Translations under genes and position numbers: made by a program | Shown: positions 1 to 29,985 of the stretch, in pieces | Layout of the letters: each line of letters begins with the position of its first letter | Numbering within the stretch: the first letter of the stretch is position 1 | Notes under the pieces: model-generated | What the model was told of the DNA's origin: nothing | Seen by the model: the letters and a program-made list of their open reading frames with translations, nothing else | The model's database searches: none | Virus record (IMG/VR): IMGVR_UViG_3300043436_000502 | Location: 1-29,985 of that record | DNA from: a virus | Strand: one strand, 5' to 3' | Length of the DNA: 29,985 bases

Positions 1-667
1 AGTACCTGTCGAGAATCTTCTCCGTAAAGAAGCCAGCGGCCACTGACCAGATCCCATCAGGGATACCACTGGCCTCGTCAAAGATCACCATCATGCCGTC
101 ATGGTTGTGGACACCGGCATACGAGTCTGGGTTTTCTTCACTCCAGAGCTTACCCTCGGCGGCCCAGTACCGTGTGCCCTTCTTAAGGTCACGCTCAACC
201 AAATCAGTCAACCACGCAGCAGGTACCAGCTTGGTAGCACTCGGCTCCCACCAGTGCGAGTTGATGCTCATGGTGGCCCACTTGGTCAACTCACCCCAGG
301 TCACCGTTCTCAACTGGTTCTCGCTGTTAGCCGATACGATGACGCTACTACCTATCCGGGTACTCAGCATCCACAGGATCAACCACGACACCAGTGCTGA
401 CTTGCCAATTCCCCGGCCCGAGCTTACAGACCGCCTGAGCGCGTCCATGTCCAGCTTACCCTTGTTCTCTTTGATGTGCTCGGCGATCCTACGTAGTGCT
501 CTCCTCTGCCAGGCTCGTGGTCCTTTGAAGTGCTCGAGTGGGGTGTTCTTCTGCCCCCACGGGAACGCAAACAGCACAAATGTCTCAGGGTTGTCAGCAA
601 CCTGCGAACTCCACAACTGAGTCATCAGGGTCTGTTCGTCCTCTGGGGAGTAAATGGGTTTCTGCAT
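1..667 (-). CDS. Terminase large subunit, N-terminal part (partial)
   Basis: This is the ATPase motor that packages phage DNA into the procapsid. The reading frame is open from an ATG at 667 to the left edge, giving about 222 residues of ATPase domain; the nuclease domain lies outside the window. A Walker A motif SGRGIGKS is at about residues 83-90 and a Walker B MVIFDEA at about residues 200-206. The motif just upstream, GPRAWQRRAL near residue 50, is typical of large terminases. The start codon overlaps the stop of the small-subunit gene by one base (TGATG), which implies translational coupling. The family assignment is firm. The packaging type (headful or cohesive ends) cannot be read from this fragment. 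Confidence 0.93.
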   Translation of the reverse strand, partial: MQKPIYSPEDEQTLMTQLWSSQVADNPETFVLFAFPWGQKNTPLEHFKGPRAWQRRALRRIAEHIKENKGKLDMDALRRSVSSGRGIGKSALVSWLILWMLSTRIGSSVIVSANSENQLRTVTWGELTKWATMSINSHWWEPSATKLVPAAWLTDLVERDLKKGTRYWAAEGKLWSEENPDSYAGVHNHDGMMVIFDEASGIPDGIWSVAAGFFTEKILDRY

Positions 668-1218
668 CAGTCTGTCCTCGGCTCCACATCAATCACATCG
701 GCCTCGACGATACGGGCCCGAGCAGCACTCAGGGCATCGGTGATGCTGATCCCACCGGTCAACTCGATGTTGGTCGTCGCGCCGTACTTCTTACGGTTGT
801 GTGCTCCCATGAGCCACTTGCGCGTGTCGATCTTGAGCTTGGACCGGTTCACATCTTCCAGCGAGTCATCGGCATCGGCAATCTCAATGATCTCGCCAGC
901 CATGAACTCCGTGCGCATCTCCTGAGCCTCGTCAAAGAGTTGCTTGCGGGTCGGGTCTTTCTTGATCCACCGGTAGAAGTCGTTGTAGTCGATGTCCCGC
1001 TGGTCGTCCCGCAGCACTTGGGACAGCGACATGCCGTGGGCAATCGAGTCGATGGCTCGCATGAAGACCTGCTCATACTGTACGAGTACGAGTGCTTTGC
1101 CCTCTGGTGAGGGTTTCGGAGTTGCAGGCGCGGGGTCCAGCCAGTCTGGTAGCAGTGTGACATCTGCGCCTACGGATTGCTGATGTGGTGTGTCCATAGT
1201 GCCTATAGGGTAGCACAT
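667..1218 (-). CDS. Terminase small subunit-like protein
   Basis: A 183-residue protein directly upstream of, and overlapping, the large terminase gene, the usual place for the DNA-recognition subunit. The central part (residues about 45-110) has the helical pattern of phage terminase small subunits of the kind with FYRWIKKDP and RKQLFDEAQEMR, which resembles a helix-turn-helix region followed by an oligomerisation helix. The C-terminus includes a conserved-looking LKIDTRKWLMGAHNRKKYG segment, seen in many phage small terminases. The start is uncertain. The first ATG (1218) has no good ribosome site. A second ATG seven codons later (1197) has TAGGC about six bases upstream and may be the true start. 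Confidence 0.8.
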   Translation of the reverse strand: MCYPIGTMDTPHQQSVGADVTLLPDWLDPAPATPKPSPEGKALVLVQYEQVFMRAIDSIAHGMSLSQVLRDDQRDIDYNDFYRWIKKDPTRKQLFDEAQEMRTEFMAGEIIEIADADDSLEDVNRSKLKIDTRKWLMGAHNRKKYGATTNIELTGGISITDALSAARARIVEADVIDVEPRTD

Positions 1219-1261
1219 GTGTGAGCTTGTGTGTCATGAGTGGTACTGAACCCATTGGGTC

Positions 1262-1293
1262 TGTGGATCAATGAGAAATTTTATAAAAATTTT
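1262..1293. other. DnaA-box-like word next to AT-rich tract
   Basis: TGTGGATCA at 1262-1270 differs by one base from the DnaA box TGTGGATAA. It is followed after five bases by an uninterrupted A/T tract at 1276-1293. An ACCC-N3-GGGT box ends two bases before it. Box arrays plus an AT-rich unwinding tract are the usual parts of iteron origins. The AT tract could instead supply a -10 (TATAAA on the minus strand) for the terminase operon; I see no convincing -35 for that. Confidence 0.35.
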
Positions 1294-1372
1294 GTCTGAT
1301 ACCGCCGCTGCCGTGACCCTTGGCGCTCGGCCCTACCCCACCCCCTCGGAGCCGCGACACCCTGCACCCTGA

Positions 1373-1394
1373 TGTTAGTGAGTACTGACTAACA
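1373..1394. repeat. 22-base near-perfect palindrome
   Basis: TGTTAGT-g-AGTACT-g-ACTAACA is symmetric except for the two G positions flanking the centre. It lies 17 bases before the first box of the dense ACCC-N3-GGGT core. It is a likely dimer binding site or cruciform-forming element. No function is assigned. Confidence 0.6.
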
Positions 1395-1772
1395 TAACCA
1401 TGACACCCTGACCCGCTGGGTCAGTGAATCCATGCATCAATCCATGACCCGCTGGGTCAGTGTGACATCAGTCACAAGTGACGCACTCACCCTGTGGGTC
1501 ATTGTTACCCGCTGGGTCAGTGCATTACCCGCTGGGTCACCAGACGCATGACCCAATGGGTCAATTGGGGCAAAAATCCGGGTTTTTGAGGGCGAGTGCG
1601 TCAGGTGTGACATCGCGCGGGCGAGGGGTCGATTTACGACTTTTTGAAATAGGTCTTTTATTCTGGTTTTCCCAGAACCCCTTACCCTTCTGTAAGTCAC
1701 AAGTGGCGCACCGATACAGTAGACACCCAGCGGGTAAGGGTAAGCACTTAGAAACATTTATTTGTAGAGTAG

Positions 1773-1803
1773 TTGACCCGCTGGGTTAAAACCATGTTAA
1801 GAT
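1773..1803 (+). promoter_or_regulatory. Promoter candidate of the early small-gene operon, overlapped by a repeat box
   Basis: A -35 TTGACC (1773-1778) is followed by an extended -10 TGTTAAGAT (TG at 1795-1796, hexamer TAAGAT at 1798-1803). The spacing is 19 bases, slightly long. The last ACCC-N3-GGGT box (1776-1786) overlaps the -35 and spacer, so a bound protein would block polymerase. The first gene starts about 43 bases downstream at 1846. This is the only credible sigma-70-like promoter upstream of the operon. Confidence 0.55.
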
Positions 1804-1845
1804 GCAACTGTGCAAAGTCGCACGGTAACCTGTAAGAGTAAAACC

Positions 1846-2010
1846 ATGAGCCCAGCTGTCACCACTTATCTGTACATGCGTGAGTCGCAACAATTGCGCC
1901 CAATCGATGCATGCACTGATGCCGCGCAACTGCACAATTTAACCGTGCCTGCGCTCGCTGCCGTTTTGATCGCATTGGATATCGATGTTGTCCGTTTGTC
2001 CTTGATCTGA
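1846..2010 (+). CDS. Small protein of unknown function (54 aa)
   Basis: First gene after the box-controlled promoter. I chose the ATG at 1846, preceded by TAAGAG. The in-frame GTG at 1810 would lie almost at the expected transcription start. The product begins MSPAVTTYLYMRESQQLRP and is mostly helical, with a hydrophobic C-terminal half (VPALAAVLIALDIDVVRLSL). I recognise no family. Its position as first gene behind an operator-like box makes a regulatory role possible, but nothing in the sequence proves DNA binding. Confidence 0.6.
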   Translation: MSPAVTTYLYMRESQQLRPIDACTDAAQLHNLTVPALAAVLIALDIDVVRLSLI

Positions 2011-2020
2011 GGGGTACACC

Positions 2021-2152
2021 ATGAACCGCCACCAATTGACCTACATCGACATGCATCCCCAACCCGTAACCCGTGGCCGTGAGTGGCCGTGGGTTATTGC
2101 CACTGTTGCCGTCTTCGCGCTGATCGGCGTTTTGCTTGCTTGGAGGGGCTGA
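2021..2152 (+). CDS. Small single-pass membrane protein (43 aa)
   Basis: ATG at 2021 has GAGGGG nine bases upstream. The 43-residue product has a hydrophilic N-terminus rich in His, Arg and Pro, followed by one transmembrane helix (about residues 24-41, WVIATVAVFALIGVLLAW) ending almost at the C-terminus. This is the pattern of a small phage inner-membrane peptide. The gene sits 10 bases after its predecessor and 2 bases before the next, inside one operon. Function is unknown. Confidence 0.6.
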   Translation: MNRHQLTYIDMHPQPVTRGREWPWVIATVAVFALIGVLLAWRG

Positions 2153-2154
2153 CT

Positions 2155-2403
2155 ATGAACTACACCACACCGATCACGAGTGCTGCCGATGCCGAAGGGT
2201 TCCTTTTCCAACTTTATCAACTGGGTTTGAGTTTTCACCCAGAGAACAACGCGCACCACATCATCAACGGCGCCACGGGTCAACCCTTGTTTACCTTTGG
2301 CGAAGCTGACTTGATAAACGAACGCATGGAGGAGGTTTTTACCTTCATGACCGACCCTTGCGCCTATTTACTCGACATCACCACATCAACCGACCGTAAC
2401 TGA
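2155..2403 (+). CDS. Conserved-looking phage protein of unknown function (82 aa)
   Basis: The start at 2155 was chosen because GGAGGGG lies about eight bases upstream; the frame is open further upstream but would overlap the membrane-peptide gene. The product starts MNYTTPITSAADAEGFLFQL and contains the string LYQLGLSFHPENNAHHI followed by a helix NERMEEVFTF and DPCAYLLD. I have seen this general layout, with a HPE/D-acid pair followed by a C-terminal ERM-type helix, in uncharacterised phage proteins. I assign no function. It is soluble, acidic and without a signal peptide. Confidence 0.7.
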   Translation: MNYTTPITSAADAEGFLFQLYQLGLSFHPENNAHHIINGATGQPLFTFGEADLINERMEEVFTFMTDPCAYLLDITTSTDRN

Positions 2404-2413
2404 AAGAAACCAC

Positions 2414-3070
2414 ATGCCTAAAATTTCCATTACATCTAAGCTTGACGGTATCCGGTCATGGTCCCTTCAGGCTCTTGACACCTGCCCGGGGTCAATCGAA
2501 TCGCCCGGGGTGTTGGTTGACGCATGCAAGGGATGCTACGCAACGGGCGGGCGATACGCTATGAATAGCGTCAAGGCACCCCGGGAATTCAACCGTGCAG
2601 ACTGGCAACGCATCGAATGGGTTGATGACATGGTGGCCGAATTGGAAAAGGACCGATATTTCCGCTGGCTTGATTCTGGTGACCTTTACTCGCTGGCGCT
2701 GGCTGAAAAGGTCTTAGAGGTCATGACCCGGACACCGTGGTGCCGTCATTGGTTGCCAACTCGCATGCACAAATTCCCAAAATTCTTGCAAGTGCTTCGC
2801 GCCATGCAAGCCTTGGACAATGTATCGGTGCGCTTTTCCGCTGATTCGATAACCGGGGAATACATCCCCGGTTTGCACGGATCTGTTATCGGACCCAGTG
2901 CCGATACATTCCAAGATCATCCCGGCGCGTCATTGTGCCGCGCATACGAACATGACGGCAAATGTTCGGGTTGCCGCGCATGCTGGGATAAAACAATCCC
3001 CCTGATCTGCTACCCGGCGCACGGCCAAAAGATGGCCCGGGTTATCCGTTTGCAGGTGGTAGCAGCATGA
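2414..3070 (+). CDS. Phage gene-product-88-like cysteine-rich protein
   Basis: A 218-residue protein and the largest in the early operon. The N-terminus has TCPGS with C24, then C38-x2-C41 in ACKGCYATGGRY, followed by an Arg/Asn-rich stretch. The middle has WLDSGDLYSLALAEKVLEV and LPTRMHKF, and the C-terminus has five more cysteines (C175, C184, C187, C190, C199). The pattern Cys-Pro, CxxCYAxxGRY, then a GD-containing helix and a TR motif matches the gene product 88 family known from mycobacteriophages and other phages, which has no established function. The cysteines probably bind metal or an iron-sulfur cluster. The start at 2414 follows GAAAGAAA. Its stop overlaps the next start (ATGA). 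Confidence 0.72.
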   Translation: MPKISITSKLDGIRSWSLQALDTCPGSIESPGVLVDACKGCYATGGRYAMNSVKAPREFNRADWQRIEWVDDMVAELEKDRYFRWLDSGDLYSLALAEKVLEVMTRTPWCRHWLPTRMHKFPKFLQVLRAMQALDNVSVRFSADSITGEYIPGLHGSVIGPSADTFQDHPGASLCRAYEHDGKCSGCRACWDKTIPLICYPAHGQKMARVIRLQVVAA

Positions 3071-3408
3071 CCGACAAATTTACACAAACCGATGTCGCCA
3101 GCATTGCAGAGATAACGGCGTTTTTATACGCTGGCGCGTTGCAGCATCCCACATTAGGTGCCAATGGCAAAGGCATGTGCTTGGATAGTTGGTCCGGGCA
3201 TACGGGGTTTGTAGGCCATTGCACAAACTATGCAATTGCAATCGATGCATGGTTGACCACGCGAACCGATGATTTCCCCGGCGTTTTGGCTTATGAGTTG
3301 ATTGAACCAATGGGGGAATGGTTGATCGAAAAATTCCACTACCCGCCACCCGTGGCCGATGTCTTGGAATATTTCAAAGTTGAGTTTATCGCATGGATTG
3401 AAAGGTAA
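3067..3408 (+). CDS. Unknown early protein (113 aa)
   Basis: ATG overlaps the stop of the GP88-like gene (ATGA at 3067-3070), so the two are likely translated together. The 113-residue product is soluble and aromatic-rich. It has DSWSGHTGFVGHCTNYAIAI in the middle and a C-terminal helical part ending FKVEFIAWIER. No signal peptide, membrane segment or motif that I recognise is present. Codon use (many A/T-ending codons) matches its operon neighbours rather than the late genes. No function is assigned. Confidence 0.65.
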   Translation: MTDKFTQTDVASIAEITAFLYAGALQHPTLGANGKGMCLDSWSGHTGFVGHCTNYAIAIDAWLTTRTDDFPGVLAYELIEPMGEWLIEKFHYPPPVADVLEYFKVEFIAWIER

Positions 3409-3411
3409 ACC

Positions 3412-3624
3412 ATGACCGAATCACCAATTCCCGGTTACGTTCACAATCCAAACCCTGACCGATATCCAACCCGGTCAGACTGGCCGAAACCGGGCACAAA
3501 GGGCACTCATAGGGGCCGCCCGGTCACACTCATGACCGTCTGGCACCAGTACCGCGCACTATTCCAAACCGGGCCATATTCCACAATGAATGCCAATTTA
3601 CAGGACTTTATCCCATGCGAGTGA
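3412..3624 (+). CDS. Unknown small protein (70 aa)
   Basis: Begins three bases after the preceding stop, with AAAGG seven bases before the ATG. The N-terminal third is unusually rich in Pro, Asn, Asp and basic residues (PIPGYVHNPNPDRYPTRSDW), followed by a short helical part VTLMTVWHQYRALF. It could be an extended, partner-dependent small phage protein. Its 3-prime end overlaps the next gene by 10 bases. Function unknown. Confidence 0.55.
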   Translation: MTESPIPGYVHNPNPDRYPTRSDWPKPGTKGTHRGRPVTLMTVWHQYRALFQTGPYSTMNANLQDFIPCE

Positions 3625-3758
3625 AAGAATTTTGGCAATGGCTAATCGATTTAGCCGATGCCACCGATGATGCACCGATAGATCTACCCAGTGCAGAACA
3701 TGCCTTTTTAATGGGGCGCACCGTGGCCCAATATTTGGAGACCTTGAACCATGCATAA
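3615..3758 (+). CDS. Unknown small acidic protein (47 aa)
   Basis: Starts at ATG 3615 inside the end of the previous gene. The product is MRVKEFWQWLIDLADATDD followed by an acidic linker and a C-terminal helix with FLMGRTVAQYLETL. It is amphipathic helical and acidic, the kind of small protein that often inhibits or bridges host enzymes in phage early regions, but that is only a general association. It overlaps both neighbours (10 and 8 bases), so it belongs to a compact, translationally coupled string. Confidence 0.5.
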   Translation: MRVKEFWQWLIDLADATDDAPIDLPSAEHAFLMGRTVAQYLETLNHA

Positions 3759-3855
3759 CACCCCAGAACAAAACGAAGCATTCCGGCGCGCATGGGATGC
3801 GACAAATGCGCGATGGAAGGCTCAACAAAATCAACCCGTGAAAGATTCAAAATGA
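3751..3855 (+). CDS. Unknown microprotein (34 aa)
   Basis: ATG at 3751 overlaps the end of the 47-residue gene. The 34-residue product is a single predicted helix rich in Asn, Gln, Ala, Arg and Trp (core EAFRRAWDATNARWKAQQ). Its stop overlaps the ATG of the next gene (ATGA). No family is recognised. I list it as a real gene because it fills exactly the gap between two overlapping neighbours in the same operon. Confidence 0.45.
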   Translation: MHNTPEQNEAFRRAWDATNARWKAQQNQPVKDSK

Positions 3856-4091
3856 TCAATCTTGAAAACCTACAGGCCGAAGAGGCCGAACGATTAGCCT
3901 ATTCTGAGGGATACCCGGGCACCGCCCGGTTATTTGCCCGGATCGATGACCTGCAACGGGCATTAGGGCAGGCAGTCGCTGCCCTTTATTTGATTGAAAA
4001 TGATGCCGGAACCATCAAGCATGCCCGGATGATCACTCATGATGCAATTGTCAAAATTTCACCGGTAACCGATGCCGAAGGGATCATTTAA
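3852..4091 (+). CDS. Unknown helical protein (79 aa)
   Basis: Start at 3852 overlaps the preceding stop; an upstream in-frame ATG at 3792 would overlap the neighbour by 64 bases and is less likely. The product begins MINLENLQAEEAERLAYSEG and continues with a helix LFARIDDLQRALGQAVAALYLIE, giving a small coiled-coil-like protein, probably a dimer. No catalytic motif is visible. It is coupled to the next gene, whose ATG uses the last base of its TAA stop. Confidence 0.55.
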   Translation: MINLENLQAEEAERLAYSEGYPGTARLFARIDDLQRALGQAVAALYLIENDAGTIKHARMITHDAIVKISPVTDAEGII

Positions 4092-4216
4092 TGACAACGT
4101 GGCCTTTTCCCCCGCCCGGTGGCCCCATACCGTGGACACCTGAGCAAATCGAACGATACGCCCGGGAACAACGCGAAGCGCTACCCCCTGCACCATTTGT
4201 AGGGGTGACCCTATGA
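4091..4216 (+). CDS. Unknown proline-rich microprotein (41 aa)
   Basis: ATG at 4091 shares one base with the previous stop. The product is MTTWPFPPPGGPIPWTPEQI followed by a short helix ERYAREQREAL and a Pro-rich tail. The N-terminus looks extended (polyproline-like), while the centre is a charged helix. I know no family for it. It overlaps the start of the following membrane peptide by four bases. Confidence 0.45.
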   Translation: MTTWPFPPPGGPIPWTPEQIERYAREQREALPPAPFVGVTL

Positions 4217-4272
4217 GCGCTCTAATCGTTGCCGTCATTGTTGCCGCTGTCATTGCAGTATGGGACAGTTAA
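4213..4272 (+). CDS. Putative 19-residue membrane peptide
   Basis: ATG at 4213 overlaps the preceding stop (ATGA). The product MSALIVAVIVAAVIAVWDS is almost entirely one hydrophobic helix, long enough to cross the inner membrane. It is the last frame before the terminator. Very short phage membrane peptides exist, but an ORF this short can also arise by chance, so the call rests on the overlap arrangement and hydrophobicity. Confidence 0.35.
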   Translation: MSALIVAVIVAAVIAVWDS

Positions 4273-4295
4273 CCCAGCATATCCCGCACCCCAAA

Positions 4296-4326
4296 GCCCC
4301 TAAATTAGCGTTTAGGGGCATTTTTT
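4296..4326 (+). terminator. Rho-independent terminator of the early operon
   Basis: A perfect nine-base-pair stem GCCCCTAAA / TTTAGGGGC (4296-4304 with 4311-4319) with a six-base loop, followed by A and six T residues. It lies 24 bases after the last small gene and 24 bases before the next gene, separating the two plus-strand groups. Confidence 0.92.
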
Positions 4327-4349
4327 GACCCTTACCCTACCCAACCCCC

Positions 4350-4649
4350 ATGACCGACAAAAAACCCCCTCAAAACCCCGAATTCGTGGCCGCACTGGCC
4401 GCACTAATCACCCGCCACCAGTTGACCGAAGCCCAATCGGCCACCCTATTGGGTGTCCCCGTGTTCACTTTGCGCAAATGGCGCACGGGTAGCCGTGCCC
4501 CTAATGCTGCCGCCGTGCGACTGGTGGAGGTGTTCGACCTGCTGGCAGTGCTGGCCCCTGCGATCCTGGCTGGCCTGATTCCAACGCCTGACCCCGTCAT
4601 GCCAAAGCGACCCCGCACCAAAGTAACCAAGACTGGAGAATCGAAGTGA
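4350..4649 (+). CDS. Helix-turn-helix DNA-binding protein
   Basis: A 99-residue protein with a helix-turn-helix of the XRE/antitoxin-like type at about residues 24-50: LTEAQSATLLGVPVFTLRKW followed by RTGSRAPNAAAVRL. The Gly before the recognition helix and the KWRTG ending are characteristic. The C-terminal tail (about residue 78 on) is basic and rich in Pro, Lys and Thr. It is likely a transcriptional regulator and a candidate for binding one of the palindromic arrays in this window; that link is speculation. The ATG at 4350 has a C-rich leader without a clear ribosome site. No promoter is obvious between the terminator and the start. Confidence 0.8.
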   Translation: MTDKKPPQNPEFVAALAALITRHQLTEAQSATLLGVPVFTLRKWRTGSRAPNAAAVRLVEVFDLLAVLAPAILAGLIPTPDPVMPKRPRTKVTKTGESK

Positions 4650-4825
4650 ACCACACTGAAGCCGAATACATCAACGAAGGCGCACGATACGAACGCGCCA
4701 ACAACACCGAGAGCGCACGGGCCATCGCCTACAAGCTCCGGGCCATGCTGTCCAGCGAGAGGCCCGAGGACCAGAGTTATGCGCGGGAGCTTATTGAAAA
4801 GGGACGCAAGGAGGCACGAGCATGA
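4646..4825 (+). CDS. Unknown small protein, GTG start (59 aa)
   Basis: Starts with GTG at 4646, overlapping the stop of the regulator gene by three bases, with GGAG eight bases upstream. The 59-residue product is highly charged and helical (cores EAEYINEGARYERA and YARELIEKGRKEA). No motif is recognised. It is coupled at both ends: its TGA overlaps the next ATG. Codon use is GC-rich like the late and replication genes, unlike the 1846-4272 cassette. Confidence 0.6.
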   Translation: MNHTEAEYINEGARYERANNTESARAIAYKLRAMLSSERPEDQSYARELIEKGRKEARA

Positions 4826-5220
4826 CCAAAGACGAAGCACTCGACAAGGCGCTGGAGGCGATGGAACACGGCGTGGCTACCTGTTTTGACAGGTGCGCTC
4901 ATGAGCAAGTAATGAGCAGACCAGAGCACTTCATCAACCAAGCCATCACCGCCATCAAGCAAGCCCTTGCAGCACCTACTGTGCAGGAGCCTGTGGGTGA
5001 AGTGTCAGGTCACGACTGGAGTACGGGGCTGCTTTACAGGGACTTGGAACCCGGAACACCCCTCTACACCACCCCACCCGCAGCACAGCGGCAATGGGTT
5101 GGGCTGACGGATGAGGAGATTCGGCACATCAATAGGAGCACCATGAGCTTGCCCATAGAAGAAGTGCTGAATTCTTTTGCCCGAGCCATCGAAGCCAAAC
5201 TCAAGGAGAAGAACACATGA
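4822..5220 (+). CDS. Conserved phage protein of unknown function (132 aa)
   Basis: ATG overlaps the previous stop; GGAGGCACGAGC precedes it. The N-terminal half is helical (ALDKALEAMEHG, AITAIKQALAAP). It is followed by a linker with the YTTPPAAQRQWVGLTDEEI segment and a C-terminal helix. This linker is a very recurrent sequence in uncharacterised phage and prophage proteins of Burkholderiales, which supports the host guess. No enzymatic motif is visible. It is probably a soluble accessory protein. Confidence 0.7.
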   Translation: MTKDEALDKALEAMEHGVATCFDRCAHEQVMSRPEHFINQAITAIKQALAAPTVQEPVGEVSGHDWSTGLLYRDLEPGTPLYTTPPAAQRQWVGLTDEEIRHINRSTMSLPIEEVLNSFARAIEAKLKEKNT

Positions 5221-5348
5221 CCGAGTGCAAACACCGGTGGGAGCCGACCAACTTCGGCATCAAGTATCGCAACCCCGGCAGCTACTGGTACAAGTGCGCC
5301 CGGTGCAACAAAGTTATTTACACAATTCTTTTGGAGAAGCAAGCATGA
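5217..5348 (+). CDS. Small zinc-ribbon-like protein (43 aa)
   Basis: ATG at 5217 overlaps the previous stop; GGAGAAG lies upstream. The product has MTECKHRWEP near the start and YKCARCNKVI later, giving C4, H6 and C27-x2-C30, which could form one zinc site. It is the last gene of the plus-strand group. Its stop lies at the A-tract of the minus-strand terminator, so the two operons converge here. Function unknown; nucleic-acid or protein binding is plausible for such a mini zinc ribbon. Confidence 0.6.
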   Translation: MTECKHRWEPTNFGIKYRNPGSYWYKCARCNKVIYTILLEKQA

Positions 5349-5368
5349 AAAAAGGGGCCATTGGCCCC
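5348..5368 (-). terminator. Terminator of the primase-polymerase operon
   Basis: On the minus strand GGGGCC-AAT-GGCCCC (5368-5354) is followed by six T residues (complement of 5353-5348). It lies five bases beyond the stop of the primase-polymerase gene. The plus strand has no T-run after the stem, so it should act only on leftward transcription. Confidence 0.85.
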
Positions 5369-5372
5369 CTTG

Positions 5373-7847
5373 TTACTCCAGCAATTCAGCCCCATGCACT
5401 CGGGGCTTTTCTTTTCTGGACAGCCTGTATATCTCGTCCAGTTGGCGCTGCTTCGCATCGATCACGGCCTTACGGTGATCCTTGAACTGCACGGCCAGTG
5501 CAGGGTTGATGGCCCACTGGGCATGGTGCTGGTTCTCTTTGCTGCCGTCATCCATACGCATGACCCATCGGCCCTGCTCCAGTGGGTACATGGCCCCATA
5601 GATCATTTGATCCTGCTGCCACACGTTGACCTTCTCGATCTGACGCCGGGCTGACCGTTTGATCTCGGCTAGGGTGATGGTGGACTCGTCAGCGTGTTGG
5701 ATGATGTAGTCACGCAGCCAGGTGTCGAAGTTGGACGCACCGGACAACTCGGACAGGGCATACCGATAGGCCGGGACAACGTAGGACTGCACCATCTCAA
5801 TCACCCGCTTGGCAATGTCTGCCGACACCGTGATGCTAAAGGGCGACTCGATCAGGTGGAACATGAGCATGATGCGACCAGTCAAGCCCTCGATCTTGCC
5901 AAAGGCGGTCATGAAGGTATCGTCAGACTGGAGTAAGCGCTCGTCATTGCGTTTGCTGTCGTACCAGTCCTGGAACTCTTGAAACAGGACTTTGGCCTCG
6001 GGGGACAACTGGTAGGTCATCGCAGGCAGGGCAAACACAATCCGCAGGGTCTGCTCCCATTGGTCTTTGTTGAGCAGGTAGTCGGGGATCTCCACGGGCT
6101 TGCGGGTCAGGTCACCGTTCAGGATGCAGGGCACGAAACGCTGCACCAGACCATCGGCCGACAGGTTGTGCAGGTTTTCCCTAAAAACTCGGGGTTGGAT
6201 GTTGCCGTAGATTGAAACGGCCAGGTTCTCAGCGTAGATCGACCCACTACCTACCCGATCCATCTCATAAGGGGACGACTCGTAAGCCTTGACCCATGCC
6301 GAGCGATCCTCGCCGCTGGCCTTGTCGGTGAGCTTCCTCACCCAACTGTTCATCTCGTCCAAGGCGCACAGCAGCCCACGGGGACGATCAGCAGCCAGTC
6401 GCACCAGCTTCTGGCTGGTCACGTCATCCACGGTGATGCGAAGGGGCACGGGCTGGGGTGGCAGGTCGTGAACCACCGGAGCCTGATCGCCTGAGAGCAT
6501 CGCCTCGGGGCTGGCTGAGAACTCCAAGAATGCCTTTTTGCTTGAGGCATACATGGCCTCTTGACCCTCCCACTCCAGCAGCGCCTTGCCGTGGCGTGGG
6601 CGATCCTCGTGCTCTAGGTGCTTCAGCGGGGCCAGCATGGGCGCACTGCCCGGTGTCTTCTTGTCGGCCGGGGCACCGATGGTCATCAGCCACAGCACCG
6701 GGGGCACCTTAAAGTCTTTGATGAGTTCGAGTCGGGTACGAGCATCGACCACACCGCAGACAGCGGCCAGCCCTGCGAACAGGGGCACCAGCGGGTCACA
6801 GCCCACTGTTTGGCCGATCTCGCCAGCACGTCTAGCGATCACAGCAGGCCACAGGGATACATCCATCATCGGTGGCCGTGGCCGCAGGTCAACGATGACC
6901 GACTTTGGGTCGGCGGGAGCCTCCACAGCGGAGAACATGGCCGTGATGTCGGGCAGCGGCCGGGTCCAGCCATACTGCTTGGCGATGTGGAACAGGCTGC
7001 CCAGCTTGACGGCCGTGGCCTTGTCATTCTTGAAGCTGGTCCATTGGGCGATAATGTCTTTCTCGCCAGGGTACTTGGCCGAGGGCAAGGACCAGTCATT
7101 CCACAGCGTCAGTGCCGGGTCGAGTTGGTCTGTTTGTTCGCCAGCCCACTTGAGCGCCATGCCCACCGTGACCCACTCCTCTCGGGAGCAGTTGGGGCTG
7201 ATGGCCTCAAGGGCTGTTCGTATGTCTTCCCATGAGGCATCGACAGCATCGCCCGTGCCGATGGTGCGCTCCTTGTCCTGCGCCAGCAGGGTCTGCCACA
7301 GGTCGAGCAGGGGCTGAGGCACAGTAGGCAGTCGCGTCCAGTGACCCTTGCCTGCCCAGCGGTAGGGCTGGAGCGTGGCCGGGTGGATCGATGGGGGCAT
7401 GACATCTTGCACCGTCAGGCCGTTGGCCGTGGCGCAGCGTAGCTCGTAGGCCGTGACCCCGTTGATGAGGATCTTTTTGGATGGGAGCGCCAGGCCAAAG
7501 GGCATCTGGTACAGCAGCTTGCCGTGACCAGCCCTGCCCGAGTCCACGATGACAGCATCGTTGGCATCATACAACTCTTGCAGATTGATGCCATGCTGCT
7601 TGAGCGCCGTGGTAGTAGTGTCCCACTCGTCGATGTCCAAGGCCATCGTGCCGCTGTAGGCATGGGCCAGCCCGATGCCGTAGCCACTGGGCAGATCGGC
7701 CTGAGATTTGAGGGCGTTGTTCTTGACGTTCCAGCCAGGTGTGCGTGGGCCTTTGGTGCCTGCCGGGATGGGCACCAGTGACCAGCCGTGCCGGATGTAC
7801 GCATCGATGGATGCCGGGTGCGCTTGCACTGTAGGGATTGCTGTCAT
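5373..7847 (-). CDS. Primase-polymerase with DUF3987 helicase-like domain
   Basis: An 824-residue replication protein with three parts. Residues about 10-180 form an archaeo-eukaryotic primase-polymerase domain: the metal-binding pair D71/D73 in ALDIDEW, the SGRAGHGK motif with H108, the YELR strand with E135, and PPSIHP at 151-156. Residues about 205-292 fit a PriCT-2 domain. Residues about 330-720 match DUF3987, a helicase-like ATPase. Its P-loop position reads GAPADKKTP, which is degenerate, and LLCALDEMNSW is the likely Walker B. It probably primes and unwinds phage DNA. It is on the opposite strand from the polymerase and helicase genes. The ATG at 7847 has no ribosome site of its own and overlaps the stop of a leader ORF, so translation is probably coupled. 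Confidence 0.88.
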   Translation of the reverse strand: MTAIPTVQAHPASIDAYIRHGWSLVPIPAGTKGPRTPGWNVKNNALKSQADLPSGYGIGLAHAYSGTMALDIDEWDTTTTALKQHGINLQELYDANDAVIVDSGRAGHGKLLYQMPFGLALPSKKILINGVTAYELRCATANGLTVQDVMPPSIHPATLQPYRWAGKGHWTRLPTVPQPLLDLWQTLLAQDKERTIGTGDAVDASWEDIRTALEAISPNCSREEWVTVGMALKWAGEQTDQLDPALTLWNDWSLPSAKYPGEKDIIAQWTSFKNDKATAVKLGSLFHIAKQYGWTRPLPDITAMFSAVEAPADPKSVIVDLRPRPPMMDVSLWPAVIARRAGEIGQTVGCDPLVPLFAGLAAVCGVVDARTRLELIKDFKVPPVLWLMTIGAPADKKTPGSAPMLAPLKHLEHEDRPRHGKALLEWEGQEAMYASSKKAFLEFSASPEAMLSGDQAPVVHDLPPQPVPLRITVDDVTSQKLVRLAADRPRGLLCALDEMNSWVRKLTDKASGEDRSAWVKAYESSPYEMDRVGSGSIYAENLAVSIYGNIQPRVFRENLHNLSADGLVQRFVPCILNGDLTRKPVEIPDYLLNKDQWEQTLRIVFALPAMTYQLSPEAKVLFQEFQDWYDSKRNDERLLQSDDTFMTAFGKIEGLTGRIMLMFHLIESPFSITVSADIAKRVIEMVQSYVVPAYRYALSELSGASNFDTWLRDYIIQHADESTITLAEIKRSARRQIEKVNVWQQDQMIYGAMYPLEQGRWVMRMDDGSKENQHHAQWAINPALAVQFKDHRKAVIDAKQRQLDEIYRLSRKEKPRVHGAELLE

Positions 7848-7891
7848 AAAATGGGTTCGCTGGTGAATGCAGTTGCCAGTGTGTACTTCAT
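7844..7891 (-). CDS. 15-residue leader ORF coupled to primase-polymerase
   Basis: On the minus strand, AAGGAG (7903-7898) lies six bases before an ATG at 7891 that opens MKYTLATAFTSEPIL and stops at TGA 7846-7844. The stop overlaps the primase-polymerase ATG (ATGA). The strong ribosome site belongs to the leader and not to the large gene, which lacks one. Ribosomes finishing the leader can restart on primase-polymerase. The peptide itself may have no function. Confidence 0.65.
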   Translation of the reverse strand: MKYTLATAFTSEPIL

Positions 7892-7906
7892 GGATTTCTC
7901 CTTTTC

Positions 7907-7941
7907 AAGCCCCGGTCTAACCACCGGGGCTTTTCTTTTTT
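7907..7941 (+). terminator. Strong hairpin: plus-strand terminator and leader structure of the minus transcript
   Basis: A perfect ten-base-pair stem AAGCCCCGGT / ACCGGGGCTT (7907-7916 with 7923-7932), loop CTAACC, then TTTTCTTTTTT on the plus strand. As a plus-strand terminator it would stop rightward transcripts running antisense through primase-polymerase before they reach the 8019 operon. In the minus transcript the same hairpin sits three bases before the leader ribosome site and may protect the 5-prime end. Confidence 0.85.
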
Positions 7942-7945
7942 GCAA

Positions 7946-8018
7946 AAATAATTTCAAAACCGTTGCACAATCGTATCACAGTCTGCTACACTTGCGTCAA
8001 CGGTCAAGGAAATTATTT
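7946..8018. promoter_or_regulatory. Palindromic divergent promoter/operator
   Basis: AAATAATTTC plus CCGTTG (7946-7955, 7960-7965) is mirrored exactly by CAACGG plus GAAATTATTT (7998-8003, 8009-8018). The inner sequence is also partly symmetric about position 7981-7982. Plus-strand promoter candidate: TTGCAC (7963-7968), 18 bases, TACACT (7987-7992), serving the gene at 8019. Minus-strand candidate: TTGACG (8000-7995), 19 bases, TACGAT (7975-7970), serving the leader and primase-polymerase. The two promoters overlap and use equivalent positions of the two arms, so one regulator could control both directions. The ribbon-helix-helix protein encoded at 8019 is the natural candidate. Confidence 0.7.
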
Positions 8019-8219
8019 ATGACAACCCCACCAAAATCAGCGTTCATGACTGTCCGAGTGACAGACAAGACGCGCACCAAGTTTCATGAGAAAGCACGAA
8101 AGATCGGAACCCCGAGCGAAGTGCATCGTGAAATCGTCGAGGCGTTCGTTGAAGACCGCCTCACAATTCAACCCCCTGTAACCCGTAATCTGGAGAAACT
8201 TTATGTCACTGGAAAATAA
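8019..8219 (+). CDS. Ribbon-helix-helix (Arc/MetJ-like) regulator candidate
   Basis: A 66-residue protein, ATG at 8019 with AAGGA upstream. Residues about 9-45 read FMTVRVTDKTRTKFHEKARK then GTPSEVHREIVEAFVE: a beta strand with alternating residues, helix A, a G-x-P/S turn and helix B, as in ribbon-helix-helix repressors. The strand would contact DNA as a dimer. It is the first gene after the palindromic divergent promoter, so autoregulation and control of primase-polymerase are likely but unproven. Its 3-prime end overlaps the next gene by 17 bases. Confidence 0.75.
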   Translation: MTTPPKSAFMTVRVTDKTRTKFHEKARKIGTPSEVHREIVEAFVEDRLTIQPPVTRNLEKLYVTGK

Positions 8220-8640
8220 AATCGAAGCCCTGACTGCTGCTGTGGTCGCCCTGACTGCCAAGCTGGAGTCGAGCAATGTAGCACCCGTTGCACCTGTTGC
8301 GCCAACACCCGCCCCTGTGGTACAAGCTGCCCCGGTGGTGACCGCCCCTTTGGTTCAAGCTGCCCCTGTGGCGGCACCTGTTATGCCTGCACCCCCTGCC
8401 TTCGTGGCTCCAGCAGTGAACCCATCGCCTACTGCAACAGCGACTACTACAACGAGTAACGCACCGTTCACTGACGGCAAGGGTCTGATCGACTACGTCA
8501 TGGGCGCATACAAAGCACTCGGCGCTGCCAAGGGCGCACAGATTCAGAACGTGCTGGTGGGTCTGGGTTACCAGAACATCAACGATGTGAAGCCCGAGCA
8601 CTACGGTCAGTTGTTCGCTGGTGTGGAAGCACTCAAGTGA
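8203..8640 (+). CDS. Coiled-coil / Ala-Pro linker / C-terminal domain protein
   Basis: A 145-residue protein with three parts: a short N-terminal helix with heptad spacing (MSLENKIEALTAAVVALTAK), an Ala/Pro/Val-rich low-complexity linker at about residues 27-80, and a compact C-terminal domain starting GKGLIDYVMGAYKALG and ending FAGVEALK. TGGAG precedes the ATG. This architecture, a self-association helix and a flexible tether to a small globular domain, is common next to phage replication nucleases and ssDNA-binding proteins. A role as a tethering or loading factor in the replisome is inference only. The stop overlaps the GTG start of the next gene. Confidence 0.6.
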   Translation: MSLENKIEALTAAVVALTAKLESSNVAPVAPVAPTPAPVVQAAPVVTAPLVQAAPVAAPVMPAPPAFVAPAVNPSPTATATTTTSNAPFTDGKGLIDYVMGAYKALGAAKGAQIQNVLVGLGYQNINDVKPEHYGQLFAGVEALK

Positions 8641-10016
8641 GCACCCACGCCCAACTGTCTCCATCGAAACGTAGCCGTTGGGCCTTGTGCCCTGGCTCGA
8701 TTCGAGAGGAGGCCAAGTACCCCGAGCAAGACAGCGGCCCCGCTGCCAAGGACGGGACACACTCGCACACGCTGCTTGAGATGTGCGTTAAGTCAGGCAG
8801 GTCTGCTCACTCGTATGTCGGTCAACTGATTACTGATCACGACGGCTCGTTCCACGTGGACGTTGACCGTGCAGTCCGTGTGCAGACTGCTCTTCACTAC
8901 ATCGAAAAACGAATAGAGGAAGAGTCCACACCGTTCTTCATCCCCAAGGTGATCAGCGAGACTCGTGTTGACCCCGAGCACCTGCTCGGCCGTGACGACT
9001 TGTCGGGCACTGTGGACGTGCAGATTCAAGGGCATGAAATCCTTGAGTTGATCGACTACAAAGACGGCATGGGAATTGTTAGCGCCGAAGGCAACTTGCA
9101 GCTTGAACAGTACGCCTACGGTGTCCTAGCTGGCTACAAGTTGCCCGTTAACGGTGCCTACCCGTTCAAGACTGTTCGCATGACGATCATCCAGCCCAAG
9201 CTGGCCCTGCGTGGCATGGCACCCATCACATCGCATAATGTGTCGGTGCATGACCTGCTGGCGAACATGGGTACAATCATCACGCAAGCTGCTGCAACTG
9301 ATAAATCAGATGCACCACTTGTACCGGGTGAAAGTCAATGTAAATTCTGCCGTGCCAAGGGTTCCTGCTCTGCGCTGGCAAGTAACGTAATGAAGGAGGT
9401 CGGGATCATGTTCCAGCCTGTCGTAACGCAAACACTCGATGTCGCACAGCAAAGTGCCGACAAAGATCCATCCACGATGGACGATGCCCAGATCGCTCAG
9501 ATCATGGAAGCTGCTCCCCTGATGCGCCAGTTGCTCGAAGGTGTCGAAGCCGAAGCCCTGCGCCGCCTGCAAGCTGGTCAAACCATCCCCGGCATCAAGC
9601 TGGTCAATGGTCGTGGCTCTCGTGCATGGGCGCTGCCTGAAGCTGAGATGGCCGAGAAGCTGGTCAAGATGGGCATCCCCAAGACTGCGATATATGAAAC
9701 CAAACTCGTGTCTCCCGCCAAGGCTGAGAAGCTGACTTGGGAAAAGCGCGATGGCACCAAGGTCACACTGACCGAGCGCCAACTCAAACGCATGGACCAG
9801 GAGTACGTCAGCAAGCTGGCTGGCAAGCTCACCGTGGCCCCTGAATCTGACAGCCGACCCGCTGTCATCACCAATGCTGCGCCGCTGTTTAGCGCAGTAG
9901 ATGAAGGTCGTGTAGCTGGCGATTTCACGACCAAAATCGAATACACCGTGAACAACGGTGTTGTCCAAGTTCAGTCTGTTGAACAGACTGAAGTCCTGCC
10001 CTCGTGGCTTTCGTAA
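8637..10016 (+). CDS. DUF2800 family, Cas4/RecB-like nuclease
   Basis: A 459-residue protein starting at GTG 8637, with GGAAG upstream. The N-terminus has SRWALCPGS with C18, then GTHSHTLLE (H44, E48). The nuclease core GTVDVQIQG (D127) leads to ELIDYKDG (D140-x-K142), the PD-(D/E)XK signature, followed by NLQLEQYAYG. Three further cysteines C235-x2-C238-x5-C244, together with C18, would hold a 4Fe-4S cluster as in Cas4 and AddB-type nucleases. DUF2800 genes typically sit beside the DUF2815/Enc34 ssDNA-binding protein and phage polymerase genes, as here. Likely role: single-strand exonuclease in phage replication or recombination. The last 200 residues have no assigned domain. Confidence 0.88.
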   Translation: MSTHAQLSPSKRSRWALCPGSIREEAKYPEQDSGPAAKDGTHSHTLLEMCVKSGRSAHSYVGQLITDHDGSFHVDVDRAVRVQTALHYIEKRIEEESTPFFIPKVISETRVDPEHLLGRDDLSGTVDVQIQGHEILELIDYKDGMGIVSAEGNLQLEQYAYGVLAGYKLPVNGAYPFKTVRMTIIQPKLALRGMAPITSHNVSVHDLLANMGTIITQAAATDKSDAPLVPGESQCKFCRAKGSCSALASNVMKEVGIMFQPVVTQTLDVAQQSADKDPSTMDDAQIAQIMEAAPLMRQLLEGVEAEALRRLQAGQTIPGIKLVNGRGSRAWALPEAEMAEKLVKMGIPKTAIYETKLVSPAKAEKLTWEKRDGTKVTLTERQLKRMDQEYVSKLAGKLTVAPESDSRPAVITNAAPLFSAVDEGRVAGDFTTKIEYTVNNGVVQVQSVEQTEVLPSWLS

Positions 10017-10034
10017 ATCAATGGAGTAACCGTA

Positions 10035-10718
10035 ATGTCCGACATCATTTTTCTGTCCAATGTCCGTTTGTCTTTTCCCCACCTCGCAGAACCCCAAAAG
10101 CAGGTGAACGAGGCCACTGGTGCCACTCGCATCAGTTACAACGCCGAGTTCTTGATGCCGCAGGATCACCCTGGCTTCGCTCAATTCATGGCACGTTATG
10201 GTGCTATTGCGTTGCAGAAGTGGAAAGAGCACGCTCAAGCCGTTATGCAAATGATTCAGAACGACCGCAAGACCCGCTGCTTTGGTCGTGGTGAGGAAAA
10301 GATTAGCCGCAAAACCATGCAGCCATACGATGGTTATGCTGGCAACATCTACATCACTGCTGGCCGCGACACTGCACCGCAAATGATCCAAGCTGACGGC
10401 TCACCTGTTGACCCAGCCAACACGATGGCCTATCAACAGTTGGCCCGTAAGATGTACGGTGGTTGCCGAGTCAACGCTGCTATCAAGCCTTGGCCGCAGG
10501 ACAACAAGGTTGGCCGTGGCATCCGCTGCGACCTGATCGCTGTCCAGTTCGCCGGTGATGACACACCGTTTGGCGAAGGCGCTACCGATGCGTCTGGTTT
10601 GTTTGGTGCTGTGGCTGGTGGTGCTCCTGCTGGCTTTGGTGGTGCCAATCCTTACAACGCCATGCCTGCTGCACCGTTTGCACAGCCAGGTCTGCCATCC
10701 TTCTTGGGCGGTCAGTAA
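10035..10718 (+). CDS. Enc34-type ssDNA-binding protein (DUF2815)
   Basis: A 227-residue protein. It starts MSDIIFLSNVRLSFPHLAEP, the characteristic opening of the DUF2815 family. It contains YNAEFLM, KTRCFGRGEEK, YDGYAGNIYITA, MYGGCRVNAAI and GIRCDLIAVQF, all in the expected OB-fold order. The founding characterised member is the ssDNA-binding protein of Enterobacter phage Enc34. The C-terminus (from about residue 180) is a flexible Gly/Ala/Pro-rich tail ending FLGGQ. It is not acidic as in typical bacterial SSB. The ATG at 10035 follows GGAG. It coats single strands during replication and sits directly after the nuclease gene. Confidence 0.9.
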   Translation: MSDIIFLSNVRLSFPHLAEPQKQVNEATGATRISYNAEFLMPQDHPGFAQFMARYGAIALQKWKEHAQAVMQMIQNDRKTRCFGRGEEKISRKTMQPYDGYAGNIYITAGRDTAPQMIQADGSPVDPANTMAYQQLARKMYGGCRVNAAIKPWPQDNKVGRGIRCDLIAVQFAGDDTPFGEGATDASGLFGAVAGGAPAGFGGANPYNAMPAAPFAQPGLPSFLGGQ

Positions 10719-10725
10719 TCGAATC

Positions 10726-10797
10726 GGGGCTGAAAGCGGATGCTGTGGTGACGCATGGCCCATAGCCATGAAAGTTGCAGTGCAGCGAGTAAGCCCC
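10726..10797 (+). ncRNA. Structured intergenic RNA element (unclassified)
   Basis: The 100-base gap between the ssDNA-binding gene and the first HNH gene folds into an outer stem GGGGCT / AGCCCC (10726-10731 with 10792-10797) enclosing a hairpin CATGGC-CCATA-GCCATG (10754-10759 with 10765-10770). It could be an untranslated-region structure that controls the endonuclease, a processing site, or a mobile-element remnant. Both stems are perfect, but with no homologues to compare this stays a prediction. Confidence 0.4.
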
Positions 10798-10818
10798 ACC
10801 TTGTAAGGAGTAAGAGTA

Positions 10819-11265
10819 ATGCCAAAAGGTTTTAAGCACGGTTTAAGATACACACCGGAGTACACGGTGTGGATTAGTATGCGCCAGCGTTGTCTCAATC
10901 CACACGGACATGACGCGAAATATTATGATGGCATCGCGTTATGTGATGAATGGAATGACCCTGTGCAGTTTGTTGCAGACATGGGCAAACGTCCCAGCAT
11001 GCGTCATCAAATCGACCGAATCGACAATACCAAAGGTTACTCTAAGGACAATTGCAGATGGGTTGAAAAAGCTCCGCAAATGCGGAACACCAGAGCCTCA
11101 AAATGGTGGTTTATTTACGGCGTGAGATATGACAGTCTGAGTGAGGCTGCTGCTGCGGTAGGCGTTACCATTAGTCGTGTCAAAGCATGGTGCGAAGGGC
11201 GCACCGATGGTGGCTACACATACCCTCCGAAACCAAATTGCTGGTCGGAGAAAAAGTATGTCTGA
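10819..11265 (+). CDS. HNH homing endonuclease, free-standing (first of two)
   Basis: A 148-residue protein, ATG at 10819 with AAGGAG ten bases upstream. It begins with the phage HNH pattern YTVWISMRQRCLNP, YYDGIALCDEW, FVADMGKRP, then HQIDRIDNTKGYSKDNCRW (H63, D66, N70, N78), and ends with a helix-turn-helix of the NUMOD1 kind (YDSLSEAAAAVGVTISRVKA). Such enzymes nick or cut a neighbouring site and spread their own gene by repair. The gene is more AT-rich than its neighbours. Its last eight bases overlap the polymerase start and it carries the polymerase ribosome site. The active site is degenerate compared with classic HNH but matches this subfamily. Confidence 0.85.
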   Translation: MPKGFKHGLRYTPEYTVWISMRQRCLNPHGHDAKYYDGIALCDEWNDPVQFVADMGKRPSMRHQIDRIDNTKGYSKDNCRWVEKAPQMRNTRASKWWFIYGVRYDSLSEAAAAVGVTISRVKAWCEGRTDGGYTYPPKPNCWSEKKYV

Positions 11266-13111
11266 CACATGGGTCTACGATATTGAAACATACGTCAATG
11301 TCTTCACAGTCGCATTTGAACACGCCGATGTGCCTATCAAACTCATGTTTGAAATCAGCGACCAGCGCAACGACTCCAAAGAGATCATTGAGTTTTTACG
11401 CTATCTCTCGGATACGAGCGCCCGGATGGTCGGGTTCAACAACTTGGGGTTCGACTACCCCGTCATCCATACGCTGATGCAGATGGGCCACAGCGATGCC
11501 CAGACGCTGTACAACAAGGCGATGGCAATCATCACGGCGCAAGACGGTGACGAAAGCCGTTGGATGCACCAGGTCAAGCCATCAGACCGCCACGTCGAGC
11601 AGATCGACCTGTTCAAGATTCACCACTTTGACAACAAGGCTCGGTCCACCAGTCTCAAGATGCTGGAGTTCAACATGCGCTCCGACAGCATCGAGGACTT
11701 GCCGTTCAAGGTGGGCACCACACTCACACCGGGCGAGATCGTCAAGCTCAAGCAGTACAACGCACACGATGTGTCGCAGACCAAGGCGTTCCTGCACAAG
11801 TCGATGGGCATGATCCGGTTCCGCGAAGAGTTGACTCAGAAGTACAACCGGGACTTCATGAACCACAACGACACCAAGATCGGCAAAGACTACTTTGCCA
11901 TGAGGCTGGAAGAGGCCGGTGTCGCCCTGTACGACTTCGGCCCCAAAGGTCGCACACCTCGGCAGACCAAGCGCCCGGTGATCCATCTCAAGGACGCCAT
12001 ACTGCCGTGGATCACGTTCCACTCGCCCGAGTTCAACCGGGTGCTGGGCTGGCTCAAGGATCAGTCAATCACCGAAACCAAGGGAGTCTTCAATGACCTT
12101 ACTGCAGGTGTCAACGGTTTTACTTTTGTGTTTGGTCTGGGTGGCATTCATGGAAGTATCGAGTCGGAAGTCATCGAGTCGGATGACCAACATGTCATTG
12201 TTGATCTTGATGTCACTTCTTACTATCCCAATCTGGCTATCACTAACGGTTTTTATCCTGAGCATCTTGGCAAAGAGTTTGTAACTATTTACAAGAACCT
12301 GTTCGAGCAGCGCAAGTCGTACCCCAAGAAGTCAGCCGAGTCAGCCATGCTAAAGCTGGCGCTCAACGGCGTCTACGGTGACAGCAACAACCAGTTCTCT
12401 GTGTTCTACGACCCGCTGTTCACCATGAGCATCACGCTCAACGGCCAACTGCTGCTGTGTGTGCTGGCCGAGGGGCTGCTGGAGATCGACGGGCTGCGCT
12501 TGATCCAAGTGAACACTGACGGCTTGACCGTGCGGGTGCCCCGTGCCAACAAGTGGCTGGTGGACACCGCTGCCGCAGCATGGCAGCAGCGCACCGGATT
12601 GAACCTTGAAGAAGCCGTCTACAAGGCCATGATGATCCGCGATGTGAACAACTACATCGGCGTGTTTGAGAACGGCAGCACCAAGCGCAAGGGTGCCTAC
12701 GAGCACGACATGGAGTGGCACCAGAACCACGGTGGTCTAGTGATTGCCAAGGTGGCCGAGAAGGTGTTGGTCGAGGGTGCGCCCATCCGCGAGACTGTGG
12801 AGCAGTGGCCCGAGATCATGGACTTCATGCTGCGTACCAAAGTGCCGCGCTCCAGCTATCTGGCAATCGAGCGCGATGGTGTGACCTCGCAGCTTCAGAA
12901 CATCACGCGCTACTACATTGCCGAGGGTGGTGGGCACCTGTTCAAGTGGATGCCGCCCCTCAAGACCAAGCCGGGTGTGTGGCGCAAGATTGGTGTGGAG
13001 TCTGGGTGGGGTGTTCAGCCGTGCAATGACATTCGTGACGCTGGCAAGCTGCCAGTGGATTTTGATTATTACGTCAGAGAAGTGGAGAAACTATGTCTGG
13101 GCCTAGCATGA
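11258..13111 (+). CDS. Family B DNA polymerase with 3'-5' exonuclease
   Basis: A 617-residue replicative polymerase; the ATG at 11258 with GGAG upstream is the true start, the frame being open further upstream inside the HNH gene. Exonuclease motif I is VYDIETY (D8, E10) and motif II VGFNNLGFDYP near residue 60. Polymerase motif A is DVTSYYPN (D318), motif B KLALNGVYG (K366-G374), motif C VNTDG (D421) in place of the usual DTD, followed by a KGAYE (KxY-like) motif near residue 470. It is short for family B, with no obvious terminal-protein insertions. Codon use changes in two places: the first roughly 150 bases and about 12075-12300 around motif A are richer in A/T-ending codons. Confidence 0.88.
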   Translation: MSDTWVYDIETYVNVFTVAFEHADVPIKLMFEISDQRNDSKEIIEFLRYLSDTSARMVGFNNLGFDYPVIHTLMQMGHSDAQTLYNKAMAIITAQDGDESRWMHQVKPSDRHVEQIDLFKIHHFDNKARSTSLKMLEFNMRSDSIEDLPFKVGTTLTPGEIVKLKQYNAHDVSQTKAFLHKSMGMIRFREELTQKYNRDFMNHNDTKIGKDYFAMRLEEAGVALYDFGPKGRTPRQTKRPVIHLKDAILPWITFHSPEFNRVLGWLKDQSITETKGVFNDLTAGVNGFTFVFGLGGIHGSIESEVIESDDQHVIVDLDVTSYYPNLAITNGFYPEHLGKEFVTIYKNLFEQRKSYPKKSAESAMLKLALNGVYGDSNNQFSVFYDPLFTMSITLNGQLLLCVLAEGLLEIDGLRLIQVNTDGLTVRVPRANKWLVDTAAAAWQQRTGLNLEEAVYKAMMIRDVNNYIGVFENGSTKRKGAYEHDMEWHQNHGGLVIAKVAEKVLVEGAPIRETVEQWPEIMDFMLRTKVPRSSYLAIERDGVTSQLQNITRYYIAEGGGHLFKWMPPLKTKPGVWRKIGVESGWGVQPCNDIRDAGKLPVDFDYYVREVEKLCLGLA

Positions 13112-13374
13112 TTGAAATGACCCTTGAGGAAATCGAGGAGTGGAACAAAAAGACCGCACTGAACAAACAAGTAGCCGGTAACCACTACAAAGACTTGCCG
13201 ATCCAGCCAGTTGAGTTCATTTACGCCAACGCGATTGGCTACTTTGAGGGCAACGTGATCAAGTACGTGTCCCGCTGGCGCAAGAAAAATGGCATTGCTG
13301 ATCTTGAGAAGGCCAAGCACTACATCGAGTTGCTGATCGAATTGGAGAACCGCCGTGCTGGAAAAACAAATTGA
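13093..13374 (+). CDS. DUF3310 protein (T7 gp1.7 nucleotide-kinase-like domain)
   Basis: A 93-residue protein with the signature KQVAGNHYKDLPIQPVEFIY then EGNVIKYVSRWRKKNGIADL and EKAKHYIELLIEL. This is the DUF3310 family, which includes part of the T7 gp1.7 nucleotide kinase, so a role in nucleotide metabolism is possible. Members are common beside phage polymerase genes. The ATG at 13093 overlaps the polymerase by 19 bases and has GGAG upstream; later ATGs (13108, 13117) are also possible. It overlaps the GTG start of the next gene by 20 bases. Confidence 0.85.
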   Translation: MSGPSMIEMTLEEIEEWNKKTALNKQVAGNHYKDLPIQPVEFIYANAIGYFEGNVIKYVSRWRKKNGIADLEKAKHYIELLIELENRRAGKTN

Positions 13375-13639
13375 GTCCAAGGTCTGCGACTACGCCAAGT
13401 CCAAGGGTGTGCTGGCGTACAAGTTCACCAGTCCTGCCCGTGCCGCTGTGCCTGATCGTCTGTTCATCGGACCTGATGGGCGCATGTGGTTTTGCGAGTT
13501 CAAGCGCGAGGGTCAAGTGCCCACGCCAGCGCAGTACCGAGAGCACGACAAGCTGCGCCAGCAGATGGTCAACGTGTTTGTCATTGACAACGTGGCCGAG
13601 GGTAAGTTGATGGTTGACGTGATGGTGATGGGATGCTGA
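13355..13639 (+). CDS. VRR-NUC domain nuclease
   Basis: A 94-residue protein starting at GTG 13355, with GGAG nine bases upstream. The whole protein is one VRR-NUC domain: early Glu in EKQIESKVCDYAK, then AVPDRLFIGPDG (D34), WFCEFKREG (E48-x-K50), and TPAQYREH (Q60), the PD-(D/E)XK order. Stand-alone VRR-NUC proteins in phages are thought to act as Holliday-junction or structure-specific nucleases. It lies within the replication operon between DUF3310 and the second HNH gene. Length is normal for phage members. Confidence 0.88.
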   Translation: MLEKQIESKVCDYAKSKGVLAYKFTSPARAAVPDRLFIGPDGRMWFCEFKREGQVPTPAQYREHDKLRQQMVNVFVIDNVAEGKLMVDVMVMGC

Positions 13640-13640
13640 T

Positions 13641-14135
13641 ATGAACGAATGGCGTGACATTGAAGGCTTTGATATGTATGAGGTCAACGCGCAAGGACAG
13701 GTGCGCCGCAAAGCGCAAATCCTTAAGCCTGGATCAATTCCCACTGGGCATCTGACAGTCGGACTGTGTCGAGGTAAAGGGAAACCAAAAAGCATGTACG
13801 TACACCGACTCGTGGCGCTTGCTTTTTTAAAGAACCCTGACAACAGGCCTCTTGTGAATCACAAGAACGGCAATCCTAAAGACAACCGACTCGACAACCT
13901 TGAGTGGGCAACGTACTCTGAAAACATTGCTCACGGTTACCAAAGCAATGGACGCAGAGCCGCACATGAATTAAGAGTAATTGCTGTTGACGATAACGGT
14001 GAATTGGTTATGTCATTCCGCAGCGGGGCAGACGCCGCAAAAATGTTAGGTGTAACCACATCGGCAATTTGGTCAGCTATTCGTAGAAATGGCACATGTG
14101 CCGGTTACAAATGGATTCGTCATGCTGACACCTGA
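13641..14135 (+). CDS. NUMOD4-HNH-NUMOD1 homing endonuclease (second of two)
   Basis: A 164-residue protein in the I-HmuI-like style. Residues 1-25 are NUMOD4 (NEWRDIEGFDMYEVNAQGQV), residues 53-100 HNH (VHRLVALAFL, H55; LVNHKNGNPKDNRLDNLEWA, H74, N82, N86), and residues 120-160 NUMOD1 (SGADAAKMLGVTTSAIWSAI, then GYKW). It is free-standing, with no sign that it lies in an intron. It starts one base after the VRR-NUC gene, and its 3-prime end overlaps the helicase start by 14 bases. It is a different family member from the HNH at 10819, so the two are separate invasions. Confidence 0.9.
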   Translation: MNEWRDIEGFDMYEVNAQGQVRRKAQILKPGSIPTGHLTVGLCRGKGKPKSMYVHRLVALAFLKNPDNRPLVNHKNGNPKDNRLDNLEWATYSENIAHGYQSNGRRAAHELRVIAVDDNGELVMSFRSGADAAKMLGVTTSAIWSAIRRNGTCAGYKWIRHADT

Positions 14136-15528
14136 TCTACTTCACGACTACCAAAAGAAAGCGGTTAACTTTCAATGCACTCATGCTCAGTCAATGCTAT
14201 GGCTCGATATGGGATTAGGGAAGACTGTAATTACACTGACAAGCATTTCTCATTTGATCCGCACTGGATTTCTAAAAGGCGTTGTCATTGTTGCTCCCAT
14301 TCGAGTGTTGCGACTTGTGTGGCGTCAAGAAGCGATGAAATGGCATCACACCAAGGATTTAAAATTTAGTTTGGTTACAGGTACAAAAGATCAGCGCACC
14401 CGCGCCTTGCTGCGCCCCGCTGACATCTACCTTGTGAACTATGACGTACTCGGTTGGCTCTCTGAGACATTGCAGACCTACTTCGTCAAAAAGGATCGCC
14501 CGATGCCGTTTAACGGAATCATCTGGGACGAGATCAGCAAGATGAAGAACAGCGCCACGAACCGGGTCAAAGCGTTTCGCAAGATTGCTGACAAGTTCGA
14601 CTGGGCAACGGGCCTCACCGGCACCCCGGCAAGCAACGGGTACAAAGACCTGCATGGTCAGTTCCTCGTGGTGGACCGTGGTGAGCGCCTGGGCACCAGC
14701 AAGACCCAGTTTAAGACCCGGTTTTACCGCAAGGTCGGACCATACAAGGAACTGCCCTACGAGGACACCGAGGACACGATCAAGAAGCTGATCGGTGACA
14801 TCACGCTGGAGATGTCGGCCGAGGACTACAACCCCCTGCCCGACCTGATGGTCAACAACATCGAGATCGAGATGCCCGATGACCTGCGTACCAAGTACGA
14901 GAAGATGGAAAAGGAGTTCTTCTTGGTGCTGGACAGCGGCAAGGAAGTCGAGGCGTTCAACCAAGCATCGCTGACCAACAAGTGTCTTCAGTTCTCCAAC
15001 GGCGCTATGTACCCGGTGGCCGGGATGCCGCTGTGGGAGCCTGTGCATGACTTGAAGCTGGACGCTCTTGAAGACATCATCGACGAAGCCCAAGGCTCAC
15101 CGATCCTGTGTGCGTATGCGTACAGATCAGATGCTGCCAGGATCATGGAGAAGTTTAAGCACCTCGACCCGATCAACCTGACCGAGTGCAAGAGCGAGAC
15201 ATCACTGACCAACGCCATGCACCGCTGGAAGACTGGCGACTGTTCCTTGATGATCGGCCACCCTGCATCGATGGGTCACGGTATTGATGGCCTTCAGAAG
15301 AACGGCCACATCCTCGTGTGGTATGGCCTCAACTGGTCGTTAGACCTGTATGAGCAGTTCAACGCCCGAGTGCGCCGCCAAGGTCAAGGGGTGCCCGTGA
15401 TCTGTCACCGCATCATGTGCAAGGACACCCTTGACCAAGCACAGGGCATGGCACTGGATGACAAGGCCACTACGCAGGCCGGACTTCGTAACGCTGTAAA
15501 ACAATATCGCATATCTAAAAATGTGTGA
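14122..15528 (+). CDS. SNF2-like superfamily 2 helicase
   Basis: A 468-residue helicase. The ATG at 14122 was chosen because the product then starts MLTPDLLHDYQKKAVNF, the normal N-terminus of phage SNF2-like helicases; the upstream ATG at 14089 is inside the HNH gene. Q-like motif HDYQ is at the start, Walker A DMGLGKT is residues 29-35, WDEI (D136-E137) is the Walker B, TGTPASNG is motif III, and GHGIDGLQ plus QFNARVRRQGQ form motifs V and VI. It translocates on DNA or remodels replication intermediates. The first roughly 270 bases use A/T-ending codons, then use shifts abruptly to G/C-ending codons after about 14395, suggesting conversion with the adjacent homing gene. Confidence 0.9.
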   Translation: MLTPDLLHDYQKKAVNFQCTHAQSMLWLDMGLGKTVITLTSISHLIRTGFLKGVVIVAPIRVLRLVWRQEAMKWHHTKDLKFSLVTGTKDQRTRALLRPADIYLVNYDVLGWLSETLQTYFVKKDRPMPFNGIIWDEISKMKNSATNRVKAFRKIADKFDWATGLTGTPASNGYKDLHGQFLVVDRGERLGTSKTQFKTRFYRKVGPYKELPYEDTEDTIKKLIGDITLEMSAEDYNPLPDLMVNNIEIEMPDDLRTKYEKMEKEFFLVLDSGKEVEAFNQASLTNKCLQFSNGAMYPVAGMPLWEPVHDLKLDALEDIIDEAQGSPILCAYAYRSDAARIMEKFKHLDPINLTECKSETSLTNAMHRWKTGDCSLMIGHPASMGHGIDGLQKNGHILVWYGLNWSLDLYEQFNARVRRQGQGVPVICHRIMCKDTLDQAQGMALDDKATTQAGLRNAVKQYRISKNV

Positions 15529-15543
15529 TACACTTGTGTCACA
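15524..15543 (+). promoter_or_regulatory. Operator-like inverted repeat at the third plus-strand promoter
   Basis: TGTGATACACTTGTGTCACA is an inverted repeat with one mismatch between its arms. It contains TACACT (15529-15534), a -10-like hexamer 36 bases before the ATG at 15565. The same TACACTTG-Y-GTCA words occur at the plus -10 near 7987, and TGTGATAC-N2-TTGTG occurs on the minus strand at 7961-7980. No good -35 is seen, so the promoter may be weak or activated. Confidence 0.5.
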
Positions 15544-15564
15544 TCAACCACTGGAGTAAATGTA

Positions 15565-15759
15565 ATGATCAACGAACTGAGAAAACTGTGGGCCACACCA
15601 AGTGCCGAGGTGCTGGCGCTCAAAGAGTTGGAGGAGTCCAAGCGCAGGCTGCTGGAGGCTCAGACAGCCCGTGAGTATGCCGAGTCCATGTGCAAGTACC
15701 GCGAGGCGCAGATCAAGCGTCTGACGGCCTATCTGCACAACGCCACGGAGACACCATGA
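15565..15759 (+). CDS. Small coiled-coil protein (64 aa)
   Basis: ATG at 15565 with GGAG ten bases upstream. The product is nearly all one long charged helix (ALKELEESKRRLLEAQTARE then EAQIKRLTAYL), a likely dimeric coiled coil. Proteins with this opening and heptad layout are frequent in phages of Betaproteobacteria and are annotated only as hypothetical. It starts the last plus-strand operon and overlaps the next start (ATGA). Function unknown. Confidence 0.7.
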   Translation: MINELRKLWATPSAEVLALKELEESKRRLLEAQTAREYAESMCKYREAQIKRLTAYLHNATETP

Positions 15760-16061
15760 CCCCCGTGCGGCAGAAAAAAATACGCACCGTGCTTCGCGCA
15801 CATCCGAGTGGCATGACGCCCAATGAGATCGCGCAAGCCACGGGCATGCACGTTGCCAACATTAGGACATCACTGCGGACCATGCCCGACACCTACGTTG
15901 ATCGTTGGCGCATGGGCAAACGTGGGCAGTACGAGAAGGTGTGGATCGCTGTGCCTGTGCCTGATGACTGCCCTCACCCCAAAGATCGATTGAAGTGGGG
16001 TGTGAATTACAGGAAACCAAAAACTCAATGGGTTATCACGGAAGCGTATGCCACGGCCTAA
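15756..16061 (+). CDS. Winged helix-turn-helix protein (101 aa)
   Basis: ATG at 15756 overlaps the previous stop; CGGAG lies upstream. Residues about 8-50 form a helix-turn-helix: IRTVLRAHPSGMTPNEIAQA then TGMHVANIRTSLRTM, with the usual Gly between the helices. They are followed by a wing-like part (DRWRMGKRGQYEKVWIAVPV). It is likely a DNA-binding regulator or a replication-initiation accessory. It overlaps the next gene by 14 bases. Confidence 0.7.
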   Translation: MTPVRQKKIRTVLRAHPSGMTPNEIAQATGMHVANIRTSLRTMPDTYVDRWRMGKRGQYEKVWIAVPVPDDCPHPKDRLKWGVNYRKPKTQWVITEAYATA

Positions 16062-16260
16062 ACCACCAGAGCCAATTAGGGCGAGGGAGATCAGACTCTC
16101 GGACGCCCAGATGGCGCGATTCAAAGCACTTGGCGGCTCAAAGTGGCTGCGCGACTACCTCGACCAAAAGGAGACACCATGCCCAACTGTTGTGATGAAT
16201 ACGGAAACTGCAATCAAGGCCGGGACTGTCCGATCCGTGTGGCGACATATCGTCCGGTGA
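16048..16260 (+). CDS. Small protein, possible ribbon-helix-helix-like N-terminus (70 aa)
   Basis: ATG at 16048 with GGAAG upstream. The N-terminal 40 residues (PIRAREIRLSDAQMARFKAL then GGSKWLRDYLDQ) resemble a conserved small phage protein with a strand-helix-helix pattern. The rest reads in the frame that overlaps the following gene by 82 bases and has no recognisable feature. The N-terminal part is convincing. The extended C-terminal part may be tolerated read-through of overlapping coding sequence. Confidence 0.55.
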   Translation: MPRPKPPEPIRAREIRLSDAQMARFKALGGSKWLRDYLDQKETPCPTVVMNTETAIKAGTVRSVWRHIVR

Positions 16261-16388
16261 TGAGGGCAGCAGACCCGCTGCCACCAAGCATCTGGCGTGA
16301 CCAACTCAAGCGGCTGGGCTACTGGGTGCTGATGGCAATCTTGGGTCTGACCATCTGGCCCCTGCTGGCCTACGCCGTCTTGAGTTAG
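16179..16388 (+). CDS. Cys-rich N-terminus plus single membrane helix (69 aa)
   Basis: ATG at 16179 has a strong AAGGAG seven bases upstream. The N-terminus is PNCCDEYGNCNQGRDCPIRV (C4, C5, C11, C17), which fits a metal or disulfide cluster. A transmembrane helix follows near residues 47-67 (WVLMAILGLTIWPLLAYAVL). This CCDxxGNCxQGRDCP motif followed by a membrane helix recurs in phage and prophage proteins with no known function. It is the last plus-strand gene and converges with the endolysin, their stops overlapping. Confidence 0.7.
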   Translation: MPNCCDEYGNCNQGRDCPIRVATYRPVMRAADPLPPSIWRDQLKRLGYWVLMAILGLTIWPLLAYAVLS

Positions 16389-16822
16389 ACGAACAGGCGA
16401 GTGCCCTTGTTGTCAATGATCAGCGCCTGCCTGCGAGGCGCTGTGTCCACGCTGCTGGGTACGCTGATGTGAATCCAGCGGTCATACTCGCGGATGATCT
16501 GGTCGTAAGGTATGCCACTGGCGATGATCTTGCGGCACACCTCGTCAGGGGTTGTGCCTGGCACCTTGAAGTCGGCCGCGCACCCGAGTCGGTGCTGGCT
16601 GGTGTCTTTGCTGCCCACGGCATCGTTGACCTTTTTGGTTCGCAGGCCGGACGAGATCATGATGGGCTTGCCGCCCATGACCACTTTGACCTGTTCCAAA
16701 AAGTCAGCCAGGCGTTTGAGGTTGGCGAGTTCAGCTTCGTTGGGGCTGTTGTCCCAGCCGTTGCGTTCGGCGGTTTCCGAGGCTGTGAGTTCTTCAAGTG
16801 TGAAGTGTGGGGTCAAGTTCAT
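16385..16822 (-). CDS. Endolysin, M15 peptidase (D-Ala-D-Ala carboxypeptidase-like)
   Basis: A 145-residue peptidoglycan peptidase. Residues 5-60 are the N-terminal PHFTLEELTASETAERNG and the helix LKRLADFLEQVKVV, then ISSGLRTKKVNDAVGSK. The zinc motif SQHRLGCAADF (H77, D84) and WIHIS (H118) complete the active site. It cuts cross-links in the cell wall at the end of infection. No signal peptide is present, so it depends on the holin encoded immediately upstream, whose stop overlaps this start (ATGA-type). AAAGG precedes the ATG. Length is normal for phage M15 endolysins. Confidence 0.92.
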   Translation of the reverse strand: MNLTPHFTLEELTASETAERNGWDNSPNEAELANLKRLADFLEQVKVVMGGKPIMISSGLRTKKVNDAVGSKDTSQHRLGCAADFKVPGTTPDEVCRKIIASGIPYDQIIREYDRWIHISVPSSVDTAPRRQALIIDNKGTRLFV

Positions 16823-17229
16823 TTTTTACCTTTCATGTCCATGATTTTTTCAAGAGTGCGGCCACCAAAGTAGAAGGACATGACAAGCATGCCCCACTGC
16901 CCCAGCAGTTCCACAAATGCGTCAGCGATGTCGATCAGTGCAGCATCAAGTATCGCCAGCAGCAGGTACGCCACCAAGATGTAGACCAGCGTCATGGGGC
17001 GAATGTTTTTGGACAGCCACGAGTCGGATGACATGTCGGCCTTGAGGCGGTCGGTCAGGTTGTTCTGCTCGGTCTTGTACAAGTCGGTGTCGTTTGCCAT
17101 CTTGGCAAGTTCACCGTCCTGCGCCATCTTTGCCAACTCCATTTGAGCCTTGGCCTTGGCCTCGGGGTCCGGGATCAGCTTGTCGATGAGCTTACCGCCC
17201 ACGTTTAAAAGCGCGTCAAGTGCGAACAT
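16819..17229 (-). CDS. Holin of the 3TM family
   Basis: A 136-residue membrane protein. An amphipathic N-terminus (MFALDALLNVGGKLIDKLIP) and a helical region with EAKAKAQMELAKMAQ are followed by SKNIRPMTLVYILVAYLLLA and further hydrophobic helices (DAALIDIADAFVELLGQWGM, then LVMSFYFGGRTLEKI). This order, including the IRPMT and FYFGGRTLEK signatures, matches the 3TM holin family. It permeabilises the inner membrane to release the endolysin. GGGG lies upstream of the ATG. It sits directly before the endolysin gene in the leftward transcript. Confidence 0.87.
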   Translation of the reverse strand: MFALDALLNVGGKLIDKLIPDPEAKAKAQMELAKMAQDGELAKMANDTDLYKTEQNNLTDRLKADMSSDSWLSKNIRPMTLVYILVAYLLLAILDAALIDIADAFVELLGQWGMLVMSFYFGGRTLEKIMDMKGKK

Positions 17230-17230
17230 A

Positions 17231-17848
17231 TCAATTTCCCCTTTTGGTTAGCATGGCGCTGGCAATCTCCAGCATGAATTTTATCTGTTGAATGTCCTGC
17301 GGTGGCTCTGCCCAGCCCACGGTAACCTGGCCCACGAACCGATGGCTGTCTGGGGGTACGCTGACCCGGCAGGTGAACGTCACGCCTTTCTCGATGTACC
17401 AAAGCCCCACCTCGGACTGGGCGTAGCGGTACTCAGAGCAGGGAATCTCGTTGGTCATCAGCTTGATGATGTCAGCATTGTTGGCCGAGTTCTGGCTGAA
17501 CAGGCCAACGTCGATGTCTTCAATGCTCTTATCCCGACCGTCCTTGGTGTACGCCCTGTACAGCACCCGGCTGCCGAACAGTGGGTTGACCTTGAAGATG
17601 GCGACCACGGTTGCGCCAGTCTTTTTGAACAGCATCGAGCTAGCATCGTCTGCTCGACTGGTGTTGATTTCTGGCAGCTTCTTGGATTCCTTGTAGGCAT
17701 CCCGCATGAAATCCTGGTTCTGCCACAGGAAGTAACCAGAGAAGGCCACCACACCCATGATGAGGATGGCAAACAGCTTGAACGGCGAGTCCACATACCC
17801 GAGCACCTTGTCGAGTGTGGAGTTGGCGTTCAGCTTCTCGTCGCTCAT
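17231..17848 (-). CDS. Membrane-anchored protein of the lysis region (205 aa)
   Basis: One transmembrane helix near residues 24-42 (FKLFAILIMGVVAFSGYFLW), followed by an extracytoplasmic-looking domain of about 160 residues with no recognised fold. That domain contains GLFSQNSANNADIIKLMTNE and FTCRVSVPPDS, with cysteines that could form a disulfide. Sitting next to the holin and endolysin, it is most likely a lysis- or membrane-associated accessory. It does not show the pattern of classical i-spanin or o-spanin. Start overlaps the preceding stop. Confidence 0.65.
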   Translation of the reverse strand: MSDEKLNANSTLDKVLGYVDSPFKLFAILIMGVVAFSGYFLWQNQDFMRDAYKESKKLPEINTSRADDASSMLFKKTGATVVAIFKVNPLFGSRVLYRAYTKDGRDKSIEDIDVGLFSQNSANNADIIKLMTNEIPCSEYRYAQSEVGLWYIEKGVTFTCRVSVPPDSHRFVGQVTVGWAEPPQDIQQIKFMLEIASAMLTKRGN

Positions 17849-18291
17849 CGCAGATACTTTACGTACAGCACGATGCCGTAAATGATCAGCCCGGTCAATA
17901 TGACTGCGGCCATGCCCAAGACGATCTGCTCGGTAAGCCTTGCAGCGCGTTCTGCTCTACGTGCTGCTTCACGGGCGGCAGCTTCTTTTTGTTCACGGCG
18001 GCGGCGTGATGCGGCAGCTTGGAACTTGACCCAGTCATCCCACATGCCGGGGCGTCCAGCGTAGACCATGCGCTCACGCAACTCTTCTTCTTGCTGCTTA
18101 AGGCGCTCCAGCGCCATGAACTCTTCAAGATCAGAGCCGTTGCCCTTCTGGGTGGCTTTTTCTTGAATCTTGGCTTTGTTGTCGAAGTAGTCAAAGACCC
18201 GTGAGCCAAGCTGGTGCAACTCTTTGCCGTTGGCAAGAGCAGCCTTGATGACTGCAAACGCAGCGTTGGCCGCAGCAATTTCCGCAATCAT
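17845..18291 (-). CDS. Conserved phage protein, coiled coil with C-terminal membrane helix (148 aa)
   Basis: Starts MIAEIAAANAAFAVIKAALA, continues with FDYFDNKAKIQEKA, then LEEFMALERLKQQEEELRER and the conserved GRPGMWDDWVKFQ. A highly basic coiled coil (RRREQKEAAAREAARRAE) follows, and the protein ends in a membrane helix at about residues 125-146. I recognise this family from many marine and freshwater phages, where it is called hypothetical and usually lies among late genes. It could scaffold membrane-associated steps. Coupled to both neighbours by four-base overlaps. Confidence 0.72.
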   Translation of the reverse strand: MIAEIAAANAAFAVIKAALANGKELHQLGSRVFDYFDNKAKIQEKATQKGNGSDLEEFMALERLKQQEEELRERMVYAGRPGMWDDWVKFQAAASRRRREQKEAAAREAARRAERAARLTEQIVLGMAAVILTGLIIYGIVLYVKYLR

Positions 18292-18380
18292 CTCAGCACC
18301 TCAACTACAATTTTCACCACCCAAATGACAAGACCAACAATGAAGGCTGCCGCGACCAAGGCCTCGGCAAAGTCTTTCAT
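18288..18380 (-). CDS. 30-residue membrane peptide
   Basis: Starts at ATG 18380 and stops overlapping the next ATG at 18291. The product begins MKDFAEALVAAAFIVGLVIW and continues VVKIVVEVLR: a single hydrophobic helix with charged ends. Both ends overlap neighbouring genes by four bases, which fits a real coupled gene in the lysis region. It may be a tiny holin or antiholin-like partner, but no evidence fixes its role. Confidence 0.5.
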   Translation of the reverse strand: MKDFAEALVAAAFIVGLVIWVVKIVVEVLR

Positions 18381-18598
18381 TTGTCAGCTTTCCCGTCCAG
18401 CTTGTCGAAAATCTGCTTGAGAATCGACTTGATTTCAGCGATGTCGGACCTGTAGTCATCCTTTGCCACGTAGGTGTGCGGCAACTCGTTGACCTTATCC
18501 TCCAGCCGCTGGATCGTGCGGGTCAGATTGTTGATGACGTAGATCGCCAAGAACCCTGCAACGGATACGACCAAGTTGAAGAGTTGTTGGTTGTCCAT
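18377..18598 (-). CDS. Small membrane-anchored coiled-coil protein (73 aa)
   Basis: I chose the internal ATG at 18598, two bases after the preceding stop; a longer form from 18619 would overlap the neighbour. A membrane helix (NLVVSVAGFLAIYVINNL) is followed by a coiled coil (LTRTIQRLEDKVNELP and DIAEIKSILKQIFDKLD). This N-in membrane, coiled-coil layout resembles small phage lysis-region proteins and the XhlA-type hemolysin-like proteins. No closer assignment is justified. Confidence 0.65.
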   Translation of the reverse strand: MDNQQLFNLVVSVAGFLAIYVINNLTRTIQRLEDKVNELPHTYVAKDDYRSDIAEIKSILKQIFDKLDGKADK

Positions 18599-18599
18599 G

Positions 18600-18830
18600 T
18601 CACACCAGCGAATCGGCAATCAGTTTGAGTTCAGGCACACCGGGGGCAGCGTCAATGTCCGACTGGATCGCGGCGTACTTGTCGCGCACGGCTTGACGAG
18701 CAGCTTCAGCAGCAGCGGCTTCTGAGGGAATGGTGGCCTTGACGTCCAGAGGTGCGAACTCAGCGGTGCGCTTGGCACGGCGAATGTCGTGGACAATGGT
18801 ACGGGCTTTGTCGAGGTTGACGTTGATCAT
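18600..18830 (-). CDS. Small helical protein near the tail genes, chaperone-like (76 aa)
   Basis: Start at ATG 18830, chosen because it overlaps the preceding stop (ATGA); an upstream ATG at 18845 is in frame too. The product begins INVNLDKARTIVHDIRRAKR and is helical throughout, with an Ala-rich centre (SEAAAAEAARQAVRDKYAAI). The NLDKARxIxxxxxR opening recurs in small proteins encoded beside phage tail fibres, often called tail assembly proteins. That assignment is from context and weak similarity. Confidence 0.6.
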   Translation of the reverse strand: MINVNLDKARTIVHDIRRAKRTAEFAPLDVKATIPSEAAAAEAARQAVRDKYAAIQSDIDAAPGVPELKLIADSLV

Positions 18831-19018
18831 GCTGTGTATTCCCATGCGTTACGGAATGTACGGTCTTCGGGGATGTCGGACACATCCACAATCTTGAAGG
18901 GCTTGCCCTCCGGCACATCTTTGGCCGCAATGGCCTCAATGGTCAGGCCGCACTCGGCAGCAGGCACGATCACGGCCACGCCGCCATCGTCAGTGGGATA
19001 AATAATTCGTTTGTTCAT
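18827..19018 (-). CDS. Small protein associated with tail fibre genes (63 aa)
   Basis: Start at 19018 with AAAGGA nine bases upstream. The product MNKRIIYPTDDGGVAVIVPA continues with ECGLTIEAIAAKDVP, KIVDVSDIP and DRTFRNAW. I recognise this as a small phage family found between tail fibre and lysis genes in many podo- and siphoviruses. It has no established function and is sometimes proposed as a fibre chaperone. It is adjacent to the fibre-type proteins here and coupled to the next small gene. Confidence 0.7.
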   Translation of the reverse strand: MNKRIIYPTDDGGVAVIVPAAECGLTIEAIAAKDVPEGKPFKIVDVSDIPEDRTFRNAWEYTA

Positions 19019-19033
19019 TTTGGTTCCTTTGAT

Positions 19034-19435
19034 TTAGCGGAAAATGTTCACGTTGACTTGCGAGGCATCCGTGTAGCCAACAGACGTTCTTGCCAATAAA
19101 ATTGCACAAGAGCTAGTGGACGATGTTGATCTACAAACCACCCAAGGATTTGAGTTATCTGGGTCCGAAGTGCCAGCTATCGCATAATTCGCATCCGTCA
19201 TCGCTGTTGTGAAGTTAATTGTGTAACTTCCTGTACCGTTATCCGTGATGCTGGTGACGTTCCCGGACGCACGAATAGCCACAGTGCCTGTGCCGTTGAA
19301 GTTGACCCATGCGCGGCACAGGTACGAGGGTGTTGCGCCTGAAGGTGTCGCCAGCAGCGATGTGCCAAGCGTCACGTTGTCGGTGAACGTGGTAGGCCCA
19401 CCAATAGTTCCCGATCCGCTGATTGTGATTGTCAT
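19034..19435 (-). CDS. Tail fibre-type protein, paralogue A (133 aa)
   Basis: A small beta-rich protein rich in Gly, Thr and Ser: MTITISGSGTIGGPTTFTDN, then the core CRAWVNFNGTGTVAIRASGN followed by VTSITDNGTGSYTINFTTAM and TDANYAIAG. The RAWVNFNGTGT module is common in phage and prophage tail fibre tips. A second protein with the same core lies immediately upstream (19446-19832). It probably contributes to receptor binding or to a virion decoration. AAAGG precedes the ATG. Confidence 0.72.
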   Translation of the reverse strand: MTITISGSGTIGGPTTFTDNVTLGTSLLATPSGATPSYLCRAWVNFNGTGTVAIRASGNVTSITDNGTGSYTINFTTAMTDANYAIAGTSDPDNSNPWVVCRSTSSTSSCAILLARTSVGYTDASQVNVNIFR

Positions 19436-19445
19436 GATTTACCTT

Positions 19446-19832
19446 TCAACGGAAGATAGCTACGTTCATTGACTCAAAATCTGTCGCACTACCCGCATTA
19501 TCTTTCGAAGTAATTCTTAACCCAGTTGCCCCTGTTGAGTAAATATAGACAACTCTGGCCGCAGCCGCTGAACCGTTAAGCGTCTGCGCGTAACTACAAG
19601 TTGGCGCATAGTTTGCGTCACTCATGGCGGTGGTGAAGTTTGTTGTGTAATCACCAGTCCCGTTGTCCGTGATACTCGACACGTTGAAGCTGGCCCGGAT
19701 CGCCACAGTACCCGTGCCGTTGAAGTTCACCCAGGCTCGGCAGAACGTGCCAATCTCAGTACCAGACGAGTTTTGAACCGCTGGAGGCAGTGTGTTTTGC
19801 GACTTGATTGTCGCTACGCTCAGTGTGCTCAT
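19446..19832 (-). CDS. Tail fibre-type protein, paralogue B (128 aa)
   Basis: Begins MSTLSVATIKSQNTLPPAVQ then carries the same core as its neighbour: CRAWVNFNGTGTVAIRASFN, SSITDNGTGDYTTNFTTAMS and DANYAP. The ends differ from paralogue A: this one finishes with RITSKDNAGSATDFESMNVA and FR. The MSTLxVxTIxS start is typical of phage fibre or tip proteins. A tandem copy with diverged ends suggests duplication followed by change of the binding surface. Confidence 0.75.
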   Translation of the reverse strand: MSTLSVATIKSQNTLPPAVQNSSGTEIGTFCRAWVNFNGTGTVAIRASFNVSSITDNGTGDYTTNFTTAMSDANYAPTCSYAQTLNGSAAAARVVYIYSTGATGLRITSKDNAGSATDFESMNVAIFR

Positions 19833-19838
19833 GGTGGT

Positions 19839-20408
19839 TTACTCGTACAAGATGTTGATGGAGCCAGCGTCGAAGGTGTCAGTGCCGTTGACAGTGGTGA
19901 TGCGTACTCGGTCAAGGGTGCCGGATAAAGTTACTGACCCACCGGAATAAAAAAGAGAAGCTCCGCCTGAAAACCCTCCAACTATGGTGCAGACCCATGA
20001 ATTTCCGCTAAGGTTGGTAAAGGTTGCAAGGCCATGCAGCACGTTTGACCCAGAGTTGCTGTTTATCCCGATGCCGGTGGTGTAGTTGTTTGTCGCCACA
20101 GTTGTGGATTGGTTTCCACCTGCAGCGCTGTAACCGCTGGTTTGAACAGAGCCACTGCCAATTTGAAAAAGCGGGTTACTTGTGCCACTTGTAGACACAC
20201 CGCTAAACATCACGGTGATCCGCTTGACCCACGATGGGATTGAGGTAAAGTCAATCGAAGTGCCCGAGGTGGAGGCCACAGCAGTACCGGACACCAGAGG
20301 TGCCAGTGTGTTTGAAACGGGTACAAGGGTCTGAGTGAAGTTGCTTGCCGTGGCAGGTGGATTTACCTCGACACTGCCGCCACTGGTTGAAACTAATTTA
20401 ACGCCCAT
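19839..20408 (-). CDS. Tail fibre or tip protein (189 aa)
   Basis: A Ser/Thr/Gly-rich, beta-strand protein without signal peptide. Its N-terminus has MGVKLVSTSGGSVEVNPPAT. The middle has FTSIPSWVKRITVMFSGVST, a segment found in phage tail proteins with a jelly-roll-like fold, and the end reads DRVRITTVNGTDTFDAGSIN. AAGGAA precedes the start. Its place between other fibre-type genes supports a tail or receptor-binding role. No enzyme motif is visible. Confidence 0.7.
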   Translation of the reverse strand: MGVKLVSTSGGSVEVNPPATASNFTQTLVPVSNTLAPLVSGTAVASTSGTSIDFTSIPSWVKRITVMFSGVSTSGTSNPLFQIGSGSVQTSGYSAAGGNQSTTVATNNYTTGIGINSNSGSNVLHGLATFTNLSGNSWVCTIVGGFSGGASLFYSGGSVTLSGTLDRVRITTVNGTDTFDAGSINILYE

Positions 20409-20417
20409 GATGGTTCC

Positions 20418-21095
20418 TTAAACGATGGTCCAGACGCTCGGGTCTGTCACGGTGACGGTGACACCGTCATTGATGGAAATGGGTCCAAACGTACCGGCGT
20501 TCACAGTCGATGGGATGGTGTAGTCATTCGCCACAACCTGCGCGTTCTCAAAGAACACGGAGTCAGTGCCACCACCTGTTGCACCGCCACCTAGGGCACC
20601 CCAAGCGCCGTTGTAGCCTTCAAACTTGGTCGTGGTGCTATTGTAGCGAACCATGCCCTCTTCGGGTGCAGCGGGGCGCTCACCCGTGGTGCCCACGTTC
20701 AAGATGGCAGCACCCGTGGACTCAAGGGTCAACAAGTCAACCACGTTCAAGTTGGTGAAAGTGCCCTCGTTGGGCACATCGCTACCGATGGCTGGAGGTG
20801 ATGCGAACGAGTTGGTGGTCACTGGCACCGACACATAGTCCACCGTGAACAGGGGCACGTTGTCGGCGTCTGTCAGGGTGTACTTGTAGGTGATCGAGTC
20901 GGCCAGCCACACGTTGGCCTGACCCGCCGAGTCCAGAATGATCGGGTTGGTGTTCAGGTTGGCTTGGGTGTTGTCGGTGTACGTGGCGATGGGGGTCGTG
21001 GTACCCGCAGCGTAGGTGTACAGCTTGCCACCGACCAATGGCAGACCATCAGTCCCGAAGAACTGTAGTTTGGGGGATGGGGAGAGTGAAGCCAT
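20418..21095 (-). CDS. Tail fibre or appendage protein (225 aa)
   Basis: The N-terminal part (residues 1-90) resembles the start of many podovirus fibre proteins: LQFFGTDGLPLVGGKLYTYA, YTDNTQANLNTNPIILDSAG and ADSITYKYTLTDAD. The middle has a short phage motif (AAPEEGMVRYNSTTTKFEGY). The C-terminal module (GPISINDGVTVTVTDPSVWT) recurs at the end of the large fibre at 26434-28443. AAGGA lies before the ATG. It is probably a virion fibre subunit; the first domain may attach to the tail. Confidence 0.75.
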   Translation of the reverse strand: MASLSPSPKLQFFGTDGLPLVGGKLYTYAAGTTTPIATYTDNTQANLNTNPIILDSAGQANVWLADSITYKYTLTDADNVPLFTVDYVSVPVTTNSFASPPAIGSDVPNEGTFTNLNVVDLLTLESTGAAILNVGTTGERPAAPEEGMVRYNSTTTKFEGYNGAWGALGGGATGGGTDSVFFENAQVVANDYTIPSTVNAGTFGPISINDGVTVTVTDPSVWTIV

Positions 21096-21125
21096 GTCTT
21101 GGTCCTTGGTGGATTCTAGCCGATG

Positions 21126-23507
21126 TTACTTGGCAAGTGCGTTTTGTATTTCCTGCTCGGGTGACAGCATGTTGCGCTGAAACGCCCGAGTCTTTGGACC
21201 CTGACCACCAGTCTTGACGGGACGGGCCTTACGGAACTGCTCCTCAAGGGTTTCCAACATGCTAGTCATCTGCTCACGTTTCATCATGGCGTCTTGGCGC
21301 AGACGCTCATTGTCGGCACGGGCAATGATGTCATCGAGCATCTTTGCTTTTTGCTGCGCCTTGGTGATGGCTTCCTGAACCCACTCACGATCCAGCATTT
21401 TGGCCGCAATGGCTTTGTCGTTCAGCGTCTTCATGCCGGGCACAACTTCGGCCAAATCGACTTTAGTCTTGTCCCATGCAATCTTCTGCTCGGCCGACAT
21501 CAGGGCTGGCGACTTGCCGGACGCCAGCAGATCGGCAGCACCAGACAAACTCTTGCCGGTGCTCTCAATAATCTGGATGTCTGGGGTCATGCCGCGAGTG
21601 CCCTCGGCACCGGGCACCAGTTTGCCGGTAACCGGATCAATGTCCAGCACCATGCCACCACGGGCTGGCTGACGGGCTGCCGATTCGGCAGCAGCTTGCT
21701 GGGCCTCTTGTGCGGCAACACGTTGCGCCACAAAATCGCGGTCCATGACATCTTCTCTGCGAAGTCGGTTCATTTGCACTTCAGCAGTAGACGGCACATT
21801 TGGGTTGTACCCCAGTGTGTTGGGAAGCGGCGCTTCAGGTGTGCCGGGTACGACACGGGGACCGTACTGCTCACCCTGCATTACGAAATTGGGAGGCGTG
21901 AACGTAGATTGGCTGTAATCGTAGGGGGCCAATGCGTTAACGGGCACGTTTGGTTCAACGGGTTTCAAACCAGTTGAAATTGGCCGAAAGTCGGCTGGCA
22001 TGGCATTGGCAGCTTGATATTTTGGCGACATCATTCGCTTGGCACTGGCTGCGCTGGCAATGTACCCAGCACCAGCACCAAGTGCCGCACCTGGAACACC
22101 TCCCACAATAAAGCCCAAAGTGCCACCAACACCTGATCGCGTCAGTCGGGGCTTGATGTCAGCACTGACAACATCGGTGCCTACGACTTTGGGAAAGTTT
22201 GCAGCAACTTTGCCAATGTCAGCACCCACACCAGTCATGTTCCCCTTGCGCTCATCGAGCAGCTTGGCATACGCCTTGGGGTCCACGGTGCCGGTTGCGT
22301 AATCCAGTGCTCGTTCGTGATCGTAAATCTGAGCCATGCGTTGACGCGCTTGACGAAGATTTGTCAGCGTCTGAGGATCAGGCGCATTCTCGTCAATCAT
22401 TTTCTCAAGAGCATTTGCAATGCCCATTTGAGCATCGGCGCGTGCTACATCAGCAGCCGCAGGGTTGTTACCCTTGTCACGGGCTTTGTACACACTTTGG
22501 GCAGTTCGGCGCAATTGACGAATGTCGTCAATAATTTGGGCACCGCTGCGGCCAGCTTGAAGTTCTGTGACAGCATCGTCAATCAGCGCACGAGCAGCAG
22601 ACGCTTGGGCTTTACCACCCAACGTGGCAGGTTTGTCAAGCGCCAAAATTGACGACAAAACATCATCGCTGGCTTGAAGTACAGGCATCGCACGAATTGG
22701 GTCGTATGGCGCACTGGCAACGTCCAATGCGCGATTGATTGCAGCATCGTCAAGTTTCTCGGCTGCTGCAACACCCAAGTCATTTCGCACCTGTTCTGTA
22801 ATTTTTTCCAAGTTGAACTTAGACAAACGAGCGTCAATGTCGGCCGTACCACCAAGCACGGACTTCATCTTGTTGGCGACTGTTGGGTTGGACTCGGCGG
22901 GGTTCAAAGCAACACCCAGGCGCTGACCAGCTTGCGCGGCGTCAATTCGAGGGGCGTTCTTGTAGCTTTCAGCAACACGCGCTTCCTGAACCCGTTGTTG
23001 ACGTGCCTCAAGCGGTGCCTTGATGACAGGTGCGACTTGCTGCACGGCAGGTCGAGCCAGCGTAGCCATGTTGCCCATTACGTTTAACGGCACACCCTGC
23101 AAACCAGTGCTGGCAAGCGCGTTACCGATTGCTTGCGTTTGGCGCTCCGACTCAGGACTGACCGGCGACTGAAAAAACTGTTGGACTTTGCGACCAGTTT
23201 CCTCACCAGCACGAATGCCAGCCTGCGTACCATACTTACCGCTGGTCAAGGTGCCGTAGATTTTTGCGCCTTCCACAATGGGCGCTGTGATTGCGCTGGT
23301 GCCCAACGTAACAGCAGTCTCCAGTGGAGCCATCAGCTTGCCAAAAAAGCCCGACTCGGGGCGCTCCGGGGCAGCGGTCGATGCAGGCGCTTGAACGCTA
23401 GAACCAGGGATTTGACTCGCAAGGTCGCCTGTAGTCGATTGTTGCAAACGCAACCGGGCACTGGCAAGAGCCAATGCTTGCTGCTGTTCTACGGTCATTT
23501 GGCCCAT
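21126..23507 (-). CDS. Large likely internal or ejection protein (793 aa)
   Basis: The start at 23507 is chosen for its GGAGGAG ribosome site eight bases upstream; an earlier ATG (23540) lacks this. The protein is Ala/Gln-rich and mostly helical (TVEQQQALALASARLRLQQS; RQARQRMAQIYDHERALDYA). It has a glycine-rich hydrophobic segment near residues 460-490 (GGTLGFIVGGVPGAALGAGA) that could insert in a membrane, and a long coiled C-terminal part. Together with the next two genes upstream it resembles the set of podovirus proteins injected with DNA (P22 gp7, gp20, gp16 or T7 internal core proteins). No lysozyme motif is visible. Confidence 0.6.
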   Translation of the reverse strand: MGQMTVEQQQALALASARLRLQQSTTGDLASQIPGSSVQAPASTAAPERPESGFFGKLMAPLETAVTLGTSAITAPIVEGAKIYGTLTSGKYGTQAGIRAGEETGRKVQQFFQSPVSPESERQTQAIGNALASTGLQGVPLNVMGNMATLARPAVQQVAPVIKAPLEARQQRVQEARVAESYKNAPRIDAAQAGQRLGVALNPAESNPTVANKMKSVLGGTADIDARLSKFNLEKITEQVRNDLGVAAAEKLDDAAINRALDVASAPYDPIRAMPVLQASDDVLSSILALDKPATLGGKAQASAARALIDDAVTELQAGRSGAQIIDDIRQLRRTAQSVYKARDKGNNPAAADVARADAQMGIANALEKMIDENAPDPQTLTNLRQARQRMAQIYDHERALDYATGTVDPKAYAKLLDERKGNMTGVGADIGKVAANFPKVVGTDVVSADIKPRLTRSGVGGTLGFIVGGVPGAALGAGAGYIASAASAKRMMSPKYQAANAMPADFRPISTGLKPVEPNVPVNALAPYDYSQSTFTPPNFVMQGEQYGPRVVPGTPEAPLPNTLGYNPNVPSTAEVQMNRLRREDVMDRDFVAQRVAAQEAQQAAAESAARQPARGGMVLDIDPVTGKLVPGAEGTRGMTPDIQIIESTGKSLSGAADLLASGKSPALMSAEQKIAWDKTKVDLAEVVPGMKTLNDKAIAAKMLDREWVQEAITKAQQKAKMLDDIIARADNERLRQDAMMKREQMTSMLETLEEQFRKARPVKTGGQGPKTRAFQRNMLSPEQEIQNALAK

Positions 23508-24928
23508 AGTTTTCGCTCCTCCGGTGTCATTACATTCCAAAGCGATGCATCAACACCTTTAGGTGCCGGAATATCAGCCGCAGCAGCAGGTTCACTTGAG
23601 CCAGTCAAAGAACTCATTGCCGCATCCATCTTGGGCGTCCATGCTTTACCTGCGCGAACTTTAGCGTCTTTGATCAAATTCGTCATCCGGGCCTGCTTTG
23701 CTTCGCGGGTGCCCTTATCGTCAGTGTACGATGGGATGTACGCCTCAAATGCGCCCTGCAACTGTTCTTTGTTGTACGCCGCACCGGTTGCCAAGTACAA
23801 CAGCGCGTCCAGCGCATCACGTTGAGCACCGTTGACAATTTGACGATTTGTGCTTCGAGCCACGTTGGCCGCGCCTTCAAGACCCACAGATTTAAGTGAT
23901 GCCTCAGTGCCACCGGGGGCCAAAGCTTTCGGATCTTTCTTGGTGATTTTTCCAATCTCGTCGGCAGCGTTGAGCACCCGCGCAATGTTGTACGAGGCTT
24001 GTTGTTCGGAAACAGAAATGTCTTTGCTTTTGGGTGCCCCTTTTACAGGAGCACCGGGTTCCCCAGAAACAGTACCACCCATCGTGACAGGCGTTGCTTG
24101 CAATGTTCGCTTATTGATGCCGACAAACGAGCCGTCTTCGGTTTGTTGCAGTTCATATCCTGGGTTGGATTTTTCCCAAGCCAATCGTGCTTGCGCCACG
24201 CCAAGATTACCCTGAGACACTCTCAATTGCTTTTGAGCAATCTCGTTTTGCGCGATCTGAGCAGGCGTCATCTGGAACGCAGCACCAGTACCCTGCACCA
24301 CGGTAGCTTTATCACTAAATGCGGGGATTTGCACGATGCCTGTCGGGCCAACGCTTGTTGTCGGCTTTAACTCGCCAGCACTTGCACCAGATTGCGCCAG
24401 CACCCGCACTCTGTCGGCAGGGGACAACGCCAGCAACTGACTGACCGTAGTCTTTACTTGCTCTGGCGTGTACAAGCCTTGCAACACTGCGTCTTCACCA
24501 AACGCGATGATGTTTGCATCAGACGGGTTAGCCGACAAACCACGCCTCAACTCGTCACCAAATTTACGTTTGGCAGCCTGTATTTCAAGTTTCGTCTTAT
24601 CTGCGGCCAGTTGAGCAGTTTCGGCTTCACTGCGTGTTTTTTGAATCGCAGGCAATTGAGCACCAGCGCCACGAGCAGCCACCAAACCTGTCAGTTTGTT
24701 GTAATCGATTTTGCCAGTAGCGGGGTCAATTGATTGAGCATACGCTTCGGACAATGCATTTTGGGTTGATTCAGCCCGTTGAGCTGCGCCCAATTGGTAA
24801 CGCGCAAGATCTTGAGCCTGCTGACCACTCATGATCTGTTGAATTTGAGCGTACTGAGCCAGCGCGTTCGGAGCCTGAATTTCAGGCTGACGAAAGCTCA
24901 TTGCAATGTTGGGGTTTACGAGTGCCAT
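23495..24928 (-). CDS. Likely internal or ejection protein (477 aa)
   Basis: A helical protein rich in Gln, Ala and Lys. It starts MALVNPNIAMSFRQPEIQAP, a pattern shared by many podovirus internal proteins, and then reads NALAQYAQIQQIMSGQQAQD. Helical repeats follow, for example KTRSEAETAQLAADKTKLEI. No catalytic domain is recognised. It sits between two proteins of similar type and overlaps the next gene by 13 bases. GGGGAG lies before the ATG at 24928. Position and composition suggest a DNA-ejection or core protein. Confidence 0.6.
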   Translation of the reverse strand: MALVNPNIAMSFRQPEIQAPNALAQYAQIQQIMSGQQAQDLARYQLGAAQRAESTQNALSEAYAQSIDPATGKIDYNKLTGLVAARGAGAQLPAIQKTRSEAETAQLAADKTKLEIQAAKRKFGDELRRGLSANPSDANIIAFGEDAVLQGLYTPEQVKTTVSQLLALSPADRVRVLAQSGASAGELKPTTSVGPTGIVQIPAFSDKATVVQGTGAAFQMTPAQIAQNEIAQKQLRVSQGNLGVAQARLAWEKSNPGYELQQTEDGSFVGINKRTLQATPVTMGGTVSGEPGAPVKGAPKSKDISVSEQQASYNIARVLNAADEIGKITKKDPKALAPGGTEASLKSVGLEGAANVARSTNRQIVNGAQRDALDALLYLATGAAYNKEQLQGAFEAYIPSYTDDKGTREAKQARMTNLIKDAKVRAGKAWTPKMDAAMSSLTGSSEPAAAADIPAPKGVDASLWNVMTPEERKLWAK

Positions 24929-24930
24929 GA

Positions 24931-25626
24931 TTAATACTCCCCTTCGCCAAAAGTCATACCACCACGAGGGTTGGAATTACGACTTAACGCTTGTTGCAAA
25001 AGCGCGTTACTGGCCTGATTTTGCTGGTAGTTCAAATACTGACCCAAGCCACCAGACGCTGCGTTTGCTACACCCATGTATCCAGATGCCCGAGCTTGGG
25101 CACCTGCACCAATGGCCTCGCCAGCAGCATTTGCATAATTTTGACCCGCCGCACCTAGCTGGTTGGTGGATGTTTGACCTATTCCTGCAAGGGATTGCAA
25201 CGGGTTAAGTCGTGCGTTGCGTTCGGTCTGGTAACGGTTGAAAGCGTTGGTGTATTCTTGCGACCCCATTTCCTGACCATATCGAGTTGCAGCTTTTAAA
25301 GCGCCGCCCGAGATCAGACCACCACGGGCAGCAGCTTGGCGTTCAAGTGCTTTTTGACCCTCGGACAATCGAAACGCATAACCGGGGTCAGCTTGGAACT
25401 GGTCCTTGCCAAAGGGGGTGTATCTAGACGCCGCCTCAAGTTCAGGCAAAGCGCGAATACCGGCTTCACGAAAAGGTGCTTGCAATTCAACTTGGCGGTC
25501 AAACTGTTGACGTTGCAGATCGCTAGCGCGATCAGCTGCCGCAGCTTGCGTGTCTGCTGCCTCGCTTGAAGCATACGCACCAATTGCCGCACTGCCTATA
25601 ATGGCCGCCGCTGTACCTATTGCCAT
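24931..25626 (-). CDS. DNA-transfer/ejection-type protein (231 aa)
   Basis: The N-terminus is a hydrophobic, Ala-rich helix (AIGTAAAIIGSAAIGAYASS), followed by RQQFDRQVELQAPFREAGIR. The conserved block DPGYAFRLSEGQKALERQAA, then ARGGLISGGALKA and RLNPLQSLAGIGQTSTNQLG, is one I recognise from podovirus DNA transfer (gp7/gp14-like) proteins. It probably leaves the virion with the DNA. GAGGTG precedes the start at 25626, and the gene overlaps the upstream GNAT gene by ten bases. Confidence 0.7.
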   Translation of the reverse strand: MAIGTAAAIIGSAAIGAYASSEAADTQAAAADRASDLQRQQFDRQVELQAPFREAGIRALPELEAASRYTPFGKDQFQADPGYAFRLSEGQKALERQAAARGGLISGGALKAATRYGQEMGSQEYTNAFNRYQTERNARLNPLQSLAGIGQTSTNQLGAAGQNYANAAGEAIGAGAQARASGYMGVANAASGGLGQYLNYQQNQASNALLQQALSRNSNPRGGMTFGEGEY

Positions 25627-26087
25627 GATGACACCTCTTTAATAAATGTGCGCTCCATTGGCTTGAACCCTGCGCGAATGTATAGATTTTCCATCTTTTT
25701 TGCCCTGCTGTCTTCTAGGGCAATCATGAAAAGTGCCGAGGCGTTGTGCTCTTTGGCCCAATCCTCGATTTGTTTGAACATTTTACCGCCTGCGCCGCTG
25801 CCTCTTGACTTTGGCGTTAACCACCACCAAAGCTCTTGAACCACAAGTGCCGAGGGGTTGAAGTACAGCGGGTAGACCAGTGCGCCGCAAATGCCCACAA
25901 TTTCACCATCAATCTCAGCAAGCCATATACCAACAGTGTCGTTTTTCAATGACGCAAGGTAAAACTTTGAGTAGCCCGGCGCGTCAAAATCAATTGACCC
26001 GTGCATGGGGGATGCCATGTGAAACGACTGCGCCAATTTAACATATTGGGGCAAATCTGCTTCAGTGGCTTTGCGAACAATTGTCAT
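25617..26087 (-). CDS. GNAT family N-acetyltransferase
   Basis: A 156-residue enzyme with the GNAT fold order: the N-terminal TIVRKATEADLPQYVKLAQS, the middle strand GIWLAEIDGEIVGICGA, and motif A WWLTPKSRGSGAGGKMFKQI, with the acetyl-CoA binding loop R95-GSGAG-100. The C-terminal strand pair is FMIALEDSRAKKM and LYIRAGFKPMERTF. It transfers an acetyl group to an unknown target. It lies between virion genes of the late operon and overlaps both neighbours, so it is part of the phage and not a stray host gene. A role in modifying host proteins or in virion function is open. Confidence 0.85.
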   Translation of the reverse strand: MTIVRKATEADLPQYVKLAQSFHMASPMHGSIDFDAPGYSKFYLASLKNDTVGIWLAEIDGEIVGICGALVYPLYFNPSALVVQELWWWLTPKSRGSGAGGKMFKQIEDWAKEHNASALFMIALEDSRAKKMENLYIRAGFKPMERTFIKEVSSWQ

Positions 26088-26425
26088 GTCACCTCGCGCC
26101 CGGAAATCCGAATGTTGATGGCGCTTGCCGCACTGGCAATGGTCGAGATAAACGCCGCAGTCGGCAAAATCTGACCCACCAGTTCTGGGAAAGTGTAGAC
26201 CTCAGATGCGGTCAATGTCTTGGTCTTGGTGATCAAGTTGTTGTCCCCAGGTGTGTCCGAGCCTGTGACCAAGTTTACACTGATTGTCGCCGTGGAGCCA
26301 CTGATGTTTGTGGCCGTGAACTTGTCGATGATGGTGGCCGAAGCATTGGTGGGAACAATGTACTGGGTCGTTTGGGTGTCTTCGATCAGCTTGGCAGGCA
26401 CTAGGTTTCGGGCAGTTACTGTCAT
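26084..26425 (-). CDS. Small virion-type protein (113 aa)
   Basis: I chose the ATG at 26425, which has TAAGGA eight bases upstream. The product begins TVTARNLVPAKLIEDTQTTQ and contains IIDKFTATNISGSTATISVN then TVYTFPELVGQ-like text (TASEVYTFPELVGQILPTAA). This is a beta-sandwich-like small phage protein often found beside fibre and tail genes; its exact role is unknown. Its stop overlaps the start of the acetyltransferase. Confidence 0.65.
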   Translation of the reverse strand: MTVTARNLVPAKLIEDTQTTQYIVPTNASATIIDKFTATNISGSTATISVNLVTGSDTPGDNNLITKTKTLTASEVYTFPELVGQILPTAAFISTIASAASAINIRISGREVT

Positions 26426-26433
26426 GGGATTCC

Positions 26434-28443
26434 TTAAGTGATGGTCCATGTCGAGCCTGTGGGCACCGTCACGGTGACACCTGACGCCACGGAAATCGGT
26501 CCTGCCGACAGAGCGTTGTTACCCGAGGTGATCGAGTAATTGGCCGTGATCGACGCATTATTTTCCCACAGACCAAATGCCGTGATGTTGCTGCTGCCAC
26601 CCGAAGGGGCTGCCCACTTGACCCCAGTTGCAGCGGTTGCGTCAGCCGTCAGCACGTAGGTGTCAGTGCCCACGGCCAGTCGGACGTTATTTGTGCCGTT
26701 GTCAACGATCAGGTCGCCCTTGGTCGTGGTGGGAGCCAGCGCATCGAACGCTGCGGTCTGAGTGGTTTGCCCGGTGCCGCCATTGGCGATTGCCACGGTG
26801 CCGGTCACGTTGGCAGCGGTGCCCGTGGTGTTCTGGTTTAGGGTTGGGAAGTCGGCCGCAACCGCAATCGTCAACGCACCCGTGGTCGTGGTGGACTTCA
26901 GAATGCCGGTCGCCAGCGCACTGGTGCCAGCCGAATAGTCGGTGCCTGCTGTGGCAGCCGACATGGCCGTGCCGTTGCCCTTGAGCAGCCCGGTGATGCT
27001 GGTTGTAAGGGTTAGAGAGGGCGTTGTGCCCCCGCTGGAGGTACCAGCGAACCCGTTGGCCGATGTCACGGCCACAGAGGTCAGATACGCCCCGGCAGGC
27101 TGCTTTGCGTTGAACGTGTTCCAGTCGGTGCTCGACAAATAGCCATCACTGGCCGCACCCGACTGGGTGATGCCAATTGTGGGGGTCAGGCCACCTGTTG
27201 TCGTAATGGGTGCAGTGACGCCGACTGAACTGACGTAGCTCAGGGCTGGCACATCTGCCGCCACGATTCCACGGAATGTTGGTGTGCCCGATGAGCCGTT
27301 GGGTGCAGCCAAGAATGTGTTGGCGGTCTGGGATGCAAAGTCCGAGGGGGTGACGGCCAAAGTGCCACCCAGTGTCAAACTGCCCGAAGTGGTCACGGTG
27401 CCTGTTAGGGTTAACCCGCTGACAGTGCCGGTGCCCGACACCGATGTGACTGTGCCAGTTGTAGGTGTTGCCCATGTGGGTGTAGCACCTGCACCAGCCG
27501 ATGTTAAAACTTGACCACTTGTACCCTGATCGCCATCAAACTTTGTTGTACCGGTAACCTCAAGGTTCACTGTGTGCAATGTTCTACCAAAAAAGCCGTC
27601 ACGCCAGTTTCTGCCACTGCTACCAATGTCTTTACTGTTGTTGGTGTTTGGGTCTAAATCAGAAACAATCCTAGCTCTTACATCTAACGTATCTGTGTTA
27701 GAAAACCCCAAGGTGGAATTGTCGTTTACCGTCAGGCTTTCAGCGGTCAGGGCGTTAACACCAGTCACGCTGCCGGTGTCGTCTATCAAAACCAAACTGT
27801 TTTGGATTAATTTGCCCGTGGTCGTGTCGTAACGAGCTACCGCATTATCTGTTGCAGAAGATGGACCAATTACATCACCGCCACCAGTACCTGCGCCGAT
27901 GGCAGTGCGGAATGTGGGCGCATCCATCGTCGTGATGGTGTTGTCAGCGTTGATTTGGACGAATGTGATCGCGCTGGGGTTGGTCAGCGTGAAGAAGTTG
28001 TCGCCGACAGTTGTGGCCCCCAGCGATGTGCGGCCGGTGGCTGCCACTAGGTCGGTTGCACCGCCGTCCCATTTGAGGCGGTCAGTGTAGGCAGTGTCCC
28101 ACTCGGTCTGCTTGGCCGTTGTCGGGATGGCGTAGCCTGCGGTGTAGGTGACGGCAAAAGTGCCTGCTGTGGTGATGGGGCTACCGGCAACACTCAGCCC
28201 GGTAGGAACCGACATCCCCACAGAAGTCACGGTGCCTGAGCCACCGCCCCCGCCACCAGAGTCTGGTTGAGGTGGTGGGCCAACTTGCAAGTCGTCCAGC
28301 GATATTTGGTTGCCGCCATTGCCAGCCAGGTTGAACAAGTTCAGAAAAAACCGATACCACTCACGCGACACCATCCCCGTGCGCGAGTCAATGAACTCGA
28401 CACGATTGGACGGAATATTGGTTATGTTCTGTTGTTCAGGCAT
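26434..28443 (-). CDS. Large tail fibre (669 aa)
   Basis: The N-terminus (EQQNITNIPSNRVEFIDSRT, then REWYRFFLNLFNLAGNGG) is the tail-attachment part. A glycine-rich linker (about residues 62-70) follows, then a long run of Thr/Gly/Ser-rich beta repeats typical of fibres: TSVGMSVPTGLSVAGSPITT, SLTLGGTLAVTPSDFASQTA and VTGTVAIANGGTGQTTQTAA, the last being a very common fibre block. The C-terminus ends GPISVASGVTVTVPTGSTWT. The middle third (about residues 190-335) uses A/T-ending codons unlike the flanks. It is the main receptor-binding candidate. Start overlaps the end of the gp10-like gene. Confidence 0.85.
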   Translation of the reverse strand: MPEQQNITNIPSNRVEFIDSRTGMVSREWYRFFLNLFNLAGNGGNQISLDDLQVGPPPQPDSGGGGGGSGTVTSVGMSVPTGLSVAGSPITTAGTFAVTYTAGYAIPTTAKQTEWDTAYTDRLKWDGGATDLVAATGRTSLGATTVGDNFFTLTNPSAITFVQINADNTITTMDAPTFRTAIGAGTGGGDVIGPSSATDNAVARYDTTTGKLIQNSLVLIDDTGSVTGVNALTAESLTVNDNSTLGFSNTDTLDVRARIVSDLDPNTNNSKDIGSSGRNWRDGFFGRTLHTVNLEVTGTTKFDGDQGTSGQVLTSAGAGATPTWATPTTGTVTSVSGTGTVSGLTLTGTVTTSGSLTLGGTLAVTPSDFASQTANTFLAAPNGSSGTPTFRGIVAADVPALSYVSSVGVTAPITTTGGLTPTIGITQSGAASDGYLSSTDWNTFNAKQPAGAYLTSVAVTSANGFAGTSSGGTTPSLTLTTSITGLLKGNGTAMSAATAGTDYSAGTSALATGILKSTTTTGALTIAVAADFPTLNQNTTGTAANVTGTVAIANGGTGQTTQTAAFDALAPTTTKGDLIVDNGTNNVRLAVGTDTYVLTADATAATGVKWAAPSGGSSNITAFGLWENNASITANYSITSGNNALSAGPISVASGVTVTVPTGSTWTIT

Positions 28444-29881
28444 TGGTCGGGGTCACGATCAATTGAGCACCCATAATAGCGATCTTCACAGGGTCTGTGC
28501 CAGAAACCTCATAGACCCGGTCACGCAGCTTCAATGTCATCCCGAGGCGACGATAGATCGCCCTGCGGAAATACTCACCGATCTTGCCCATCGACATCCA
28601 ATACTCGTTGGACCATGTGTGCCCGCCGTCATCGGACCAGCGCAGCATCATTTGAGGCTGGGAGCCTTGGCCCGTGTTGGTGCCGACACCAGTCTCGCAG
28701 TCGATTTGCAGACTGTGTTGCGCGGTGCGCTTGAGGTTGTTGGTGCCGGTGGGCAGTGCTCTCCACGAACGCAGCCATTTTTGAATGTCACCGTTGTCGG
28801 AGTATTCGTCAAGGTCGAATGCGTAGATGTTGCCGTTTTCAAAGTCACCCACGATCACCTGCTGGTCGTAGACAACTTGGCAGTTGGAACGGTGGCGCAC
28901 AAAGTTGCCGTTGGACCAGCCAGCCCGTTCGTGCCATGCTTGGGTGGCTACATCGTAGACCCATGTGGTTTGGGCGCTTGGGAAAATCAAAACGTAGAAG
29001 GCGTGGCCGTCTTGCTGGTAGGTGTACCCGATGGCGTCTGACAAGTCGCCGTATTGCTGGATTTGCCACTCAACAGCGTGTGTTGAGATGCGCTGGCCGG
29101 TGTACCCGTTGGCGCGGTAGACGATGCCCCGGCCACGGGCGTCAGAACCCAGCCAGAACAGGCCGTTGTCGAGCTTGGCAACCGAGTAGGCCGCAGCGCA
29201 GCCAATCTCGTTGAACGCGCCTTGGATGCGCTGCAATGGGAAGTCGGGCAGACCTGCGTCATACCAGACCTCGATCGAGTTGGAACCAAACAGCCACGCC
29301 TCGCGGTGGTCAATAATCAAAGACACCAGACCGTCAGGATCACCCTCTGCGCTGGCAAAGTCCAGCGGGTCGATTGACAGGCCGTCCAGCAGCGATGTGA
29401 CCCACACCCGCGAACTGTTTGGCTCGTTGAACACAAAGTAGCCGTCCAGATACCCGACCTTGACAGCGCCAGGGAAATCGGGGTCAGTAATCTTTGCAAA
29501 CACCTCGGTGGTCGCGTTGTAGATGTAACTGTCCGGGTTGCAGGCAATGAAAATCTGGGTGCCGTTGTCGGCCATAGACACGGGACCAGTGCCGGTCACA
29601 GTGCCCAGTGGTTTGATTTTCCAGCGGGTGGTGTTGCCAATGACGTTCATCCGGTACACGGTGTCACCAGACACGGCGTACAGATATTCTTTGAGCGCCC
29701 ACAGGCCACGGATCGGTCCAGTGCCTGCGGCAACTAGGCGGCGCAGGCCGGGGCAGCGCGACAAGAAGGCCGCAGTTTTACCACCCTCGGGAACGATCTC
29801 GGGGTACAAATTGACCATGCGGTTGTCCGCAGCGTTGACGCTACGGGCCACATAGCTAGAGCCGAGGATTGGAGAGTCCAT
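28436..29881 (-). CDS. P22 gp10-like packaged DNA stabilisation / tail hub protein
   Basis: A 481-residue protein, close to the roughly 470 residues of P22 gp10. It begins DSPILGSSYVARSVNAADNR, then MVNLYPEIVPEGGKTAAFLS and CPGLRRLVAAGTGPIRGLWA, the hallmark of this family. It continues with beta-propeller-like repeats (LYAVSGDTVYRMN; GYFVFNEPNSSRVWVTSL; WLFGSNSIEVWYDAG; GVYRANG-type blades), and the C-terminal LRWSDDGGHTWSNEYWMS and LRDRVYEVSGTDPVKIAIMG segments are also typical. gp10 plugs the portal and keeps packaged DNA in. The ATG overlaps the upstream stop (TGATG). This is the best evidence for a podovirus tail. Confidence 0.9.
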   Translation of the reverse strand: MDSPILGSSYVARSVNAADNRMVNLYPEIVPEGGKTAAFLSRCPGLRRLVAAGTGPIRGLWALKEYLYAVSGDTVYRMNVIGNTTRWKIKPLGTVTGTGPVSMADNGTQIFIACNPDSYIYNATTEVFAKITDPDFPGAVKVGYLDGYFVFNEPNSSRVWVTSLLDGLSIDPLDFASAEGDPDGLVSLIIDHREAWLFGSNSIEVWYDAGLPDFPLQRIQGAFNEIGCAAAYSVAKLDNGLFWLGSDARGRGIVYRANGYTGQRISTHAVEWQIQQYGDLSDAIGYTYQQDGHAFYVLIFPSAQTTWVYDVATQAWHERAGWSNGNFVRHRSNCQVVYDQQVIVGDFENGNIYAFDLDEYSDNGDIQKWLRSWRALPTGTNNLKRTAQHSLQIDCETGVGTNTGQGSQPQMMLRWSDDGGHTWSNEYWMSMGKIGEYFRRAIYRRLGMTLKLRDRVYEVSGTDPVKIAIMGAQLIVTPTNA

Positions 29882-29985
29882 CAGTAGTTACCGGCGTAGA
29901 TGTTGAACCGCTGACGATTCGCCACAATGGCGTAAGGCAGGCTCATGATGTCGTCGGGGTTGTTGATGCGCTTCAAGTTGCGCTT
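29881..29985 (-). CDS. C-terminal end of a virion protein (partial)
   Basis: The minus-strand frame enters at the right edge and ends at TGA 29883-29881, overlapping the gp10-like start. The visible 34 residues include RNLKRINNPDDIMSLPYAIV and ANRQRFNIYAGNY. In P22 the gene before gp10 is gp4, another tail accessory factor, so this may be the equivalent protein. The fragment is too short to tell, and I assign no function beyond late, virion-associated by position. Confidence 0.6.
   Translation of the reverse strand, partial: KRNLKRINNPDDIMSLPYAIVANRQRFNIYAGNY

Follow-up and report, generated by a model that had tools for sequence, protein, structure and literature searches.

A helix-turn-helix protein as the probable reader of a palindrome array between the early and late genes of an uncultured podovirus family

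What binds a group of short palindromes in the gap between the terminase and early genes of an uncultured phage, and to what effect? The stretch analysed here, called the window throughout, comprises positions 1 to 29,985 of IMG/VR virus record IMGVR_UViG_3300043436_000502. On one side of the gap lies terS, the first gene of the late block, which encodes an Sf6-type terminase small subunit on the complementary strand (667..1197; PF20901, PHROG 1482). Its start is likely 1197 rather than the upstream ATG at 1218, as judged from a CACTATG context common to relatives. On the other side is a rightward early block with small genes, a helix-turn-helix (HTH) gene at 4350, a RecB-like exonuclease, a single-strand binding protein, DNA polymerase B and a helicase. 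A PrimPol-PriCT_2-DUF3987 primase/helicase (5373-7847) is encoded on the strand opposite to the early block, in the same half of the record.

Exact matches to ACCCNNNGGGT number nine in the window, all within 1250-1786, and the rest of the 29,985-base record has none; the chance expectation for the whole window is 0.50 (sd 0.64; maximum 3 across 100 dinucleotide shuffles). Box 1 (ACCCATTGGGT, 1250..1260) lies upstream of the late (terS) promoter, with its centre 58 bp from the terS ATG. A central cluster is formed by box 2 (ACCCGCTGGGT, 1411..1421), box 3 (ACCCGCTGGGT, 1447..1457), box 4 (ACCCTGTGGGT, 1489..1499), box 5 (ACCCGCTGGGT, 1507..1517), box 6 (ACCCGCTGGGT, 1527..1537) and box 7 (ACCCAATGGGT, 1551..1561). 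Box 8 (ACCCAGCGGGT, 1725..1735) is second-last, upstream of the early promoter, and box 9 (ACCCGCTGGGT, 1776..1786) lies inside that promoter. The initial annotation had described nine boxes in this gap, five of them identical and the core irregularly spaced, and each of these points was borne out: five of the nine share the centre GCT, and the core spacings are 36, 42, 18, 20 and 24 bases. With such irregular spacings, a CRISPR or tandem repeat, which would call for regular repeat and spacer lengths, was ruled out. In 65 non-redundant arrays, which together have 513 boxes, the consensus reads (T)RACCC-R-N-Y-GGGTY(A). The inner bases are therefore constrained too, and of the ACCC-N3-GGGT form given originally the half-sites stand while the free centre is refined to R-N-Y.

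A search for three clustered boxes across 2.9 million viral contigs recovered 119 stretches. Homologues of window proteins were found in 79 of these, and wherever terS was present the array lay in the same gap. The other 40, mostly with three or four boxes, had no family homologues in the stretch and were set aside as unrelated. On these comparisons of sequence, the array is a trait of a family of podoviruses of ~37-39 kb, located between terS and the early operon. The nearest named phage, DSL-LC05 (OR003940.1, 37.6 kb), has six boxes in the same gap; it was obtained from Dishui Lake water and a family, Luchaoviridae, has been proposed based on it (PMC10611076). Arrays in relatives typically contain 6-10 boxes, and up to 17. 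The 700-base gap stretches of 65 arrays, which were preselected for the box, hold 500 exact sites against 0.8 in shuffles, and outside the gap the box is rare in the ~37-39 kb relatives. Two checks proposed at the outset, that the word should always occupy this gap in related phages and that it should not be equally frequent elsewhere, thus came out in favour of the array.

The position of the last box suggests one function. A candidate promoter for the early operon lies at 1773..1803 on the + strand, with TTGACC at 1773-1778, a 19-base spacer and an extended -10 TG..TAAGAT (TAAGAT at 1798-1803), and box 9 overlaps its -35, as had been described. A simple promoter scan with a strict spacing of 16-18 returned none in the window gap, where the spacer is 19. 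Among the arrays, a good sigma-70 promoter coincides with the last box in 88%, with cluster boxes in 3% and with the first or second-last boxes in 18%. Two geometries predominate: the commoner is TTGACA-N5-box-TATAAT with a 16-17 base spacer, and that of the window (TTGACC overlapping the box, box start -3, spacer 19) recurs in ~20 other arrays. Relatives also have a recurring box ~40-60 bp ahead of the last one, as box 8 is in the window. Because a bound protein would block either promoter geometry, repression is the natural reading, and the earlier proposal of a repressor array gains support from this placement of the last box. Gene 4350 lies downstream on the same strand, so that box 9 overlaps the promoter of the operon that would encode its own regulator; presence of the HTH gene within the early operon would therefore imply negative feedback.

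The first box is placed differently. On the - strand, a candidate late promoter at 1207..1237 has a weak -35 (ATGACA) and an extended -10, TGCTACCCT, 15 nt before the terS start; this -10 falls within the longer terS frame (667-1218). In relatives the extended -10 TGNTANNNT is present in 51 of 74 arrays, usually 15-16 nt before the terS ATG, and the late -35 is poorly defined. The distance from the first box to the terS ATG is 48, 59 or 69 bp in 104/108 arrays, while distances of 52-56 and 62-66 do not occur; the window falls within these common classes. The first box would thus keep the same helix face. Over the terS tree the distance classes switch ~44 times, about as often as shuffled labels. 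Spacing in whole helical turns is what a protein facing RNA polymerase commonly produces, and an operator upstream of a promoter in such steps is the arrangement of a class I-type activator. Because the distances step in this way, activation of the late block by a protein on the first box appears likely; the phasing could also reflect a contact other than polymerase.

Since terS adjoins the array in the arrays examined, and the binding sites of TerS proteins are mostly close to the genes that encode them, the boxes might instead be a TerS recognition (pac) site. We consider this very improbable, because phages with 90-98% identical TerS carry different boxes, phages with ~40% identical TerS share the same box, and boxes sit at fixed positions in the early promoter.

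The initial annotation had offered the HTH protein at 4350 as one candidate binder, and covariation with the boxes now supports it. The gene (4350..4649, + strand) encodes a 99-aa XRE-type protein with the recognition helix V36-P-V-F-T-L-R-K43-W44. An AlphaFold2 model (39 homologues) shows an XRE fold of five helices (10-23, 27-34, 38-46, 53-68 and 70-76; pLDDT 86), the third being the recognition helix. The nearest solved structures are HigA2, C.AhdI and C.BclI, and XRE proteins make up nearly all of the top PDB matches, at weak Foldseek E-values (0.05); the Pfam HTH_31 match is below cut-off. In a sequence alignment to HigA2, K43 falls on Asn72 and R42 on Glu71 (the numbering of the solved chain is one off from the paper's), and both of these HigA2 residues contact bases in the operator complex (PMC11006873).

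For an unselected comparison, relatives were fetched by TerS, PrimPol or the HTH protein and not by the box. This gave 113 non-redundant gaps with an HTH gene, 92 with Lys at the K43 equivalent and 21 with His, Asn or Ser. Of the 92 Lys gaps, 76 had four or more exact boxes, and of the 21 others none did (Fisher p 4e-13, ignoring descent); the 16 remaining phages that keep Lys43 have fewer than four exact boxes, the array being partly degenerate. At half-site position -4, Lys phages have C in 83% of their half-sites, His phages in 33% and Asn phages in 19%; in the latter two groups G or T mostly takes its place. Several of the 21 non-Lys phages keep boxes with the outer base changed, typically AGCCANTGGCT or ACCCAGYGGATCA, and in several of them boxes of the AGCCANTGGCT type occupy the standard promoter positions. 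In one Asn phage (L395) the early promoter reads TTGACA-acgtg-AGCCAATGGCT-TATACT, with AGCCAATGGCT exactly where other phages have ACCCANTGGGT, and variant first boxes lie at 48, 59 or 60 in six of seven cases. The third check proposed at the outset, absence of the box from relatives with the same gene order, therefore has a qualified answer: it is not generally absent, and is absent where the recognition helix has changed or the HTH gene is missing.

Descent could produce such an association. The change between Lys and non-Lys occurred ~5 times on the terS tree, giving three well-supported independent pairs, all agreeing or neutral; these are too few for significance after phylogenetic correction, and we regard the covariation of K43 and box across them as suggestive. 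In a column-by-column association with the -4 base, run without RHH columns because too few loci have both genes, HTH column 30 (K43) ranks third of the 618 tested; co-inheritance alone lets other columns look much the same, and descent has to be counted as a real confounder. One pair of phages breaks this confounding. L269 and L272 are alike in TerS (96% identical), PrimPol (99%), the RHH protein (100%) and much of the gap flanks, whereas the HTH protein is only 54% identical and the box cluster is replaced. Two phages with TerS and PrimPol and no HTH gene detected nearby (L185 and L191) have no boxes in the gap. Taken together, the HTH protein at 4350 is the best-supported box binder on these comparisons.

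The other candidates fare poorly against the same pairs. Phages of this group encode a ribbon-helix-helix (RHH) protein, at 8019 in the window, which had also been put forward as a binder; it is present in 16/16 genomes checked, and RHH operators can be similar short palindromes. That it binds the boxes is the least probable of the readings considered and a very faint prospect, because it is 100% identical in L269 and L272, and nearly so in L249 and L233, despite differing boxes, while the residue in its strand just ahead of the conserved V-R is not constant (T/V/S/N) in phages that share one box. We therefore no longer hold it as a candidate, and TerS and PrimPol were rejected as binders on the same ground, that near-identical copies accompany differing boxes. 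A host transcription factor was a further option and is also highly unlikely: the box sequence follows the phage HTH protein and not the rest of the phage, and phages missing the HTH gene have lost the standard boxes as well. Of the initial proposal of a dimeric binder encoded by phage or host, the phage-encoded dimer is thus indirectly favoured by the covariation of recognition helix and half-site, and the host factor is not.

The central cluster is harder to assign. Its boxes have no promoter, and neighbours show slight helical phasing (R 0.13). The cluster might be a replication origin, with the boxes serving as iterons for the HTH protein or the primase/helicase and the AT-rich stretch at 1268-1295 melting. 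An irregular cluster of 4-7 palindromes beside a conserved AT-rich element would fit an origin, and transcription control does not directly explain boxes that lack a promoter. We nevertheless find this reading unlikely, since the first and last boxes follow promoters, L191 has the AT-rich element although it lacks boxes, and the 99-aa HTH protein has no known initiator domain. In addition, an iteron initiator should track the repeats, and the one initiation protein recognised, PrimPol, does not: phages with differing boxes have copies of it that are 99% identical. GC skew in DSL-LC05 does not single out the gap and is uninformative. The earlier suggestion of a replication initiator acting on iterons is accordingly not supported, and what stays of it is the central cluster as a doubtful origin. 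The cluster may serve in cooperative loading, in looping or in a second, replicative role.

We hypothesize that the phage's own HTH protein has these boxes as its operators, and that it would repress the early genes and probably activate the late ones; we hold this reading, drawn from sequence, to be the probable one. The XRE protein (4350-4649) would bind each palindrome as a dimer, with Lys43 of the recognition helix reading the C:G pair at half-site position 4. Early in infection the promoter at 1773-1803 would be free and would drive the early operon, with the HTH gene, 2.6 kb further on, among its genes. Accumulating HTH protein would then fill the array; on the last box it would occupy the early promoter and switch off early transcription, that of its own gene included. 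At the first box, whose centre is ~55 bp upstream of the late start, the protein would face RNA polymerase and probably activate the weak late terS promoter. The central cluster would probably load or stabilise the protein cooperatively. Comparison of sequences establishes the array itself, its conservation, its covariation with the HTH protein, the placement of boxes on promoters and the helical phasing, whereas we infer the binding, repression, activation and timing, as well as the role of the cluster.

Operator arrays and XRE phage repressors are already known, and each familiar system resembles this one in part. The best solved structural match to the HTH model, the XRE protein HigA2 of Vibrio cholerae, is an antitoxin and autorepressor, and control of its own operon is likewise how we read the 4350 protein. 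The HigA2 operator is an inverted repeat that starts just after the -35 and covers the -10, contacted at the positions aligned with R42 and K43 (PMC11006873). HigA2 differs in having a toxin partner, a disordered toxin-binding tail and one operator, TGTACGC-N5-GCGTACA, whereas no toxin gene was recognised beside the phage HTH gene, and the phage has many operators with N3 centres. By fold, the restriction-modification C proteins C.AhdI and C.BclI are similar small XRE dimers. In a single region C proteins are known to use one operator for activation and another for repression, with two adjacent operators at one promoter; in contrast, the phage box array spans two divergent promoters. Lambda CI/Cro and P22 c2 share with the system proposed here an HTH protein made from the region it controls, operators on divergent promoters and, in lambda, activation dependent on helical face. 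Unlike lambda and P22, these phages would use one protein only and an unrelated box, and the divergent pair is early versus late genes. They may also differ in lifestyle: no integrase is annotated in DSL-LC05 (the window itself is incomplete), and no prophage relative was found in 84,980 species. From the absence of PrimPol relatives in 84,980 genomes of bacteria and archaea, these phages would seem to leave no prophages. Iteron origins such as those of lambda O or plasmid Rep similarly place several repeats near an AT-rich stretch, but the phage boxes are inverted repeats, irregularly spaced and on promoters, and the protein that tracks them has no initiator domain.

Neither the box, the divergent early/late layout nor the matched recoding of operator and recognition helix was found in the open-access papers searched, in keeping with the initial statement that no described phage system was known to have this exact box. 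We put at about even the broader proposition that one ~100-residue XRE protein on an operator array forms an early-off/late-on switch throughout a whole uncultured, apparently lytic podovirus family, with recoding from ACCC to AGCC matched by Lys43 to His or Asn, as a natural series of protein-DNA coevolution. Such a switch would supply a definite programme of transcription for a large, mostly aquatic group of uncultured phages that are known from little besides contigs. Because regulator and operator changed together in a natural series, the XRE specificity code becomes directly testable. Comparing relatives from metagenomes can also indicate which protein binds a DNA site even when no isolate exists.

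Several further features of these loci were recorded. In the window a conserved non-coding element occupies 1268-1350, between box 1 and the central cluster; it is AT-rich and then reads TTCGTGATGCC..CCG..GGCCCTACCCC, is also present in relatives without boxes (e.g. L191, partly) and has no shared RNA fold. An RNA structure or riboswitch was rejected, as the conserved leader has no Rfam match and no shared fold. A second repeat, GTCACANNTGRCGCAC, has three copies in the gap (1471-1486, 1596-1611 on the - strand, and 1696-1711) against 0.07 expected. Two of its copies flank a conserved element with TCGCGCAGGCGAGG; in relatives this element separates the cluster from the last two boxes. The two conserved non-box elements between box groups may be the real origin or packaging signals. 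The corresponding gap of L191 (4700-6000) carries an inverted-repeat array of an unrelated kind, AAACATC-N11-GATGTTT, which looks as though regulator and operators had been exchanged together as one module. Eleven ACCCACTGGGT boxes lie within ~300 bases (88-382) of L025, an apparently unrelated 171 kb viral contig. A GP88-family gene at 2414-3070 is present in the window and a few relatives, and absent from the other 15 genomes checked. Inserted genes of ~163-189 codons occur between the cluster and the last boxes in L034, L037, L039, L046, L050, L070, L079, L111, L115 and L239. The one in L039 is an HNH endonuclease gene (Pfam), and most of the others share the C-terminal motif HLGYFA..ERDAA.

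Follow-up and report, generated by a model that had tools for sequence, protein, structure and literature searches.

Dose-sensing control by antisense RNA is textbook biology for plasmids. The closest described systems are the following. In plasmid R1, CopA blocks translation of Tap, RepA is coupled to Tap, and CopB represses the repA promoter (PMC5717011). In pMV158, CopG and RNAII act on repB; RNAII is 48 nt long with an 8-bp stem and a 6-nt loop, and inhibits translation of the initiator (PMC4485353). The REx-C modules of Pseudomonas plasmids are exchangeable units with a putative rep-coupled leader peptide and a putative antisense RNA, in which the arms of the terminator stem covary and some members lack the leader; deleting the leader in frame left replication ability apparently unchanged (PMC5304414).

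Cis-acting antisense RNAs are also described in phages, among them P22 sar and lambda OOP (PMC12197685) and P1 C4 (PMC8198154), whose targets, in these partial accounts, are an antirepressor or cII. Elsewhere, an antisense RNA on dnaA exists in Bacillus subtilis (PMC12112137, in part), and extrachromosomal mycobacterial prophages show RNA-based replication (PMC7157519, in part). Our literature search, which was of partial coverage, found no antisense RNA with a coupled leader on a phage primase.

Here we describe a phage locus at which a primase-polymerase (prim-pol) gene and the divergent gene of a small candidate regulator appear to share two overlapping promoters, and at which a predicted antisense RNA lies opposite a short leader ORF running into the start of prim-pol. 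The arrangement resembles copB/copA/tap/repA of R1 (IncFII), as covered in its source, in its small putative regulator, its predicted antisense RNA on a leader region and a replication gene predicted to be coupled to a short leader ORF. In R1, however, the target is not a phage primase-polymerase with a DUF3987 region as it is here, and the present regulator is divergent and shares one overlapping promoter region with its target. The combination of a small putative repressor with a short antisense RNA likewise recalls copG/RNAII/repB, but the pMV158 antisense RNA is placed by the available text in the copG-repB intergenic region of one operon, whereas regulator and prim-pol are divergent here and a coupled leader is predicted. 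REx-C is close in its leader peptide, antisense RNA and exchangeability, but belongs to plasmids with unrelated Rep families. Unlike sar, OOP and C4, the RNA predicted here would act on a replication enzyme, through a coupled leader.

The locus and its relatives

The window, by which we mean the whole stretch of DNA analysed, is a freshwater phage record of 29,985 bases. The sole named phage record similar to it across the locus is that of phage DSL-LC05 (OR003940), with 77% DNA identity over 7402-9400; a new family has been proposed for that phage by its authors, with a host predicted among the Enterobacterales (PMC10611076). The prim-pol matches the Pfam families Prim-Pol (E 2.9e-14), PriCT_2 (E 3.4e-15) and DUF3987 (E 1.9e-44), and a tblastn search with it against plasmids and phages returned beyond OR003940 only distant matches, below 60% identity and none covering 80%. 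Early genes on the + strand, reaching to about 5220, face prim-pol, and the candidate regulator gene at 8019 and an operon of replication genes are encoded in the other direction (Table 1). The Pro/Ala-rich protein of that operon has no Pfam or PHROG match; it follows the regulator in the window and, by appearance, likewise in the distant relative L060.

From viral contigs we collected loci with sequences related to prim-pol and to the 8019 protein. The 8019 gene is divergent to prim-pol in all 137 loci that have both genes, and the two lie less than 600 bases apart in 133; these are 137 loci rather than 137 contigs, because the two fetched locus sets overlap and some contigs appear twice. The 133 loci with an intergenic stretch below 600 bases yield 91 distinct sequences and 74 distinct 82-base cores, on which the comparisons of the promoter region rest.

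Table 1. Observed and predicted features of the locus, in window coordinates
Feature	Position	Strand	Details
Primase-polymerase (prim-pol)	5373-7847	-	824 aa; Prim-Pol, PriCT_2 and DUF3987 regions
Predicted antisense promoter	7824-7852	+	across the prim-pol start; -35 TTGCAC 7824-7829, 17 nt, -10 TAAAAT 7847-7852
Leader ORF	7844-7891	-	15 codons (MKYTLATAFTSEPIL); stop TGA overlaps the prim-pol ATG (TTATGA)
Predicted antisense RNA	7859-7942	+	about 84 nt; start estimated
5' hairpin of the predicted antisense RNA	7859-7880	+	8 pairs, loop AUGCAG
Shine-Dalgarno sequence of the leader ORF	7898-7903	-	AAGGAG; within the stretch covered by the predicted antisense RNA
Intrinsic terminator	7907-7942	+	10-pair stem 7907-7932, T tail TTCTTTTTTG
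Near-palindrome, candidate operator	7946-8018		two superimposed divergent promoters
Left AT-rich arm	7946-7955		UP-element-like for the rightward promoter
Predicted rightward promoter	7963-7992	+	-35 TTGCAC 7963-7968; extended -10 TGCTACACT 7984-7992 (TG 7984-7985, -10 TACACT 7987-7992); start expected near 7999
Predicted leftward promoter	7970-8000	-	-35 TTGACG 8000-7995; extended -10 TGATACGAT 7978-7970 (TG 7978-7977, -10 TACGAT 7975-7970); start expected near 7963
Right AT-rich arm	8009-8018		resembles an UP element less closely; doubles as the spacer that separates the ribosome site of the 8019 gene from its start
8019 protein	8019-8219	+	66 aa; probable ribbon-helix-helix regulator
Rightward operon context (8019 gene excluded)	8203-13111	+	replication genes
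Pro/Ala-rich protein	8203-8640	+	
PD-(D/E)XK exonuclease	8637-10016	+	
ssDNA-binding protein	10035-10718	+	
DNA polymerase	11177-13111	+	

Two predicted promoters on a near-palindrome

As the initial annotation had reported, the left arm AAATAATTTC is mirrored exactly by the right arm GAAATTATTT, and CCGTTG (7960-7965) by CAACGG (7998-8003), across a 32-base centre that is itself partly symmetric (GTATCAC...TGCTAC). The whole is a near-palindrome with one-nucleotide slips, because arm and hexamer are separated by AAAA on one side and by TCAAG, one base longer, on the other. Aligned to itself, the 73-mer scores 29, a value reached by none of 5000 dinucleotide shuffles (mean -6.6, largest 18), and the inner 44-mer scores 17, likewise reached by none of 5000. 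Among 9971 windows of 73 bases taken at steps of 3 across the whole record, one scores 29 or more; it begins at 1399, in a separate repeat array. The inner dyad pattern has no second occurrence in the window or in OR003940. An omega-like operator array was considered and rejected, the window having one WATCACW heptad at the palindrome and 8 others away from it.

Two overlapping promoters very likely sit on this element, in mirrored register: their -35, TG and -10 positions fall at equivalent places in the two arms, again in agreement with the initial annotation. Scored with an E. coli sigma70 matrix, which may not suit the host, the leftward promoter ranks 4th of 59,898 positions counted over both strands, the antisense promoter treated below 12th and the rightward promoter 33rd. 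The last rank was obtained with the -35 shifted by one base (TGCACA, 17 nt); in the registers of Table 1 the spacers are 18 nt rightward and 19 nt leftward, not 17. A stricter, simple consensus scan reported none of the three promoters. Conservation points to both directions: a -10 with T1, A2 and T6 is found on both strands in 74 of 74 cores, preceded by TGn in 66 rightward and 64 leftward, counts that are favoured because the best hexamer within a range was picked. The left arm reaches a mean best match to an UP-element consensus of 10.05 out of 11 over the first 40 bases of the 74 cores, against 7.82 after shuffling, and the right arm 8.30 out of 11 against 6.94.

The pair is like the bidirectional promoters of bacteria, in which one symmetric segment engages RNA polymerase both ways and competition is possible. 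In their most frequent form, as far as the available portions of the sources describe it, the starts lie 18 bp apart around one shared -10 (PMC12825309; PMC10268837); here, in contrast, there are two separate -10 elements, and the predicted starts lie about 36 bp apart. Strong activation one way can repress the other in bidirectional promoters (PMC12825309, in part), and this would fit the overlapping pair at the palindrome.

The initial annotation also took the pair for a single promoter that had been duplicated and inverted, and this stands in part. The half sites of relatives remain recognisable by a common frame, GTTG..CAA..GTA.CA, in a comparison that leaves aside seven cores (L028 and L036, unparsed; L117, L124, L012, L046 and L030, mis-anchored by the parser), and in L048 the left half site is the very 21-mer that forms the right half site of the window, on the other strand, its near relative L049 having a window-like left half. 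One half site has been copied or swapped in L048; inversion, template switching and convergence are all compatible with the data. Half sites seem copied or inverted between sides across the L048/L049/L050 group (12 cores).

The symmetry might, on the other hand, have arisen as a mere by-product, if two promoters happened to require the same elements in mirrored positions, with competition between polymerases as the only control and no repressor involved. The conserved bases of the half sites coincide with the -35 and extended -10 elements, and in relatives like L002 the outer GTTGCAC has become GTTTGAC, which keeps the -35 (TTGACA) and loses the mirrored site. Symmetry is also less constant than the promoters themselves: exact arms are absent from most relatives, and the self-alignment z exceeds 2 in 24 and 3 in 15 of the 74 cores (mononucleotide shuffles), the weak symmetry of many relatives speaking for a by-product. 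Speaking for an operator, most cores keep C at -10 position 3 on both sides, though TATAAT would suit a promoter better, and the divergent regulator gene stays within 600 bases in nearly all loci with both genes. We regard the by-product explanation as possible, and on balance lean against it in favour of a candidate operator carrying two promoters.

Just downstream of the leftward promoter there appears to be a hot spot for insertions. In 19 distinct long intergenic sequences, L008, L042, L047, L050, L057, L099, L101 and L147 among them, 110-440 extra bases of differing kinds lie in most cases on the stretch from the terminator hairpin to the left palindrome arm. These 19 sequences have a minus-strand ORF of 41-126 codons starting 55-122 bases from the regulator side, as would be expected of a leftward promoter driving any insert at this place, several of the automatic starts being without a ribosome site. 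They lend weak support to the leftward promoter, because in 6 of the 19 (L101, L131, L134, L136, L137 and L138) the longest + strand ORF exceeds the minus-strand one.

The candidate regulator

Ribbon-helix-helix (RHH) proteins, CopG among them, are dimers with an N-terminal strand. The 8019 protein is a probable RHH regulator, a weakly supported assignment drawn largely from its sequence pattern. In hhalign comparisons it aligns in register over its full length with four known RHH proteins, with scores of 6.5-13.5 where 12 shuffles score 0.2-6.1, and with probabilities of at most 1.6%. The family has no Pfam match above cut-off; among 65 members there are weak matches to HicB (19 of 65, best 0.013) and to a NikA-like family (17 of 65, best 0.0064), none of them from the window protein, and an Arc-like family is also weakly matched by relatives. 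A sequence search of the PDB gave two chance matches, NCBIfam unrelated weak matches only, and Pfam searches with the small proteins of two distant relatives no RHH family.

Single-chain structure models show two helices of lengths that fit an RHH protein, without the N-terminal strand. The first model, with the window protein first, was poor (pLDDT 62) and had no PDB match. The second, with L012 as query, reached pLDDT 77; its PDB matches are not significant (best E 3), its comparison with 69 chains gave Z of at most 2.6 (best, a rice TCP domain) with RHH proteins absent among the matches listed, and the best viral match (E 0.0044) is to a phage protein that is uncharacterized. In L060 and L061, whose prim-pol is 49% identical, the neighbourhood of prim-pol still encodes a small protein of this sort, to which, in L060, Pfam assigns no RHH family.

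Whether the 8019 protein regulates the divergent promoters is, in our judgement, an evenly balanced matter. The proposal of the initial annotation, that one dimeric regulator balances both operons, is plausible for such a putative factor. Residue 11 of the regulator, by eye, is Thr or Ser in most relatives and Val in the group with reversed-looking cores, L049 being the exception with Val11 and a window-like core; this covariation of residue 11 with core type is confounded by descent. By comparison with Arc, residue 11 may be a DNA-contact position.

A predicted antisense RNA and a coupled leader ORF

Prim-pol does not lie directly 3' of the leftward promoter. Between them are a hairpin, a leader ORF and a predicted antisense RNA, all absent from the initial annotation. 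The leader ORF has its own Shine-Dalgarno sequence and ends in an overlap with the start of prim-pol, which is without an evident ribosome site of its own. On the other strand, a promoter predicted within the start of prim-pol and a G+C-rich stem followed by a T run, as in an intrinsic terminator, would delimit an RNA complementary to most of the leader ORF and to its start and ribosome site. We predict the antisense RNA and the coupled leader with good confidence.

These elements are conserved as a unit. Among 95 distinct 5' regions (window included), 83 combine promoter, overlapping leader and terminator, 10 have none of the three, and two (L108 and L128) are mixed. Presence was scored by TTG, TANAAT, a T-tailed stem (by regular expression) and a leader of 10-16 codons with overlapping TGA; a locus was excluded if its prim-pol match begins after residue 1 or if its flanks are too short, by which criterion L056 and L074 drop out of counts and tree alike. 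L128 keeps its leader, but its -10 reads TAATGT. In L108 (about 3343-3833), judged by eye, an extra ORF lies between leader and prim-pol, the leader stop overlaps the ATG of this ORF, and an antisense promoter lies at its start (TTGACA-16-TAGAAT); the extra ORF is HNH-like by eye.

The -35 of the antisense promoter lies within the coding sequence, its TTG being supplied by the codon for Gln8. All 80 full-length genes examined from the leader group, L108 and L128 included, use CAA there. Overall, CAA makes up 1052 of 3112 Gln codons (34%), and at most 70% in the 16 other conserved Gln columns. In L147, which has two extra codons, the TTG still stands at 17 nt. Residue 8 is Thr in the nine leaderless 5' regions with an alignable N-terminus, and L060 has no leader or antisense signals. 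The module is dispensable, because nine distinct relatives of prim-pol are without the whole of it. A quick prim-pol tree that leaves out the first 60 residues calls for two changes of the leaderless label (8 full-length rows), both forced by starred branches; the true gain or loss events of the module could be fewer, through recombination of the 5' end.

The RNA itself is also supported by its fold. Folded as a + strand RNA, the predicted antisense RNA of the window has z -4.10, a stability that none of 200 shuffles reaches; the 120-nt 5' region of the mRNA has z -1.91. The 5' hairpin was followed in 35 sequences, chosen from 75 RNAs for a clean 5' stem. All 280 cells of its alignment are paired, and 16 are changed on both sides, against 6.3 after shuffling (0 of 500 as high) and 0-4 in a control with sliding alignment; counted by pairs, two are changed on both sides, which 29 of 500 shuffles reach, and the pair types are matched by 321 of 500. 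A different or weaker 5' stem is found in L014, L048-L050 and L102, and a shorter one in L025, L028 and L101. One pair of the hairpin is U-G in 35 of 35, a pairing unavailable to the mRNA strand. In all 75 RNAs the first 24 bases fold more stably as + strand than as - strand, and a T tail (at least 7 T in 10 nt) follows on the + strand in 74 of 75 and on the - strand in none; L128 is outside these 75, its terminator not having been parsed.

The + strand hairpins could instead be a mere terminator against read-through from the early operon into the divergent promoters, with no antisense start near 7859. The early + strand genes do face prim-pol and the T tail is restricted to the + strand, both of which such a terminator would explain. 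It needs, however, no invariant CAA at -35 distance, no TANAAT and no covarying 5' hairpin, and all three come and go with the leader ORF. We therefore consider a terminator without an antisense RNA unlikely, and retain the predicted antisense RNA.

A covariance model of the antisense RNA matches 37 of 60 chosen sources at E of at most 2e-5, namely the sources that bear a leader, together with L108 and the new locus L162. The remaining 23 give weak matches at most (E of at least 0.075), and similar second matches occur within leader-bearing loci too. A contig scan for leader, -10 and -35, which is no census of the module, gave at least 117 new loci, at least 71 of them encoding prim-pol among the matches listed; the remaining 46 of these 117 were taken as chance or unrelated, and in six of them (L157, L159, L164, L170, L190 and L194) the covariance model found no match. 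Rfam at its gathering score finds nothing in the window. A search of 7780-8060 by E-value gave 14 weak matches, all below gathering (best E 0.00097) and mostly to small-RNA and leader families, none of the 14 being an R1 or plasmid copy-control RNA. Two traits of R1-type control are present here as sequence signals, an antisense promoter and terminator opposite a leader and a leader stop overlapping the start of the replication gene, and a third, homology to the R1 control RNA or RepA families, was not found. Because no sequence kinship was found, we liken the module to R1 rather than class it as a member.

A possible control circuit

Taken together, these elements suggest a circuit in two layers. 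Two sigma70-type promoters superimposed on opposite strands would form a compact divergent control region; being superimposed, they would let RNA polymerase serve one direction at a time. Rightward output would supply the 8019 regulator and the replication operon, and leftward output prim-pol. The symmetric half sites are probably bound by the 8019 protein, which would thereby repress one promoter or both, including the one that drives its own gene. The leftward mRNA would provide the second layer, with a leader ORF served by a good ribosome site and prim-pol presumably translated by coupling from the leader stop. The third promoter, inside the start of prim-pol, would give a short + strand RNA of two hairpins ending at the terminator. 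Pairing of this RNA with the ribosome site and start of the leader would block leader translation and, through it, prim-pol synthesis. The dose of antisense RNA would track genome copy number, and would therefore feed back negatively on replication, in the manner of plasmid R1.

The sequence signals and their joint conservation are observed, and from them we infer transcription, pairing, coupling, repressor binding and feedback. The account as a whole, with the two overlapping promoters and the antisense RNA on a coupled leader at its core, seems to us probable. We see an even chance that this clade of environmental phages carries a plasmid-style copy-number circuit on prim-pol, with overlapping promoters under a small autoregulator and an antisense RNA gating a coupled leader peptide, in which replication slows as genomes accumulate and the module is gained or lost as a unit.

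A primase-polymerase of this kind may act near its own gene. The region could accordingly be a replication origin, with the palindrome, the AT-rich arms and the nearness of prim-pol all in the service of initiation instead of regulation, and an AT-rich intergenic stretch between divergent replication genes would suit one. The GC skew of OR003940, however, makes no clean turn here, the conserved features match promoters, and the repeat array at 1250-1790 offers an alternative origin or operator; we find an origin at this place very unlikely, and keep to the regulatory reading. Equally improbable is a mainly trans-acting + strand RNA, with mRNAs of the host or other mRNAs of the phage as its targets in place of the leader: its small-RNA build, conserved loop GCAG and terminator would suit such a role, but the RNA is missing wherever the leader and its overlap are missing.

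Were the circuit real, the question would arise why a phage restrains its replication, whether for timing, for burst size or for a plasmid-like stage. Since the module is present in some natural relatives and missing from others, the circuit can be tested directly. The invariant codon and the strand-specific wobble pairs, for their part, would make an antisense gene recognisable by sequence alone.

A separate array at 1250-1790 of the window, in the intergenic stretch that precedes the early operon, contains near-palindromic sites of the type TGACCCGCTGGGTCA, in seven 23-nt copies together with inverted ones. It contains the strongest self-palindrome on the 73-base grid, and its sites are candidate repressor operators or a candidate replication origin. 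OR003940 has a like array (TGACCCAGTGGGT) at L155:13445-13981.
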